From: Brevibacillus composti
GTDB taxonomy: Bacteria > Bacillota > Bacilli > Brevibacillales > Brevibacillaceae
Direction of reading: 5' to 3'
NCBI RefSeq assembly: GCF_016406105.1
Contig: NZ_CP066308.1
Location: 4,376,501-4,440,500, forward strand
Length of the DNA stretch: 64,000 nt
Shown here: in pieces, positions 1 to 64,000 of the stretch
Numbering within the stretch: the stretch's first letter is position 1
Layout: each line of letters opens with the position of its first letter
Program-made: the position numbers and the translations under genes
Notes under the pieces: generated by a model
Told to the model about the DNA's origin: nothing
Databases searched by the model: none
What the model saw: the letters and a program-made list of their open reading frames with translations, nothing else

Positions 1-2
1 TC

Positions 3-251
3 AAAATTGACATAAAGGATGACCTACGGCGATTTAGCAGCCCGCATCGGGATACGAAGCGCTGGAAGGAGCTATACAACGAACGGACAAGTGTGGAACG
101 TTGCAACTCCAGATTAAAATCGTATCTCACAGCGAATGACCTGCATGTCTGGGGCATCCAGAAAGTGACGACACATCAGTATTTGAACGCTATCGTACTA
201 CTTATATCCGCCCTTGCCGCCGCTTGCAAGCAAAAGCAAATAGCTGCTTAA
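3..251 (+). CDS. Transposase C-terminal end (partial, cut by window edge)
   Basis: An open frame runs from the window edge to a TAA stop and encodes the last 82 residues of a DDE transposase. The segment NERTSVERCNSRLK resembles the ERT-VER-NSRLK block around the catalytic glutamate at the C-terminus of IS4/IS5/IS1182-type transposases. The tail is hydrophobic (IVLLISALAAACK), as in those families. The 5' part lies outside the window, so family and integrity cannot be fixed. Its position upstream of a truncated DUF2306 gene suggests that the element inserted there. Confidence 0.7.
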   Translation, partial: KIDIKDDLRRFSSPHRDTKRWKELYNERTSVERCNSRLKSYLTANDLHVWGIQKVTTHQYLNAIVLLISALAAACKQKQIAA

Positions 252-364
252 AAACGGAAAAACGAAAATTCTGCAGGTATGCCCATTTTTGGAAATGAAC
301 CTATTTCATAACCAAAGAGCCTTCAGATTTTGACTTTCTGTAACTAAAATCGGAATTATGCAAA

Positions 365-946
365 ATGCTCACAGATACATCCCTCTGGCTGTTCATGATT
401 CGCATCCATATTTTGTTGGCGATCCTCTCGCTTCTCACCGGCCCGTTCGGCTTGTTGAAAAGAGTGCGGGCCAAATCGATCAAGTTTCACCGTTGGAACG
501 GCCGAGTGTACGTCTTGTCGATCCTTTACAATTTCATTCCCGGCGTCTTCGTCTCTTTCTTTGCGACGGGGGGATGGCCAAGTACAATCGGGTTTCTGAT
601 TTTAAATACCTTATGGCTGGGAACGACGATTCTGGGTTATTTGTCTATCAAAAAGCAAAGGATCATCTTGGATCGTCAATGGATGATTCGCAGCTTCTTT
701 CTTTCCTTTGCCAATATGACGATTTATATCATCGTAGCCATTACACATCATGTGATGAATGTTTCCTATGGCAATGCATACACCATCGCCGTCTGGTTAT
801 GCTGGACTCTCAATCTGCTTGTAGCAGAATGGACCATTCAACATCCCTATACAACATTCCAACAATTTACAAAAAACATGCGAAATGTTAATATTTGTAT
901 AAACAAGCTAAAGGAAAATAAAGGGATGGTCTTGATTGGAAGGTGA
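365..946 (+). CDS. DUF2306-like membrane protein, probably missing its first membrane segment
   Basis: The 193-residue product has about five hydrophobic segments and the pattern HI--AI-SLLTGPFGLLKR--AKS-KFHRW-GR-YV, typical of DUF2306 membrane proteins of unknown function. Full-length family members usually start with one more membrane helix and a periplasmic loop. That part is absent, and an in-frame stop lies just upstream of the start, so the gene is probably 5'-truncated, perhaps by the neighbouring insertion element. The last ~30 codons overlap a short repeat that recurs near position 14,000, so the original C-terminus may also be replaced. No convincing ribosome site precedes the ATG. 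Confidence 0.5.
   Translation: MLTDTSLWLFMIRIHILLAILSLLTGPFGLLKRVRAKSIKFHRWNGRVYVLSILYNFIPGVFVSFFATGGWPSTIGFLILNTLWLGTTILGYLSIKKQRIILDRQWMIRSFFLSFANMTIYIIVAITHHVMNVSYGNAYTIAVWLCWTLNLLVAEWTIQHPYTTFQQFTKNMRNVNICINKLKENKGMVLIGR
845..888 (+). repeat. Short dispersed repeat, copy 1
   Basis: About 44 bases (CCCTATACAACA, then CCAACAATTTACAAAAAACATG) recur almost unchanged at 13,998-14,040. Here the copy forms the 3' end of the DUF2306 reading frame. There it is intergenic. Confidence 0.6.
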
Positions 947-951
947 AAACC

Positions 952-2247
952 ATGGGGGAAAGTGTTAGTACTCTTCAATTTACAACCATCGGTGATGTCA
1001 TAAAGAAATATAGAGAACAATCGAATCAGAGTATTTCACTACTGGCAAAGGTGTCAGGGGTATCCAAAGGGGTTATTTCAAAGGTCGAAAGCGGGGAGAC
1101 CAAACGTCCAGAGTTAAAAACGATTATGCCTATTGCGAAAACCCTCGGTATTCCCATTGCCGAAATCATCGAACACTACATAGAAATTGATGAGCGGCCA
1201 GATGTCCTACTCGAGCTCATCCATGAGGCTATTCAGTTGACCAACATTCCATTGGTCACGAAAGTTGCTTTACGGTTCCTCCAGACCTCTTATGAAGAGA
1301 GCCATGTTTTGATAGAGCGACTGTATAACTTCGTCGTTTCTCTGACAGACAAAAGTTATCAGCTGCCCTTGTATGATGTCATCATCAAATATGCGAGGGA
1401 ACGTGGAATGCAGCGTTTCCTTGCGAGAGGGTTGATGCAAAAATTCCTCCTTCAAATGCATGATTTGGAGAAGCTGGAGGAATCCTTTCGCCTTGGAGAA
1501 GAAGCACTTCATTACACGGATTTCTTGGATCAGGAAGAAAGAGTCAACTTATACTATCAGATGGCTTTCCAAGCACATGACTTGAAAAAATATGAGAAGT
1601 GCATCGAGTTTGGAAAGATGGGACATGCCGAAGATACCACAAACAATGAAACAAAGGAGAGGGTTGCTTGGGCAATCTGCAATTCTTATTTTAGGATGAA
1701 TAACATTCTTGGATTGGAAGAACATCTTCGAATGTACGAAGAATTGGGGTATCGCTTTGTAATTGAGAGATTAAAGTATTACAAAGCAATCATACTCTCT
1801 AACAAAGAACAGTATGATGAAGCGATCCCCTTATTAAGAGAGTGTGTGAGCGAAGCAACGAAAATCAATCGATTGCATCGGGTGAACATCCTTATGGAGA
1901 CACTTCTCAAAATAAATGCCACTGATGCGATCCGAGAACTTATTGAGCACGAGGAAAATAATTTCGTATATGATTTCACCACTCCCTATAATTTTTCCGA
2001 ATTAGGAAGATACTTCAGGCAAAAAGCGGCTTTCTATATAAACCAAGGGTCGTTTGATGATGGTGTTGAAGCATATCTGCAAAGCATGCATTATTTCGCT
2101 AAAATCAATTCCCGAAAAGATATTATGGAATGTTCCGAAGAAATTCTAACTTTGTACCACGAACAAGGGAAAGATATTAAATTAGATCTTCTAGGAAGAA
2201 TAAAAGAAGTGTATAATAATGTAAACAAAGTAAATTTTAAGGAGTGA
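952..2247 (+). CDS. RNPP-type transcription regulator (HTH plus TPR peptide-receptor)
   Basis: The 431-residue protein has an XRE-type helix-turn-helix at about residues 12-72 (ISLLAKVSGVSKGVISKVESG) followed by an all-helical region of degenerate TPR repeats to the end. This is the layout of the PlcR/NprR/AimR (RNPP) family, which bind short re-imported peptides with the TPR domain and change DNA binding. The start is ATG at 952, behind GGAAGGTG; an earlier in-frame GTG at 943 has no spacing for a ribosome site. A 48-aa exported peptide gene begins six bases after its stop, which strongly supports a receptor-signal pair. Target genes cannot be told; the adjacent fragments are damaged. The exact subfamily is uncertain. 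Confidence 0.8.
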   Translation: MGESVSTLQFTTIGDVIKKYREQSNQSISLLAKVSGVSKGVISKVESGETKRPELKTIMPIAKTLGIPIAEIIEHYIEIDERPDVLLELIHEAIQLTNIPLVTKVALRFLQTSYEESHVLIERLYNFVVSLTDKSYQLPLYDVIIKYARERGMQRFLARGLMQKFLLQMHDLEKLEESFRLGEEALHYTDFLDQEERVNLYYQMAFQAHDLKKYEKCIEFGKMGHAEDTTNNETKERVAWAICNSYFRMNNILGLEEHLRMYEELGYRFVIERLKYYKAIILSNKEQYDEAIPLLRECVSEATKINRLHRVNILMETLLKINATDAIRELIEHEENNFVYDFTTPYNFSELGRYFRQKAAFYINQGSFDDGVEAYLQSMHYFAKINSRKDIMECSEEILTLYHEQGKDIKLDLLGRIKEVYNNVNKVNFKE

Positions 2248-2253
2248 AATCAA

Positions 2254-2400
2254 ATGAAGAAAAAGTTGGCTCTTCTCACAACGGTTTCTTTGTCCCTAGT
2301 CTGCTCTTTGCTCGTTGCACCGCAAGTCGGAACCCATGATCATACGTCTTCGTCAAAGCCTACAATCATAAAACCTTACACGGACGACCCCAGAGGTTGA
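2254..2400 (+). CDS. Exported signalling propeptide (Phr/NprX-like)
   Basis: The 48-codon reading frame starts with ATG behind AAGGAG, which overlaps the stop of the upstream regulator, so translation is probably coupled. The product has a lysine-rich start, a hydrophobic core (LALLTTVSLSLVCSLLVAP) and a polar tail, HTSSSKPTIIKPYTDDPRG. This is the layout of Phr, PapR and NprX pre-peptides, which are exported by Sec, trimmed and re-imported. The SSSKPTII block resembles the known NprX core SSKPDIVG; that resemblance is from memory. The mature peptide is not determinable from sequence. Confidence 0.75.
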   Translation: MKKKLALLTTVSLSLVCSLLVAPQVGTHDHTSSSKPTIIKPYTDDPRG

Positions 2401-2442
2401 TTTGTAAAGGGGATATTCCTTTCTTTTGACTTTTGTGACTCA

Positions 2443-2486
2443 AGCATTCCTTCTTCCCTATTAATAGGAGAAGGGATGCTTTTTTG
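2443..2486 (+). terminator. Rho-independent terminator of the regulator-peptide operon
   Basis: An imperfect hairpin (AGCATTCCTTCTTCC paired with GGAGAAGGGATGCT) is followed by a run of six T, 40 bases after the peptide stop. Confidence 0.8.
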
Positions 2487-2555
2487 TTCTTACTGGCGAA
2501 AAATTCAAAGGAGCATGCCCGGCAGCTCCTTCGTCCTCCTTTTGCTTCCCATTTT

Positions 2556-3129
2556 CTAATCAGGCAAGTTTCCAGACCGTGTCCCTACTTCATAAGAAGG
2601 ACGCACGTGATCGTACATGAGATGCAAAATCATGCCTGTCGCCGCATGATCCAGATTATGGCAGTGGTCCATCCACATGCCCGGGTTATCCGCGATAAAT
2701 GCGACCTCATATGACTCGCCCGGCATGACGTTTAACGTATCGGTAAGCCACGGCGTTTTCACCTTCTCGCCGTTTCTCTTCAAAACTGTCATATGATGTC
2801 CGTGCAGGTGCATCGGATGCTCGGCCAAACTCTTATTCACAAACGTCGTTTTGACGATATCTCCTTCTTTGACGACGAAAGTCGGAACCCGGGGATACAC
2901 ATCTCCATTGATCGTCCATAGAAAATGAAACTTGCCGTTGTAAAATCCCATTTCGTTTCCGAGAATCATTTGGAATTCCCGATCGAATTCGTTCGCTGCT
3001 GTGACGTCGTTTGCGACGGGCTTACCGTAATCGGACGGAACGATAGGCAGTTCAAGACCTACGAGTTTAAAACGATGTGGTACGGCATCTTGCCCAATAT
3101 TGGCATAGCGTCTATTTGCCGGTGTGACT
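2556..3129 (-). pseudogene. Multicopper oxidase, C-terminal fragment
   Basis: About 190 codons encode the third cupredoxin domain of a multicopper oxidase. The type 1 and trinuclear copper ligands are visible as HPMHLHGHH and HCHNLDHAATGM. The open frame reaches up to about 3,129, where it meets an in-frame stop, and it has no start or ribosome site there. The first two cupredoxin domains are missing. The best internal ATG (2,969) would give only 137 residues. I read this as a 5'-truncated remnant, abutting a Wadjet relic. Confidence 0.8.
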
Positions 3130-3183
3130 TAAAAATTTAAGGGGGCCAGCGCCCCCCATCCTTCACAGACAATCTTTTTATTT

Positions 3184-3351
3184 TGACTATCCAAACACGC
3201 CTGAAGGGCCCTTCCCGCATAAACGGTTCAAAATCGTATAGCTAACAACAGTACGAAGTGGAAGGCCGGCTACTTTTATTTTTTTCCCCTTCTTCGGTGT
3301 TTCCACCTACATATGCCTCATTCGGGGGATGCCGAATACCGCGGACAACGC
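3184..3351 (-). pseudogene. Relic of a second Wadjet operon: jetA piece joined to jetD piece
   Basis: Bases 3,184-3,290 match, with scattered substitutions, bases 5,532-5,640 inside jetD (codons around VVRYTDFEPFLREGPFRRVW). Bases 3,292-3,345 match bases 12,334-12,388 inside jetA (codons for FGISRMRHMWVES). Both pieces keep operon orientation, so about 6.8 kb between mid-jetA and mid-jetD, including all of jetB and jetC, has been lost in this copy. The differences from the intact operon look like divergence between homologues rather than a fresh duplication. A GC-rich hairpin (3,141-3,157) lies just downstream. Confidence 0.8.
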
Positions 3352-3352
3352 T

Positions 3353-4735
3353 TCAAAAAAACCGTTTTTTGAACTGGGAAAAGTTGTTTTCCGAGGAGCG
3401 GACGTCGCTTGGCGTTTTGGCAATGGGATGCGGATAGCGATCGTCACCCTTAATTTTTAGCTTGTAATGTTTCCCTTCTTCGGTCAATTCGAACCCGAGT
3501 TTAACGAGTTCCCGTTTTCCCTGACTCGACAGGCCGCCTGGCTCCGTCAGCACGGTTTTCACCTGAGCCAAAAACGTTTCCTTGTTATTGGTTCTTTCGT
3601 TGGCTTCCAAAATCGATTCCAGCATATTGCGGATGCGTACGGAACAGCTTCCGCTTCTGAGTTTCTCCTCGATGATCTCCAGGATGAGTTCTGCCTGCTC
3701 GCTGGCGAACAGTTCTGCTTCGGCGCCTTTGAAGATCAACGGTCTCTGCTCGTCCAACTCATTGGAAAAAAACATCTGCTGCCGTTCCCGCAAATAATAG
3801 TTTTCGGCCTCCAGGCTTTTGACCTGTTCCTGTAGTTCCTGGTTTTCCTGTAACGCGTAATCGATCAGTACGGTGTTTTCGGCTTCGCCTTCGCGGTACC
3901 GATCAATTGCCCGTTGATATTTCAAGTGTTGAACATAGGACCAGCGGCACTCGTCAGCGGTTTTCCGCGTATTTAATATGGTCTTGACGTAGTTTTGGAT
4001 TTTTAGACTAATATTTTCATCCGTGTCATTTAACAAAAATCTTTTGTAATTGTGATTTTGCCAATAGATGCCGATAGAGCCGTTGTAGGCGTTTTTCCCG
4101 TCGGTCAAGGCCCGCAGTATCGTAGAAACTTTCGTATCGGTCTCGAAATAGACATGGGCCAGCCCGGCCAGTTTCTGAGCCAGCCTTCGCGGATCCGTCA
4201 GATACGTACCGCCAAAAAACTGCTTGCTCACATAGATGACCGGCATAAAATTATACTTCTGGCAGTTGATTAAGGAGGCAAGCTCCGCGGCATTTTCTTC
4301 CGTTACCTCTTTTGGCTCCGCTTCGATACGGATGCCATCGTCATACATCGGGCCTGTTTCCCGTATGAGCAAGCTGACAATGTACGGGGTAAGCGGGATT
4401 TGGGAATACGTCGTAATATTGAAATGCGAACGCGACGATACGATGGCTACCTTGAAATCCTCAGCTCTTTTATGCCCGACCACATCTGTGCGCCATTCGC
4501 CGTCTTCGTCTTTCCGGATATGACGCACTCCGCAGTGAACGCCTCCGCTCCTCGTCACATGGACGAACTCCATTACTTCTTGATCGCTCTCATACTTCAG
4601 ACCATTCTGAATAGGCTGGTCATCGAACGTTAACGTGGTATGTGGACTGCGTTGTTGCCAGATCCGGCAAATATGTAGAAAGTGCTCAACCGTGGTATCC
4701 GTTGAAAGTGGAAGTACGGTGTTGAATCCTATCAT
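3353..4735 (-). CDS. Unrecognised 460-aa protein beside Wadjet
   Basis: The start chosen is ATG at 4,735 behind GGGGAGGAG, 25 codons inside the longest frame. The 460-residue product is soluble, with no signal or membrane segment. An alpha/beta N-terminal half (to about residue 285) includes PVIYVSKQFFGGTYL and LAGLAHVYFETD. A helical, coiled-coil-like stretch (about 300-360) follows, and the end is a basic domain containing GKRELVKLGFELTEEG and DDRYPHPIAKTPSD. That last part has the look of a small dsRBD/HicA-like fold; this is only an impression. I do not recognise the family. It lies in the same direction as Wadjet, between the Wadjet relic and intact jetD, 330 bases after the latter. Defence function is inferred only from the neighbours. 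Confidence 0.6.
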   Translation of the reverse strand: MIGFNTVLPLSTDTTVEHFLHICRIWQQRSPHTTLTFDDQPIQNGLKYESDQEVMEFVHVTRSGGVHCGVRHIRKDEDGEWRTDVVGHKRAEDFKVAIVSSRSHFNITTYSQIPLTPYIVSLLIRETGPMYDDGIRIEAEPKEVTEENAAELASLINCQKYNFMPVIYVSKQFFGGTYLTDPRRLAQKLAGLAHVYFETDTKVSTILRALTDGKNAYNGSIGIYWQNHNYKRFLLNDTDENISLKIQNYVKTILNTRKTADECRWSYVQHLKYQRAIDRYREGEAENTVLIDYALQENQELQEQVKSLEAENYYLRERQQMFFSNELDEQRPLIFKGAEAELFASEQAELILEIIEEKLRSGSCSVRIRNMLESILEANERTNNKETFLAQVKTVLTEPGGLSSQGKRELVKLGFELTEEGKHYKLKIKGDDRYPHPIAKTPSDVRSSENNFSQFKKRFF

Positions 4736-5064
4736 AGGCTGTCTCCTCCCCTTAACTAAATATAGCATGCTTGATTTGGTAGAGGGAGGCAGTTTTGTGC
4801 TTATGTTCAAACAATTTTTAGTGCTTTGCGGGGGAGGGATTTAGTCGCTAACGCTAACAACTCTATGCCGAGAACAACTAATCATTCCATGAGTTGCTCT
4901 TCTCACGGAAGCTACTCGTCCACCTAAACTCCCCCACATATCCTTGCCGAGCGCGGAAAGAAAATCTCTGTATGACACCGGTCGTTTCATTACAAAACCT
5001 TGAGCTTTTTCATCGTAAAATCCTTATCTACTAAATTATTCATCTTGGTATAATTCCAAGTTAT
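4736..5064. other. Gene-free spacer between jetD and the 460-aa gene
   Basis: I see no coding region. It contains an imperfect inverted repeat around 4,878-4,912 (GAGAACAACTAAT against ATGAGTTGCTCTTCTC) and, close to the jetD stop, a weak CTTGG/CCAAG hairpin without a convincing T-run. The promoter of the 460-aa gene should lie here but was not identified. Confidence 0.4.
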
Positions 5065-6447
5065 TCAATCGTTTATAGGCTTCAACGTTGATTTGATATC
5101 GTTATAAAGTTCATCCACCAATGATTCCTGATACACAGGTTTGCGCTGTTGAAGCGCAGTTTTCATGGTCTGGACGAATGTGGCTGGAAGTCCTTCGTTA
5201 TCCACTTCATCCACTAGCTTCTGAAGGCTGCTCCACCTCGATTCTTCTATGTGAATATCATGGATCCCGGAAATGTAGTCCTCCGGCGTGTATCGCCAAA
5301 AAATAATTCTCCCTGCTGCATAGCGACGCCATAACCGAAATGCCATCTGAAACCCTTCTGGATCGAAATCTCCAGAGTAATAAAGATCACAACCTGCTGA
5401 TACCAGACGATCACACAAGGCAAGAACCGCCAGAGAGAACTGACCGGCAGAACAGACCAAGGGAGGTAAAGACACCAAGCCATACTCATCTTCCCATCGA
5501 TCCAATATTGATGAAAAGACAGCAGGATTCTCCACTATCCAAACACGCCTGAAGGGTCCTTCCCGTAAGAACGGTTCAAAATCCGTATATCTAACCACGG
5601 TGCGAAGCGGGAGGCCAAGCACTTCTTTTTTGCTCCCGATTTCACAGCTACCTGCTGTGTTTGTACCATAGATCCCGCTTACCACAACCTGTGACGATAA
5701 ATCATCACGCAATATACGATTTTCGTAAAGAATTTGCATGACATCTTCTGAATTGGCTGGAGCGTTTCTCCCTTTCATGTAACAAAGGGCATAGAGCAAC
5801 AATCTTCCCAAAGGAGCATCCATATCAAAAGCATGTGGATTCCCTGTAATATGAGTAGACAGAACAGCGAGGCGGATATACGCTGACCGCTCCGAGCCAT
5901 CAAGATAGTTCAATGCCTTTACTACAATCAGCAACCATTGCTTGACATCTTGGGGAGACGTATTCCACCATTGCCGAACCGCCATCGCACCTGCTCCTTC
6001 GAGATGCGACAGCGCCTGTAGCCACTCGTTCACAACTAGATGGCTGCAATCGCTCGTTTCAACCGTCACTTCCTCCCAGAATGTATCCCATGCCAACTGA
6101 TTCTGACGTTGTTGCTCTTTTTTACTGATCAGTGATTCGCCGAAATACCCCTCCAAAATGTCCATCAGCGGTACTTCGGAATACTTGGTTTTGGTTAATC
6201 CTTGTACAATATCTGTTACACGGATGATTCCATCTGTGCCCGGATCATACGGATGGTTCAGCAAGCCTGCCAGTGCCTCCGCTTCTGCCGGGGTAATACT
6301 TCGCAATGTGACCTTTCCACCCAGGTACCCCATACTTCTATATTTTCGCTTACATTCCCGAAAAAGTCGGTCGTAACCTTGGGATTGCGTCCGAAAATAG
6401 GCGACCGCCTGCTGCAGAAGTTTGCGGTGATTATCTGTGGTCATCAT
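5065..6447 (-). CDS. jetD: Wadjet nuclease subunit JetD (DUF2399/Toprim type)
   Basis: JetD is the Toprim-like nuclease of Wadjet, which cuts closed circular plasmid DNA after SMC-driven loop extrusion. The 460-residue protein shows the Toprim signatures: the glutamate in VENPAVF (about residue 315) and the DxD in YYSGDFDPEG (about 370). The architecture matches the DUF2399 family (TIGR02679). The start ATGATG at 6,447 lies inside the last codons of jetC, behind GAGGAG; the 17-base overlap implies translational coupling. It is the last gene of the operon. A piece of a homologous gene lies at 3,184-3,290. Confidence 0.9.
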   Translation of the reverse strand: MMTTDNHRKLLQQAVAYFRTQSQGYDRLFRECKRKYRSMGYLGGKVTLRSITPAEAEALAGLLNHPYDPGTDGIIRVTDIVQGLTKTKYSEVPLMDILEGYFGESLISKKEQQRQNQLAWDTFWEEVTVETSDCSHLVVNEWLQALSHLEGAGAMAVRQWWNTSPQDVKQWLLIVVKALNYLDGSERSAYIRLAVLSTHITGNPHAFDMDAPLGRLLLYALCYMKGRNAPANSEDVMQILYENRILRDDLSSQVVVSGIYGTNTAGSCEIGSKKEVLGLPLRTVVRYTDFEPFLREGPFRRVWIVENPAVFSSILDRWEDEYGLVSLPPLVCSAGQFSLAVLALCDRLVSAGCDLYYSGDFDPEGFQMAFRLWRRYAAGRIIFWRYTPEDYISGIHDIHIEESRWSSLQKLVDEVDNEGLPATFVQTMKTALQQRKPVYQESLVDELYNDIKSTLKPIND

Positions 6448-9400
6448 CCATGCTCTCCTCTTCCAGGCTGACAGCCGCCTCAGAATCGCCCAACTTCTCC
6501 CACTCTTCATTCAATACATGCCAGGTTCCACCATCCCACAAGTATCGTGCTACAGATACAAAGGCGGCATTTTTCGGCCGTATCAGTTCACAGATAGACA
6601 GGCGAGAGACCGTGTCATAATCCCCCCACAACGCTTGTGAGTTCATGATGTAATTAAAGCCCAGTTGCTCAACCAGCATGAACATGTCACGAATGTTGTT
6701 TTCATCCACTCCCGCAAAGGCTTCGTCGAGAGAAATCACTCTGGGTGCCTGCGGGTTAGCTTCCATGTAGCGGGAATAGGCTGCCGAGAAAAGCGGGATA
6801 TACATGGCCATCGCTTTTTCACCGCCGCTAAATGTGAAAAAGATGCGATCTGTCAGCTCTTTATTCGCTTCTCCTTCCCGCTTGTGGAACAGCTTAAAGG
6901 TAAACCAGTGGCGATAGTCCAGAATCCTCCGCATGATTTGGTGCAAAGTTTCTCCACCGCCTTCTGCAGAGTCGGCTAGCTCTCGCTTGGCCCGTTCGAT
7001 ACGGGAACGGAAATGGTTGGTGATTCGCTCGATATCTTGCTCCCTCATTAGAGCGGGGTCTTTTCGCAAATACTCGACCAGCTCAGCCGTGCCGATCTGA
7101 GACTCGTCTTCCGCCGTGCGAGGTATCCACTTCAGGGAGAAGGTCAGTCCGCTGGAACTGTCCCGCTGCGCCATCAGTTCATTCATCCTTACTACCCATT
7201 TTTCCGCGCGGTGGATACGGTGTTTGATCACCCGTCCAACACTCTGCAAGATAACCTCTTCAAAGATTTTCCGATCCTCTGCGGTCAGATACAGGCGATG
7301 CAACTCAATCTCATGATTCAGTTTTTCCAGCAACATGTAGGGATGGCATCGCTTCCCTTCATGCTCCAACAGAACCGTGCGACGTCTTGCTCTTGTTTTC
7401 AGTTCGTTCCAATGATGGGACAGCGCAAGCGCTTCCGCTTGTTCCTCCCACGCCGCCTCCACCTTGAACTCCAAGACGTAATCGAGCGATGGCTGATACT
7501 CTAGCAAGTTGATTTGCCGTTCCGTTTCAAAGATCTTCTGCAATTGATTGTTATAGGTTTCTCGCTCACGACCTGCCATGACCGCTTGCAGCTTTTTCAC
7601 CACACGAAACGCTACGTCATCCAGTCTGTGCAATTCACCTTCGACTGGATCAATATTTTCCTTATCATCGTCAATATAACTCCAAAGTCCAAGCGCATAT
7701 TCATCAGAGAATACCTTCCACCAGGCGGTCCGCAGTTGATGACGTACTTCCGCAACTTTTTCCGCTTCGTGCAACATGTCTTGAAATTGATTGCGTCTGA
7801 TATCTGCTTCCCCGATTGCACGCGATGCAGCTTGCAAGTCGTCGGGCAGTTTGTGCAATCTTTCTGTGCAATAGCGGATTCTTTCCCGGATCTCTTCCGC
7901 TCCCTGGCTAGCCAGCATGCGTTCAATCGCCTGCAACCGTTGTTTCTGCTTGTCCACTTCTCCCTGGGCGACATTTTCTTCTCCACGCAGCCGATCCCAT
8001 TCATCGTTCGCTTCTTCCAGCATCTCCTCGGTCTCTCTTTGTCGTTGCAGCAAGTTACACTTGTCTCGAAAAATGTTTTCCAGCTTGCGCAGATTGTCCA
8101 TGTAATCCTGCATGGATAAAAGGGCGTGGCGAAGCGTTTCTACTTCCAGTGGGATCGTCAGCCCCTCCGCTGTTTGTTTCAGCAGATCACGTTCCTTATA
8201 TAGCGTTTCGATCGCTTCCCGCACACTTTGGTTGCGTCGTATTACTTCCTCCTGCCACACGGTCAACCGCTGTTTGCATTGTTCCACCGTTTGCAAAGCG
8301 TCCAGCAAATCTTTTTCGGAAGGAAAGCCCTGAAGCTCTTCGGTAAGGGTCTGGATACGTTTTTCTATATCGCTCATTTTTTGATGCAGACTATCCAGTT
8401 CCTGATCCAATTGCTCCAGACGCTGTTTCCAAGTCGCCAACTGCTCTTCACGATGCCTGCGTCTCGCTTCCTGCCCCACATACATTGACTTCTCAACGAT
8501 GGGTGCGTGTCCGCTCAAGACGCCCATTCCAAAGCTTCCGCTTGCCGTTACAAAAGCAGGTAAGGACAGCCCTGCGGTTCTTTCCGCCAAAATCGTCTGA
8601 AGGACCGCTTCAATCTCCTCCTGACCAATTCCTGTCCCTTCCAAAGGGGTTGGCATCAGCCATTCGCTGATTGTATGGGCAAACAGTTGAGGGTCTGGCA
8701 CGATTACCTTGTCTTTTACATAATCAGCCCATACGTCTACGTGCTCCAGATAAGATCTGGGGATAATCAATGCATCCAGCAGTCCCGCTTCCGTCAAAGC
8801 GGATTCTATCGCGGCACGTGCCATCTCCGGCACTTCCTGGCGAAATTCCACTGCTGCATAGAGCGGCACATGGGGAATTCCCTGCTCACTCAGCCACTCT
8901 CTGGCTTTGGCGGCTTGTTCGTGGCGGGGTGGTTCCGGATCTTTTCTGGTTTGCCACAGGCGGTATTCTGCCTCAGCTAGCTCACGTTCCCGTTGCCTTG
9001 TCTGGAGCAGCATTTGCACATCTCCGTAGAGATCGCGCAAATCCTGGCGCAATAGCTGATAGGCGTGAACGATCGGTTCTCTAACCGTTTCATAGCGGTC
9101 TGACGCTTCAAAATGAGCTATCCGCCGAATCGTTTCTCTTACTGTTTCGGGAGAAAGCCGAAGCTCACTCACCTCTCCCTGCCATTGATGCAACAATCCG
9201 ATCAATTTCTCTTTTTCTTCCTCTACTATAAGCTCCCACTTTTCTTTTTCCTGTTGGTAGGCATCCACCTGTTTTTGAGCGGCTCCCAGCGTACGCTCCG
9301 CTTCCATGCGTATCCGTTCCGCTTCTGCTGTCTTTACAGCCTGATGATGAGTCGTCTGCAGCCGGTTTCGATACTCTCTTGCCTCCTTTTGCCACAGTTC

Positions 9401-10693
9401 CATCGAATATCCTTGCTGCGCCTTTTCAAACTCCCTACGGGCCATATCATGCGCGGGAAATTCGTTTTCCACCACCGCCAGCTCCAGATCTTCGAGCAGA
9501 TCGGTCATCTGATCCCCGGCCTCTTTGATATTCATGCCTATTTCTTCAATAGTTCGTCGCAACTGAATTATCTTTCCCCGCTTGGCATCACTTTCCTTCT
9601 GCTTTTCCTCAAATCGCCGTTGTTCCTGTTGCAACTGCTGCTCGACTATGATCCGCTCTGCTTCCGCCTTGGCGATATCGTGATCCTTCAATCGCTCATG
9701 CTCTTCCGCAAGGGTTTGCTGCTCGATTCTGAAGGCGTCCAATTGGGACTGTAGACGAGCCCGTTCCTCTTCCTTTTGGACAAGCAGGCGCCGATACTCC
9801 TCCACTTTTTTTTGTGCAGCTCGAGCCGCGTTGACGGCATCGGTCAAGCCCTTCGCTTTATCGTACCAGATAAACCTGTTGTATTCGGTATACTCCTTGG
9901 AAATTCGTGACAATGCCTTCTGGTCCCGCTCCAATTGTTCCAGTTGCAGTTTTGTACGGTCCATGGATTCAATCGCCTCGGACAAAGGCCGCAGCTCTTC
10001 GTCAGAGAGGCCAGGCAGGGAATTTTCCAGGATATTGTAGATTACAGTCGGTTTAAAGTCTTTGGACAGTTTCGGACTCCGCAAATGAATCAGCAGCTTG
10101 ATCAAATCTTCATAGGCCTCCAATGACGGGAACCCAAAAAGAAGTTTGTTCACCATCTCCGCGTATTCACTTTGTGAGAAAACTACCCTGCCCCCGGGTC
10201 CGATCTCCTTCTCCAGCTCCCTTTTTCCCAGCGGAATGCGCTCTTGCTCCTGCTTTTCTGCATTGTATACCAGCCGGTACAAAAACAGGTCATGCCCGAT
10301 TCTTCTGTTGTCTTGAATGGAAAAGCCCCAGAAGTCCATCTGCGCGTTGCGCTTGGCCCTCAAACCGATCCCGATCGTTAAAAACTGATTGGTGTACGGT
10401 TTGCAAAATTCGAGATACAGATAGCCGGTTCTCTCATCACGACCGGTTACTTCCTTTTCACCCAGCAGGTAATCTTCCATCCGCCTTGCCTTGGAGCCAA
10501 AGGGGTCGAGTCGATCCGGGCTTTTTTTGCCATCTAGCACAACTGGCAGCAAGCTTTGCATCGTTACCGACTTACCGGAGCCATTGGTCCCACGTAGCAA
10601 CAGCTTGCCATCGGCAAATTCAAAACACTCGTCGTCGTAATACCAGAAATTGACCAACCCCGCTCTGGACAGCTGCCATCTATTCGATTCCAT
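6431..10693 (-). CDS. jetC: Wadjet SMC-like ATPase JetC
   Basis: This 1,420-residue SMC/MukB-like ATPase is the motor of Wadjet. Walker A is at residues 35-42 (GTNGSGKS). Two very long charged coiled-coil regions surround a central globular part (about 590-760). The C-terminal head has the signature FSGGEKAMAMYIP and Walker B RVISLDEAFAGVDENN (about 1,300-1,345). Length and layout fit the TIGR02680 family. It overlaps jetB by 14 bases and jetD by 17, the tight packing expected for subunits made in fixed ratio. No frameshift was found. Confidence 0.92.
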   Translation of the reverse strand: MESNRWQLSRAGLVNFWYYDDECFEFADGKLLLRGTNGSGKSVTMQSLLPVVLDGKKSPDRLDPFGSKARRMEDYLLGEKEVTGRDERTGYLYLEFCKPYTNQFLTIGIGLRAKRNAQMDFWGFSIQDNRRIGHDLFLYRLVYNAEKQEQERIPLGKRELEKEIGPGGRVVFSQSEYAEMVNKLLFGFPSLEAYEDLIKLLIHLRSPKLSKDFKPTVIYNILENSLPGLSDEELRPLSEAIESMDRTKLQLEQLERDQKALSRISKEYTEYNRFIWYDKAKGLTDAVNAARAAQKKVEEYRRLLVQKEEERARLQSQLDAFRIEQQTLAEEHERLKDHDIAKAEAERIIVEQQLQQEQRRFEEKQKESDAKRGKIIQLRRTIEEIGMNIKEAGDQMTDLLEDLELAVVENEFPAHDMARREFEKAQQGYSMELWQKEAREYRNRLQTTHHQAVKTAEAERIRMEAERTLGAAQKQVDAYQQEKEKWELIVEEEKEKLIGLLHQWQGEVSELRLSPETVRETIRRIAHFEASDRYETVREPIVHAYQLLRQDLRDLYGDVQMLLQTRQRERELAEAEYRLWQTRKDPEPPRHEQAAKAREWLSEQGIPHVPLYAAVEFRQEVPEMARAAIESALTEAGLLDALIIPRSYLEHVDVWADYVKDKVIVPDPQLFAHTISEWLMPTPLEGTGIGQEEIEAVLQTILAERTAGLSLPAFVTASGSFGMGVLSGHAPIVEKSMYVGQEARRRHREEQLATWKQRLEQLDQELDSLHQKMSDIEKRIQTLTEELQGFPSEKDLLDALQTVEQCKQRLTVWQEEVIRRNQSVREAIETLYKERDLLKQTAEGLTIPLEVETLRHALLSMQDYMDNLRKLENIFRDKCNLLQRQRETEEMLEEANDEWDRLRGEENVAQGEVDKQKQRLQAIERMLASQGAEEIRERIRYCTERLHKLPDDLQAASRAIGEADIRRNQFQDMLHEAEKVAEVRHQLRTAWWKVFSDEYALGLWSYIDDDKENIDPVEGELHRLDDVAFRVVKKLQAVMAGRERETYNNQLQKIFETERQINLLEYQPSLDYVLEFKVEAAWEEQAEALALSHHWNELKTRARRRTVLLEHEGKRCHPYMLLEKLNHEIELHRLYLTAEDRKIFEEVILQSVGRVIKHRIHRAEKWVVRMNELMAQRDSSSGLTFSLKWIPRTAEDESQIGTAELVEYLRKDPALMREQDIERITNHFRSRIERAKRELADSAEGGGETLHQIMRRILDYRHWFTFKLFHKREGEANKELTDRIFFTFSGGEKAMAMYIPLFSAAYSRYMEANPQAPRVISLDEAFAGVDENNIRDMFMLVEQLGFNYIMNSQALWGDYDTVSRLSICELIRPKNAAFVSVARYLWDGGTWHVLNEEWEKLGDSEAAVSLEEESMDDDHR

Positions 10694-11897
10694 CTGGCTT
10701 CTCGTCCCCTTCCTTTCGCTTCTTTACGTAATCATTTGGATAATGGGATGTGATTCTCCCCAATCGTGGCATGATAACGATCAGTTGTTCATTTTCATCC
10801 CGACAAGCCATTCCCCCTGCCTCCATCTCTTCCAGCAACTGATGCGCCAACGGTTTGGTTTGCATCTCGCGCAACGTTTTCCCCCATCCATGTCCATGTT
10901 CCGCATGGCATTGCTCCAGCAGCAATTCGTAATCCACTTGTGTCAAAAGTAGCCGACCGTCATTCTGCAAGGGAAAAGTACCCGCTTCAATCGCTGCTCG
11001 AACCGTACCGGCAAAAAAGAAAACCACATCGCTAATCGCTCTGGTGTCTGGATAAAGTGTGCTTCCCATGCTTCTCCCATGATGAACCAGCATCGCATCT
11101 TGTCCATAGATCTCCAAATCCAGTCCCACTGTCTCTTCAAAATCCCGCGCTATTACGTTTCGCTGGTTGCGAAGATACGTCCAATCCCCATCCGCCATCT
11201 CTTCCTCCCGTATTCCGGGCGTTAGCAATAATTGACGGTATACGCGATGTCTACGTGCCAATGTTTCATTTTCAGTGTCAACGATTTTCAATAGATCCTC
11301 TGTCGTCTCAAATTGCATCAAATCGCGCGGATACGCTCGCAGAAAATATTTAACCAAAGGGGTGGGTTCATACAAGGCATCCGTTTGATCAGAAGCAGCA
11401 AACCCCTGATCGTCGCCATCCACAACAAGCAGCAGCTCCCATTCACGGGCAAGCTGCAGAACACGAACCAGTGACTTGCGATGATCGTAATTGGTCCAAT
11501 CCACCGCACCGGGCCCTGGATAGGTGACTTTTATTTCTTCGCATATATCAGAAAGCAGGAATTGATCGTCGATGCTTTTTGCCTCCAGAAACGCCATTAA
11601 CAGAGAAAAAAACACATAATCCCGGACTTCCGCAAACCCAGGCAACCCCATCCACGGTTGTATTTGTCTGCTCACGAACTTCTCCAGTTTGACAAATTCG
11701 TAATGGATCAGCAGACGAAAACCCAGTTTTTCATTAAAAAAGGGTCTAAGTACGTGCTCTCGTTCACGAACCGCCTGATACCAGACCATGTCGCTACGCG
11801 GAATCCAGAATCTCTCTAGCAATTCCCATGCGGCTTGCTGAGCCAATTCATCAAAACGAGGCGTATACTTGTTGTGGATACGTTCAATCTCGCTCAT
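10680..11897 (-). CDS. jetB: Wadjet kite-like subunit JetB (DUF2398 type)
   Basis: The 405-residue protein matches the DUF2398 family (TIGR02678), recognisable by FWIPRSDMVWYQAVREREHVLRP-F split across the N-terminal 60 residues and by FFSLLMAFLEAKSIDDQFLLSDI. In Wadjet the JetB subunit is the MukE-like winged-helix partner of the kleisin JetA and the ATPase JetC. The start codon overlaps the jetA stop by four bases (ATGA). The protein has no catalytic motif, as expected for a structural subunit. Confidence 0.88.
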   Translation of the reverse strand: MSEIERIHNKYTPRFDELAQQAAWELLERFWIPRSDMVWYQAVREREHVLRPFFNEKLGFRLLIHYEFVKLEKFVSRQIQPWMGLPGFAEVRDYVFFSLLMAFLEAKSIDDQFLLSDICEEIKVTYPGPGAVDWTNYDHRKSLVRVLQLAREWELLLVVDGDDQGFAASDQTDALYEPTPLVKYFLRAYPRDLMQFETTEDLLKIVDTENETLARRHRVYRQLLLTPGIREEEMADGDWTYLRNQRNVIARDFEETVGLDLEIYGQDAMLVHHGRSMGSTLYPDTRAISDVVFFFAGTVRAAIEAGTFPLQNDGRLLLTQVDYELLLEQCHAEHGHGWGKTLREMQTKPLAHQLLEEMEAGGMACRDENEQLIVIMPRLGRITSHYPNDYVKKRKEGDEKPDGIE

Positions 11898-13459
11898 CTC
11901 TTCACCTTGCTTTCATCCATAAAGTAAAGCACATAATCGGGCATTTCCAGAACGCCGTCCGTGCACTGCAAACGCACCCGTTCTCCTGTACCAGAATCGA
12001 CCACTTTAAAGCGTCTGCCATTGTCTGTCTTTCCTTCACCTGCTGGTGACGCCATGCTTTTGCCGATCCATCCAAGCAAGGTTTGCCGCACAAAAGGCTC
12101 GATGACCGGAAGTTCCCGCACACTTACCCGATTCCCTGCAAATATCTGATTCAATCGGGCCTGCCGCTCCGCCTTCAGCTTCAAATGCTCAGCCAGCATC
12201 GCTTTTTTCTCTTCATCTTTCGAGTCGATTTTGCTTGGTCTCGTCCTCTCTCGATACTCGTGGATGCGCGGTTTCACCACATATTCAGCTGGCTTCATAT
12301 CCCAGATGGTGGAGTAAATGTCTTCTGTCGTCTTCGGTGATTCCACCCACATGTGCCTCATACGGGAGATGCCGAATACCGCTGCCGATAAGCAATGAGC
12401 CTCTTTCACACTTTCCGTTGAGGCAAACCATTTTGCCAGATAGAGGTAATCGGCCCTGCGACTCCGCATGCTGGATTGCCGTTCCCCCATTCGCTGCGCA
12501 TAACGGGCAATGCGGCGTATCGCTTCGTTTGTCTCCCGCTGCAAGTCTTCCAGGTCACTACCCCGGCCGCTTCCGTCTCCCAGAAACCATTGCCAAATCC
12601 CTTCCCACTGATCGTAATAGCGCTTTACTAGATCTTCCTTGACAAGCGCTGCCGTATCAAAACGGGGAATTGAGACCTCGTAACTTGCTACCCGCTGGAG
12701 AATGTCATCCAATAGGTCGCGATTTACCTGTGCGAGCAAGCCTTCTATCTGGTAAGAGCTACGCTGCAATCCCATCATGAAGCGTCTTAGGTAGTCGGTC
12801 ACTTTATCTTTGTAGAGGAGAAACTGCTCCGTCATCATCACGTCTTCTATCTGCACGCTATCAAGGTTTGCCATATAATCCCGGGCGTTATTGGTTACCT
12901 TACGAAACAATTCATACAATTCGGACCACCAGTGATACAGTTTCTCGTCCGTCCAATCTTCCATCTCAAAACGCGGACGCTCTCCTGGCTTAGGAAAGGA
13001 GACACGACCCAGCCGTGTCAAAAATCTCAATGTTTCTACCAGTTTGTCAAACTGGGTAGCCTCCAGCGAGCCACCGTATGTATCACCCATCTCCTCCAGA
13101 TCTTCGATTAACCGCTCAAACTTGATGGTGTATGGGCTAGCTTGATAGCGATACCTTTTTTTCTTGAAATCTTCTATTTTGTTCACCTTGCCTGATTGTT
13201 TTCGCTGCAGGTTTCCCCAATCGTATAACTGCTGCAAATCCAGCTGAAGCAGGTCTTCGGTGTACGCGGATGCCTCACTGGGCTCCATACGTTCTTTTAC
13301 CGCTTGCAATATTTCTTCCGGTCTTAGCCAGTAACGAAGCCGCTGTTGTTGCTCATAGAAATAGCGCAAAATTGGCCTATAGCGATATGCGTTTTCTACT
13401 GACAGGTATTTGGCTTCATTTATGGCTTTGTAGTTGATAAGGGAACGATTATTAGACAA
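11894..13459 (-). CDS. jetA: Wadjet kleisin-like subunit JetA (DUF2397 type)
   Basis: The first gene of the operon encodes a DUF2397-family protein (TIGR02677), the MukF-like kleisin that bridges the SMC heads. I place the start at TTG 13,459, because GGGGGAGG lies seven bases upstream; the nine codons before it contain the ribosome site itself. This gives 521 residues. An N-terminal winged-helix-like part precedes long helices (about 90-330) and a C-terminal domain. The set DUF2397-DUF2398-SMC-DUF2399 defines one Wadjet subtype, often listed as type III; the number is from memory. Confidence 0.88.
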   Translation of the reverse strand: MSNNRSLINYKAINEAKYLSVENAYRYRPILRYFYEQQQRLRYWLRPEEILQAVKERMEPSEASAYTEDLLQLDLQQLYDWGNLQRKQSGKVNKIEDFKKKRYRYQASPYTIKFERLIEDLEEMGDTYGGSLEATQFDKLVETLRFLTRLGRVSFPKPGERPRFEMEDWTDEKLYHWWSELYELFRKVTNNARDYMANLDSVQIEDVMMTEQFLLYKDKVTDYLRRFMMGLQRSSYQIEGLLAQVNRDLLDDILQRVASYEVSIPRFDTAALVKEDLVKRYYDQWEGIWQWFLGDGSGRGSDLEDLQRETNEAIRRIARYAQRMGERQSSMRSRRADYLYLAKWFASTESVKEAHCLSAAVFGISRMRHMWVESPKTTEDIYSTIWDMKPAEYVVKPRIHEYRERTRPSKIDSKDEEKKAMLAEHLKLKAERQARLNQIFAGNRVSVRELPVIEPFVRQTLLGWIGKSMASPAGEGKTDNGRRFKVVDSGTGERVRLQCTDGVLEMPDYVLYFMDESKVKR

Positions 13460-13499
13460 AAAATTACCTCCCCCGATTTTCCACATGAAGTGACCCTGA

Positions 13500-13529
13500 C
13501 TTATAAAGTTGGCATGTTCTCTTTGGCAA
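13500..13529 (-). promoter_or_regulatory. Candidate promoter of the Wadjet operon
   Basis: On the minus strand TTGCCA and TATAAG are separated by 18 bases, about 40 bases before the jetA TTG start. The match is moderate, but nothing better lies in the gap. Confidence 0.45.
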
Positions 13530-13625
13530 TCGTTTTTGTTACAAAAGTAGATGTCTGTTTCGTTGCATTGCTCATTATTATCATACCATCTCTCCCAAAC
13601 CTACCGGATAGCTTTTTAAGGGGGC

Positions 13626-13653
13626 TTGTAAACATTGATTAAGAGGATATAAT
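13626..13653 (+). promoter_or_regulatory. SigA-type promoter of yjzC
   Basis: TTGTAA and a perfect TATAAT are separated by 16 bases, 42 bases before the yjzC ATG. Confidence 0.75.
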
Positions 13654-13660
13654 TATATAG

Positions 13661-13672
13661 GAACATACGTTC
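13661..13672. promoter_or_regulatory. LexA (DinR) SOS box over the yjzC transcription start
   Basis: GAAC-ATAC-GTTC matches the Gram-positive LexA consensus GAAC-N4-GTTC exactly. It begins seven bases after the -10 element, so bound LexA would block transcription from this promoter. Confidence 0.65.
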
Positions 13673-13694
13673 TATACTTTTGGAGGTGACTATT

Positions 13695-13895
13695 ATGGCA
13701 ATTGGCGATCGGTACAAAACCGGACAAAGATCTCCGGCAAATGCTTATTATGCGTGGGATGGTTACACCGATGGGACTTATTCACCGAGACCTACTGCGG
13801 AGGAAATGAAGATAAAACTAGAGAGAGACGAGGTGTTTCCTCCTATTAATTCCACTGATAAAGGTGCCTATTGGAAAATGACATCGTATGCTTAG
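13695..13895 (+). CDS. yjzC: YjzC family small protein
   Basis: The 66-residue product contains GDRYKTGQRSPANAYYAW near the start and ends with a short hydrophilic tail, matching the YjzC family of small Firmicute proteins of unknown function. The start is ATG at 13,695 behind GGAGGTGAC. It is a monocistronic unit with its own promoter and terminator, divergent from the Wadjet operon. The LexA box at its promoter suggests induction by DNA damage in this strain. I am sure of the family but not of any role. Confidence 0.8.
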   Translation: MAIGDRYKTGQRSPANAYYAWDGYTDGTYSPRPTAEEMKIKLERDEVFPPINSTDKGAYWKMTSYA

Positions 13896-13910
13896 CGGGG
13901 TTAAATGTAG

Positions 13911-13946
13911 ACAAGGACAGCCATTGGGGTTGTCCTTGTTGGTTTT
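13911..13946 (+). terminator. Terminator of yjzC
   Basis: ACAAGGACA pairs with TGTCCTTGT across an 11-base loop and is followed by TTGGTTTTT. Confidence 0.8.
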
Positions 13947-13997
13947 TGTGCATCCAATTTATTTATTCTTCTGGTCTATAACTAACGAATCTTACAC

Positions 13998-14040
13998 CCC
14001 TATACAACACCCAACAATTTACAAAAAACATGAAAAATGG
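13998..14040 (+). repeat. Short dispersed repeat, copy 2
   Basis: This is the second copy of the repeat at 845-888, with the same TATACAACA and CAACAATTTACAAAAAACATG blocks. It runs directly into a copy of the second repeat family. Confidence 0.6.
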
Positions 14041-14108
14041 CTCACCATAACGGGTCTGCCGGTCAATTTTTCATAAAAAAAGTGGTCGAAGGATTCTCTA
14101 ACCACTTT
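14038..14108 (+). repeat. GTAACGGGTCGGACGG repeat family, copy A, with hairpin
   Basis: The core CATAACGGGTCTGCCGGTCAA followed by T- and A-runs resembles blocks at 18,078-18,135 and 19,305-19,350. Just after it, AAAGTGGT pairs with ACCACTTT (14,079-14,108) and a T-run follows, which may act as a terminator. Confidence 0.55.
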
Positions 14109-14112
14109 TCCA

Positions 14113-14225
14113 TTTATAATACTTTATTCATTCGCTATGTCTTCGTTATTGGCTCCTTATTTATTCGCTATTCATTCCCTATTCATTCTCTATTTGCTCG
14201 TCATCTGTTCGCTATTGTAAGCTTT
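14113..14225. repeat. Low-complexity tract after the fic gene
   Basis: The stretch consists of imperfect variants of TATTCATTCGCTA, TTATTCGCTAT, CCTATTCATTCTCTA and similar. It lies directly 3' of the Fic stop codon and looks like a decayed tandem repeat. No reading frame is supported. Confidence 0.45.
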
Positions 14226-15359
14226 TTATTGCTGATCTGTATCAGCGTAACCAAGATCGCTCAAAGTGAGATCACTGAACTGTCTACCTAGCTTGTACGC
14301 TCGTATCCGTTCGGTCCCACTAGCTGGCTCGATAATACCTTTTTCCATCCATTCTTTAGCCCATTCTGTAACTGTTCTCGGTACAACTTTAAATTCCTCT
14401 GCAATTTCTTTAGGAGTGATATCTCCACTTTTTCCGAGCAAAAGTTTAATCACGATAAGCTCTCGGGGCTCTAACCTCTTTACCCTCGGATCAATTTGCT
14501 GTTTGTACTTACTCTCAGCAATTCGTGCTACTTTACGGAAAGCCCTCTCCATCGTCAAGACAAAGTACTCAAGCCAAGGTGCCAAGTCAGAAGGATTATT
14601 CCTGCCATTATAATAAAGTACCGGCAGACCCATTTGTAATTTCGTATAATATCCCTGCAAGTCTGACACATAATACTCTTCCATCGAGTTAAACCCTTTC
14701 AGATCATAGCCATCGATGCTAAGAATATAGGTTGCAAGAGCCCGAGCCGTTCTTCCATTTCCATCATAAAATGGATGTATGGTTAACAGTTGATAGGCAG
14801 CAATACCAGCTCTTACTGGTGTCGGCAATTCTCTTGCGTAGTCACTATTGATCCAAGTTACAAAATCTTTCATTAATTGAGGCACATCGTTTGCTTCTGG
14901 TGGAATATACTCAGGCTCACCTGTAATACTGTCATAAACAGCAAATAATACTCCAGGTCTCATAGGTCCTCTATATTCACTTTCTTCATTCCTTCTCCCG
15001 GAACCCCTTACTTCAATGATTGAATGCAGCCTCTTGATAAAGTTTTCGCTGATTTGGATCTTTAGTCTTTTGGATGCGCTTAAAAAGGAAAGAGCGTTCC
15101 AATAATTTCTGACCTCTTGTTCTGCTTTCAGACCTTGCCTATCTCGGTGTTTGATAATAGCTTGAGAAACCTCTTCCAAATCCAATGGGTTCCCTTCTAT
15201 TCTTGTAGAGTAATGTGTCATTTTTAGTTTTGCTTCGTTACGCAACTCTTTTTCAATATCTTTAGGGAGGGGGAGCATTTCAACTGTAATCTTGTATTTT
15301 TCAATCGCCATCAAAGATTTTACAATGGTGTGGGTATACTGGAATCTTGGTTGATACAA
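14226..15359 (-). CDS. Fic domain AMPylase-type protein with C-terminal HTH
   Basis: The 377-residue protein carries the complete Fic motif HPFYDGNGRTAR (residues 195-206), which binds and transfers a nucleotide monophosphate from ATP to a hydroxyl of a target protein. The N-terminal inhibitory motif STRIEGN (51-57) marks a class II, self-inhibited Fic. The last ~90 residues form a winged helix (TPKEIAEEFKVVPRTVTEWAK), so the protein may bind DNA. The start is TTG at 15,359 behind AAAGGAGG. A perfect palindrome in the promoter region would suit autoregulation. It could act in defence or housekeeping; the target is unknown. Confidence 0.88.
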   Translation of the reverse strand: MYQPRFQYTHTIVKSLMAIEKYKITVEMLPLPKDIEKELRNEAKLKMTHYSTRIEGNPLDLEEVSQAIIKHRDRQGLKAEQEVRNYWNALSFLSASKRLKIQISENFIKRLHSIIEVRGSGRRNEESEYRGPMRPGVLFAVYDSITGEPEYIPPEANDVPQLMKDFVTWINSDYARELPTPVRAGIAAYQLLTIHPFYDGNGRTARALATYILSIDGYDLKGFNSMEEYYVSDLQGYYTKLQMGLPVLYYNGRNNPSDLAPWLEYFVLTMERAFRKVARIAESKYKQQIDPRVKRLEPRELIVIKLLLGKSGDITPKEIAEEFKVVPRTVTEWAKEWMEKGIIEPASGTERIRAYKLGRQFSDLTLSDLGYADTDQQ

Positions 15360-15403
15360 TAGTAGACCTCCTTTCTCATGTTACCCCTTATTGTGATTTA
15401 TTT

Positions 15404-15430
15404 TATAACTTAATGAGCACGACTCATTAA
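15404..15430 (-). promoter_or_regulatory. Candidate fic promoter with overlapping palindromic operator
   Basis: TTAATGAG-CACGA-CTCATTAA (15,410-15,430) is a perfect 8+8 inverted repeat. On the minus strand it covers a possible -35 (TTAATG) and the 17-base spacer before TATAAA. A repressor here would block the fic promoter. Confidence 0.5.
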
Positions 15431-15615
15431 CAGCAATCTCAGGAGTTGACTCTAGACATATACCTAGCTTTTACTTGTTATAATTCATTCCAAAGCGCTA
15501 GGTATCCTGCGTCCTTCTCTGGATATATGAAATCCATACAGAAAAAACTATATTATTATTCCCTAATCAGATGAGAAATAAATGACCTTTCCGTTGTAAT
15601 GCTCCCCCCTTCCAT

Positions 15616-15981
15616 CTAATTCTTTCCTAAGTGGATGTTTGACCGCGTGCAGTTGTCGATAAAAAGAATCGCTTCATCGATGTCAGGATATATTGAGAGG
15701 TGTTCCTCTTTTCTAAGTTCTTGTTTCCGTTTTTCTCTTGCCTTTCTTTGACATTCGACGCTCTGTTTTACTTGATTAACGTAATCAGCATGAAGCCGCA
15801 CACCCAGAATCTGCAGCTCCTCTATCGCACAAAGCAAATCTATGCCGAAGTGCTTCCTATACCCTTGGACAACATTACTTCCCTTATATGTGTGAAGCCA
15901 ATGCTTTGCGGCCTGCAGACGTCCCGACCTGTTTAATCGTTTATGTCTTGGTGTGGAAGTCTTTACCTTTTTTCTAGACAT
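15616..15981 (-). CDS. Small basic hypothetical protein (121 aa)
   Basis: The 121-residue product begins with SRKKVKTSTPRHKRLNRSGRL, is rich in lysine and arginine, and has a central hydrophobic-helical section (GIDLLCAIEELQILGV) followed by a charged helix with many K, R and E. The start ATG is preceded by GAGGA. I have seen similar proteins only as unnamed hypotheticals in Bacilli. The basic N-terminus would suit nucleic-acid binding, which is a guess. It is upstream of fic on the same strand with a 256-base gap containing the fic operator, so the two are probably separate units. Confidence 0.6.
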   Translation of the reverse strand: MSRKKVKTSTPRHKRLNRSGRLQAAKHWLHTYKGSNVVQGYRKHFGIDLLCAIEELQILGVRLHADYVNQVKQSVECQRKAREKRKQELRKEEHLSIYPDIDEAILFIDNCTRSNIHLGKN

Positions 15982-16143
15982 GAATAGCCATCCTCATTTC
16001 CTGTCCAGCCACATTTGTATTTCTATTCACTTTCTTTATCTTTTTTCATGCTCTTTCTCCATGGAGATGGCGACTCAAAGGAACATCATAGATCTATGAT
16101 ATACTAGTAGCAACTAATATGTAGCACGAGGGAAGTGACCATC

Positions 16144-17502
16144 TTGAAAATCGGTAGAAACGCTCCCTGCCCGTGCGGGAGTGGAAAAAAGTACAAAAAA
16201 TGCTGTTTATCCCAAGACGAACTCAGAGGTTTCTCGCCATTAGCGCCACAAGATGCCAAAGCCCTTCTTTTTTCATCTATCGAACAGGAATTTGTTTGGG
16301 ATCATTATTTATATGAGTTGGTAGCTAGAAACATTGTCAATTCCATGTATCCCCAATATGAACCCAAGATTATTGCTGCTGCCCTTCGAATTTGGAATCT
16401 GTACGCAAACGCGGCTCAACCAATAGTTAGGAAAACTGGTGTCATGGAAGCTGCTATTGAATACTGTGTTGCTAAACTGCTGGATCTTCCCGTGACGCAA
16501 TCTGAGTTATCGGGAAAATACGGTGTCTCAGTAGGAACGATCTCCAAACGTGCACAGGAAATCTTCGGTGAGGAATGGTTGTTTGCTACCATTTTTCAAG
16601 AAAACAGCGGCCAGCAGACACATACCGATACAGCTCGTCTCTCTGCAGAAAGAGCTCTGTACGAGATGACAAGCCTGGTTAAGGGAAAAGAGTTCGAATC
16701 AATGGAACAACTCAATGAGTTTATAAACTCGCATCTATCTAACCAAACTCGTATGACAAAAAACTCCTCCCTCGATCCCAAAGAGATGGCACAGCATATC
16801 CTGTATGATGCTTGGGAAGAGCCTTCTGTTCCAAAACGAATTCAACTGGCTAAACAAGCTCTTCAATTGTATCCAGATAGTCCGGACGCCTATAACATCC
16901 TCGCTGAATCAAGTGATGATCTGGAGGAATTATTACGGCTTTACAAACAAGGAAAAGAAGCCGGAGAGCGCGATCTTGGCTTGAGATGTTTTCATGAAGA
17001 TCGAGGGCATTTTTGGGGATTAATCCATACGCGACCGTATATGCGATCAAAGGAAGGTTATGCCAACTGCCTTTTGATGGCAGGACAAATGGAACAAGCT
17101 GAAAAAGAATTTGTAGAAATGCTTGATCTTAATCCTAACGATAACCAAGGAGTTCGCTACCCTTTGCTTTCAATCTACATTGAGTTGAACCAGTTTGAAA
17201 AAGCATCGCGATTATTAGAAAAATATAATGAAGATAGTGCCTACATGAATTACAGTCGTGTTTTGGTGGAATATGGTATTTTTGGTTTGTCTTCAAAATT
17301 GAATCGCTTACTTGATAAGGCAATTCAGCAAAACCCTCACGTCATTGATTTTCTCTTAGGTCGAAAGAAATTGCCTAGCCAGACGCCAGATTATTATGGT
17401 TACGGCGATACAAACGAGGCCATCATGTATGTAAATGCTAACTATCATATTTGGCATCGTGAGGGTAAATTACTTCAATGGTTAAAAGAAACAACAAGGT
17501 GA
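16144..17502 (+). CDS. SEC-C zinc-binding and TPR protein
   Basis: The N-terminus carries a canonical SEC-C motif, GRNAPCPCGSGKKYKKCC, the zinc-binding tail known from SecA and many phage- or defence-linked proteins. A helix-turn-helix-like block (SELSGKYGVSVGTISKRAQEI, about 120-140) follows, then TPR-like helices (PDSPDAYNILAESSDDLEELL and LMAGQMEQAEKEFVEML). I prefer TTG at 16,144 as start, because the GTG at 16,135 lies almost on the GAGGGAAG ribosome site. The product is about 452 residues. The function is unknown. A T-containing spacer and a hairpin-rich remnant follow. Confidence 0.75.
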   Translation: MKIGRNAPCPCGSGKKYKKCCLSQDELRGFSPLAPQDAKALLFSSIEQEFVWDHYLYELVARNIVNSMYPQYEPKIIAAALRIWNLYANAAQPIVRKTGVMEAAIEYCVAKLLDLPVTQSELSGKYGVSVGTISKRAQEIFGEEWLFATIFQENSGQQTHTDTARLSAERALYEMTSLVKGKEFESMEQLNEFINSHLSNQTRMTKNSSLDPKEMAQHILYDAWEEPSVPKRIQLAKQALQLYPDSPDAYNILAESSDDLEELLRLYKQGKEAGERDLGLRCFHEDRGHFWGLIHTRPYMRSKEGYANCLLMAGQMEQAEKEFVEMLDLNPNDNQGVRYPLLSIYIELNQFEKASRLLEKYNEDSAYMNYSRVLVEYGIFGLSSKLNRLLDKAIQQNPHVIDFLLGRKKLPSQTPDYYGYGDTNEAIMYVNANYHIWHREGKLLQWLKETTR

Positions 17503-17552
17503 CCAAACACGGGCAGCCTCGAGTGTTTTAGCTACCACATAATGTCCAAAAG

Positions 17553-18003
17553 TTGATGAGGTTGGATGACCAGAAACTGATTGCTAAAGTGACCAGAGCG
17601 GTGAACCAGTCAAGGCCGCGAAGCGTTTATATAGCCTTGACTGGTGTCCCCTTTTTCCCGACGCTATTACACCGCCCAGCAATCCCTTGCTGGGCCTGCT
17701 CACGCGGCAAGCGATGGGGTGCAGGGGACGAGTTCCCTGCTTTTCCCCCTCATGGGGGACGGAAGGGGGAGATTGCTGTGACTGTAAAAATTTCCCTCGG
17801 AAAGTCGGTCATCAATGTCCAGATCACTATGCCATTTGGCCGATATATCTCATCAACGCTATTTTGCGGTAAAAAACGTGAAGAATTGGACAATTCAGCT
17901 CATCAAATTTTTCATCTTTATTGGCTTAATCGCAGCATTTGGACGTGTTCACCGTCTAAATGAGGACATCTTGTACCATCAACCTTTGGACTGGATAGAT
18001 TAG
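17553..18003 (+). other. Hairpin-rich remnant, possibly of a mobile element
   Basis: Four hairpins follow each other: CCAGTCAAGGC/GCCTTGACTGG (17,606-17,644, 11 bp perfect), CCCAGCAA/TTGCTGGG (17,675-17,694), GCAGGG/CCCTGC (17,721-17,740) and CCCCCT/GGGGG (17,745-17,758). A GTG-started frame behind GGGGGAG (VTVKISLGKSVINVQITMP) runs for about 60 codons and then loses sense. GC content is clearly higher than in the flanks. It looks like a fragment of an integrative element or plasmid; I do not recognise which. Confidence 0.4.
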
Positions 18004-18077
18004 CATTAACACTCGAGAGCTGTCCTTGTTTTACATTTTATTGGTTTTTTATAACGTTGACCGTCCACATCATCATT

Positions 18078-18170
18078 TATGGTATTTTTCACCGTAACGG
18101 GTCGGACGGTCAATTTTTTTCTAAAAAAAAATGACGTTTAACATGTTACTCGTGAAAATCTTCTGCGTAA
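18078..18170 (+). repeat. GTAACGGGTCGGACGG repeat family, copy B
   Basis: CACCGTAACGGGTCGGACGGTCAATTTT is followed by an A-run, and then by TTTAACATGTTAC with GTGAAAATCTTCTGCGTAA. Both blocks recur in copy C, but there in swapped order. Confidence 0.6.
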
Positions 18171-18322
18171 AGAACGTTGTATGACACTTCCTGCCCTATC
18201 TTCATCTTTAACAATTACATCTTCAATACAGTACTTATTTACCTAAAACAATAATTTAATTATGCGGTTAAATTACTTCTTAAATTTTTTAACTGTTTTT
18301 CGGTTATTGGAGTATCAAAATT

Positions 18323-18351
18323 TTGTTTTCTGTATATACTTTGTATATACG
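18323..18351 (+). promoter_or_regulatory. mazEF promoter with palindromic operator
   Basis: GTATATAC-TTT-GTATATAC (18,332-18,350) is a perfect 8+8 inverted repeat. It overlaps a possible promoter, TTGTTT with 17 bases to TATACG. This is the expected place for MazE/MazEF autorepression. Confidence 0.65.
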
Positions 18352-18406
18352 TTTCCGAAGGGTTGTGTTAATATTGAATCAAGAACATAAGAAAGGCTTG
18401 ATCTAT

Positions 18407-18676
18407 ATGACAACTGCAACCGTACGTAAGTGGGGTAATAGTCTAGCCGTCCGTATTCCTCAAGAGGTCTCCGAGTTAGTAAAATTCGCGGAGGGAGTTG
18501 AGGTTGAAATGTCTGTCTCTAAAAACAAGGAGATCCTTTTGCGCCCAGCATATCCGGTCGCTGATGATCAAGAAGCCCTCCGCAAACATTTTCTATTACT
18601 TCGTTCTAGATGCAAACCGGGTATGGCTACTCATGAAGAAACTTTTGCAGAGCCTATGGGGGATGAAATTATCTAA
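18407..18676 (+). CDS. mazE: MazE-type antitoxin
   Basis: The 89-residue protein starts TATVRKWGNSLAVRIPQEV, the swapped-hairpin DNA-binding motif shared by MazE and AbrB. The acidic C-terminal half is the usual toxin-neutralising segment. The start chosen is the ATG at 18,407, with a weak AAGAAAGG site; a longer frame upstream covers the promoter palindrome and is unlikely. Its stop overlaps the mazF start (TAATG), so the two are coupled. MazE should repress the pair through the palindrome upstream. Confidence 0.88.
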   Translation: MTTATVRKWGNSLAVRIPQEVSELVKFAEGVEVEMSVSKNKEILLRPAYPVADDQEALRKHFLLLRSRCKPGMATHEETFAEPMGDEII

Positions 18677-19053
18677 TGCCGATTACAGGAAATGTGGAAC
18701 GTGGGAGCGTCATTTGGCTGAATATGCACCCTACACGAGGACATGAACAAAACGGCTGGCGCGCCGCAATTGTACTTTCAGACGGACTTATTGATCCAGA
18801 GAATTCATCATTTGCTATGATAGTTCCGGTCACCACACAAGTAAAGAATTATCCTTTCGAAGTCACAGTCCCCTCTGGGATTGATACGACCCACCCTAGA
18901 GTCCCGTTCACGGAGCTAAGCGGCGTCGTACTAACTGATCAAGCCAAATCACTCGACCTAAGTGCAAGAAATGCCGTAGTTATAGGTAATGTCGATGCTA
19001 CATCTAGCTTCTACAAGCATGTTGTTACTAATGTGCGTTCAATCCTGGCCTAA
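18676..19053 (+). CDS. mazF: MazF-type endoribonuclease toxin
   Basis: The 125-residue protein has the MazF/PemK signature GSVIWLNMHPTRGHEQNGWR near its start and VVLTDQAKSLDLSAR towards the end. These correspond to the RNA-binding cleft and the dimer interface. MazF toxins cut mRNA at short sequences when the antitoxin is degraded, for instance during phage infection. The conserved arginine of the active site (GHEQNGWRAA) is present, and no damage is visible. It is translationally coupled to mazE, and a strong terminator follows at 19,182. Confidence 0.9.
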   Translation: MPITGNVERGSVIWLNMHPTRGHEQNGWRAAIVLSDGLIDPENSSFAMIVPVTTQVKNYPFEVTVPSGIDTTHPRVPFTELSGVVLTDQAKSLDLSARNAVVIGNVDATSSFYKHVVTNVRSILA

Positions 19054-19181
19054 CTTACATCATGATGGAATGAAAGTATTTTTATCTAGGGAAATATCCG
19101 AACAATAATTTTCACTAGTTATGAACCCTTATGAATTAATATTAGTCCCTTCACTTTGGTTTGAAAAAAATCCGTTAGTAA

Positions 19182-19225
19182 ACCACAAAAAGCCATTTTA
19201 TAGATGGCTTTTTGTGGTTTCTTCT
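19182..19225 (+). terminator. Terminator downstream of mazEF
   Basis: AAACCACAAAAAGCCAT pairs with ATGGCTTTTTGTGGTTT across a short loop. The stem is 17 bp and can work in both directions. Confidence 0.85.
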
Positions 19226-19267
19226 AATTTTCAGCGCAACAGCTTTAACGACCAAATTTCTCCTCAA

Positions 19268-19350
19268 ATAATATATGACCGTTTAACATGTTACGTGTGA
19301 AAATCTTCTCCGTAACGGGTCGGACGGTCAATTTTATATGGTAAAAAACG
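19268..19350 (+). repeat. GTAACGGGTCGGACGG repeat family, copy C
   Basis: TTTAACATGTTACGTGTGAAAATCTTCT is followed by CCGTAACGGGTCGGACGGTCAATTTT. The copy lies directly against the left end of the IS21 element. Confidence 0.6.
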
Positions 19351-19550
19351 TCTAAATGTACCCTCCTTGTGTATTTGGCAAGTAGAAAATGTACCGTTTG
19401 GCAATTAAAAATGCACACTTGCCAACCAGGGTATCATCGATTCATCAGTGAATCCTTATGACGAAAACTATCACGATTAAAAACAATCAAATGCGAATAG
19501 CAAGATTTCTTCCTTTGTAATGTTTCCATTCATATGAATACCGTGCCATT

Positions 19551-19637
19551 CTAGCTGCTTGCCAGATATATCCGGCAATTCTCCCGTATCCAACTTAATT
19601 TCAAACGCTTGGCATGCTCTTCAATGAGGCTTCTCAC
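19551..19637 (-). pseudogene. istB: istB start, truncated after 28 codons
   Basis: Right after istA, a GTG overlapping its TGA stop opens RSLIEEHAKRLKLSWIRENC, the conserved N-terminus of the IstB ATP-binding transposition helper. The frame ends at TAG after 28 codons and the ATPase domain is absent. Confidence 0.75.
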
Positions 19638-21093
19638 CGCTGCTCACCTCCTGGCATAATCATCAACCGATCATAATGAGAGAGGCCTCTGCTTGAATTT
19701 CTAGTTGATGGCACTGAAGGCGGAAGCGACAGTGTTTCTCGAATGCCTCGTCCATTCACAAGCTGATAATAGACGTGCTTGATGGATTCCGTGGTAGGAT
19801 GTCCATGTTCGGATGCAATCCGTAGGGCTTGTAGAGATATGTCGAAATCCTGTTCCTTTAATATGACGGATAAAAGTTGGAGAGCATTCCGTTTCTCCTC
19901 GACTGTACATTCACCGAAAAAGGCTTTCCATTCCTCCGGCAATTGATCGTAGAATGAGCTGTATTTCAAAGCGGTTGGCCTCTTTGCCATCAAGGTCAGA
20001 TAAGGTTGCCAGTCCATCGACTTCTTTGTCTCCCCATATAATCTGGGGTGGCGTACGATCACTTCATTTTCCTCGTTCAGAAGCGAGATCGTATCAAATG
20101 AGATCTTCGCCAAGACCGCTTGTCCCGCAAAGCGTGGCGAAGTGGAATATTGCTTTTGGTCAATACGGACGATTCCGTATTTATCCGCTTTGACCTGCTC
20201 GAACCGAACGCATTCGTACGCTTTACCGGGCAACCGTTTCGATAACCTGTCACCTGCGGTGAAGAAAGTGCTGCCAAACGGGGAACGGCAAGTAACAGAG
20301 GAATTCGCTCGTTTTGTTGCCCATTATGGCTTCCAAATATGAATTCTGCAATCCGGGAAGCGGAAACGAGAAAGGGCACGTGGAAGCGATGGTCAAATAC
20401 ATACGAAACAACTATCTGTTGCCGGAAATCCACTATGACGACCTGTCGGTCTTGAATGAGAAGACCCTGAATTGGAGCCTGGGGGATCGGAAACGTTGCC
20501 ACTATGAAAAGGATACCCTGATTGCCGAACTATATTTGGAAGACAAGGAGCGCTTCCTCCAACTCTTGTAGAAAACACTCCCGGTTTTGGGAAGGGAACA
20601 CTTGAAACAGGAATGAATTGCTGTAAGGGAATGAGAGGACGAGGAAGGGCAAGATGATCTCTTTTCCCCTGTGCTTAAAAGGAGCTTCCCCAAAATCTAC
20701 CTGTGCTGTGCCGGTCTTCGCCTCTAACGGTAAGGCAGTGTCATTGCTCTCGTCCAATAAGGCGGCTTTCCTTTTCGCCACATAGGCACGAATCGTACGG
20801 TCAGAGCCTTGGAATCCATGTTCCGAAACGAGAAGAGTATAGATTCGCTTTGCGGTTCTTCTGAACTTCTTTTTCTTCCCCATATCTTCAAGTAGCCATT
20901 GATCAACGATTGGTTTAACCGGATCCATTACATTGGCTTTCCTTGTCTGTACAGACTTCACCTCCTGATTGAAATCCTCCATCTCCGAATACTTCTTGAT
21001 TGTCCTGCGATCCATATTCATCTGTCTTGCAACAGAAGAGTAGGAGCGACCTTTTGTGTTTGTTTCATGTCTGATATAATTGACTTCAGCCAT
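19634..21093 (-). pseudogene. istA: istA transposase, broken by an internal inversion
   Basis: The N-terminal third (21,093 down to about 20,545) encodes the HTH (GRSYSSVARQMNMDRRTIKKY) and the first catalytic Asp region (AKTGTAQVDFGEAPF) of an IS21 transposase. The C-terminal part (20,231 down to 19,634) resumes with LPGKAYECVRFEQVKADKYG. The middle, with the second catalytic Asp and the Glu, lies on the opposite strand at 20,232-20,571. On the minus strand the frame therefore reads nonsense there. The start is ATG at 21,093. The product cannot be active. Confidence 0.85.
20232..20571 (+). pseudogene. istA: Inverted middle segment of istA
   Basis: Read on the plus strand, this 340-base segment encodes RFDNLSPAVKKVLPNGERQV, then HYGFQ, and after a one-base insertion near 20,337 EFCNPGSGNEKGHVEAMVKY to DKERFLQL. 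These are the conserved IS21 blocks D-N and E-K-G that should join the two minus-strand halves. The breakpoints sit near a short inverted match, GAGGAAGCG/CGCTTCCTC, at 20,549-20,560. The segment shows a local inversion followed by a frameshift. Confidence 0.85.
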
Positions 21094-21215
21094 TGCTAAC
21101 ATCTCCTATATACCTCCCATGAACGTTATGCCCAACGGGGAGTGTATGTTTTTTAATAGATGTTGGCAAGTGGCTCTTTTTAATATGATCATAAATTAGC
21201 TGCCATTTAGTACAT

Positions 21216-21588
21216 TTAAATCATGCCATAAACACAGTATGAGCACTGCTCATGAAACCAGTTCTTCCAACGCAACAGGGTAGCGTCGTCAGACGCTACG
21301 GAAGATAGCGTATCCGGTTCTGAAATCACTTGCTCGATACATGATGATTCATACCGTTTGTATGGCACGATACAATCTGGAAGCTCATGGTGAATTTTCT
21401 GGCAGTGCGAACAACGCAACCGTCGGATGAGCAGGCGGTCTTCCCCACCCTCACTCACGATCTTCCTCCTCCGGCTACCAATAACATTCATCTCTTCTCC
21501 ACAGCAAGGAGAGGGAACCACCTCTGCACATCTAACGAAAAACGCCGGGTACCTTCTCAATCAGCTCATAATTTGATACAATGATCAT
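21216..21588 (-). pseudogene. DUF6431 zinc-ribbon protein, frameshifted
   Basis: The frame beginning ATG 21,588 gives IIVSNYELIEK and then stops. A shift of one base continues as RRYPAFFVRCAEVVPSPCCG, CSHCQKIHHELPDCIVPYKRY and ISEPDTLSSVASDDATLLRWK. This is the DUF6431 family, small zinc-ribbon proteins that accompany transposases. The four cysteines are intact. The 3' end merges with the outer end of the IS21 element. Confidence 0.65.
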
Positions 21589-21600
21589 GGTGTTTTTTGG

Positions 21601-21660
21601 GGATGCCTCCCAAGAAGTGGACCTGTTACCGCAGGCCCACTTCTTGGGAGGCATCCTTTT
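21601..21660. terminator. Perfect 20-bp hairpin with T-run
   Basis: GGATGCCTCCCAAGAAGTGG pairs perfectly with its complement at 21,637-21,656 across a 16-base loop and is followed by TTTTTCCTTTTC. The other side has a matching run (TGTTTTTTGG, to be read on the plus strand before the stem), so it does not serve the minus strand well. Confidence 0.7.
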
Positions 21661-21901
21661 TCCTTTTCAATGATAAGGTCATTATATTCAGCAACGATTG
21701 GACAGGCAATTCCGTCAGCAACTGGACATTATGTTTGAGCCGCAACAATACCATGATTTCAGCTTGCCTACCTAGTTTATCAATAAATGAACTATCCAAA
21801 ACAATTTCTTTCCTAATGGTGATCGTGTGTACCATCACTTGTGGTACGGTTCACCGTATCACTTGATATGGTAAACTAAAAATTCAATATTAAATAACCA
21901 T

Positions 21902-21941
21902 GAACCGATGATACCTTGTTCCATCTAATCATCGGTTCTTT
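21902..21941. terminator. Hairpin behind dolB
   Basis: GAACCGATGAT pairs with ATCATCGGTTC (11 bp). The T-run (TTCTTTT) is on the plus-strand side, so its use as a dolB terminator on the minus strand is uncertain. Confidence 0.5.
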
Positions 21942-23080
21942 TAGATATCACTATGACATTCTATTAAGTGCTTTACTAGAATAATAGACATGGATTCTTT
22001 GATTAATTTACGTATCTGTCTAACATTGTCCATACTGGCTGCCTTAGAAAGGATTTTACTTTTCAAATCGGTCGCATCGATAAGTTTCTTCTCATGTTCT
22101 GTCAGACGTTCATACTGTGCGTTGAACTGATTATTTATAATTTTTATAATTGCTTCGTTCTTTAGTGAAGTAAATTGTATAACTGCATCAAATCTGGAAT
22201 ACAGAGGAGCACCTAAATTCCGCTTAATATCATCTTCAGATCTATAATTCGAAGTGCATATTATTATTGCCTTTTCAAGAACTACATTGTAGTTTTTATC
22301 CTCAAATACACCTTCGTCAAATAATTGGTAGAATGCACTATGAAATACTGGATGTGACTTATCGAATTCATCTAAGAGGATAATATTCGATTCTCTCTCC
22401 AGCAATTCTTTTGCAAAGCAGTTTTGAGCGTGGTTGCCACCAAATAAATAAGAAGAAAAGTCCGAACTATGAAACATTGAAAATTGTTTGCGAAACAGAG
22501 TCTCTCCTAACAGCTCACTTAAGTATTTTGCTGTTTCAGTCTTACCGACACCTGTCGGTCCATAAAACAGGAGAACAATAGGCTTCTTATTTTCAGGCTT
22601 CGTCAAAGGATAGAGTGCTCCCAAAAGTAGTTCTTTTACTCTTTCCTGACCAATAATGACTGACGAATACGTACTACTTATCTTTTTTAGGACGGCAGGA
22701 TTGATACATTCATATTGATGTCGTTGTGTGATTATCTTTGCATTTATTTTTTCAAACTGCTGCACAATGTTAAGTGGGGGATTTTGTAAATACAACTTTC
22801 CTATCTTGTATTGAGAAATAAAAGTTACAAAAGATTGAATTGCATGCTCACTAATTCCAGCATATTCTTCAGAATATGCAACCAAACATTTTATTTCTTC
22901 TTGATCTTCTTCAACAAGCTCACCTTGATCCTGTCCTTCAATTTTATGGATATGCACATACTCTTTTCTTTTGGCATCATGTTTAACCACTAATTGAGTA
23001 AGTGTTGTAATCGGTATTCTTTTTGGTAAAATCTGCTCAAAACTCACCTTTGGGCCATAGTAAACATTTATGTTCTTCAA
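21941..23080 (-). CDS. dolB: Dodola ATPase DolB (ClpB-like)
   Basis: The 379-residue protein has one ClpA/B-type AAA+ module. Walker A is GPTGVGKTETAK (about 173-184) and Walker B is NIILLDEFDKSH (about 237-248). An arginine finger region follows at LGAPLYSRFDAVIQF. The N-terminal 130 residues are not a Clp N-domain. The start overlaps the dolA stop by four bases. A DUF6414-like gene followed by a ClpB-like gene is the composition published for the two-gene anti-phage system Dodola. The mechanism is not known to me. Confidence 0.82.
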   Translation of the reverse strand: MKNINVYYGPKVSFEQILPKRIPITTLTQLVVKHDAKRKEYVHIHKIEGQDQGELVEEDQEEIKCLVAYSEEYAGISEHAIQSFVTFISQYKIGKLYLQNPPLNIVQQFEKINAKIITQRHQYECINPAVLKKISSTYSSVIIGQERVKELLLGALYPLTKPENKKPIVLLFYGPTGVGKTETAKYLSELLGETLFRKQFSMFHSSDFSSYLFGGNHAQNCFAKELLERESNIILLDEFDKSHPVFHSAFYQLFDEGVFEDKNYNVVLEKAIIICTSNYRSEDDIKRNLGAPLYSRFDAVIQFTSLKNEAIIKIINNQFNAQYERLTEHEKKLIDATDLKSKILSKAASMDNVRQIRKLIKESMSIILVKHLIECHSDI

Positions 23081-23832
23081 ACCTCGACACCCGCCAATAT
23101 GACGTCATATACTTTAAGATAAGCCGATTCCTCTGTCACTCCTTCTTCATCATTTAATATATCCGCCCCAGTTAACGTCACAGATGAATTAGAAAATTCC
23201 TCCTTCATAGATAACTTATCTTCTGGAAAAACTCCTACTTCAATAGCATGATAAGTTAATCTCATTTTCACTAAATCTGCAATTCCATAATTATTTCTAA
23301 ATGCCTGTATGTTGAATCGAAGTATACTCTTTTCAGTAGAACCTTCTGCGATTAATTCATAATATCCCCTTCCACTTTCAAGTGCTTCATCCATTCTCGA
23401 CACATTAAATGCCATACCCTCGGCTTCGAAATTTCCCTCCGCCATTATCAAATAGGGGGTCATCATTTTATAATAAGCAAAGGATTCAGGATAGGGTTTT
23501 AACTTGTAGTTCTTAAAGGTTTTAATCACCTCACTTCCCTCTGTTTGAGCTTGTACTAGATCTATATAGTCCGTTAATATCGTGTTCGTAATAGCTTTAT
23601 TTATTATTGTGTTTCCAGATCTATTTGCTCCTACATTTGTCTCCATATCAACATTAGCCCCTAAAAATGGGAGCCACTTAAATTTTGCTGCTAAACTTGC
23701 CGCCGCTTTAGCAGCCAGTTCTGTCGTTACTTCCGTAATTTTTTCCGCCTTCTGATCGACCTTGCCACCATCAATAATATGAAGAAAATCTGTCGCAGAA
23801 CCTTCGTCAAAGTAAATAACCTTTGCTATCAT
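23077..23832 (-). CDS. dolA: Dodola protein DolA (DUF6414-like)
   Basis: The start ATG 23,832 is preceded by GGGGG; a longer frame adds seven codons that contain this site. The 251-residue product opens IAKVIYFDEGSATDFLHIIDG, the usual start of DUF6414 proteins. It has an alanine-rich helix (TELAAKAAASLAAKFKW) and a possible glycine-containing hydrophobic stretch but no clear membrane segment. The C-terminal half is beta-rich. It is coupled to dolB. The assignment rests on family resemblance plus the ClpB-like partner; the length fits. Confidence 0.78.
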   Translation of the reverse strand: MIAKVIYFDEGSATDFLHIIDGGKVDQKAEKITEVTTELAAKAAASLAAKFKWLPFLGANVDMETNVGANRSGNTIINKAITNTILTDYIDLVQAQTEGSEVIKTFKNYKLKPYPESFAYYKMMTPYLIMAEGNFEAEGMAFNVSRMDEALESGRGYYELIAEGSTEKSILRFNIQAFRNNYGIADLVKMRLTYHAIEVGVFPEDKLSMKEEFSNSSVTLTGADILNDEEGVTEESAYLKVYDVILAGVEV

Positions 23833-23917
23833 AGTATAACCCCCTATCTCCATTGGTTTTTTAGAATTATGTCACCACTCCTATTACAATGAATGGCAGC
23901 ACATCTACTGATTGCAA

Positions 23918-23948
23918 GCAAAAGGGCCTAGATCCTCTCCCAGGCCCC
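23918..23948 (-). terminator. Terminator of the helicase/110-aa unit
   Basis: On the minus strand GGGCCT pairs with AGGCCC across a 12-base loop and TTTTGC follows. It separates this unit from dolAB. Confidence 0.75.
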
Positions 23949-23954
23949 TCATGC

Positions 23955-24287
23955 TTATAATTTAACCACAGCTTCAACTTGCTGAATTTGTTTGGTCAAA
24001 CTAGCTATCTCTGCTTCTCTGTCCCACATTACACTTGAACGTCCTGCTATTATCATTTCTGATTTTAACAATACCTCATCTTTGTTATACATATACCTGA
24101 ATTGCAGCGGTTCACCTGTTTCTTCATCTTTGCAGTACATATCAACGATGATCATTTGATCTCGTTTGTACAGGGAAATCTCATCATAATTTGCTTCGCT
24201 AATATTGTTCGCCAACACAAAAGGAGGAACCCCCTTATTGGCAAGAACATGTGCTAACTTCACTTTTAATTCCTGCACATTAAGCAA
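23955..24287 (-). CDS. Unrecognised 110-aa partner of the helicase
   Basis: The TTG start at 24,287 lies seven bases after AAAGGAGGG. The product is acidic, with mixed alpha/beta character: a helix (VQELKVKLAHVLANKGVPP), strands (EISLYKRDQMIIVDMYC, LQFRYMYNKDEVLL) and a C-terminal coiled-coil-like helix (EAEIASLTKQIQQVEAVV). It has no catalytic motif, signal or membrane segment. It follows the helicase gene by 32 bases and both end at the same terminator, so the two form a unit. I do not recognise the family. Confidence 0.6.
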   Translation of the reverse strand: MLNVQELKVKLAHVLANKGVPPFVLANNISEANYDEISLYKRDQMIIVDMYCKDEETGEPLQFRYMYNKDEVLLKSEMIIAGRSSVMWDREAEIASLTKQIQQVEAVVKL

Positions 24288-24319
24288 TTGTTACCCTCCT
24301 TTCGGTTAATAAACTCATT

Positions 24320-26143
24320 CTAAAGTCTTTCCGCTAAATACGCCACATATTTTTCTGCCAGTGGCCTTGCTTGCTTGAAGTCGGCGATAGACCATTGTTT
24401 TCTTGGATACCCAATTGCTTTTAGCAACTGGTCATTAATTATTTTGACGCATAGGCCGTCTAAAGCCAGATTCGTATCGCGATAGTATCCCAACTTGATA
24501 GCAATCTCTTCTGCTTTCCCTTTAGGATTTAGACCCTTTGCAGTTAATATTTCCGCAATCCCGTTTTCAATGTATGTTTTTAACTCTTGTCGCCGCTCTT
24601 TTAATTCAAGGTCAGGTCTCTTTGACTTCGCAATATCTTCAAACGTAGACCCTTCAATAAGCTTGATCATTTCGTCAGTAATCGGAATGCCCTTTGACCT
24701 TAACGCGTCTAATGCTTCTTCCGTTTTATTTCTGCTCTGACGAATAGCCTCTTCATATGCTTCCAATATGGTTTCATCGCCTATAAATGTCTTAAGTTCT
24801 TCTCTGAAGGTTCCCGACTGCCTAGCTTCCCCAACGTCAGGTTCTGAATGACCGTCACTTTCAGACCCTCCACCTTCATTTTCCTCAAATATTTTTTCCA
24901 ACCGGTCAATGATCTCTGCTTTTTGTTGTTCTTTACTGTAGTATTCCCAAAGCTCATCTAGACCAAGTGCATTGTGATATACGAGATGAGCAACGTTATC
25001 TATCGCGGGTTCCTTCGCATCCGGAATTGAGCGTAGTGCTCTTCCTGCAAATTGTGCATACGCTGATAAGCTCTTAAACGGGCGGAATATCGCAGCAACC
25101 GAGATATACGGGTGGTCATATCCTTCACCAAGCATACCTACGTTTACAATCACTTGTGTGCGATCATTGTGAAAATCAATTCTTTCCTGGTCCTGCTCTG
25201 AAGGTTCCATGTCACTGTGTACAATGGATGCGGGACATCCAACAGCTTCGTATAGCTGCTTAATCTCCCTAGCATGTTCAATGGAACAAGCTACAGCGAT
25301 AATCTTGTGAGGTACTCCTGTCGCCTCCCTCTTCTCCATCATAATTTGAAGGCTTCTTCTTACAACCGCTTCGCTGCACTGAGTCGAATACGCTACCGTT
25401 CTCTCCACCCAGTCACTGTCTTTTAATTTTAATACTTCTTCCAATGTAACTTCTTCTTCGTAACCTTGTACTTTGAAAGTCAATTGATCTGGAATGTACT
25501 CTTTTTTAACAAGCTGCTTCACATAACCTTTTATCATCGCTCGACTTAGCGGATATGAGTAAACGTCCTCAGCATAGATTTCCTTCTTATCCGATCTAAA
25601 AGGAGTGCCAGTTATTTTAACGATTTTTGCCGAATTGAAGTACTCTTCCATCTCTACCCATGATGCTGCTGGAGAATGATGTGCCTCGTCGATAATAATC
25701 ATATCGAAGAAATCCCGCGGCACCTTCTGCAACAATGAACTTGCATTGTGGGACTGAAGTCGATGAATATTGGTAATCACAATTTTTGCTTGTTCCAGCG
25801 TTCGAGGATCACCTTCGTATTCAATAACTTCAGGTAAATTCGATGGAACATTAATGACCTTACGATTCCACCAAAAATTATGTTCATATCTTGGGTCAAG
25901 ACTATCAGTAACAGTATTGCGGATTGTCCGATTTGGAGTAACGATTAGCACCCTTTTTTGTGCTATGCCGTATGGCAGGATGGCCATTAAACCCGTTTTA
26001 CCAACTCCTGTTGGTAGGGTAACTAACGCCGGCTTGTGATCTGGTGATTCAAAATATTCCTTCACTCTCAAGTATCCCTGCACTTGTGGCTCTCGTAGAT
26101 TAGGATTTCCCTCAATATGAGCAAATGTATTTTGGAAGTACAT
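24320..26143 (-). CDS. DEAD/DEAH-box helicase (type III Res/UvrB-like)
   Basis: The 607-residue protein shows motif I TLPTGVGKTGLMA (about residues 42-54), motif II DEAH (about 147), motif III KITGTPFR, and a second RecA domain ending at FAGRALRS (motif VI). This is the ResIII superfamily 2 core. The last ~200 residues are helical and carry no recognisable nuclease. The start is ATG 26,143 behind GGAGGGGGGG. It sits after the terminator of the type III R-M operon and is co-transcribed with a 110-aa gene. A role in defence is inferred from position only. Confidence 0.8.
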   Translation of the reverse strand: MYFQNTFAHIEGNPNLREPQVQGYLRVKEYFESPDHKPALVTLPTGVGKTGLMAILPYGIAQKRVLIVTPNRTIRNTVTDSLDPRYEHNFWWNRKVINVPSNLPEVIEYEGDPRTLEQAKIVITNIHRLQSHNASSLLQKVPRDFFDMIIIDEAHHSPAASWVEMEEYFNSAKIVKITGTPFRSDKKEIYAEDVYSYPLSRAMIKGYVKQLVKKEYIPDQLTFKVQGYEEEVTLEEVLKLKDSDWVERTVAYSTQCSEAVVRRSLQIMMEKREATGVPHKIIAVACSIEHAREIKQLYEAVGCPASIVHSDMEPSEQDQERIDFHNDRTQVIVNVGMLGEGYDHPYISVAAIFRPFKSLSAYAQFAGRALRSIPDAKEPAIDNVAHLVYHNALGLDELWEYYSKEQQKAEIIDRLEKIFEENEGGGSESDGHSEPDVGEARQSGTFREELKTFIGDETILEAYEEAIRQSRNKTEEALDALRSKGIPITDEMIKLIEGSTFEDIAKSKRPDLELKERRQELKTYIENGIAEILTAKGLNPKGKAEEIAIKLGYYRDTNLALDGLCVKIINDQLLKAIGYPRKQWSIADFKQARPLAEKYVAYLAERL

Positions 26144-26223
26144 ATAAGCCCCCCCTCCGGCCATTTGTTATATTACACATTCCACATTATCCCTTAAATT
26201 CCTGCCATCTTAGATTGATAACC

Positions 26224-26264
26224 CAAAAGAAAAGCCGGTGTTCAGCAACGATTGAACCCCGGCT
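26224..26264 (-). terminator. Terminator of the type III R-M operon
   Basis: On the minus strand AGCCGGGGTTCAAT pairs with TGAACACCGGCT and is followed by TTTCTTTT. It lies just after the res stop codon. Confidence 0.85.
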
Positions 26265-26277
26265 CAATGCTAAATTA

Positions 26278-29200
26278 TTACCCCTTTACAATTTCCAATA
26301 GCTTCTCATAGCTGTTAACCACATCATACTTGAACTGGTCCGAATTCAGCTTAGCAAAATGCCTCCGTGCACACTCAATCTTCGCCTTCTCGACTTCACG
26401 CAGCTCCATCGAATCCAATGAGCCTTTCGTCTCGGCAATAAAGTAAATGTGCTTCACGTCGCCTTCTTTGAATACAATCGCCCAGTCCGGATTGTAGTCG
26501 CCTACCGGAGTAGGGATGTAAAATCCGCGTGGCAGCTTCGCATAAACCTGTACTTCTTTGCTCGTATCTAGATCTTTCGCAAATGCACGCTCAATCTTGG
26601 AATCCGTTACGACGTAATCATAAATATGCTTTTCAACGGAAATGGCGTTTTGGCCCAGTTGTCCTTTCAAGTTATTCTTCGTAAACACATCTGTATGGAA
26701 CGTATCATTGATCACATCGTAAGTAATGGATTCAATGATCGTGGTCGCCTTCTGTTCGTTAATAAGCCTGGACGCCCGGATAATAAATTCCTCGGGATTC
26801 TTCCGGAATAACAGGAAGGTAGACGGTTTAATGCTTTTCAGGATGGCTACAATCGTCTTCCTTGTAAGTCGCGTTTCATCCATCATCTTACCGATCAAGT
26901 CGTACTTGATCTTTGACGTAGCAGGCCCGTTCACGTACTCCGTTTGCGTCTCCCGTGTTACAAATGCTTCACCTTGTTTGAGTTGCTCCCGAGACTCAAT
27001 CTCCTTCATCTCGCCGTGTTTAATTGCGTAGCGGATGTCGGGCACCTGCAAATTCATGTCTAACGCCAGGATACACTTCCGTACCAACTCATCGGAATCA
27101 AATCGAACTGTATAGACAGATTTTTTGTTGATCCGGTTCCACAACTCCTTGAACTCTTGCTTATAGAAGTTGTTGTTAACCTTCACCGAAACGATATTGC
27201 GATTCCGATCATTCTCCGCAATATCTGCCTTGCCTTCTACGTAGATGGATTTAACCAGTTCGATGAGCGATTCTTGAAATTCACGTAGTTCATCGGGCAG
27301 CTTGACCGTTTGCTCGTTAACTGCGGCAAAGTAGTCGTCCGTCAAACGAAATTCATCATCGACATAGCCATTTTTGATAAAGGCAAATTGCAGCTTGTTT
27401 GCCAGCTTCTCATCGATACTTAATTGTTCGCCGCGGGCATTGGTAAGCACTTTATTCAGGAAGAAATCCACGTTAGCCTTACGTGGCCGATCCGACAATG
27501 TAGCGGCAATCTCGCTTTGTAGCTGCTTGGCAAATTCTTCGTAGGACTCGCTTGCAATAACGGTTAGAGAATTGATCTCGTGAACATCAATACCTGGAAT
27601 GCTGGAGTCGATCCGTTCACCGTATTTATTCACGCACAATCTTAATCCACGCCCAACTTCCTGCCGTTTCTTAATCGTGGAGTCGCTATGTTTGAGCGTG
27701 CATATCTGGAATACGTTCGGATTATCCCAACCTTCCTTCAACGCCGAGTGGGAGAAAATAAATCGTGTCGGTTCCTCGAAGCTGAGAAGCCGTTCCTTAT
27801 CCCGCATGATCAAGTCGTAGGCATCAACATCATCGGAGTCCGTCTCCCTTGCAGACACTTTGGAATCGACAAACCGGTTGCTTCTCTTGTCAATGGAGAA
27901 GTAGCCTTTATGCGTACTCTTTACCTGAATCGAATTCAAATATTGAATGTATGGGTCATCCGCAAACAACGACAGCTGTTCGTTCAATAGCTCCATATAT
28001 TCTTCTTCAAAAATGTCAGCGTACTCTCCATTTTTCTCGTTGCCGTCTTCATCATATTGTCGGTACTTGGCGACTTCATCAATAAAGAAGAGTGAGAGCA
28101 CTTTGATTCCTTTATGGAATAGCACCCGCTCCTTTTCGAAGTGAGATTTCAGCGTCTCTCGAATCTGAATTCGGCGGAAATGAAGCTCGCTGACATCGCC
28201 CTGTACATCACCGGCGTACAGCGTAACACCATTGATGAAACTGATGCTGTTATTCTGTCCGTTAATTTCCGATACTTTATAGCCTTTATATTGCTCCAGA
28301 TGATCGGACAACTGATAGAGGTCATCGCCCGTCACGATTTTCTTGGACACTTTGGTTAATCCGGACTTTGTCCGTTTTTCATATTCAAGACGGGCTATGG
28401 GAGCGTGCTTATCGCTGACATCTACGCCTTCGAGATAGACATAGCTGTTGGTTCCATTGGTTCCTTTCACTGAAATGCCTTTGACGCTGATCTTCTTGAC
28501 TAGCTTCATGTTATACGCATCCAGAGCATCGAGGCGATAGACTTTGTTATAATCCTCCCGGTGTGTTGCCGAATACCGCAGCGTAAACAATGGTTTGAAA
28601 TCTTTGAGTGCTTCCTTCGTCTTCTGACCTTCCACCGATTGAGGCTCGTCAATTATCAATATTGGATTTGTGCTGGCGATTACATCAATCGGACGCCGAG
28701 AGTTAAAGTCATCCAGTTCCATAGATATTCTTCTTGCATCCTTACCCTTCGCATTAAACGCTTGGGAGTTAATGATCATGACATTAATTCCAGCGTCGCT
28801 GGCGAATTTCTCGATGTGATGCAATTGCTTTGAATTGTAGACAAAATACCGAGCCTTTGACCCGTATTCAGACATGAAGTGGTCTTCGGTGATCTGAAAC
28901 GTCTTCAGTACGCCTTCCCGAATGGCAATCGAAGGAACAACAATAATGAACTTGCTCCAGCCATACTTTTTATATAGTTCGAACATCGTCCGAATATAGG
29001 TGTATGTTTTCCCCGTACCGGTTTCCATCTCGACTGTAAGGTTGTATTTGCCTTCAAGCCGTTCGGACAATTTCAAGCCATTTTGCCGTTGTATGGCCTG
29101 AATATTACTCAACACTTCCTGATCAATAAGTTTAATAGGATTGTTCTTGAAGCCATAATCAGACTCACCGCTTGTGGTTTGAAACAAATCTCCCATTTCC

Positions 29201-29328
29201 ACGCTTTTCTGCCTGCGTCCTTTATCAAGCGTAAACCGAGAGGATTCGTTCGGCTGCCCTTGGAACACGTCTACAATACTCTTGACCGCATCCAATTGAA
29301 ATTGTTGATGTTTGAATTTGATTTTCAT
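26278..29328 (-). CDS. res: Type III restriction enzyme Res subunit
   Basis: The 1,016-residue protein has an SF2 helicase core with Walker A METGTGKTYTYIR (101-113), motif II IIDEPQ (about 225) and motif VI EVGRGLRL (about 575). The C-terminus has a PD-(D/E)XK nuclease pattern, YNPDWAIVF with IAETKGS (about 940-965). Together with Mod it translocates or slides along DNA and cleaves at a fixed distance from unmethylated sites. The start ATG lies 15 bases after the mod stop. All key motifs are present, so cleavage activity is expected. It closes a four-gene operon. Confidence 0.92.
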   Translation of the reverse strand: MKIKFKHQQFQLDAVKSIVDVFQGQPNESSRFTLDKGRRQKSVEMGDLFQTTSGESDYGFKNNPIKLIDQEVLSNIQAIQRQNGLKLSERLEGKYNLTVEMETGTGKTYTYIRTMFELYKKYGWSKFIIVVPSIAIREGVLKTFQITEDHFMSEYGSKARYFVYNSKQLHHIEKFASDAGINVMIINSQAFNAKGKDARRISMELDDFNSRRPIDVIASTNPILIIDEPQSVEGQKTKEALKDFKPLFTLRYSATHREDYNKVYRLDALDAYNMKLVKKISVKGISVKGTNGTNSYVYLEGVDVSDKHAPIARLEYEKRTKSGLTKVSKKIVTGDDLYQLSDHLEQYKGYKVSEINGQNNSISFINGVTLYAGDVQGDVSELHFRRIQIRETLKSHFEKERVLFHKGIKVLSLFFIDEVAKYRQYDEDGNEKNGEYADIFEEEYMELLNEQLSLFADDPYIQYLNSIQVKSTHKGYFSIDKRSNRFVDSKVSARETDSDDVDAYDLIMRDKERLLSFEEPTRFIFSHSALKEGWDNPNVFQICTLKHSDSTIKKRQEVGRGLRLCVNKYGERIDSSIPGIDVHEINSLTVIASESYEEFAKQLQSEIAATLSDRPRKANVDFFLNKVLTNARGEQLSIDEKLANKLQFAFIKNGYVDDEFRLTDDYFAAVNEQTVKLPDELREFQESLIELVKSIYVEGKADIAENDRNRNIVSVKVNNNFYKQEFKELWNRINKKSVYTVRFDSDELVRKCILALDMNLQVPDIRYAIKHGEMKEIESREQLKQGEAFVTRETQTEYVNGPATSKIKYDLIGKMMDETRLTRKTIVAILKSIKPSTFLLFRKNPEEFIIRASRLINEQKATTIIESITYDVINDTFHTDVFTKNNLKGQLGQNAISVEKHIYDYVVTDSKIERAFAKDLDTSKEVQVYAKLPRGFYIPTPVGDYNPDWAIVFKEGDVKHIYFIAETKGSLDSMELREVEKAKIECARRHFAKLNSDQFKYDVVNSYEKLLEIVKG

Positions 29329-29343
29329 CGCTGCTCACCTTCC

Positions 29344-31260
29344 TTACAGCACTTGAATTTCGGTGCTCGGAGAGAGCAGTTTGAACAGTTCTTCCACATT
29401 GATGCGGGCCGAATCATCCCGGAACGAGCTATCGCGGAAAACAACCCTAAGCGGCTGATCCGTTGCGATTTTCTTGATAACCGATTCTGGCAACTCTTCA
29501 TCGAAACAAGCGATTAGAGAGTTTCCGGCAACGTAGTGGACAGTTTTGCCTTCGATTTCTTTAGTCTCCATCGGCAAAGACAGTTCCAGTCCGCATTCCA
29601 GCATCACCTGGATGAGCAAATCCTCGCCTGTGCGGTCTTCTTTGATGTTGGATGTCAGATCATCCAAATTCATCTGACCCAACTTGTCAGGCGTGTAGTA
29701 AACGTCCTTCATGTTGCTGGAGTCTACACGGTACACTCGAAAACCGTAATCGATTTCCGCTTTTGTTTCTTCCTTGATTTTCTTAGCAGCTCGGCGTATG
29801 CGTTCCTTGCCGATTTCGCAAATTGTTTTAAATCCCGCTTTATATGCATCAGAATCCTCATCTGTAAGAGCAGGGATTTGTACCATGATATATTTACGAT
29901 TTTTCAAATCCTCTGCATTTAGCTCCATTACTGCATGAGCAGTTGTAGCAGAGCCAGAGAAAAAGTCAAGGATAATGTCATTCGACGTTGTAACAGTATT
30001 TAATATAGTTTTTATTAGGTCTACAGATTTTGGTGATTGAAATAACTTTGCCCTTTCATTGAACAAAGATGAAAACGCGGCCTGTCCTTTTTCCGTGTAG
30101 AAGAGTTTGTCGTTAAATATAGTTTTAAGCATTTTTGTAGCACCTTCGGCGTAGCTTTTACGATATATTTTCCAAAGGCCGTTTGGATTTTGTTTTGCAA
30201 CCAAAAGGTGAATATCATTTGCTGCTTTAGTTCTATCCCATGTCCAGCAACCTTCAAACCCATCGTCCCATATCGGTTCAACTGTGACATAACCATCTAT
30301 ATATTCGAGCGAAACTTCGGAAGTAACAGGGTTTACATAAAACGGGTAAAAAAGATTTTTACGATTATGTTTTCCGAATTCTCTATGAGTATTTCTTAAT
30401 TCTAAGGTTCTATATCTTCCTAGTTCATCTTGTTCCGGGTATTCATCTTCTATTTGATCTTGATCTTTTTCTATTGCAAAATATCCCTTTGGAAGGGGTG
30501 ACTTTGAATAAACTAATATATACTCATGATTTGTTGCAAAATATTTATCCTGCGACCTTCCTTTAGGATTACATAATGTGGTGATTTGTGCTACAAAATT
30601 ACCTGAAAAAACATTGTCACAAATCATTCTTAAATGATCTAGCTCATTATCATCAATACTAATAAATATGACTCCATCTTCACGCAACAAATTCCTTGCT
30701 AATTTCAATCTTGAATACATCATTGTTAACCAGTCACTATGGAAACGTCCGTTTGATTCGGTATTCTGAAAGAGTCGATTACCTTCGACATCTATCTGAC
30801 CGGAATCCTCTAAATATTCGTTGGATGATGCTTTGAAATCATCTTTATAAACGAAATCTTTTCCTGTATTATATGGTGGATCAATATATATGCATTTTAT
30901 CTTGTTTAAATACGATTCTTGCAATAGTTTCAACACTTCGAGGTTGTCCCCCTCGATGTATATGTTTTGTGTATTATCCCAGTCTACACTGTCTTGTAAA
31001 ATTGGACGTAATGTTTTATCAATAGGAGTGTTTGCATTAAGTATAGCTTCTTTCTTTCCCGGCCACGTCAATTGAAACCGCTCTTTTTCACCCTCGACGA
31101 TAAAATCAGAAAGTTCCTGTTTTAACAAATCAAAATCGACCGCTCGTTTAATTTTTCCTTGTTCATCTCTCGCTTCGGTAATCACGTTGGGGAACAACTC
31201 AGCAATCTTATCGATATTGGCTTGGGTCAAATCCACCGATTTCATCGTTAGTTTATTCAT
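29344..31260 (-). CDS. mod: Type III DNA adenine methyltransferase Mod subunit
   Basis: The 638-residue protein carries motif IV DPPYNTGKDFVY (127-138) and motif I DFFSGSATTAHAV (432-444), in the order of beta-class N6-adenine methyltransferases, the class of type III Mod. The target recognition domain should be the variable middle (about 220-400). No simple repeat suggesting phase variation is seen. It lies 17 bases after the DUF4391 gene and 15 before res. The recognition site cannot be predicted from sequence alone. Confidence 0.93.
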   Translation of the reverse strand: MNKLTMKSVDLTQANIDKIAELFPNVITEARDEQGKIKRAVDFDLLKQELSDFIVEGEKERFQLTWPGKKEAILNANTPIDKTLRPILQDSVDWDNTQNIYIEGDNLEVLKLLQESYLNKIKCIYIDPPYNTGKDFVYKDDFKASSNEYLEDSGQIDVEGNRLFQNTESNGRFHSDWLTMMYSRLKLARNLLREDGVIFISIDDNELDHLRMICDNVFSGNFVAQITTLCNPKGRSQDKYFATNHEYILVYSKSPLPKGYFAIEKDQDQIEDEYPEQDELGRYRTLELRNTHREFGKHNRKNLFYPFYVNPVTSEVSLEYIDGYVTVEPIWDDGFEGCWTWDRTKAANDIHLLVAKQNPNGLWKIYRKSYAEGATKMLKTIFNDKLFYTEKGQAAFSSLFNERAKLFQSPKSVDLIKTILNTVTTSNDIILDFFSGSATTAHAVMELNAEDLKNRKYIMVQIPALTDEDSDAYKAGFKTICEIGKERIRRAAKKIKEETKAEIDYGFRVYRVDSSNMKDVYYTPDKLGQMNLDDLTSNIKEDRTGEDLLIQVMLECGLELSLPMETKEIEGKTVHYVAGNSLIACFDEELPESVIKKIATDQPLRVVFRDSSFRDDSARINVEELFKLLSPSTEIQVL

Positions 31261-31277
31261 GGCACGCCTCCTGTTAC

Positions 31278-31931
31278 TTAATCAAGTAGTTGATTCAATT
31301 CTTTTCTCTTTCGTTGCAGTTCCATGTTCAATTCAACTTTCTTGTTGAATTGTTTTTCGGCCCGTATCTTGGACTCTAGCCGTTGGCATTCTTGCGTCAG
31401 CTTGTCAATTTGGGCTTGCCGCTCCAAAACGGCTGTAAGCTCGATTTCCGGCTTCACCTTGATGGGAAGCAGTTGACGGATGATGTTCTCGTAAACAGCC
31501 TTCAGATCGAGTCCTTGGAGAATGTCGAGTTTGATACTCTCCACCGGCTGCCAGTCCGTCTCATGGTAGGAACGAACTACAGACCGATTGTCGTCGGTTT
31601 GATTTCGCTCTTTGTAGGCGATAGCGAGCTTGGCCTGACCATCATACATTAAGACATGCAAAATGGGATAAGGGATCGCCTTGTCAATATTCCGCAGCAA
31701 GTCAAGGGAGTAGGTTTGCTCCTTCAAATGAATCTCGAATATCTGAATTTCTTCAATGTCGTCTTTCGGATCGAGACGAATCGTCTCCTTGGATAACTTG
31801 TGTTTCCAGATGATCGATTCGACTTGTTCAGTAAACAATTCCTTCAGATGTTGGTTTGCATGCAGCTTCTCATAAAATTTGTTCTTCGGAATTTTGCGGT
31901 TTACGAGTGTACTTGACGGCAATTGAAACAT
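31278..31931 (-). CDS. DUF4391 protein of the R-M operon
   Basis: The 217-residue product has an N-terminal alpha/beta domain (LPSSTLVNRKIPKNKFYEKL, LSKETIRL, EIQIFEIHLKEQTY, IPYPILHVLMYDGQAKLAIAYK) typical of DUF4391, and a C-terminal coiled coil (about 165-217, rich in E, K and Q). I use ATG 31,931 (ribosome site AGGTAGG); a GTG one codon earlier is possible. DUF4391 genes commonly lie between a SNF2-type helicase and a type III mod gene. The role is unknown; the coiled coil suggests a scaffold. Confidence 0.8.
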   Translation of the reverse strand: MFQLPSSTLVNRKIPKNKFYEKLHANQHLKELFTEQVESIIWKHKLSKETIRLDPKDDIEEIQIFEIHLKEQTYSLDLLRNIDKAIPYPILHVLMYDGQAKLAIAYKERNQTDDNRSVVRSYHETDWQPVESIKLDILQGLDLKAVYENIIRQLLPIKVKPEIELTAVLERQAQIDKLTQECQRLESKIRAEKQFNKKVELNMELQRKRKELNQLLD

Positions 31932-31942
31932 CACGCATTCAC

Positions 31943-34900
31943 CTACCTGATAACGACAAAGGTGAGGAGTTCAAAGTCCTCAAGCCCTTTAATCGAGTCG
32001 ATCAATGCTGTCGTACCTCCCGAACTGAACAAGCTATCCAGATCGTTTTCTACTTTCACCTGTACAATCGAGCGGATGGTTTCTTGGAGCAGCATGGAAT
32101 ACATGTCCATCTTTTTGCCGTCTTTCGTCGCTTGATTGAAACTGCGGCAAGCATCCATCATCGGTTCGGATTGCCCTCTGCATAGAGCTCGCAGGATATC
32201 CAGCGTCTTTTTGACATCCATATGATTGGTGATGACTTCACCATCTTCGCTCATGTAGACGAGATAGAAGGGATGCAGCCGGTTCTGCTTGTCGGGATTC
32301 AGTTCCTCATTAACGTTGCGAAGAACAAAGATGACGCCGGGCTTTGCTCCCTTCTCTTCGTCAGCAGCCACAACCGCATGCAGTCCGCTCGGAACGGTAT
32401 CAAGTTCTCCGTTCTCCTTGACATAGTTCACCAAGTCCATGCGAAAATCGTTCAGGCCCAAATCGGTGATGGAGACGCCCGTGTTCATATCATCCAGATC
32501 GACGACTTCCTTCTGCAAACGATGAAGTTGCTGCTTCCGATATTCCAGATCGCTGGATTGATTGAACAGAACGTTATCATCGCCGGTTGCCGTCATATCC
32601 ATGATGACCATGCGATTCTCAACCCGTTCTTTTAACTGAATGTATTCATCCAGCGTCATGTTGGGCCAGAAGTTCACCAATTGAATTTCCTTGTTCTGCG
32701 AACCGATCCGGTCTATTCGGCCAAATCGTTGAATGATCCGCACCGGGTTCCAGTGAATGTCATAGTTGATCAGATAGTCGCAATCTTGCAAGTTTTGCCC
32801 CTCAGAAATACAATCGGAAGCAATGAGCAGATCAATCTCGCCTTTGACATCCGGCATGGTCAGCTTCTTTTCCTTGGATCGCGGCGAGAAGCAAGTCAGC
32901 AATGTGCTGATATCATTCCGTAAACCAGCGGTGTTTTTGTTCTCATCGCTGCCGACGATTTTGGCCGTATCGATATTGTACTTGGCCTTCATATACTCGG
33001 ATAAATGCGTGTACAAGTATGCTGCGGTATCCGTGAACGCACTGAAAATGATGACCTTGCGGTTGCCGGGGTTGATTGGATGATTGATTTTGTGATCGAT
33101 AACTTGCTTTAATGTGTTTAGCTTCGCATCATGTTCAGGCGTTACTTTCCGCATTTCGGTCAGCAAGGCGGAAAGAATGTTGCGGTCATTCGTCAAATCT
33201 TCTTTCCAGCGAAGAACATCCATATCGGTCAAATTGATCTTGATTGTATCCCCGATGCTGAAATCATCGTCCAGCCAATCGTCATCGTCCAGATTGGCAT
33301 CCTCAATATCGGTATAACCTACAGCGTCGGATTTCCCGCTTCCCTCGAAGGCTTCGATTTGCTGTAGCGTCTGATCGATTTTGGAGACAATCTTGGAAAG
33401 GGTCAATCGGAACGACTCCACCGAACTTTCCAGGCGTTTCAGCAGGTTGATCCGCATCAAGAGCTGCAAGCTGCCTTCGCGATCCATCTGCCTGAAGTTC
33501 CCGCTACCGCCCCTTACACTGGTGTCATACAACTCTTCATAGAAACGCAATCGGCTCGGTTGAATATATTTGAATGGTGCATAGATGCCGAGATTGATTC
33601 TGGACAATTCTATAAAGATTTCATTATACCCGATAACATCCGCTCTGTCGGTCAAATCGCAAAACTTCGAGAGAGGCGGCAGCCGCCTTGGGAACTCGCC
33701 GATCTCCTCCGCTTTGTAATACTTCTGGATATGCTTGCGTGACCGAGCGATCGTCAAGCTGTCCAGCAGCTCAAAAAAGTCGAAGTCGAGCATACCAAGA
33801 AGCGTCTCCGTTGTACGTTCAGCAACATCCATCTTAGACCATTGGTTAAACGCGGACTGAGCTCGTTTGAAGATGTCGTTAATCCCCCGCTCCGTCCCCA
33901 ACTTGCTGTTGATTTCCTCTGGATTTCCTTCATAAGCCAAGGCAAGCTGGTTGCGAAGATCCATGAATTTGTTGTTCACCGGAGTAGCGGAGAGCATGAG
34001 CACTTTCGTTTTCACGCCGCTTTTCAACACTTTCCGCATCAGCTTCTGATACCGCGTCTCTTTATCTTTCTTGGCTTCGTTGTTGCGGAAGTTATGCGAC
34101 TCATCAATGACGAGCAGATCGTAATTACCCCAGTTCAACCGATCAAGCGGGATATCGTTTGATTTGCCTCTTTCCCGCGATATGTCCGTGTGGTAGAGTA
34201 CATCATAGCGGAAACGGTCGGCATACAGGATGTTGTTGGTCACGTTCTGTTTATATGTAAGCCAGTTGTCGCCGAGCTTCTTGGGACATAGCAACAATAC
34301 GGACTTGTTGCGAAGTTCATAGTATTTAATGATGCCAAGAGCCGTGAATGTTTTCCCCAGACCGACGCTGTCTGCCAGGATGCATCCATTGTATTTTTCC
34401 AGTTTATTAATCGCACCAAGAACCGCGTCTTTCTGGAAGTGATAGAGACGTTTCCAGATTTCCGTCTCTTTGAATCCAGTTGCTTCGTTGGGCAATATGT
34501 CTTCTGTGATGTCCGATAGGAACTCGTTGAAAATATTGTACAAAATGACATAGTAAATGAACTCCGGAGAGTTCTCTTTATACACCGATGAAATATGCTC
34601 CACAACCTGGTTCGTGACATCTTCAAGCTTGCTTTTGTCATTCCATACCTGATCGAACAGATCGAAATACATTTTGGTAAACGGAGCTTCTGTGAACTTG
34701 TTCACCATCTTGGAGAGAGCATTGCCCTTTTCATAACCAAGATCAACGGTCGTAAAGCCATCGATCGGCATATAGGTGATCGGCTCGTTTGCAGTCTGCA
34801 CATTCAGCATGCCTTGCATTGAACCTGAAGTACGGTTCGATTTGAACGTGACTTTTTTACGAATCCAGTCACTGCACTCTTTTGCAATCGCTTTGAGTGT

Positions 34901-35185
34901 CAATTCGTTTTTGAGCCGGATTTCAAATTCGGTGCCGTACAAGCTTTTTTCCCGGTTCCGTTTCGGGATATAAAATTCCCGCTTCTCCTTTTTTATGCTA
35001 TCCGCAATAAAGGTGGGAGAGGTGAAGATGAACCGGACTTCTTCCACCTGATTCAGTTCTTTCATTAAGGCTTCATATGCATAAATGGAGAAGCATGATG
35101 CAGCAATCGATACTTTGCTGCCTTTGCGAACTTCAAGTTTCAAATTTTCGCCGAGAAGATTGTCGATATTATTGATGATTTCCAT
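31943..35185 (-). CDS. SNF2-family helicase with PLD-like N-terminal domain
   Basis: The 1,080-residue protein begins with a PLD-like domain (KGSKVSIAASCFSIYAYEAL, VRFIFTSPTF), then a SNF2 core. Motif I is LADSVGLGKTFTALG (about 270-284), motif II is IDESHNFRN and motif III is LMLSATPVNN. The second domain holds SDCISEGQNLQDCDYLINYD and IQRFGRIDRIGS (motifs V and VI). I see no HKD catalytic pair in the N-terminal part, so nuclease activity is doubtful. It is the first gene of the extended type III operon, with AGAGGTG before its ATG. It may move along or scan DNA to assist Mod/Res or act separately. Confidence 0.87.
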   Translation of the reverse strand: MEIINNIDNLLGENLKLEVRKGSKVSIAASCFSIYAYEALMKELNQVEEVRFIFTSPTFIADSIKKEKREFYIPKRNREKSLYGTEFEIRLKNELTLKAIAKECSDWIRKKVTFKSNRTSGSMQGMLNVQTANEPITYMPIDGFTTVDLGYEKGNALSKMVNKFTEAPFTKMYFDLFDQVWNDKSKLEDVTNQVVEHISSVYKENSPEFIYYVILYNIFNEFLSDITEDILPNEATGFKETEIWKRLYHFQKDAVLGAINKLEKYNGCILADSVGLGKTFTALGIIKYYELRNKSVLLLCPKKLGDNWLTYKQNVTNNILYADRFRYDVLYHTDISRERGKSNDIPLDRLNWGNYDLLVIDESHNFRNNEAKKDKETRYQKLMRKVLKSGVKTKVLMLSATPVNNKFMDLRNQLALAYEGNPEEINSKLGTERGINDIFKRAQSAFNQWSKMDVAERTTETLLGMLDFDFFELLDSLTIARSRKHIQKYYKAEEIGEFPRRLPPLSKFCDLTDRADVIGYNEIFIELSRINLGIYAPFKYIQPSRLRFYEELYDTSVRGGSGNFRQMDREGSLQLLMRINLLKRLESSVESFRLTLSKIVSKIDQTLQQIEAFEGSGKSDAVGYTDIEDANLDDDDWLDDDFSIGDTIKINLTDMDVLRWKEDLTNDRNILSALLTEMRKVTPEHDAKLNTLKQVIDHKINHPINPGNRKVIIFSAFTDTAAYLYTHLSEYMKAKYNIDTAKIVGSDENKNTAGLRNDISTLLTCFSPRSKEKKLTMPDVKGEIDLLIASDCISEGQNLQDCDYLINYDIHWNPVRIIQRFGRIDRIGSQNKEIQLVNFWPNMTLDEYIQLKERVENRMVIMDMTATGDDNVLFNQSSDLEYRKQQLHRLQKEVVDLDDMNTGVSITDLGLNDFRMDLVNYVKENGELDTVPSGLHAVVAADEEKGAKPGVIFVLRNVNEELNPDKQNRLHPFYLVYMSEDGEVITNHMDVKKTLDILRALCRGQSEPMMDACRSFNQATKDGKKMDMYSMLLQETIRSIVQVKVENDLDSLFSSGGTTALIDSIKGLEDFELLTFVVIR

Positions 35186-35451
35186 AGTTCACCTCTTGTT
35201 CCGCCCGAAACCACGCAACTTTTCCTATTCGACATCCCCCGCTGAAATTCCTTGTTTGAAGTAGTTCTGATTTCCTATTTGAGGAAATATATTGTTCGAT
35301 GATGACTTTTGTAACGTGAATTGGGTGTTGAACTTGAAAAAATTGATGTTTCGGCCTCAGCACCGCCTTACCCAGGCAAGAATCCCAATGAAACAAGCCA
35401 AAAGTCCACAAAATCAATCGATGAAGGGTTACTGTCGGCTGATCAATATTC

Positions 35452-35480
35452 TATATATCGTCAATCTTGATGAATTGTAA
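35452..35480 (-). promoter_or_regulatory. Candidate promoter of the type III R-M operon
   Basis: On the minus strand TTACAA and TATATA are separated by 17 bases, leaving a leader of about 260 bases before the helicase ATG. The rest of the 35,186-35,450 gap holds no gene that I can support. Confidence 0.4.
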
Positions 35481-35487
35481 CGTAACA

Positions 35488-35515
35488 CAGAAAAAGCCGA
35501 ACCATCAAGTTCAGC
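35488..35515 (-). terminator. Terminator of the ankyrin remnant
   Basis: On the minus strand GCTGAAC pairs with GTTCGGC across a six-base loop, followed by TTTTT. Confidence 0.65.
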
Positions 35516-35550
35516 CCGTAGTTTAAAACCCAGCCTTATTAATCGTATAT

Positions 35551-36266
35551 CTAACCTCGTTTGCTCTCTTTTGTTCCAGCATTTTTTAACAATTCAGCTA
35601 TCTCTGTCAGTCCAGAGTCCTTGGCGAATTGCAGCAAATATTTATTGTTGACGATAGTTCGATTCGGATCGGCCCCATAGTCCAGCAATATTTTGACCAT
35701 TTTGGTTGAACCTTTTTCTACCGCTTTCCATATCGCCGATTCAGTGCTTACATTTGGGTCGGCACCCGAATCCAAAAGATACTTGGCCATTTCAATATCA
35801 TCATTTTCTACAGCGTAATTCAAAGCCGTTTTTCCTGCACTCATGTAGTTGGGATTGGCTCCGTGTTTCAATAGAAGCTCTATGATTTTCATATTTTTGT
35901 TTCCGGCAGCCACTAATATGGCATTGGATCGAGTGGAGTCAGCTCCATCACTTCTTCTGGCACCAAGTTTTCCCATGGTTTGGTTGAAGTCCCGCCGCTC
36001 GTTACAATTGGCCGTAAAGGCGGCTTGGATGTCTCAATTTTATCCGCAATGTAAAACATGCCTGCTGTCAGTCCGACCGTCATCAGCAGACTGCATACTG
36101 CAATCGAAATAATGAATCCGGCTCTTTTCCTTGGTACTTCTTGACGTTAACGCATGCTCTGCGGTTGATCATTCTCGGATATATTACCCCGGTTTACAGG
36201 TTTTCCGCATTGAGCACAGAAGTTTTCATCTTCGCGATACTTGCGTCCGCAATTCGTGCAAAACAC
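35551..36266 (-). pseudogene. Zinc-ribbon / membrane / ankyrin-repeat protein, disrupted
   Basis: A GTG start at 36,266 behind GAGGAG opens FCTNCGRKYREDENFCAQCG, a zinc ribbon, and meets TAA at 36,147. The same frame then encodes a transmembrane segment (AGFIISIAVCSLLMTVGL) and stops again. A frame change near 35,950 leads into about three ankyrin repeats (KIIELLLKHGANPNY, MAKYLLDSGADPN, MVKILLDYGADPN). The three parts form one plausible membrane-anchored protein, broken by a stop and a frameshift. The ankyrin part alone could still be made as 141 residues. Confidence 0.7.
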
Positions 36267-36304
36267 GTTTTCATCTCCTCGGCTGTTTAATCAAACGGGA
36301 CAAC

Positions 36305-36706
36305 TTAAAGGAATTGATTCCAAAACAGATATGTCATTACGGACACCGCTACGAGAAATCCTGCCGCCAACATAGCCAGCCTCCCGGCCAACTGCTTATT
36401 CTTCGGTCGGTGCGTGTCTCGAATCATCTGCACTTGATCATAGAGGAATTCGATGTGCGATGCTGTCCGGGTATGTACGCCTTTAGCCTTGTCCAACTCG
36501 CCCAAGATTTCATCCATGACGGTAACGTTTTGGGCGTGGTAGATGGCCAACGTCAGGACAAGCTTGATCGTCGTCTGCTGGGCATACACATATGCCGCGA
36601 CGGACAATAACTCCGGATGAATTTGATTACTTGAGAACAGTCGGCCTCGGGGAAAGGTTGAGATTTTTCCGCAAAGAGATCGGAAAACTTCATACCAGCA
36701 AGGCAT
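36305..36706 (-). CDS. Fragment of a C-terminally membrane-anchored protein
   Basis: The C-terminal ~100 residues look natural: a helical part (VMDEILGELDKAKGVHTR, HIEFLYDQVQMIRDTHRPK) and a final membrane segment (LAMLAAGFLVAVSVMTYLFW). The N-terminal ~30 residues look random and coincide with an HTH-like frame on the other strand, and no ribosome site is seen. I read it as a 5'-truncated gene joined to foreign DNA near 36,600. Confidence 0.4.
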   Translation of the reverse strand: MPCWYEVFRSLCGKISTFPRGRLFSSNQIHPELLSVAAYVYAQQTTIKLVLTLAIYHAQNVTVMDEILGELDKAKGVHTRTASHIEFLYDQVQMIRDTHRPKNKQLAGRLAMLAAGFLVAVSVMTYLFWNQFL

Positions 36707-36925
36707 TCACCACCACCGCTATGAGTGGTCGGTCGGCAGATTACCCAAATCAACCTTCTATTCGACTTTACTATCGAAACATTACAGAAGGATTCCTCGA
36801 TACTCCTTACCCGCCTAGCAACGATCCAAGAATGTGACTTTATTGCCCCGCTTGAACCTTATGTGCTGGACAATCTGAACAGCACCCATACCGAAAGCAT
36901 CAGGGACTTGATGAACTCCCATAAT
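36592..36925 (+). pseudogene. Remnant of an XRE-type regulator
   Basis: The plus-strand frame reads ITPDEFDYLRTVGLGERLRFFRKEIGK and HTSKAFTTTAMSGR, like the start of an HTH regulator. It loses sense near 36,735, and a second frame continues with LLTRLATIQECDFIAPLEPYVL and STHTESIRDLMN. No ribosome site precedes it. The HTH itself is not complete. Confidence 0.4.
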
Positions 36926-36934
36926 ATTTTACCA

Positions 36935-37414
36935 TTAGCGATGATACGGTTCCCCCCTCCCAATCCGAAACGCCCGATAAACCTGCTCCACCAGCATCAG
37001 CCTCACCAGCTGATGCGGAAAGGTCATCTTCGAAAACGACAGCTGCAGATCCGAGCGCTTCAGCACCTCAGCCGACAGCCCCAGCGATCCGCCGATCACA
37101 AAAGCCAGCTGGCTCCGCCCGTGCAGAGCCAGCTTGTCCATCTCCGCCGAGAGCTTCTCCGACGACCACATCTGCCCTTCGATCGCCAGCGCGATCACGT
37201 AATGATCCGGCTTGATCTGCGCCAGGATGCGCTCGCCCTCCTTGCGCTTCACTTGCTCCATCTCGCTGGCGCTCAGCTCTTCCGGGGCCTTTTCGTCGCT
37301 GACTTCTACGATCTGCAGCCGGCAGTAGGCGGAGAGGCGCTTGGCGTACTCCTCGATCCCCTCCCGCAGATATTTCTCCTTCAGCTTCCCCACGCTCACA
37401 ATCGTGATCTGCAT
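36935..37414 (-). CDS. rlmH: 23S rRNA m3Psi1915 methyltransferase RlmH
   Basis: The 159-residue SPOUT methyltransferase modifies pseudouridine 1915 of helix 69 in the 70S ribosome. The start is [15 protein letters not shown]; the SAM-binding knot is visible in [12 protein letters not shown], and the C-terminus [17 protein letters not shown] is conserved. A longer frame upstream overlaps the CxxH/CxxC gene and is rejected. GTAGGAG precedes the ATG closely. In staphylococci the 3' end of this gene (orfX) is the SCC attachment site; here it marks the border between core genome and the defence island. Confidence 0.95.
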
Positions 37415-37419
37415 GTCTC

Positions 37420-37662
37420 CTACATTCCCTTCTCGTGCAACAATGCCACCTCGGCAGGTGCCCCGCATTCCCGGCAGCGCTTGTCCAGCTGCTTGCCCTC
37501 GATGGACTCCGCCCGGTACGTATCGGGTGCTACTTCGAATTCATCCACGTATTCATCGATTTGCGTATCGAGATGCTCCATGCAGACAAAACGAACCGGG
37601 TGCTCCTGATGCAGCTCTGCCTCTTTGCCGTCGATCCGAATCGATTCTCTGATTTTTTCCAT
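37420..37662 (-). CDS. CxxH/CxxC small zinc-binding-type protein
   Basis: The 80-residue product contains VCMEHLD (CxxH) and RCRECGAP (CxxC), matching the CxxH/CxxC family (TIGR04129) that typically precedes rlmH in Bacillales. The pair of motifs suggests a zinc site. The start at 37,662 is chosen because AGGAGG lies eight bases upstream, inside the longer open frame. It ends six bases before rlmH, so the two are co-transcribed. No function is known. Confidence 0.85.
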
Positions 37663-37953
37663 CTTTCCAGCCTCCTGTGTGTTATTCATCTGTTTTCCCA
37701 TTGGTCTATCTCTCTTCAATTTCTTTGGCATTTGCCCTGTTCTGCTCTATCCTCTTTTGCTTATTTCGCCCTTTCCGCTCCAGTCTATCGTCCTTTATTC
37801 TACCCCAGACGCCCTTCTTTTTACATCCATTCGCCATGACCGCCTGGCTCATTGCCCCGTACCTTCCGGCCAGCCTCACTCCCAGCAACCGAATGCAATC
37901 ACAGCCCCAAGGCCAATACTAGTCGTAACAACACTGCAAAGGAGGTCTTCCCC

Positions 37954-38136
37954 CTGAACACCCAACGCGCGAAGGAAATCGCCGAGTCCCCGGTTATGGC
38001 CCGTGTTACCTTTAACGAAGTCCCCGTCTACATCCAGCATGTCGACGAGGATACGGAGATGGCCCGCATCTTTCCCCTCGACGAGCCGGAGAGGGAGCAG
38101 AGCGTCCCGGTCCGCAGCCTGGTTGAACATGATTAG
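37954..38136 (+). CDS. sspH: Small acid-soluble spore protein H (SspH)
   Basis: The 60-residue product contains NTQRAKEIAESPVMARVTF and VPVYIQHVDEDTEMARIFPL, diagnostic of the SspH family of forespore proteins. The conserved start of the family falls on a CTG codon, placed eight bases after AAGGAGG. The nearest in-frame ATG, 34 codons upstream, would add a non-conserved tail. CTG initiation is therefore likely. The gene stands alone and a bidirectional terminator follows. Expression would be expected under the forespore factor SigG, but no clear promoter was found. Confidence 0.88.
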   Translation: MNTQRAKEIAESPVMARVTFNEVPVYIQHVDEDTEMARIFPLDEPEREQSVPVRSLVEHD

Positions 38137-38141
38137 CATGC

Positions 38142-38184
38142 AAAGAAGACACTGCCTCCCGCGAGTCAGCGTCTTCTTTCCTTT
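38142..38184. terminator. Bidirectional terminator between sspH and cls
   Basis: AAAGAAGACACTG pairs with CAGCGTCTTCTTT with one mismatch; T-rich sequence follows on the plus strand and an A-rich flank serves the minus strand. Confidence 0.75.
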
Positions 38185-39635
38185 TACAAAATCGGCGACA
38201 GCAGCCTGGTGAGCGACTCTTGCAGCTTCGCCTTCAGCGGGCGATTCTCGTACTCCTCCCGCGTCACCTCATGGCACTCGGCCAGATCCTCCCGGAAAAT
38301 TCTCTCCAGCCGCTTCGCCATCCCGGTATCAAACAAAAAGGCATTGGTCTCGAAGTTGATCTTGAAGCTGCGTATATCCAGATTGGCCGAGCCCACGGAG
38401 GCGATCTGTCCGTCGACGACCATGGTTTTGGCATGCAAAAAGCCCTTCTCATACAGATAGCAGCGCACACCGCTTTTGAGCAGCTCGCCCAGGTAGGACT
38501 GCGAGGCCCAGTAGACCAGTTTGTGATCGGCCCGGCCGGGGATCATGACCCGGACATCCACGCCGGACATCGCGGCCATTTTCAAAGCCGTCAACAGGCT
38601 CTCATCCGGGATCAGATAGGGCGACTGCAGGTAGATGCGCTCTTTGGCGTTGTAGATCATCTTCAGGTAGCCGTGCTTGATCTGCTGTTTCTCCGAGTTG
38701 GGACCGCTGGAGACGATCTGCACGCCCACCTTTCCCTTTCCCTCGATCCTGGGGAAATAGCGCACTTCATCCTCCATTCGCCGCTTCCCCTGCCCGGTCA
38801 GATTCCAATCGAGGTAAAAACGGGCCTGCAACAAGTGGACGGCGTTGCCGACGATCTTGAGATGCGTGTCGCGCCAGTACCCCAGCCTCTTGTCCAGCCC
38901 CAGGTATTCATTGCCGACGTTGAAGCCGCCGATGAAGCCGATCACGCCGTCGATGATCACCAGCTTCCGATGATTGCGGAAATTGACCCACATATTCACA
39001 TACGGGATCGGGGATTGGAAAAACGCCGCCACTTCTCCTCCCGCCTCGACCAGCGGCCGGAAAAATCGCCGTGTCAGCTCCGAGGAGCCGACGGCATCGT
39101 AGAGCAGCCTCACCTTCACGCCCTGCCGCGCCCGCTCCGTCAGCGCCTGGATGAGCCGCTGTCCCAGCGCATCGTCGCGGATAATGTAATACTGCAGGTG
39201 GATATGATCACGCGCCTGGTCGATACAGGCAAACAGCGCTTCGAATTTGCCGTGTCCCTCTGTATACAAATCAATCTCATTATCCTGGGTAAACAGCGCT
39301 GCGTCGCTCACCAGATTCATGTGGATCATATTGCGGTGGTCGACCATCGCCGGATCGTGGAAGCGGATGCTGTTGGACTCAATCTCCTGCTTCTGCTTTT
39401 CCAGCGCTACCCGATAACGGGAAAATTCCCCTTCCTTCAATTTATACAGCTTTCTACGGGAAAGCCTTTGGCCAAACAAGAGGTAGAGCACAAACCCCAC
39501 ACCCGGCAAAAACAACAGAACCATCAGCCAGGCCCAGGTGGAGGCGATATTGCGCCTTTCCATAAAAATCAATACCGCTGCCAACAGCAGATTGATGATG
39601 GACAAGCCGGCATAGATTTGTTGAAACAGTTCCAT
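38184..39635 (-). CDS. cls: Cardiolipin synthase
   Basis: The 483-residue membrane enzyme condenses two phosphatidylglycerol molecules to cardiolipin and glycerol. Two N-terminal membrane helices (YAGLSIINLLLAAVLIF and TWAWLMVLLFLPGVGFVLYL) are followed by two PLD domains with HKD motifs: HRKLVIIDG and HAKTMVVDG. The start ATG 39,635 is behind GGGGAGG; 30 codons of open frame upstream are rejected. Length is normal for the family. It is transcribed alone, convergent with sspH. Confidence 0.93.
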   Translation of the reverse strand: MELFQQIYAGLSIINLLLAAVLIFMERRNIASTWAWLMVLLFLPGVGFVLYLLFGQRLSRRKLYKLKEGEFSRYRVALEKQKQEIESNSIRFHDPAMVDHRNMIHMNLVSDAALFTQDNEIDLYTEGHGKFEALFACIDQARDHIHLQYYIIRDDALGQRLIQALTERARQGVKVRLLYDAVGSSELTRRFFRPLVEAGGEVAAFFQSPIPYVNMWVNFRNHRKLVIIDGVIGFIGGFNVGNEYLGLDKRLGYWRDTHLKIVGNAVHLLQARFYLDWNLTGQGKRRMEDEVRYFPRIEGKGKVGVQIVSSGPNSEKQQIKHGYLKMIYNAKERIYLQSPYLIPDESLLTALKMAAMSGVDVRVMIPGRADHKLVYWASQSYLGELLKSGVRCYLYEKGFLHAKTMVVDGQIASVGSANLDIRSFKINFETNAFLFDTGMAKRLERIFREDLAECHEVTREEYENRPLKAKLQESLTRLLSPIL

Positions 39636-39927
39636 GTCTTCTGATCCTCCCCTGTTTCCGCCTATACAGCTCTGCTCTCGAAGGTGTCCCGATCCGGACG
39701 CCAGGTGCATCTGTTTGCTCACCATTTTACACGAAGATCCCGCAGATACCTAATTTTTCTGAGGGGCCGTCTGATCCTGCCTGCTCACCCCATCAGAAGG
39801 GTGTTTTCACGGCGATTTCCCCTATGTAACACCGTTTCATACAGAAAATCAAAGAAAACTTGTTTAGACCCGTGAAACTTGTGGTAGTAACTAAATATCT
39901 GACAACCGGAGAGGAGCACTACACATC

Positions 39928-41114
39928 ATGACGATTCGCAAAAAAGTCTTATTGGGGTTTTCCCTCATCCTATTCTTGCTGCTGCTGTCTTCCGCTGTAT
40001 CCCTGTACCTGATGGGAAAGATGGGCAACGAAGCAAAAGAGATTGATGTCAACTGGTTGCCCAGCGTCGTGGTACTGGGGGATCTGAACGAAGACATTTC
40101 CAACGTCCCTGCTCTCATCTCCAAGATCGGGCTGGAAACAGATCGGGAGAAAATCGCCTCCCAGGAAGCAGACATCAATGCCCTCCTGAAGGAAATGGAC
40201 CAAAAATTCAAAAGATACGAGGAAATGATTTCTTCTGAGGAAGAAAAACAACTGTACGCCGACTTTTCCCAGCAATGGGGGGCTTATCTCGCAAGAATCC
40301 CAACCGTTCTCCAAATCGCCCGCAACACCGATACCGCCAAGACCATCGAGGCCATCAACAGCACCCAAGCCCAGTGGGATAAATCCAAAGAGCTGATCAT
40401 CGGCATCGTCCTGGCTTTCATCACGATGCGCGACATCAAGAAGGTGACCCATGAGATCCAGCAATCATCCGAGAGTGTCGCCAGCTCCTCCGAGGAGATC
40501 GCCGCCAGTATCGAGGAGATCGCGAGCGGCAGCCAGCATCCGTCCGCCTCGGTGAGTCAGGTATCGGATATGATCGAGCAGATGAACTAGGCTATCTCGC
40601 AGACCGCAGTAAACATCGAGCAGACGAATGAATTCGTGAGCAAGACCGTCTCTGTCGCCTTCAGCGGCGGCGAAATGATGTCCAAGTCCATCGCGGGCAT
40701 GAAAGACATCACGGCCAAAGTGGACGAGCTGCTGTCCAACTCCCAGAAAATCGATCGGATCATCAGCTCCATTCAAGATATTGCGAGCCAGACCAATTTG
40801 CTCGCCCTCAATGCCTCGATCGAAGCAGCCCGGGCTGGCGAGCGCACGGCAGAGGGTTTGCGGTGGCGCTAGCGAGGTCGGCAAATTGGCCAAACAAAGC
40901 AGTGTCGCCACCCAAAGAGACGTCGGCCCGCATCGCGGAAGTAGCCGCCAGCTGCGAAGAACAAAGTGCACAGACGGCCGAAGTGATGAGAGCCGCGCAA
41001 AATATTGCGGCCATCACCCAGGAGACCTCGGCCAGCACGGAAGAAACTTCCATCGCCGTCGTCGATCTGGCCAAAATGGCCGAGAATCTGAATCAACTGG
41101 TTACCAAATTTTGA
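39928..41114 (+). pseudogene. Methyl-accepting chemotaxis protein, inactivated
   Basis: The gene starts normally (ATG 39,928; AGGAG upstream; MTIRKKVLLGFSLILFLLLL membrane helix) and has a four-helix-bundle sensor. Membrane helix 2 runs directly into a helical segment without a HAMP domain, indicating a deletion near 40,420. A TAG stop follows at 40,588, inside the methylation helices. The highly conserved hairpin tip DIASQTNLLALNASIEAARAGE is intact near 40,785-40,845, after which the frame shifts, ending at 41,114. At least three lesions make a functional receptor impossible. Confidence 0.88.
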
Positions 41115-41250
41115 CGTCGCGAAGCTGGGTTATCGGTAGGCACGATTAGCCCGTGCCCATCTGCCTTGAAAAACCGGGACTTGGCTTTCATTTCGTTGCA
41201 CGCACGCATGTCGGATCGGATCGGGAGACAAGTTCCCGATTCCGCACGAT

Positions 41251-41290
41251 CAAAAAGACGGAGGCCCCGCTTGGAGGGACCTCCGTCTCG
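41251..41290 (-). terminator. Terminator of the walR-htrA operon
   Basis: On the minus strand AGACGGAGGTCCC pairs with GGGGCCTCCGTCT and TTTTTG follows, just after the htrA stop. Confidence 0.85.
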
Positions 41291-41311
41291 CAATTTCCAT
41301 GACACGATTAC

Positions 41312-42529
41312 TTACTGCTGGCTGGGATTATCCAAGGTCGCGGTGGTTGTTTTCAGAAAACCATCGCGGTAATAGGTGATTTCCATCTTGTCTCCCGGCT
41401 TTTTGTTCAGCGTCAGATACTTGCGCAGCTGCGCGCTGTTGTTGATATCCTTGCCGTCCAGCTTGACGATCACATCGTACTGCTGCAGCCCGGCTTTGCC
41501 TGCTGCGGAGAATTTGCCGACAGGGCTGCTGATGACCACGCCCGCTTTTACATCATTCGGAAGGTTCAAAGTTTCTTTCCAGTGATAGCGCGGCACGCGG
41601 GTCAGATCATACGGCGTGATTCCCAATTGGGCACGCTTCAGTTCGCCGTACTGGACCAGATCCGTGACGATCTTTTTCACATCGTTGATCGGGATGGCAA
41701 ACCCGAGTCCTTCGACGCCGGTTTTCGAGATTTTCATCGTGTTGATCCCGATAACTTGCCCCCGGATGTTGACCAGGGCGCCTCCGCTGTTGCCCGGGTT
41801 GATCGCGGCATCCGTTTGCAGCACGTCCAGCTCCCAGTCGTCCTGCCCGTTTTCATCAATATCGATCGGCATCGAGCGGTTCAAGGAGCTGATGATGCCT
41901 TGGGTAACCGTACGAGAAAACTCCAAGCCCAGCGGGTTCCCGATCGCAATCGCCGGCTCCCCGACTCTCAGCGTGCTGGAATCGCCCAGTTCCGCCACCT
42001 TGGTTACTTTGGCTCCGTCAATTTCAAGCACGGCCAGATCGGTAAAAGGGTCGGCGCCGAGCACTTTGGCTTCGACCGTCTCCCCGTCCGGCAGCGCCAC
42101 CTGGATTCGGCTGCCCCCGGCAATAACGTGATGATTGGTAATAATCTTTGCTTTTCCGTTTTTCTTTTCAAAAATGACGCCGGAACCTTCGCCTCTCTGC
42201 TCCTGTTCCTCATTGAACCAGTTGACGACCCTGCGGATGTTGATCACGCCCACAACCGCATTCTCCGCTTTTTCCACAGCGTCCACCGTCGCGCTGCTCA
42301 CCTCTACCGAAACCGGCTGCGCAAAGAGATTGGCAGCCGGATTGCTCATCGCATTCACCTTGCCCGGTTCTACCATAGATATATATCCCGATTTGGAGAG
42401 AGTAGGCAGCATCAAGAGAACGACCATTCCCCCAATTACCGCCGAAGTAATGGACGTCATCACCAAACGACCCATTCCCGGCTGACGCTTCTTCCGTTCT
42501 ACATGTGCCATGTCATCGTAAAAACCCAT
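41312..42529 (-). CDS. htrA: Membrane-anchored serine protease HtrA (HtrC/YyxA type)
   Basis: The 405-residue protein has a short cytoplasmic start, one membrane helix (VMTSITSAVIGGMVVLLML) and an extracellular trypsin-like domain with His in NHHVIAGG, Asp in DLAVLEID and Ser in NPGNSGGALVN. A C-terminal PDZ domain starts about residue 310. It degrades or refolds damaged envelope proteins. The start ATG 42,529 is behind AAAGGAG; 74 upstream codons are rejected. It follows walJ by 163 bases, in the usual Bacillales arrangement. Confidence 0.93.
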   Translation of the reverse strand: MGFYDDMAHVERKKRQPGMGRLVMTSITSAVIGGMVVLLMLPTLSKSGYISMVEPGKVNAMSNPAANLFAQPVSVEVSSATVDAVEKAENAVVGVINIRRVVNWFNEEQEQRGEGSGVIFEKKNGKAKIITNHHVIAGGSRIQVALPDGETVEAKVLGADPFTDLAVLEIDGAKVTKVAELGDSSTLRVGEPAIAIGNPLGLEFSRTVTQGIISSLNRSMPIDIDENGQDDWELDVLQTDAAINPGNSGGALVNIRGQVIGINTMKISKTGVEGLGFAIPINDVKKIVTDLVQYGELKRAQLGITPYDLTRVPRYHWKETLNLPNDVKAGVVISSPVGKFSAAGKAGLQQYDVIVKLDGKDINNSAQLRKYLTLNKKPGDKMEITYYRDGFLKTTTATLDNPSQQ

Positions 42530-42692
42530 GGTTCGCGCTCTCCTTTCTCTAGTACCTAGCTTTACAGATTTCGCCTTCCTGTATACCAATTGAAACCGTA
42601 TCGTTTTTGACACTTTCAGTATACGCGCTCTTTTCGGCAAAATCGCGTGAGAAATATGGAAAGGTTGTGGAACGGCTGGGGGTATGGCTTGT

Positions 42693-43481
42693 CTACAAGA
42701 TTTCCAGCTTCGTCGGGCGATCCGGGTATGTCTCCCGCAGGTGAATGTCATCTCCCACCTTGAGCCCGCTCTCTTCGAGGATACCCTTTACAGTCAGATG
42801 GGCCAGGTCGATCATATTATTCTCTCGGCTCAGATGCGCCAGGTATACTTTTTCGGCGCGGCCCTGCAAGATATCGATCATCGCTTCCCCGGCCGCTTCA
42901 TTGGACAAATGGCCGACATCGCTGAGAATCCGCCGCTTGATGCTCCAGGGATACTGGGACATGCGGAGCAGCTCGACATCATGGTTGGATTCAAACACAT
43001 AGGCATCTGCGCCGCGAATCGTCTCTTTGATCCGGTCGCTTACATACCCGAGGTCTGTCGCCACGCTCAGCTTTTTCTGGCCGTGGTAAAAACAGAAGCC
43101 CATCGGTTCGACAGCATCATGCGAGATGCCAAACGACTCGATCCCCAGGTCCTCCAGCTCCTTTTTCTCTCCCACCTCAAACAGCAGCTTCTGATCCTCG
43201 CGCAGCGTGCCGATCTGCCCTTCCAATGCAGCCCACGTCTTCTGATTGGCATAGATCGGCAAATCGTAGCGGCGGGCCATCACGCCAATCCCTTTGATGT
43301 GATCGACATGTTCATGCGTGACGAGAATCGCGCTTAGCTCTTTGGGATCCACGCCAATCTCCCGCAAAGCCGACTCTGCCTGTTTTCCAGTAATTCCCAC
43401 GTCAATCAATACGGAGATACGGTCTGTCGCCACGTAGATGGCATTGCCGGTACTCCCGCTTGCCAGTACACTAAATCTCAC
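42693..43481 (-). CDS. walJ: Metallo-beta-lactamase-fold hydrolase WalJ (YycJ)
   Basis: The 262-residue protein has the metal-binding motif THEHVDH (residues 56-62) with further ligands in VATDLGYVS and ESNHD. It belongs to the YycJ/WalJ 5'-exonuclease-like branch of the metallo-beta-lactamase fold. WalJ proteins are encoded with WalRK and have been linked to coordinating cell division with replication. It lies 39 bases downstream of walI. No damage is visible. Confidence 0.92.
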   Translation of the reverse strand: MRFSVLASGSTGNAIYVATDRISVLIDVGITGKQAESALREIGVDPKELSAILVTHEHVDHIKGIGVMARRYDLPIYANQKTWAALEGQIGTLREDQKLLFEVGEKKELEDLGIESFGISHDAVEPMGFCFYHGQKKLSVATDLGYVSDRIKETIRGADAYVFESNHDVELLRMSQYPWSIKRRILSDVGHLSNEAAGEAMIDILQGRAEKVYLAHLSRENNMIDLAHLTVKGILEESGLKVGDDIHLRETYPDRPTKLEIL

Positions 43482-43520
43482 AAAAACCCCTCTTCTCTCC
43501 GTGCCGCTTGCTTGCTTTTG

Positions 43521-44306
43521 TCATTTCCCCGGGAAATAAAAACCGATGAGGGGGCGTTCCTGCGCCCCGGTTATCCCGTTCACAAAGTGTTGCTTTCCAT
43601 CGTGAATGATCCGCCATACCGGCGCCAAAACCTGACTTTCCGCATCGTACGAGCCGTAGTAGCCCAGCGTCACACTCTCGATTCGCTCTCCCGGCTGGAT
43701 GACCTGCTTTTCTACCAAAGAGCGGATCGCCGTGTAGCCGGAGATGATCGGTCTGCTTGTCCCCTGGCTGCGAATGTTCAGGAAGGTTTGCCGGTATCCC
43801 AGGATGGTGCCGTCTGCCAGGTAGACCTCCAACGGTGCTACGAACAGCGGCTTTTTGTCGTACATCTGCCAGTACAGCAGCCGTCCCTGGTTGGACTGAT
43901 ACAGGTCGGCGGTATACTGCTCCGCATACATCATACGCGGCCCGATCTGCCTGAGCAGCTCACTTGGAGTGATTTGACCGTGAATCGGGATGGGTGGGTC
44001 CAGTCTGGCGGCCAGCGCCATTTTCTCGACGGTCGCCTGGATGCCCGTCATCTCCTGAAGCTCGATGGGTCCAAACCCCGTATACTCCGCGTTCAATAGG
44101 GTCATATCCGGCGTTTCTGTAGGCACTTCCGCGTCCAGCGTAATGTTGTGCTGGCTCAGGTAGTCCCTCATCTCCCATTTTTCCGCCTGGGATGCCTGCG
44201 GACTCTGCAAGTATCCCCCGCGCGTCGCGTATACCTGATACCCCAGGAATACGTCCAGCATGAGAAAGGCCCAGATTAAAATGGTTTTGGTCTTACTCCA
44301 GTCCAT
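43521..44306 (-). CDS. walI: WalRK regulatory protein WalI (YycI)
   Basis: The 261-residue single-pass membrane protein starts DWSKTKTILIWAFLMLDVFLGYQVY, the characteristic WalI N-terminus with one membrane helix. The rest is an extracellular beta-rich domain of the YycH/YycI fold. WalI and WalH contact the membrane part of WalK and modulate its activity. The gene overlaps walH by 14 bases, indicating coupled translation. Confidence 0.92.
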   Translation of the reverse strand: MDWSKTKTILIWAFLMLDVFLGYQVYATRGGYLQSPQASQAEKWEMRDYLSQHNITLDAEVPTETPDMTLLNAEYTGFGPIELQEMTGIQATVEKMALAARLDPPIPIHGQITPSELLRQIGPRMMYAEQYTADLYQSNQGRLLYWQMYDKKPLFVAPLEVYLADGTILGYRQTFLNIRSQGTSRPIISGYTAIRSLVEKQVIQPGERIESVTLGYYGSYDAESQVLAPVWRIIHDGKQHFVNGITGAQERPLIGFYFPGK

Positions 44307-45672
44307 GGCCCGCCCCCCCTCCCTGAGTCAACTGGGCAGGAATCGTCAGATTTGGATAATTGATCAGTTCGACCACCCAGATCGGAATCAGCTCGACATA
44401 CTCTTCATGGGTCACCGTCTCATACGACAAATAGGCATTCTGGATCTGATCGGTATTGGCCAGCCCTTTGTCCCGGATGTACTGGTACAACTCCGGCCCC
44501 GACATCGCCAGCCACCCCGTGCTTTGGATGTAGCGGTCCAAATCGATCAGGGAACGCTCCATCGTGACGATTTGTCCCGCTTCCACCGTCACCCGGATCG
44601 TATCGATCGGATAGCCTCCCTTGCTGTAGAGCGGATAGGCGCCCATGTACTGGCGAAAAGTGACGACATCCTTTTCGTTGTAGCTTTTTTTGATTGTCTC
44701 GAAATGAAACTCGTCCGTCCATCCCAAATGTTTGTTAATAAAGGAGACAGCCCCCTTTACCTTTTCCTCATCCGTCAGCTCGGGTGCAATCGACTGGATA
44801 ACCGGATCGGTAAAGGTGATCGTTTGCTGATCGGGCCGCAGTTGAATCGAACGGCTGCCGTCCGTATAGATAATCGACTTGTCCCGCTCGACGATCTGCC
44901 TCACCAGCGTGCGGTCGAGAAAGTATGCGTCAAGCAGCTGGTTGTTGTCGATCGTTTGGTAGGCAAAGCGGAAAGATTGCATCCGCACCGGGTTTTTCGG
45001 CAGATAGTAGATCGACCCGGCCCCTCGCGCCCGCTCCAGAAAAGGAAGCACCGGCGCCCGCTGGACGACCTTCATGATCTGCTCGGGCATCGTGTTGCCT
45101 GCCGGCAGATAGGACTGCCGCAAATCCTTGGGACTGATCGATGTGCGGCTGCGCAGGACCTGCTCTTCCCCGGAGAGGATGAACAGCGCGTAGACGAGAT
45201 CCTCCTCTTCTTCGTAGTAGAGCACCAAACGGTCGATGCCCTTCCCCTTGTCGCTGATCTCATCACGAAAGGTAACCAGCTTCCCCACGACAGAGAGAGG
45301 GATGCTGTTGCGAAAGCGAATCTCGATTCCCGGCTTTTCCCGGGCAATTTCCTCCCACTTTTCAATCTTGAGGATGTAGGGGGTAAACTCCAGAAAGATC
45401 CATTTGGACATCTCATCCCGGATCATCCGGTACTGGCCATCGGTTGCCGTAGCCCGGGTATGCCGGTCATCTCCGTAGTGAAAGACGACAGACTCCGGAG
45501 CGACCAGCTCCTCCAGCTGCTTTTCCCTGACCGGCTTGGACTCCTTGTACTGTGCCGGCTCGATAAATTGGAGATTGGGCTGGTTCGTCCACAGCAGGGC
45601 CGTCAGACAAAAGCTGGACAATACCAGTACCGTGAGCAACAGGGTCTTCACTGGTTCAATCCACCGCTTCAT
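44293..45672 (-). CDS. walH: WalRK regulatory protein WalH (YycH)
   Basis: The 459-residue protein has one N-terminal membrane helix (PVKTLLLTVLVLSSFCLTALLW) and a large extracellular region of the YycH family, ending with a beta-rich domain similar to WalI. The start ATG 45,672 overlaps the walK stop by four bases (ATGA) and has GAGGAGG upstream; 11 upstream codons of open frame are dropped. It regulates WalK together with WalI. Confidence 0.92.
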   Translation of the reverse strand: MKRWIEPVKTLLLTVLVLSSFCLTALLWTNQPNLQFIEPAQYKESKPVREKQLEELVAPESVVFHYGDDRHTRATATDGQYRMIRDEMSKWIFLEFTPYILKIEKWEEIAREKPGIEIRFRNSIPLSVVGKLVTFRDEISDKGKGIDRLVLYYEEEEDLVYALFILSGEEQVLRSRTSISPKDLRQSYLPAGNTMPEQIMKVVQRAPVLPFLERARGAGSIYYLPKNPVRMQSFRFAYQTIDNNQLLDAYFLDRTLVRQIVERDKSIIYTDGSRSIQLRPDQQTITFTDPVIQSIAPELTDEEKVKGAVSFINKHLGWTDEFHFETIKKSYNEKDVVTFRQYMGAYPLYSKGGYPIDTIRVTVEAGQIVTMERSLIDLDRYIQSTGWLAMSGPELYQYIRDKGLANTDQIQNAYLSYETVTHEEYVELIPIWVVELINYPNLTIPAQLTQGGGAGHGLE

Positions 45673-47516
45673 CCCGCTGTCCCTCCTCTGTAGAACGGCA
45701 CCCAAAACGTAACGGTGGTCCCCTGATTCACTTCGCTCTCAATATCGATCTCGGCTCCATGGGCCTCAACCAGCTCGCGGGCAATCGCAAGACCCAGTCC
45801 GGTTCCTCCCTGGCCGCGCGAACGCGCTTTGTCCACCCGATAGAACCGCTCGAAAATCCGCTTCAAATCGCGCTTGGGAATGCCGATTCCCGTATCCGTG
45901 ATCGAGATATACAGACGTTTCAGATGACGATTGGCCTGCGCCATCAACACGACCGAGCCTCCCTCTGGGGTATACTTGACCGCATTGGACAGTAAATTAT
46001 CCAGGACCTGGTTGATCGCATCCCGGTCGACATAGATCGGTGGGAGATTTTCCGCCACTTCCAGGCGGAGCTGGACCCCCTGCTGTTCGCCAAACATGGA
46101 GAAGCGATCCGCCGCATAGCGCAGCAGCTGATTGGCATCCGTCTCCACGTACCTGAGATGGATGCCTTGCGAATCGAAACGCGAGAGCTGGAGCAGGTCA
46201 TTGACCAGACGAATCATCCGCTCCGTCTCCGACATGGTCACCTTTAAAAAGCGGTTGGAGAGCTCCGGGTCCTGGGCAGCGCCATCCAGCAATGCCTCCA
46301 CATAGCTTTTAACAGTTGTCAGCGGTGTCCGCAGCTCGTGCGAAACATTAGCCACGAACTCCTTGCGCTGCTGGTCCAGCCGCTGCTGCTCCGTCACGTC
46401 CTGCAGCACCGTGATGATGCCGCCCCGCTTTCCGCTGTCGTGCTGGAGCGGGGTGAAGGTCACACGCAAGATCAGCACTTCGCGATGCGGCAGCATCATC
46501 TCGATAATCAGCGGCTCCACCTGAGCGTGGAGCGGCATTTCCTCCTCCGGCGGCAAGCGGAGAAGATCGTACAGCGTCAGTTCCTTGTCCGCGCATTCAC
46601 CCATGGTAACCTGGAGCATCTCTTCGGCGGCGCGGTTCATCAGCATGATCTGTCCGTCCCGATTGGAGGCGACCACGCCGTCAGACATGTTCCGCAGGAT
46701 CCCCGCCAGTTTTTCCCGCTCTTCTTCCTGCTGCATGATCGCTTCCTTCAGCCGGAGCGTCATATGGTTAAAGGCCATCCCGAGCTGGCCGATTTCATCA
46801 TCACTATATACTCTTACATTTCTATTGAAATCTCCGTCAGAAACGGCGCGAGCCTGGCGTGTCATCTCCTTGACCGGCGTCGTGATCGTCCGAGCCAGGA
46901 CCACGCCCAGCGCGGCTGTCAATATCAGCGCGATCATCGTCCCCGAGGCCAGAATTCCGTTCATCTTGCGAATCGTCGTATAGGTCCCCTCCATCGAGGC
47001 GGCCATATAGACGGCACCGTAGACGATATTGTCGCCTTTGACGGGCAGTACGAGGATTTTGACCCGGTCTCCGGTGCGGGGATCGATTCGGGTCGATTCG
47101 CTGCGCGTCCCCAGGAGGGCAATCGTCACCTCTGGCTGGGAATTGCGCTGGCCGATCGTCCGCTTGTCTTCGGTCGTGCTAATGACCGTTCCATTTGAAT
47201 CGATGACCCTCACATTGGCGCCATTCAGCTTGACCAAGTGGGTGATCAGGTTGTCGATGCCTTGGCGTACTTCTTCGGGGCTTTGCTCCTTGCCTTCGTT
47301 TGGCCGCAAGTACCCCTGCGACAGTGTGGCCAACAGGCTCGCCTGCGCGTTCAGCGTTTCGGAAAAATTGTTCAGATAGTAGCTCTCTACTTCCCGGGCG
47401 AAGTACGCGCCAATAAACTGCATCGCCATCAGGATCAGCAGCATGTAGATCACAACCATTTTCCACTGAACCGTTTTGAACAGGCGAAACACGCGAAACA
47501 GAGGGATTGACCTCAT
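45669..47516 (-). CDS. walK: Essential sensor histidine kinase WalK
   Basis: The 615-residue kinase has membrane helix 1 ([19 protein letters not shown]), an extracellular PAS-like domain (about 35-180), membrane helix 2 ([18 protein letters not shown]), HAMP, a cytoplasmic PAS (about 265-375), the H-box [14 protein letters not shown] (His about 393) and an ATPase domain with N box [10 protein letters not shown] and G boxes DTGIGIP and GGTGLGLA. It senses lipid II and wall status and phosphorylates WalR. The start overlaps the walR stop by four bases. It is complete and typical in length. Confidence 0.95.
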
Positions 47517-48214
47517 CCCAGATTGCCTCCCGGGTTGCGCATGGTGTAGCCGAGTCCCCGTCTCGTGATAATGTACCGGGGTTGACTCGGATCGTCTTCG
47601 ATTTTTTCACGCAGGCGCCGAATCGTCACGTCCACCGTACGTACATCTCCGAAGTAGTCAAAGCCCCAGACAGATTGCAGCAGATGCTCACGCGTCAGCA
47701 CCTGCCCCTGGTGACGAGCCAGATAGACCAAAAGTTCAAATTCCCGGTGAGTCAGATCGAGCTGCTCCCCCGCCTTTTCAATCGTATACGACTGGGTGTC
47801 GATCTCCAGTTCATGGATCCGCAGCACGTGATTTTCTTGTTCCTCGCTCTTCGGCTGTTGGCGGCGCAGCTGCGCTTTGACGCGGGCTACCAGTTCCCTG
47901 GCACTGAAAGGTTTGGTGACGTAATCGTCCGCCCCGAGCTCTAGCCCCAGCACCTTGTCCACTTCCGAGTCTTTTGCGGTGAGCATGATGATCGGCACAT
48001 CGCAGGTCTGTCGTACGGAACGGCAGACGTCCATGCCGTCCCGTCCGGGGAGCATCACATCCAGCAGGATCAAATCCGGCTTTTCCTCCTGAACGAGCAG
48101 AAGAGCCTCTTCCCCGTCGTAGGCACAGACGACCTGGTACCCTTCTTTTTCAAAGGTAAATTTCAAAATATCGGCAATCGGTTTTTCGTCGTCTACTACC
48201 AGGAGTTTTGCCAT
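47513..48214 (-). CDS. walR: Essential response regulator WalR
   Basis: The 233-residue OmpR-type regulator has a receiver domain with LLVVDDEKP, phosphoacceptor Asp in [10 protein letters not shown] (about residue 53) and Lys in VTKPFSARE, followed by a winged helix ([35 protein letters not shown]). It controls autolysin and wall-metabolism genes. I start it at ATG 48,214 behind GGGGGAGAG and drop 15 upstream codons. It heads the walRKHIJ-htrA operon; its promoter must lie in 48,215-48,365 but was not identified. Confidence 0.95.
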
Positions 48215-48367
48215 CTCGCTCTCCCCCTTCTGTATCGTAATGGATTCCACTTGATCCATGAGATATCCTTCACAGCGCTACCAGCCCGGTCAGCGCCGCA
48301 GTTTTACGAGACACACCTCCTCTTATTGTAACAGACAGCTTCGCTCGGCGCTCCCTCCCGCAAGCAG

Positions 48368-48402
48368 AAAAAGGGCCCTCTCTGCGGGAGAGAAGCCCTT
48401 TG
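48368..48402 (-). terminator. Terminator of the M23 peptidase gene
   Basis: On the minus strand AAAGGGC-TTCTCTC pairs with GAGAGGGCCCTTT and TTTTC follows, which separates this gene from walR. Confidence 0.8.
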
Positions 48403-48427
48403 GATAAATTTGCTTACACTTTTCTGT

Positions 48428-49924
48428 TTATTTAAGGAAACGAATCGGGTTCTGGGCTCGTCCATTCTGTAAGACCTCAAAATGCAGGTGAACACCCGTC
48501 GATTGTCCGGTAGACCCCATGACGCCGATGGTTTTGCCTTGCGCGACCACATCGCCCACTTTGACGCTGATGGAGCGGAGATGGCCATAACGCGTCTGCA
48601 TGCCATTGCCATGGTCGATCAAGACGGATTTGCCGTAGTTGCCGTCCCATCCGGCGGAGATGACCCGTCCGTTGTCTGCCGCCCGTACGGCGCCAGATCC
48701 GGCAATATCGATCCCCTTGTGGAGACGTCCCCACCTCATGCCGAAGCCGCTGCTGATGCTTCCTCTTGCCGGCCAAGCCAGACGGCCTGTCCCACGCGAT
48801 GGAATCACTTTCGTGCCTCGTTCGACGATTTTGACCAGAGGCTGGCTGTCTACCTGCTGATCCAGTACTTTTCGCTCGACCACTTGTCCATTTTCTTTAA
48901 TGACCAGATAGCGGACCGTTTTGCTGCCTTCTTTCCCTTCTTGGACGACCTTGGTTTCCCCTTTTGGCAGCTTGTCGTTGTTTTGGAATTGCGTGGTGTA
49001 CGGAATCGATTCTTTTTGCGTAACCTCTTCCTTCACCTGGACGGTTACCAGCGGACGCAATGCCGTCACATTGATTTGCTGCCCCAGTTGAAGCACCGTA
49101 TTTTCGGTAATGCCAGGGTTGTTGGCATAAATGTCTTTTGAAGTGATACCGTATTTCTTGGCGATGCAGCCGACGCAGTCACCCTCGACGACGGTATGGA
49201 TGACTTCCTTGAAAGTCCCTTTGGACAACAGCTCCTCCAGCTTGTCCACTGGCAAGACCTGTGCGGCTGTCACCGAATCATTCTCCAGCTTTACCTCTTC
49301 CTTGATCGCCACTTCCACCGCAGGCGCTGCTTTCGGCTGTCCGATTGACGCCGCGGAGACCGTCAGCTTTTTCCCTTGATCTTGCGGGATGCCGGAGAAT
49401 TTCTCCTTCACGATGTTCAAAGCCTTCTCGGCCGCCTCTTTGTTTTCGGCATAGCCGACCACTTTTCCATCCACGACCAATTTGACAGCCTCGACTTTGA
49501 TGTCGGCTACTTCCGACAGTGCTTTGAGAGCTGCCTCGTTATCAAATTTTGCCTTGTATTCGGTTTCTTCCGTAAACGTTATGTAGTCAGACATGGTCAG
49601 GTTGAGGCCGTGCTTTGCCTTTTCCTCTTCCAACTTTGCCTGTGTCCAGGAATGGATCACCTGCGGATCGCTCACGACTCCGATCTCTTGCCCATTCACC
49701 GCGACGTGATAAACGGTAATGATGTTGCTCTTGTAGTAATAGTTGGCCGATGCCCCGATCGCTGCCGTCAGCAGCAATCCTGCCGCAATCGTAAGGGTTT
49801 GCTTTTTGTTAGTACGGACAAACGTGCTTGCTCGCTCGACCGCGTATTTCGCAGCTCGGCTGCTTCTCTCGACAAACTGCTTTGTCTGATTTTGCAGCTT
49901 GGCCATCCAATCGGCCTTTTGCAT
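48428..49924 (-). CDS. LysM-G5-M23 cell-wall endopeptidase
   Basis: The 498-residue exported protein has a basic start and a membrane/signal segment (TLTIAAGLLLTAAIGASANYY, about 46-66), a region of mixed repeats, LysM (about 240-287, HTVVEGDCVGCIAKKYGIT), G5 (about 292-370) and an M23 peptidase domain with HKGIDIAGSG and HLHFEV as zinc ligands. M23 enzymes cut peptidoglycan cross-bridges; LysM and G5 bind the wall. The cysteine pair GDCVGC inside LysM is unusual. The start is ATG 49,924 behind AGGAGGG. Its place directly upstream of walR suggests WalR control, but I found no convincing WalR box. Confidence 0.92.
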   Translation of the reverse strand: MQKADWMAKLQNQTKQFVERSSRAAKYAVERASTFVRTNKKQTLTIAAGLLLTAAIGASANYYYKSNIITVYHVAVNGQEIGVVSDPQVIHSWTQAKLEEEKAKHGLNLTMSDYITFTEETEYKAKFDNEAALKALSEVADIKVEAVKLVVDGKVVGYAENKEAAEKALNIVKEKFSGIPQDQGKKLTVSAASIGQPKAAPAVEVAIKEEVKLENDSVTAAQVLPVDKLEELLSKGTFKEVIHTVVEGDCVGCIAKKYGITSKDIYANNPGITENTVLQLGQQINVTALRPLVTVQVKEEVTQKESIPYTTQFQNNDKLPKGETKVVQEGKEGSKTVRYLVIKENGQVVERKVLDQQVDSQPLVKIVERGTKVIPSRGTGRLAWPARGSISSGFGMRWGRLHKGIDIAGSGAVRAADNGRVISAGWDGNYGKSVLIDHGNGMQTRYGHLRSISVKVGDVVAQGKTIGVMGSTGQSTGVHLHFEVLQNGRAQNPIRFLK

Positions 49925-50193
49925 ACCTTGTCCCTCCTGAAAACAGATACATCTCCTTCACGAACGTAACTATTTGGAATTTTTGTACATATTTGTTAGG
50001 TCGAAATTACCACATATTCGTTTCCAATTATCTACCATATTGCCTAAAGAAAGCAACTATGTCGACTTTACCACAAAAATACCGACACCATCAAGTGTAA
50101 AATACCGTCGAATAGATTTTTGCCTTTTGCCCCATAATAGGTACACACTATCTGGAAGTTTTTATCATCAGGGACGAGAGGAGCAGAGAAATC

Positions 50194-50562
50194 TTGAAGG
50201 AACGGAATATTTTAGCCGGTTTTCAGACAGTCGAGGCAGCCGAAAAGGCAGCCAACTCGCTTCGTCAGGCGGGCTTCGACACGATTCAGATTGCGCATAT
50301 CGGCCAGTATCCGGGTGATGGCATCGAACAGATCACCAATCCCGTAACAGGAGAGATTCCGAGTCTGGCCGCCCTTACCGAAGCCGGCGATTTTCCCACA
50401 GGACGGGATGCCAGCGTCCTCGCTGCCGCTGGACCGGACGCCAGCGGCATGGCTGATCGCGGCGATGTCGGTTTGGGCAATATTTTGCTTACAGCGGTCG
50501 TTCCGGAGAATAGAGGCGACGAAGCCGTGCAGATTATTAGATCCCACGGCGGCGAGATTTAG
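50194..50562 (+). CDS. Small hypothetical protein with ferredoxin-like halves
   Basis: The 122-residue protein begins at TTG 50,194 (AGGAG ten bases upstream). Its N-terminal part, ILAGFQTVEAAEKAANSLRQ with AGFDTIQIAHIG, and the C-terminal part, GNILLTAVVPENRGDEAVQI, look like the two halves of a ferredoxin-like fold, as in heat-stress proteins of the YflT type. The middle is a glycine- and alanine-rich loop. I recognise similar unnamed Brevibacillus-type proteins but no function. It is a single gene between the M23 peptidase and the Sm-like gene, with a terminator behind it. Confidence 0.7.
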   Translation: MKERNILAGFQTVEAAEKAANSLRQAGFDTIQIAHIGQYPGDGIEQITNPVTGEIPSLAALTEAGDFPTGRDASVLAAAGPDASGMADRGDVGLGNILLTAVVPENRGDEAVQIIRSHGGEI

Positions 50563-50580
50563 CAGCAGGGACAAAACACA

Positions 50581-50611
50581 AGCCACCTGCCCCGTAGAGG
50601 GATAGGTGGCT
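50581..50611. terminator. Terminator of the 122-aa gene
   Basis: AGCCACCT pairs with AGGTGGCT. The T-run is weak on both sides; it also faces the convergent Sm-like gene. Confidence 0.6.
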
Positions 50612-50633
50612 ATTTGCCATTTTGCATGGGAAG

Positions 50634-50837
50634 TCACACCTCGACCATCGACGTGATATCCTTGACGGCCAGGCGGCGGATGGTCGTCTTCCCGGCGTCC
50701 TTTCTTTTGTACGTCGTAATAAAGCAAAGATAGCCGTTGTCAAAATGAGTCATGGTTCCTTTGATGACGACACCGTTAAACATCTTCACCTGAACGTTCT
50801 TGCCCAGAAGCTTCATCGCCTTCTGATCAAAACCCAT
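50634..50837 (-). CDS. Small Sm-like (LSm fold) protein
   Basis: The 67-residue product contains GKNVQVKMFNGVVIKGTMTH followed by FDNGYLCF, which follows the Sm1 pattern GK-V-V-L-NG----G-L---D--LNL. It ends with a strand (VKDITSMVEV) like Sm2. This suggests an Hfq/LSm-type beta-barrel that may bind RNA. Three ATG codons stand in tandem; I take the third, eight bases from GAGGTGG, although the second is possible. It lies downstream of purA behind that gene's terminator. I have no assigned function for it. Confidence 0.65.
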   Translation of the reverse strand: MGFDQKAMKLLGKNVQVKMFNGVVIKGTMTHFDNGYLCFITTYKRKDAGKTTIRRLAVKDITSMVEV

Positions 50838-50986
50838 CATCATGACCACCTCATTTTTCTTGGTATGCCATACCATATGCCCAGATGATCTCTTTTCGTG
50901 TCTGTCCGGTGCGAAAAAAGTTTTGCCGGCTTTTCCCCTTTGTTTGAACCGATGGCTGTTGTCGCTACTGATCCGCTCCACAGCGA

Positions 50987-51017
50987 TTAAAAAACCCCCG
51001 TCATAGGGACGGGGGTT
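50987..51017 (-). terminator. Terminator of purA
   Basis: On the minus strand AACCCCCGTC pairs with GACGGGGGTT across CCTAT, followed by TTTTAATCG. Confidence 0.85.
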
Positions 51018-51098
51018 AGGCTGCATAACCGTTGCCAGCCTGTTCTATAAGTGATCGCTCTCTAAGGCCTTAGAGCCAACACATACTCTTTCCTGCGA

Positions 51099-52415
<1,317 letters not shown>

Positions 52416-52437
52416 TTATTGGGCCTGAAACAATCTA

Positions 52438-52466
52438 AGTGTACTAAACCAGCCCAAGTCTGTCAA
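52438..52466 (-). promoter_or_regulatory. SigA promoter of purA
   Basis: On the minus strand a perfect TTGACA and TACACT are separated by 17 bases, about 55 bases before the ATG. Confidence 0.8.
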
Positions 52467-52467
52467 T

Positions 52468-52516
52468 GAAAATACGAACGTTAACAATTTGTCAAGTTAA
52501 TACGTTCGGTATTTTC
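52468..52516. promoter_or_regulatory. Pair of inverted PurR boxes upstream of purA
   Basis: AAAATACGAACGTTA (plus strand) and, inverted, AATACCGAACGTAT (minus strand) both match the PurBox AWWWCCGAACWWT closely. About 20 bases separate them and they lie just upstream of the purA -35. In Bacillus such pairs bind PurR, which is released by PRPP. Confidence 0.7.
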
Positions 52517-52521
52517 ATAAT

Positions 52522-52549
52522 AGAAAAAAAGCCGGATACGGTTCCGGCT
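52522..52549 (-). terminator. Terminator of the dnaB transcript
   Basis: On the minus strand AGCCGGAACCGTATCCGGCT is followed by seven T. Confidence 0.85.
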
Positions 52550-52582
52550 CTTCTGGCAAAAACGGTAAAATATGCTGCTTCA

Positions 52583-53932
52583 TCATCCTGCCGCATCGCG
52601 ATAACGGTTGTCCAAACTGACAAATTTGTTATATTCCTTCAAAAACGCCAGCTCCACCGTTCCGGTCGGGCCGTTACGCTGCTTAGCAATGATGATTTCG
52701 ATCACGTTTTTGTTCTCGGTTTCCTTGTCGTAATAGTCGTCCCGATACAGAAACGCGACAATATCGGCATCCTGCTCAATCGAGCCGGACTCACGAATAT
52801 CCGACATCATCGGCCGCTTGTCCTGGCGCTGCTCCACGGAGCGGCTGAGCTGGGACAGAGCGATGACCGGCACATTCAGCTCCCTGGCAATTCCCTTCAG
52901 CGTTCGGGAGATTTCCGATACCTCCTGCTGGCGGTTGTCGCCCTTGCCGCGCCCGTGGATCAGCTGCAGGTAGTCGATCAGGATCATCCCGAGGCCGCGT
53001 TCGGCCTGGAGGCGCCGGCACTTGGCACGGATGTCCTGGACGGTGACGCCCGGCGTATCGTCGATGTAGATCGGCGCTTTGGCCAGCGTCCCAATCGCCA
53101 TCGTCAGCTTTTGCCAGTCATCCTCCTCCAGCCAGCCGGAACGCATGCGGGAGGCGTCCAGATTGCCCTCCGCACAAATCATCCGCTGCACCAGCTGGGA
53201 AGCCGCCATCTCCAGTGAGAAAATCGCGACGGTCTCTCCTGCGCGTGCCGCCACATTCTGGGCGACATTCAGCGCGAAAGCCGTCTTCCCTACAGAGGGG
53301 CGGGCTGCCAGGATGATCAGGTCGCTTCGTTGAAAACCGGCGGTCATCTTGTCCAAATCGGGGTATCCGGATGGAATGCCGGTGACATCTCCGCGCCGCT
53401 GGCTGAGAAACTCAATCCGTTCATAGGTCTCCAACAGGACGTCGCGAATCGGCGTAAATCCGCCGCTGTTCCGGTTCTGGGCGATCTCCAGGATGTATTT
53501 CTCCGCATCGGCGATGATCTCCCCGACTTCGTCCTCACGGGAATATCCGTCGTTGGCGATTTTGGTCGCCGTCAAAATCAATCGCCGCAGGAGAGACTTC
53601 TCCTCGACGATTTTCGCGTAGTATTCGATGTTGGCTGCGGTGGGAACCGAGCTGGCAATCTCCGTGAGATAAGGAACGCCGCCCACTTCATCCAGCAGCT
53701 TGTGATCCTGCAGCTCTGCGGTCACCGTGACCAGGTCGACCGGCTCCCCTTTGTCGTAGAGGTCCTGCATGGTTTTGAAAATCCGCTGATGGGCGGTTTT
53801 GTAAAAATCTTCGGGTCGAAGGATTTCGATTGCCGTGATGAGAGCTTCCTTCGATAAGAACACGGCCCCCAAAACTGACTGCTCCGCTTCGTTGTTTTGC
53901 GGCGGCACACGGTCCAAAAACAGGTCGCTCAC
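52583..53932 (-). CDS. dnaB: Replicative DNA helicase DnaB
   Basis: The 449-residue hexameric helicase unwinds DNA at the fork and recruits primase. The N-terminal domain (LFLDRVPPQNNEAEQSVLGA) and the RecA-like C-terminal domain with Walker A ARPSVGKTAFALN (about 211) and Walker B MILIDYLQLI (about 315) are both present, with no intein. The protein is called DnaC in Bacillus subtilis nomenclature. It follows rplI by 36 bases. Confidence 0.96.
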   Translation of the reverse strand: MSDLFLDRVPPQNNEAEQSVLGAVFLSKEALITAIEILRPEDFYKTAHQRIFKTMQDLYDKGEPVDLVTVTAELQDHKLLDEVGGVPYLTEIASSVPTAANIEYYAKIVEEKSLLRRLILTATKIANDGYSREDEVGEIIADAEKYILEIAQNRNSGGFTPIRDVLLETYERIEFLSQRRGDVTGIPSGYPDLDKMTAGFQRSDLIILAARPSVGKTAFALNVAQNVAARAGETVAIFSLEMAASQLVQRMICAEGNLDASRMRSGWLEEDDWQKLTMAIGTLAKAPIYIDDTPGVTVQDIRAKCRRLQAERGLGMILIDYLQLIHGRGKGDNRQQEVSEISRTLKGIARELNVPVIALSQLSRSVEQRQDKRPMMSDIRESGSIEQDADIVAFLYRDDYYDKETENKNVIEIIIAKQRNGPTGTVELAFLKEYNKFVSLDNRYRDAAG

Positions 53933-53968
53933 GTCACACCCCTCACTTATCTCGTATTCTCGCCGTTA

Positions 53969-54415
53969 TTATTTCTCTTCCACGACATGCACTTTCAGTG
54001 TAGCGGTCACTTCATTATGAAGCTTCACTTTGACTTGGGTCACACCCAGCGCGCGGATCGCTTCCATCTCCAGCTTGCGTTTGTCCAGCTTGATTTGGAA
54101 CTGATCTTCCAGCGCCTGCGCGACTTGCTTGCTGGAGATGGCTCCGAACAATCGTCCGCCGTCTCCCGCTTTCCCCGCTACCTTTACGGTGATTTCATTG
54201 ATCGTCTCAGCCAGCTTTTCCGCATCGAGCTTTTCCTGCTCTTTGCGCTTGGCCTCGCTGCGCTGCTGGGCATCCAGCGTTTTCATATTGGCTTCGGTAG
54301 CTTCTTTTACCAATCCCCGCGGCAGCAAGAAATTGCGTACGTAGCCTTCCGAGAGATCTTTGACTTCTCCCTTTTTGCCTTGCCCCTTTACATCCTTCAG
54401 AAAAATTACTTTCAT
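53969..54415 (-). CDS. rplI: 50S ribosomal protein L9
   Basis: The 148-residue protein starts [20 protein letters not shown] and carries the L9 signature of the N-terminal RNA-binding domain, followed by the long connecting helix and C-terminal domain. It binds 23S rRNA domain V at the base of the L1 stalk. It lies 29 bases after gdpP. Confidence 0.97.
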
Positions 54416-54444
54416 GAAACATTCCTCCTCTGTCAGACAGCAGC

Positions 54445-56382
54445 TTAGACGACTTCGTCAATCGCTTCTTTCAATCGTCTGACTGCCTCTTTTAAGGATA
54501 CTCCCTCCATCTGGTTGGCTGCGGCTGTCAAATGGCCGCCTCCGCCCAGATGCTCCATGATCGATTGAACATTGATGTCCCCGAGTGAACGGGCACTGAT
54601 CAGTACCGTATCGTCCGCTCTTCTGGCGACGACAAAGGCGGCTTGGATGCCCGACAGCGTCAACAATTGCTCCGCCGCTTGAGCCACCTGCACCTGTGTG
54701 AACTCTTCCTGCGGATCGCCGACGGCAATCGCCATATTGTCCCGGTACTTCTCGGTATTCATGATGACCCGAGCCCGCTTCACATACTGGTTCAGGTCTT
54801 CTTTCAAGAGACGCTGCACGGCTGCTGTATCCGCACCGTTCCGACGAAGGAACGAGGCCGCTTCAAATGTGCGCGAGCCTGTGCGAAACGCAAAGCTTTT
54901 GGTATCCACCACGATTCCGGCCAGCAGCGCGGTCGCGATCAGGCTGTCGATGTTCAAGCGTTCGCTCTGGTATTGCAAGAGCTCGGTCACCAGTTCAGAC
55001 GTGGAGGAAGCATACGGCTCCAGATAGAGGAGCACCGGCTCGATGAACTCCTCCGAGCGTCTGTGGTGGTCGATCACCACGATACGGCTGGTCTCCTCGA
55101 GCAGCCGCGGCTCGATGACCAGGGACGGCCGATGCGTATCGACGACTACGAGCAGGGTGCGCCCGGTAATCAGACGAATGGCCTGTTCCGGCGTGATAAA
55201 GGCTTCCGCCAGCTCTTCGTGCGCATAGATTTCTTTCATCAAACGATCCACAGACGAATTTCCTTCGTCCATGACGATATAGGCATCTTTTTTGTGGAGT
55301 TGCACAGCTTTCAGTACGCCGAGCGACGCCCCGATGGAGTCCATATCCGGCTGCTTGTGCCCCATGACGATGACGTGCTCCGCTTCGTGGATCAGATCCC
55401 GCAGCGCATGGGCGATGACCCTCGCGCGGACCCGTGTCCGTTTTTCAACTGCATTGGATTTGCCGCCAAAAAAGGTCAGCTTGTTTCCAATCTTGACGGC
55501 CGCCTGGTCGCCGCCGCGGCCGAGGGCAATATCCAAGCTGGATTGCGCCATCTGCCCCAGCTCGATGTAGGAATTGGCCGCCGCTCCCGCCCCGATGCTC
55601 AGGGTGATCGGAATCTTGTTGTCCGCGGTCATCTCCCGCACCACATCGAGGATGTCAAAGCGGCTCTCTTCCAGTTTGTCGAGTGTCTCCCGCTCCATCA
55701 ACGCCAAAAATTTGTCCGCAGAGACGCGGCGCAAATAGATGCCGTGCCGGTTGGCCCATTCGGTAATCACGCCGGCCACACTCGTCGAAAGAAGGGTACG
55801 GCTCTGATCATCCATGACCTGACCGACCTCATCGAGATTGTCCAGATGTATGATGGCCAGCACCGCTTTTTCGCGATGGTAACGCAGCGTCAGCTCTTTG
55901 AAGTTGGTGATGTCCGTGAAGTAGAGCAATCTCTCTTCTCCCCGGACCAGCACTTCATAGGTGCGCTCGTTATACACAAATTCCAGTCTCTTCTGCTCCG
56001 GCTTCAGCGTCAACTGCGGAAAGACGTCGAGAAGATTTTTCCCGATCATCATCTCGTCACCGGACATATTGGTCATGAAGGGGTTTACCCACTCAATTAC
56101 TTTTTCTTCGTTGTATAGCAAGATCCCAATCGGCATTTCCTGAATGACGCCTTCGCCCGCTTTTTTGACCCGGTGCGTGACCGTGGCCAAGTACAGACGA
56201 AGATCCCGCTGGAAGCCTTTTTCAGCCTGCAGGACATAGATTACGAGCCCGATTAGGCAGATGACCCCGATCGCCCCGTACATCCAGTGATGAAGCGTCA
56301 AAATTCCCAGCAGCAACAAGCTAAAGGTAAGAGCCAAGACCATGTGCAGCCCGTACCATCGCTTTAACAGGAATTTGGGCAT
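54445..56382 (-). CDS. gdpP: c-di-AMP phosphodiesterase GdpP (YybT)
   Basis: The 645-residue membrane enzyme degrades c-di-AMP to pApA and so tunes potassium balance and wall stress. Two N-terminal membrane helices are followed by a PAS-like heme-binding domain (about 75-160), a degenerate GGDEF domain (about 175-300), and the DHH/DHHA1 catalytic part: [27 protein letters not shown] and [12 protein letters not shown]. All metal-binding residues are present. It lies four bases after yybS. Confidence 0.95.
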
Positions 56383-56386
56383 TTCC

Positions 56387-57295
56387 TCAGCCCCTCTTCA
56401 CTCTTGTTTCCAGTCTCTTTCGCAAGTTTACTCCCAAATCAAATATGCCCAATAAGCTAAGTATAGTGGTTAGCGGAGGAAAAATAAATAGAGAGACAAT
56501 GAGCACAGGAGCCAATGCCTTCCTGTTGTACAAATGAATGGAAAAGAAGCAAAAGGCAAGTCCCTGCAAAGTCAAAATGACATCCAGCATCACCTTGACA
56601 TTCAGTACCGCGCTCGTCCAGAAGGTCCCTTCCAGGTCATTGCCCATGAAAAGCAGAGCCATCATGGAAATAAAATAGTAGTACAAAAGAGAGCGCGGAA
56701 AACTCCAATCCCGGAGCGGTGGCAGAGCCGGAACAGACAGTCTCATCCGTTTCCCCACGAGCCGGGATATGCCGTGCGTAATCCCGCTTTGTATAAAACT
56801 CATCATCACGAGAAAGGCTGGCATCCCCATTTTGACGAGTTGCATTCCCTGATCAAACTGCTCCTGCGGCATAAAGGGGGGCTTGTATTCCGCCGCCCGT
56901 TTCATCATCTCGTTCAAATCCAAGCCGAAGATGTACGTGGACAGGGCCAAAATCGCCACATAACCGAGGAAGACGACAGCAGCTCCCGCAGTGATTGCCG
57001 CAAGCGCCGACCCTCTTTTGGCGTACATCTGCCCCATGACGGCTCCCCAGAGAGCCACCGTCAATGCCATGAGAGCAGACACGATTCCTGTAAACACTCC
57101 GCCCAGGAATGCGAATACGACGACAATCCAGATCGTGGATGACATGGTTCTGCGCATTCCCAAGAGGACAAACGGCAAGGGCAAGAGCAGGCTCGTAACT
57201 ACGCCTGCTACTGTATATGTACTGACGAACAGCAGAACCAATGCAATTCCCAGTAATAGGGCGTTCTCCGCCAATTGTTTGGTTTTCGAAGGCAT
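56387..57295 (-). CDS. yybS: DUF2232 membrane protein YybS
   Basis: The 302-residue protein has about eight hydrophobic helices and begins KTKQLAENALLLGIALVLLF. It belongs to the DUF2232 (YybS) family, always found before gdpP in Bacillales. The fold resembles the S-components of ECF transporters, but no substrate is known. It is followed closely by gdpP and is preceded by the rpsR terminator, so its promoter should lie in the short gap at 57,300-57,375. Confidence 0.9.
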   Translation of the reverse strand: MPSKTKQLAENALLLGIALVLLFVSTYTVAGVVTSLLLPLPFVLLGMRRTMSSTIWIVVVFAFLGGVFTGIVSALMALTVALWGAVMGQMYAKRGSALAAITAGAAVVFLGYVAILALSTYIFGLDLNEMMKRAAEYKPPFMPQEQFDQGMQLVKMGMPAFLVMMSFIQSGITHGISRLVGKRMRLSVPALPPLRDWSFPRSLLYYYFISMMALLFMGNDLEGTFWTSAVLNVKVMLDVILTLQGLAFCFFSIHLYNRKALAPVLIVSLFIFPPLTTILSLLGIFDLGVNLRKRLETRVKRG

Positions 57296-57378
57296 GGCGA
57301 CACCTCTTCATGTATCTCGTCGTGATTCATTGCGTTGACTTTGCGAAAAGTTTACGGATAAAGGTTTATCGATATAGG

Positions 57379-57414
57379 AAAAAAGAGGGCCACGCGATTG
57401 TGTCCCCCTTTTTT
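57379..57414 (-). terminator. Terminator of the rpsF-ssb-rpsR operon
   Basis: On the minus strand AAAAAAGGGGGACAC pairs with GTGGCCCTCTTTTTT. Confidence 0.8.
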
Positions 57415-57424
57415 GCTTTCATCC

Positions 57425-57655
57425 TTATTCAGTGGTGTACGGCAGCAACGCTACTTGACGAGCGCGTTTGATCGCAACAGTCAGTGCGCGTTGATACTTC
57501 GCCGAAGTACCAGTCACACGACGAGGCAGGATTTTGCCACGTTCGCTGATAAACTTTTTCAGCAGATCAACATCTTTGTAGTCAATATGCTTGATTTTAT
57601 TTACTTTGAAAAAGCATACTTTGCGGCGTTTATTTGGACGTCCTTTACGTGCCAT
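57425..57655 (-). CDS. rpsR: 30S ribosomal protein S18
   Basis: The 76-residue basic protein [19 protein letters not shown]... contains [20 protein letters not shown] and [18 protein letters not shown], hallmark S18 sequences. It binds S6 and 16S rRNA on the platform. It retains only a single Cys (VCFF), the zinc-free form. It is the last gene of the operon. Confidence 0.97.
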
Positions 57656-57711
57656 GCAAGTCCCTCCTTTTTTCAGGAAATGTGAACGTTATACGATCGA
57701 GTGTCCTTCAA

Positions 57712-58170
57712 TCAGAACGGCAAGTCATCGTCCGAAATGTTGATAGGCTTGCCAGTATTCGCAAAGGGATCCCTAAACGCATCCATCTCATCCCTCTGAC
57801 CGCCGAACGGTTTGCTTCCGCCAAAGCCTGGGTCAAAGCCCGAACCTTCTCCGCCTTTTCCGCCGAGAAACTGAACGTTCTCCGCAACGACTTCCGTCAC
57901 GTATACCTTTTTTCCTTCCTTATTGTCATAGGAGCGCGTCTGCAGACGGCCCTCGACAGCAGCTTGTCTTCCTTTGCGCAAATAGGTAGCGCACAGGTCG
58001 GCCAGCTTTTGCCAAGCGACAATATTAATGAAGTCGGCTTCACGCTCGCCCGCCTGGTTCGGACGCGGACGGTTGATGGCCAAGGTAAAGGTGGTAACGG
58101 CGACGCCATTCGGCGTATAGCGAAGCTCCGGATCTTTCGTCAGGTTGCCGATGAGAATGACTTTATTCAT
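57712..58170 (-). CDS. ssb: Single-stranded DNA-binding protein
   Basis: The 152-residue protein has the OB fold ([32 protein letters not shown]) and ends DDDLPF, the acidic tip that recruits replication and repair proteins. A glycine-rich linker (about 108-140) is shorter than in SsbA of Bacillus subtilis. It sits between rpsF and rpsR, the standard location of SsbA. Confidence 0.96.
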
Positions 58171-58200
58171 CTTGGGTCCCCCTCTGCCCGATACGACAGT

Positions 58201-58488
58201 TTACTTCTCTTCACGAATGAACAAGAAGCGAATAATGTCGTCGTTGATTTTCATGAGACGATCTGCTTCCGCAACAGCATCAGCATTCGATTTGAAGTTC
58301 ATCAAAACGTAGTAACCTTCACGGAACTTTTGGATCTCATAAGCAAGACGACGTTTGCCCATTTCTTGAAGTTTCGTGATCTCTCCGCCGAAGCTGGTGA
58401 TTACATCGCTGTAACGAGCAACGTTGGCTTTGATTTTCTCCTCTTCAAGGTCTGGACGCAATACGTACATCACTTCGTATTGACGCAT
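58201..58488 (-). CDS. rpsF: 30S ribosomal protein S6
   Basis: The 95-residue protein begins [20 protein letters not shown] and has the ferredoxin-like S6 fold. S6 forms a heterodimer with S18 on the 30S platform. It heads the rpsF-ssb-rpsR operon and is preceded by a good promoter and a palindromic hairpin. Confidence 0.97.
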
Positions 58489-58516
58489 ACCTTTTCACCT
58501 CCTTATGGACTTAGCG

Positions 58517-58530
58517 GCCCGCTAGCGGGC
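58517..58530 (-). promoter_or_regulatory. Hairpin in the rpsF leader, possible S6:S18 regulatory element
   Basis: GCCCGCTAGCGGGC forms a compact hairpin about 20 bases upstream of the rpsF ribosome site. Many bacteria have an S6:S18-binding leader there. I cannot confirm its consensus from the stem alone. Confidence 0.4.
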
Positions 58531-58589
58531 AAGGAGCGAGTGCTAAAGAAACGCATATAGATGCACTCCATAAATACTCGCATTTAAAG

Positions 58590-58618
58590 ATTATAGCAAA
58601 TGGCCTACCTCATAGCAA
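58590..58618 (-). promoter_or_regulatory. SigA promoter of the rpsF operon
   Basis: On the minus strand TTGCTA and a perfect TATAAT are separated by 17 bases, about 100 bases before the rpsF ATG and just after the ychF stop. Confidence 0.75.
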
Positions 58619-58627
58619 GGAAGAGTT

Positions 58628-59728
58628 CTATACATTGAACCGGAAATGCATGACATCTCCGTCCTGCACGATGTACTCTTTCCCCTCCAGGCGGTATTTT
58701 CCCTTGTCCCGGGCGGCGGCTACCGAACCGGCCTCCACCAGATCGTCGTAGGCGATCACCTCGGCACGGATAAAGCCGCGCTCGAAGTCGGTGTGGATGA
58801 CCCCCGCAGCTTGCGGAGCCTTGGTGTTTTGGCGAATCGTCCAAGCACGGACTTCCTGTACGCCTGCCGTGAAGTACGTAATCAGACCGAGCAGCTCATA
58901 AGCGGCGCGGATCAGACGGTCGAGACCGGATTCTTGCAATCCCAGCTCTTCGAGGAACATCTGCTTGTCCTCGCCCTCCAGCTCGGCGATCTCCGCTTCT
59001 ACTTTGGCGCTGATCACGACGACCTGCGCGCCTTCTTCTGCGGCAAATTTGCGGACAGTCTGCACATGCGGATTGTTGTCCGCGTCAAGGATGCCGTCTT
59101 CGGCTACGTTGCACACATACAGTACCGGCTTGATCGTCAGCAAGTGGAGGTCGCGAATCAGTTTTAGCTCATCCTCGCTCATCTCCACACTGCGTGCGGA
59201 CTGTCCTGCTTCAAAAGCAGCCTTCAGCCGCTCCAGCACGTCCAGCTCCTGCTTTGCTTCCTTATCCCCGGCTTTTACCTTGCGGGCGATCCGGTCGATC
59301 CGGCGCTCTACCGAGTCGAGATCGGCAAAAATCAGCTCCAGGTTAATCGTTTCAATATCGCTCAGCGGATCTACGCGTCCCGCCACGTGCGTGATGTTCT
59401 CATCCTCAAAGCAGCGAACCACGTGCGCGATGGCATCCACCTCGCGGATATGGCCGAGAAACTGGTTGCCCAGTCCCTCCCCTTTGCTGGCTCCTTTTAC
59501 AAGTCCGGCAATATCGACGAACTCAAACGCCGTCGGGACTACTTTATTGGGAACGACGATCTCCGTCAGTTTGTTCAGGCGCGGGTCTGGCACCTCGACT
59601 ACCCCCACGTTGGGATCGATCGTACAGAACGGATAGTTGGCCGATTCTGCTCCCGCTTGCGTAATCGCATTGAACAGAGTCGACTTGCCTACGTTGGGAA
59701 GTCCTACAATGCCACAAGATGCACCCAT
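58628..59728 (-). CDS. ychF: Ribosome-associated GTPase/ATPase YchF
   Basis: The 366-residue Obg-family protein has P-loop [14 protein letters not shown] (residues 8-21), the G3 [17 protein letters not shown] and a C-terminal TGS domain (about 280-366). YchF binds ATP in preference to GTP and associates with ribosomes; deletion affects stress responses. It is monocistronic here, with start ATG 59,728 behind a weak GGAG. Confidence 0.95.
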
Positions 59729-59938
59729 CTATATACACTCCTTGTACTTTTTTTCATTCACATCCTTTCTAGTATAAAAACTTGTGTCTTTAATTACAAT
59801 CGAATCCCTGTGGAAAATTCGCACTCTCTCGTATCCTGCTACCCCTATCTTTAAAAAAGACAGCGCTTCTGTCAAAGAAACTTGAGTCTTATGGCGAGCG
59901 AAATTTACATCTCAAAAACGAATACAATTGCATGGAGC

Positions 59939-59968
59939 AAAAAAAAACAGGGAGATAATCTCTCCCTG
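59939..59968 (-). terminator. Terminator of the M3 peptidase gene
   Basis: On the minus strand CAGGGAGA pairs with TCTCCCTG across a short loop, followed by nine T. Confidence 0.9.
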
Positions 59969-60006
59969 CCGTCTCTCATGGCGATTGACGCGAATCCGGT
60001 CGATAC

Positions 60007-61923
60007 TTATTTTTCGTTTACCAGCTTTTCCAGCTCATTGAGCGTCTCCTCGAAGATCTCCATTGCTTGCTCAATCGGCTTGGAGGTGGACATATCCACG
60101 CCAGCCGCCTTCAGCACTTCGATCGGCGGTGCGGAATTGCCCGCCTCGAGGAAGTTCTTCTGGATGCGCTCGACAGCCGCGTCGCCCTCGTCCAGGACTT
60201 GCTTGGCCAGCGCCTGGGACGCAGCGAAGCTGGTTGCGTATTGATAGACGTAGTATTTGTAGTTGAAGAAATGGGAGACACGCGCCCACTCCATCGCGAT
60301 CTCGTCGTCGGAGACCATGTCCTTGCCGTAGTACTTCTTGTTAATATCGAGGTAAATCTTCTTGATCGCTTCGGCGTTGAGAGATTCGCCCGCCTGCTCC
60401 TTCTCATGGATCGCCCGCTCAAACTCGGCGAATTGGGTTTGACGGAACAGCGTGGAGCGGAAATTCTCCAGATAGTGATTCAAGAGGTACATCTTCTCGG
60501 CCTTGGTCTCAGCCTTTGCGTACATATCTTTGAACAGGAGCGTCTCATTCATCGTCGAAGCCACTTCCGCCGTAAACGTCGGATAGTTGGACGTGATGTA
60601 CGGCTGCGTTTTGTTGGTGTAGTAGGACTGCATCGCATGGCCCATCTCGTGGGCGATGGTGAAGACGTCATCCAGCGTTCCCTGGTAGTTCAAAAGCACG
60701 TACGGATGCGTGTCATACGCGCCCCACTGATACGCGCCGTTCCGCTTGTCGTCGGTGGAATAGACATCTACCCAACCGCTCTCCATGCCCTCGGACATGA
60801 TCTTCACGTATTCGCCGCCCATCGCCTGCAGGCCGTCCGCGACCATTTTCTTGCCTTCTTCGTACGGGATGTACCGGTCATCCGACGGCACGATCGGCAC
60901 GTAAATATCGTACATGTGCAGCTCCGGAACACCCAGCATCTTCTTTTTCAAAGAAATGTACCGGTGCAAAAGCGGCAGATTTTCATTCACCGTATCAATC
61001 AACTCGTCGTACACCTTCGTCGGGATATTATTCGGCGTCAGGCTTGCCTCCAGCGCCGAGTTGTAATTGCGCACATCGGCATAATAGTTGTCCGCTTTTA
61101 CCTTGGCGGCCAGCGTCTGGGCAAAAGTGTCCTGAAAATCCGTCAGCGCCTTGTAATACGCCTGGAAAGCCTCTTTGCGGACACGCTGGTCCTTGCTTTC
61201 CAGATAGGAAACGAAGTTGGCTCTCGTCAGCTGCACTTCATTGCCTTTTTCATCCTTGATCTTCGGGAAACGAACGTCTTTGGACAGCATGCCGTAAATA
61301 TTGGTCGGAGAACTGCCGAGCGGCAAGGATTTGGCCAGCAGTTCCTCGATTTCCTTGGACAGGGAATGCGGCTTGGTCCTGATCAGGTCCTCCAGCATCA
61401 TTTTATACGGAGCCAGTTCCTTGGACGCGAGCAGATTCTTCATCTTGCCGTCAGGAATGGCCACGATCTCCGGCTGCAGCCAGGCTGTCTTTTCCGACAC
61501 CAGCGTGTACATTTTTTCCGTGCGGTCAGCCAGTTTTTGCAGTTCCGCATTGGAGGAGTTCACATCCAGCGCCATATTGGCATACACATAGGCCTTGTCA
61601 TTGAGACGCATCAGGTCGCTGTAGTCGTCGAGCGCTTTTTTCAGGGCGTCGGCCGAATTGAGCTTGCCTTGATGTTTGGTAAAAGCCTGCGCCATTTCCT
61701 CTACTTTGGCTACGTCCTTTTCCCAATCCTGGACGCTGGCATAAATGTGATCCAGCCGCCACTTGTATGCCTCCGGGATTTCCGAACGGTCCTTAAAGAC
61801 AGGTGCCGCCTGCTCCGCAGCTGCTACGGCCTGCGTGCTGTATGGGATAAATGGCGTGCTGACCATGGACAAGGCAATCGCCAGCGCCGTCAATGAGGTA
61901 AATGCTCGCTTTTTCAACAACAT
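60007..61923 (-). CDS. pepF: Exported oligoendopeptidase F (M3B)
   Basis: The 638-residue protein has the M3 zinc motif AHEMGHAMQS (about residue 423) with the second ligand glutamate in NETLLFKD. It cleaves oligopeptides. Most PepF proteins are cytoplasmic, but this one begins with a typical Sec signal peptide (KKRAFTSLTALAIALSMVST, then AVAAAEQA). It would therefore act outside the membrane. The ~35 extra N-terminal residues are thus likely to be functional. It starts at ATG 61,923 behind AAGGGGC and is monocistronic. A DnaA-box cluster lies upstream. Confidence 0.92.
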   Translation of the reverse strand: MLLKKRAFTSLTALAIALSMVSTPFIPYSTQAVAAAEQAAPVFKDRSEIPEAYKWRLDHIYASVQDWEKDVAKVEEMAQAFTKHQGKLNSADALKKALDDYSDLMRLNDKAYVYANMALDVNSSNAELQKLADRTEKMYTLVSEKTAWLQPEIVAIPDGKMKNLLASKELAPYKMMLEDLIRTKPHSLSKEIEELLAKSLPLGSSPTNIYGMLSKDVRFPKIKDEKGNEVQLTRANFVSYLESKDQRVRKEAFQAYYKALTDFQDTFAQTLAAKVKADNYYADVRNYNSALEASLTPNNIPTKVYDELIDTVNENLPLLHRYISLKKKMLGVPELHMYDIYVPIVPSDDRYIPYEEGKKMVADGLQAMGGEYVKIMSEGMESGWVDVYSTDDKRNGAYQWGAYDTHPYVLLNYQGTLDDVFTIAHEMGHAMQSYYTNKTQPYITSNYPTFTAEVASTMNETLLFKDMYAKAETKAEKMYLLNHYLENFRSTLFRQTQFAEFERAIHEKEQAGESLNAEAIKKIYLDINKKYYGKDMVSDDEIAMEWARVSHFFNYKYYVYQYATSFAASQALAKQVLDEGDAAVERIQKNFLEAGNSAPPIEVLKAAGVDMSTSKPIEQAMEIFEETLNELEKLVNEK

Positions 61924-62070
61924 CAGCCCCTTTTTCCTCTTATCTACTATTTGCTATATAGTCTAATTATATCCATCAGTTAAAAATTCCTTCTCATTAA
62001 TAAAAATTTTTAAAATATTCATTAACAACGAGCGCATTAGTCCGAAAACTGTTGATTTTGTTAGCAAGCC

Positions 62071-62176
62071 TGTGGATATCTTCCTCGCGACTCCTCCTTT
62101 GTCCACATATCTATTGAATTGATTGCGCTCTTTCGTGTGAACTTATCCACATTTTCTGTGGATAGCCTGTGTATAA
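62071..62176. promoter_or_regulatory. Cluster of five DnaA boxes
   Basis: In 106 bases there are two perfect TTAT(A/C)CACA boxes, TTATCCACA (62,143, plus) and TTATACACA (62,168-62,176, minus), and three with one mismatch: ATATCCACA (62,071, minus), TTGTCCACA (62,099, plus) and CTATCCACA (62,157, minus). The surrounding gap is AT-rich and holds no gene. Confidence 0.75.
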
Positions 62177-62268
62177 CTTATTTTTTGCCACCTGTGACAA
62201 ATGCCCATACCCCTTCTGCCCCTCCGACATAGCATAGGTATTGAATCCATGGTAGGAGGTGTCAGCTA

Positions 62269-62358
62269 GTGGGTATCTTCAATGGCAACTTTGACGACTT
62301 CGCGCTTGTATTGGTTCTCTTCATCCTGCTCGTGATCGTTGGTTGTGACTGTGATTAA
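62269..62358 (+). CDS. YjcZ-type sporulation miniprotein, 29 aa
   Basis: A GTG behind AGGAGGTG opens GIFNGNFDDFALVLVLFILL, then VIVGCDCD and TAA. It is one hydrophobic helix with a short polar head, the layout of the tiny membrane proteins of the YjcZ/YhdX family found in spores. The double Cys at the C-terminus is not typical. It is too short for standard gene finders. It lies alone with hairpins behind. Confidence 0.75.
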   Translation: MGIFNGNFDDFALVLVLFILLVIVGCDCD

Positions 62359-62440
62359 CCATTCCTCTGCCATCCAGCCGGTTGAAGGTAAGCTTGCACC
62401 TCGGTTGTAATCTTACCTTCCACCACGCATTTTCGATGAA

Positions 62441-62476
62441 AAAGGATGCACCCTGGCGTGGGGTTGCATCCTCTTT
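62441..62476. terminator. Terminator between the miniprotein and the SbsA-like gene
   Basis: AAAGGATGCA pairs with TGCATCCTCTTT. It can act in both directions. Another hairpin without T-run (GAAGGTAAG/CTTACCTTC) stands at 62,384-62,420. Confidence 0.75.
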
Positions 62477-62509
62477 TCGGTGGTCTTTTCCTCTTTTCGG
62501 TCTTCTCTA

Positions 62510-63295
62510 TTACTTTCCTGCTGTCGTAAACTGCGTCCGCTGTCCGGGATTGCGGTTGCCGGCCTCATCTTTCAAGAGATGGGGACGTACGTCGATTTGA
62601 TACGAACTGTGGGGTTGCCACTTTCCTTTTGGCTTGATTGTCAGGGTTCTTTTGCTCTTGTTCCAGGTAACGCTGTGTGCCACAGGCTTTCCGTACTTGT
62701 CCGTCACTTCGACGAGCTGCCTCGCCAGCTTGCTCGACAATGCCGTTCCATCCGCCAGCATGACGGGTTCCGCAAACTGAATGGTTACCTTTTCATCCAG
62801 CTTGACCGATTTGGCGCCATGGCCCGGCAGGATGGTCGCGACAGGCGCGATTTTATCCACAGCTTTTTTGGTGGTAAAGGTGCTGGACACTCCCCGGTTG
62901 AGACGCCCCTGTCCATCCTTCAGCTTGTTTTCCACAAGGGTGACTGTAAACCGTTCCCCCGCTTCCAAATCGCCCACCGGGTCAATCGTAATTATTTTCT
63001 TGCCGCTGTCCCACTTGGCAGTGTACGGGATGTTCCGCTTTTTGCTGTTGACCAGTTTGACCAGCGAAGGAATGGAACTGTTAGTCAGGTCTTTTCCCGT
63101 CTTTGCTTTGACTTTATCGGGAAAAACCAGAGTAACCAGGGCATCAGGGTCTACGTCTTGCGCATGGTTGGCCGGCTTGATGACGGCCGTCCATCCCGTC
63201 CCCTGACTGGCATCGGCTGCCGGGACAAAAGCAAAAGCAGCCAGCATCAGCATCACCATACCCAGCACCCACGTACCTTTCCGCCTTCTTTTCAT
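62510..63295 (-). CDS. Secreted protein with SbsA Ig-like domains
   Basis: The 261-residue protein has a signal peptide (RRRKGTWVLGMVMLMLAAFAF, cleaved near AADAS) and two copies of the bacterial Ig-like SbsA domain. Each has the hallmark strand pattern: VDPDALVTLVFPDKV and VKLDEKVTIQFAEPV. Such domains occur in S-layer and wall proteins. It has no SLH, LPXTG or catalytic domain, so how it is held is unclear. The start is behind GGGGAGGG. Confidence 0.85.
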   Translation of the reverse strand: MKRRRKGTWVLGMVMLMLAAFAFVPAADASQGTGWTAVIKPANHAQDVDPDALVTLVFPDKVKAKTGKDLTNSSIPSLVKLVNSKKRNIPYTAKWDSGKKIITIDPVGDLEAGERFTVTLVENKLKDGQGRLNRGVSSTFTTKKAVDKIAPVATILPGHGAKSVKLDEKVTIQFAEPVMLADGTALSSKLARQLVEVTDKYGKPVAHSVTWNKSKRTLTIKPKGKWQPHSSYQIDVRPHLLKDEAGNRNPGQRTQFTTAGK

Positions 63296-63389
63296 AGTCG
63301 ATCCCTCCCCGAATCGGGAGATCCGATACGCGATCGGTCTCCCCTATACGGGCATTCTAAGAAAAGACAGGCAGTTCCTACAAATAAAC

Positions 63390-63599
63390 TTACGCTTCCG
63401 GCTCTCCTTCGGCGTGAATCAGCACTTTTTTCATTTTCCGCTCAAATTCCAGCCGCGGAATCATGACACTGTGATCGCAGCCGGTACATTTTATGCGAAT
63501 ATCCATGCCCATCCGGATCACTTTCCAGGCGTTTGTCCCGCAAGGATGCGCTTTTTTCATCTGCACCACGTCATGTAATCCAAACTGCTTCCTCTGCAT
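63390..63599 (-). CDS. yyzM: DUF951 protein (YyzM)
   Basis: The 69-residue product contains LHDVVQMKKAHPCGTNAWKV and IKCTGCDHSVMIPR, the signature of DUF951, small proteins with a zinc-ribbon-like CGT...CTGC pair. It is in its usual place near mscS and ychF. GAGGAGGG precedes the ATG. No function is known. Confidence 0.9.
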   Translation of the reverse strand: MQRKQFGLHDVVQMKKAHPCGTNAWKVIRMGMDIRIKCTGCDHSVMIPRLEFERKMKKVLIHAEGEPEA

Positions 63600-63683
63600 G
63601 CCGCTCCCTCCTCACTTTTTTTTCCCGTCTTTTCTTCCTTTGCTTCGTACAGGCTCGCTTTGGACGGGCCCGCATGTTCGGCC

Positions 63684-64000
63684 TCACGCATCCGCTTGCT
63701 TTTGTCCCGGCGCCTTCCCTGTTCCCGCCATGGTGACGACGCGCGGGTACGGCACCTCGATGCCCCGCTTGCTCAACTCCTGCCTGATCATGGCCCGCAT
63801 TTTCCGGGTGACGCCGTGATGCGTATTCGGCTTGCATTCGGCAGTGACGCGCATGATCATCTCAGAGGATCCGAGAGCCTGAACACCGAGAAATTCCGGC
63901 TCGGCAACGATGTCTTCCATCTCTGCCCGCGCCTTTTTCATCGTTTCCCTGAGGATTTCCTCTACCTGATTCACATCTTCCTCATAGGGTATCGATACGT
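63684..64000 (-). CDS. Mechanosensitive channel MscS family, C-terminal part (cut by window edge)
   Basis: The frame is open to the window edge and gives VSIPYEEDVNQVEEILRETM, then the ferredoxin-like C-terminal domain (EFLGVQALGSSEMIMRVTAE, ...REIKKELSK-like RQELSKRGIEVPYPRVV). This is the cytosolic vestibule of MscS channels, which open on membrane tension to release solutes. The membrane part lies outside. The last ~12 residues are a charged extension. Confidence 0.88.
   Translation of the reverse strand, partial: VSIPYEEDVNQVEEILRETMKKARAEMEDIVAEPEFLGVQALGSSEMIMRVTAECKPNTHHGVTRKMRAMIRQELSKRGIEVPYPRVVTMAGTGKAPGQKQADA

Follow-up and report, generated by a model that had tools for sequence, protein, structure and literature searches.

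A receptor-propeptide signalling pair of Brevibacillus composti, probably of RRNPP subfamily 08, and its candidate connection to spo0E

The cassette and its surroundings

The window, by which we mean the whole stretch of 64,000 nucleotides of Brevibacillus composti DNA that was analysed, carries a gene for a helix-turn-helix (HTH) regulator and, six bases after its stop codon, an open reading frame (ORF) of 48 codons with a good Shine-Dalgarno sequence. The first-pass annotation had described these two genes in this arrangement, and both lie where it had placed them. They are a genuine receptor-propeptide signalling pair, and the features of the cassette and of the DNA beside it are as follows.

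866-894, forward strand: weak match to a sigma-70-like promoter, 5' of the receptor gene
952-2247, forward strand: peptide receptor/regulator, 431 aa from the ATG, with an N-terminal HTH_3 domain and nine helix pairs (TPR-like)
2239-2244, forward strand: Shine-Dalgarno sequence AAGGAG, read directly, with the ATG of the propeptide nine bases on
2254-2400, forward strand: propeptide, 48 aa, with a basic start, a hydrophobic core and a polar tail
2380-2397, forward strand: TDDPRG, the conserved end of the propeptide and probably the mature signal, of inferred length
2442-2481, forward strand: intrinsic-terminator-like hairpin with a T run that closes the cassette (-21.3 kcal/mol, z -3.8)
2556-3127, reverse strand: remaining C-terminal part of a multicopper oxidase (about 190 residues out of about 702), between the cassette and the Wadjet operon
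3353-4810, reverse strand: ORF that follows JetD, weakly matched to HEC-07 by PADLOC (8.3e-8) and HicA-like towards its C-terminus (1.7e-5)
5065-13486, reverse strand: Wadjet type II operon JetD, JetC, JetB, JetA (JetA2B2C2D2), transcribed towards the cassette

As read from the sequence, the receptor can start at a GTG (943) or at the ATG (952) and ends with TGA at 2245-2247; a gene for a DUF2306 membrane protein (365-946, forward strand) lies directly 5' of it and overlaps the GTG option by four bases. The HTH_3 domain was recognized by Pfam in the window protein itself (E = 1.8e-10), and a profile of 55 family sequences matched the HTH domain of SinR (E = 5.4e-11). No Pfam TPR model passed with the single window sequence; with the 55-sequence profile the TPR part matched consensus-TPR proteins (E = 6.5e-24), and an AlphaFold2 model, computed from an alignment of three sequences, has the HTH followed by 18 helices that form nine pairs (mean pLDDT 87).

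Six sigma-70-like matches were found against a mean of 3.9 (sd 1.9) in shuffled sequences, a number not clearly above the shuffles, and a search for sigma-H promoters before the propeptide yielded nothing: 3 of 99 loci matched, and 7 of 99 did so when a control stretch was used. The hairpin at 2442-2481 does not appear in the output of a terminator pattern scan.

A transposase gene and the truncated multicopper oxidase flank the cassette. The first-pass annotation had proposed that the pair might report cell density to the neighbouring defence island, and for this we found no support: the Wadjet operon is convergent with the cassette, the hairpin and the oxidase remnant lie between them, the neighbour of the relatives' receptors is spo0E, and the best match in the window to the 24-base motif described below has 7 mismatches. 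A multicopper oxidase fragment 90% identical to the remnant occurs near another receptor copy in the genome of a relative (G008, C1:722897-723136).

Conservation of the propeptide and family assignment

The small ORF could be judged against the receptor's relatives, of which we had 115 with distinct ends, 114 of them with more than 200 nt of downstream sequence. To count as a propeptide, an ORF had to look signal-like, begin in the interval from -170 to +60 around the receptor stop and have a D/E/N-P motif at its end. By script such an ORF was found at 100 of the 114 loci, 85 with a strict [DEN]Pxx ending and 15 with looser forms such as PEPW, and one of the remaining 14, the paralogue L002 of the window genome, proved on inspection by hand to have a propeptide ending in LDADPGH, which brings the count to 101 of 114. 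First-order Markov resamplings of the same DNA passed the combined signal and motif rule at 0.2% per locus. The 114 loci are not independent, because many of the copies come from close relatives. The first-pass annotation had staked its reading on a conserved peptide gene downstream of homologous regulators, and these counts show such a gene; the small gene is a real gene, beyond chance. At four further viral contigs the propeptide was present in all four, and the equivalents on plasmid pBRLA33 and in phage Sundance are annotated as hypothetical proteins.

The script's misses include two Paenibacillus plasmid copies (L147, L148) followed by small ORFs with other tails. In one receptor clade (L124, L126, L128, L129) we found no motif-bearing propeptide downstream, and these receptors may be orphans or have another layout. 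Two propeptides (L113, L117) carry the DPDW motif twice in one chain.

Conservation is concentrated at the C-terminus and reaches back, in part, to about residue -10. Among 99 listed peptides, proline stands at -3 in 85 and aspartate at -4 in 61, one of W, H, Y, G or F is the last residue in 96, glycine is at -2 in 56 and tyrosine at -7 in 51. The tails of the family mostly read DPG-H/Y/W/F, with DPRG instead in the window and in its nearest orthologue (G008). In a tree of 109 proteins the C-terminus class tracks the receptor: the window and G008 copies, which have TDDPRG in common, group at support 0.999, the Brevibacillus borstelensis copy joins them at 0.998, and the neighbouring groups have DDPGH and DNPQG. 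Since the peptide class follows the receptor tree, this is the pattern expected of a receptor and its ligand.

The G008 orthologue has a receptor 75% identical to that of the window and a propeptide tail that reads LSQATKIKVNTDDPRG, in which the SSSKPTII segment is not kept and TDDPRG is identical. Between the two genomes the receptor has dN 0.144 and dS 1.40, a dN/dS of about 0.1, and the propeptide, over 48 codons, dN 0.275 and dS 0.845. The alignments point to TDDPRG as the probable mature signal.

We consider it likely that the window cassette is a receptor-propeptide pair of RRNPP cluster 8, or subfamily 08, of the Paenibacillaceae. The subfamily is described by receptors of 250-500 aa with an HTH and a TPR domain and adjacent propeptides of 10-100 aa; the window receptor has 431 aa, and its 48-aa ORF lies 6 bp away. 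For Sec-dependent secretion the survey in PMC10075063 used SignalP; here a home-made hydrophobic-core rule was used, which the window propeptide passes, as do 30% of the resampled sequences. The window receptor with its HTH and nine TPR-like pairs, the neighbouring propeptide with its hydrophobic core and its conserved end, the DPG-type peptides of the family and its occurrence on chromosomes, plasmids and phages all agree with subfamily 08, to which the available text of PMC12700828 ascribes DPG peptides and which it places next to AloR and AimR. The window pair differs in that its peptide ends in DDPRG and in that no spo0E adjoins it.

The assignment to cluster 8 runs through Brevibacillus laterosporus LMG 15441, for which the text of PMC10075063 that was available to us reports plasmid DNA with one AloR-AloP system and one novel cluster-8 system. 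Plasmid pBRLA33 of this strain encodes a receptor like that of the window (41% identity) with a peptide ending in YDPGY and, just after this peptide gene, a protein of 470 residues whose TPR match stays below threshold and the end of which is overlapped by a small ORF ending in EHGVGG, of the AloP type; mature AloP13 is SHGRGG according to the part of PMC7425212 that we had. Because of PMC10075063 and the AloP-like peptide we take this second system as the AloR-AloP one and the window type as cluster 8, a step we infer, pBRLA33 itself not being named in the text of PMC10075063 that was used.

The subfamily itself is not new, having been catalogued, as far as these partly available sources go, from genome surveys; the additions made here are the definition of one peptide, TDDPRG, together with candidates for an operator and for a target in trans. 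In the open-licence literature, as far as its text was available, we found nothing on a Brevibacillus receptor-spo0E module or on a TPR-Spo0E fusion beyond PMC7425212, PMC10075063, PMC12700828 and PMC9765709.

spo0E genes and a 24-base motif

Next to the relatives of the receptor there is often a spo0E-like gene, whose product is thought to delay sporulation. Such a neighbour was found at 41 of 119 receptor loci, downstream on the same strand at 31 (one of them a fusion) and divergent upstream at 10; at 77 none was found in the fetched flanks, and one locus was too short. PF09388 was confirmed for three of these neighbours. The gene adjoins the G008 orthologue and the copies in phages SecTim467 and Sundance, on three plasmids and on four IMG/VR contigs, and of the full-length copies examined in phages or viral contigs, six in number, every one has it as a neighbour. 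None is annotated beside the pBRLA33 copy, and none was found in 20 kb around the window copy (best E 0.066).

A search of viral contigs with the single window protein returned nothing, and one with the family alignment returned five loci, one of which (L171) is Sundance again. Three loci (L142, L143, L144) are from Brevibacillus phages; receptor, propeptide and spo0E are all present in SecTim467 and Sundance, and phage Jenst, of the same species as SecTim467, has a receptor gene of just 501 nt and, in the stretch examined, no annotated spo0E.

According to the parts of the sources available, AloR13 drives spo0E and its peptide shuts spo0E off (PMC7425212), and viral RRNPP systems beside spo0E or abrB have already been described (PMC10075063). 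Related modules ride on Brevibacillus phages with spo0E attached, and on some plasmids, and what the window pair does would therefore also be relevant to the idea, already published, that phages use peptide signals to time the sporulation of their hosts.

At many spo0E-linked loci the propeptide is followed, by eye, by a terminator, a common motif and a promoter-like sequence TGGTAAAATAAT, in this order; an unguided motif search returned mainly the terminators. We searched 79 genomes for the 24-base pattern TTGTCGWAWTTTGTARAACGTTTC with at most 3 mismatches and found it at 19 places, versus 1 for the reversed pattern as control. A spo0E gene lies downstream of 13 of the 19, all in receptor-bearing genomes and 10 of them from two genomes (G036, G037); a receptor lies upstream of nine, the fetched stretch shows none for three, and one (L194) has almost no upstream sequence. 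Of the six places where no spo0E was found, four are in receptor-less genomes, each at 3 mismatches, and the other two are one with a receptor upstream and one without.

Around the receptor loci, a motif with at most 6 mismatches lies within 700 nt at 20 of the 31 with a downstream spo0E and at 2 of the 77 without spo0E; the other 11 of the 31 have nothing better than 7 mismatches. Eleven genomes counted as receptor-less, having no match at E <= 1e-30, and 30 of their 42 spo0E genes were examined: none is preceded by the motif within 6 mismatches and one is at 7, where shuffled sequences gave about 10. In ten receptor-bearing genomes, with 30 of 89 spo0E genes examined, five receptor-adjacent genes have the motif at 2, 3, 3, 6 and 7 mismatches, 15 AloR-linked ones at 6-11 and ten others at 3-12. 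From its absence before the spo0E genes examined in receptor-less genomes and the counts at the receptor loci we therefore conclude that the motif goes with the receptor family, not with spo0E in general. Two points weaken this conclusion: two genomes supply 10 of the 13 places where the motif precedes spo0E, and about a third of the linked loci are without it.

The window copy has no such motif beside it. In the whole window genome the sole match within 3 mismatches is a perfect one, before a spo0E gene that no receptor adjoins and that lies 0.97 Mb from the window cassette.

G000:C1:3406242-3406367, reverse strand: lone spo0E (L150), with a perfect copy of the motif at 3406632-3406655

Among possible targets of the window receptor or of a paralogue, the genome having five receptors, this distant spo0E is the best candidate; that it is the trans target of the window receptor in particular is a tentative proposal drawn from the position of the motif.

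A different reading of the motif deserves somewhat more weight than that proposal, while still falling short of an even chance. The 24-base motif resembles two copies of TGTCGAA, which we take to be the Spo0A box, and it could be a pair of such boxes rather than a receptor operator, with spo0E under Spo0A feedback and the distant gene no receptor target. Two TGTCGAA-like heptamers 10 bp apart occur downstream of the propeptide at 13 of 22 loci with spo0E downstream (p <= 0.05), on repetition at 12 of 22, with two controls giving 0 of 22 each and 6 of 69 at peptide loci without a detected spo0E, and they lie on the spo0E strand at 9 of 10 divergent loci. Against this, the 24-base form is missing, within 6 mismatches, before all 30 spo0E genes of the receptor-less genomes, which presumably have Spo0A, and is weak before the AloR-linked ones.

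Sporulation timing, rewiring and decay

On the pattern of the family, the propeptide would be exported, its C-terminal 6-7 residues (TDDPRG or YTDDPRG) cut free, and the mature peptide imported again through an oligopeptide permease; by settling in the receptor's TPR groove it would alter how the receptor binds DNA. In the relatives the regulated gene is likely the adjacent spo0E-like phosphatase, and the signal would therefore adjust the timing of sporulation by density. With neither spo0E nor motif beside the window copy, function in the window strain needs another target, and the distant spo0E would be the most likely one left. What the sequences show is the gene pair, its conservation, the linkage of relatives to spo0E, the lack of that gene beside the window copy, and the motif; secretion, processing, binding, direction of regulation and the trans target are proposals.

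One of the paralogues has receptor and Spo0E domain in a single open frame.

G000:C1:738431-739828, reverse strand: receptor-Spo0E fusion paralogue (L003), an in-frame fusion

Its domains are an HTH_3 (4.6e-8) and a C-terminal SpoOE-like domain (5.8e-10), and we found no propeptide for it. The fused form was seen only in the window genome, among 60 genomes and among 26 of the genus. Its nearest relative (52% identity, in G024) has receptor, propeptide and spo0E as separate genes, and the fusion may be the product of a deletion. Taken as a whole, it is possible, and we offer it with reserve, that subfamily-08 modules are sporulation-timing devices acting through TTGTCGWAWTTTGTARAACGTTTC as a 24-base operator, that the window cassette, having lost its cis target, has been rewired to the distant spo0E in trans, and that the fused paralogue could sense peptide and act on Spo0A~P directly.

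The cassette might instead be a decaying leftover that lost its spo0E target by rearrangement and regulates nothing. It could be this and still be a subfamily-08 pair, and not every rival reading excludes the subfamily-08 explanation. The missing spo0E and motif, the flanking transposase gene and truncated oxidase, and the truncated or frameshifted look of some copies in relatives speak for decay. Both genes are nevertheless open, with a Shine-Dalgarno sequence and a terminator-like hairpin, and the receptor dN/dS of about 0.1 against the orthologue speaks for constraint, a measure in which recent decay would not show. We regard decay as rather unlikely. For the subfamily-08 reading, the defined peptide, the candidate operator and the candidate target make the subfamily directly testable.

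With AimR-AimP of the arbitrium systems the window pair has the TPR fold class in common, and the available text of PMC12700828 reports the DPG motif as common to AimP and subfamily 08. AimR differs in that it steers phage lysis-lysogeny, whereas 41 of the 119 relatives of the window receptor adjoin spo0E.

AloR-AloP of Paenibacillus polymyxa resembles the window type in layout, host family, many copies per genome and a C-terminal mature peptide, and a spo0E-like gene downstream is the validated target of Alo13, as given in the part of PMC7425212 at hand. AloR-like proteins and the window family show a distant profile similarity (97.4% probability, 14% identity). The peptides are however of different types, HGxGG in AloP and DP-xx here, and with the AloR-like pBRLA33 protein as reference the window receptor gave no useful BLAST match (best E 0.23, longest alignment 68 columns), against the at least 30% identity over at least 80% used in PMC10075063; across the whole window genome, that protein finds nothing at E 1e-20. 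With the pBRLA33 protein as the reference, membership of the window receptor in the AloR-AloP family was rejected as highly improbable.

The first-pass annotation was right to see an RRNPP-type pair, and its comparison of the tail with NprX did not hold. NprX has a conserved SKP-type peptide core. The NprR-NprX pair of the Bacillus cereus group is similar in its HTH-TPR receptor and downstream propeptide and different in the peptide core and the place of the conserved part, and a homologue of it with a mature peptide from the SSSKPTII region is scarcely credible here, since the orthologue with 75% identity lacks the SKP segment and it is the C-terminus that is conserved. A single-sequence PDB search with the window receptor found only SinR, and NprR was not among the 60 of 172 matches listed for the family profile. 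The fold comparison, with the model from three sequences, put LGN-type TPR proteins at the top, and the matches listed include NprR, Rap, PlcR and AimR: LGN (18.7) scored above NprR, Rap (15.3) equal to it and AimR (13.2) below it. All of these are generic TPR matches, so that the comparison does not tell the RRNPP subfamilies apart, and the comparison with a viral library returned generic TPR proteins together with an unnamed protein.
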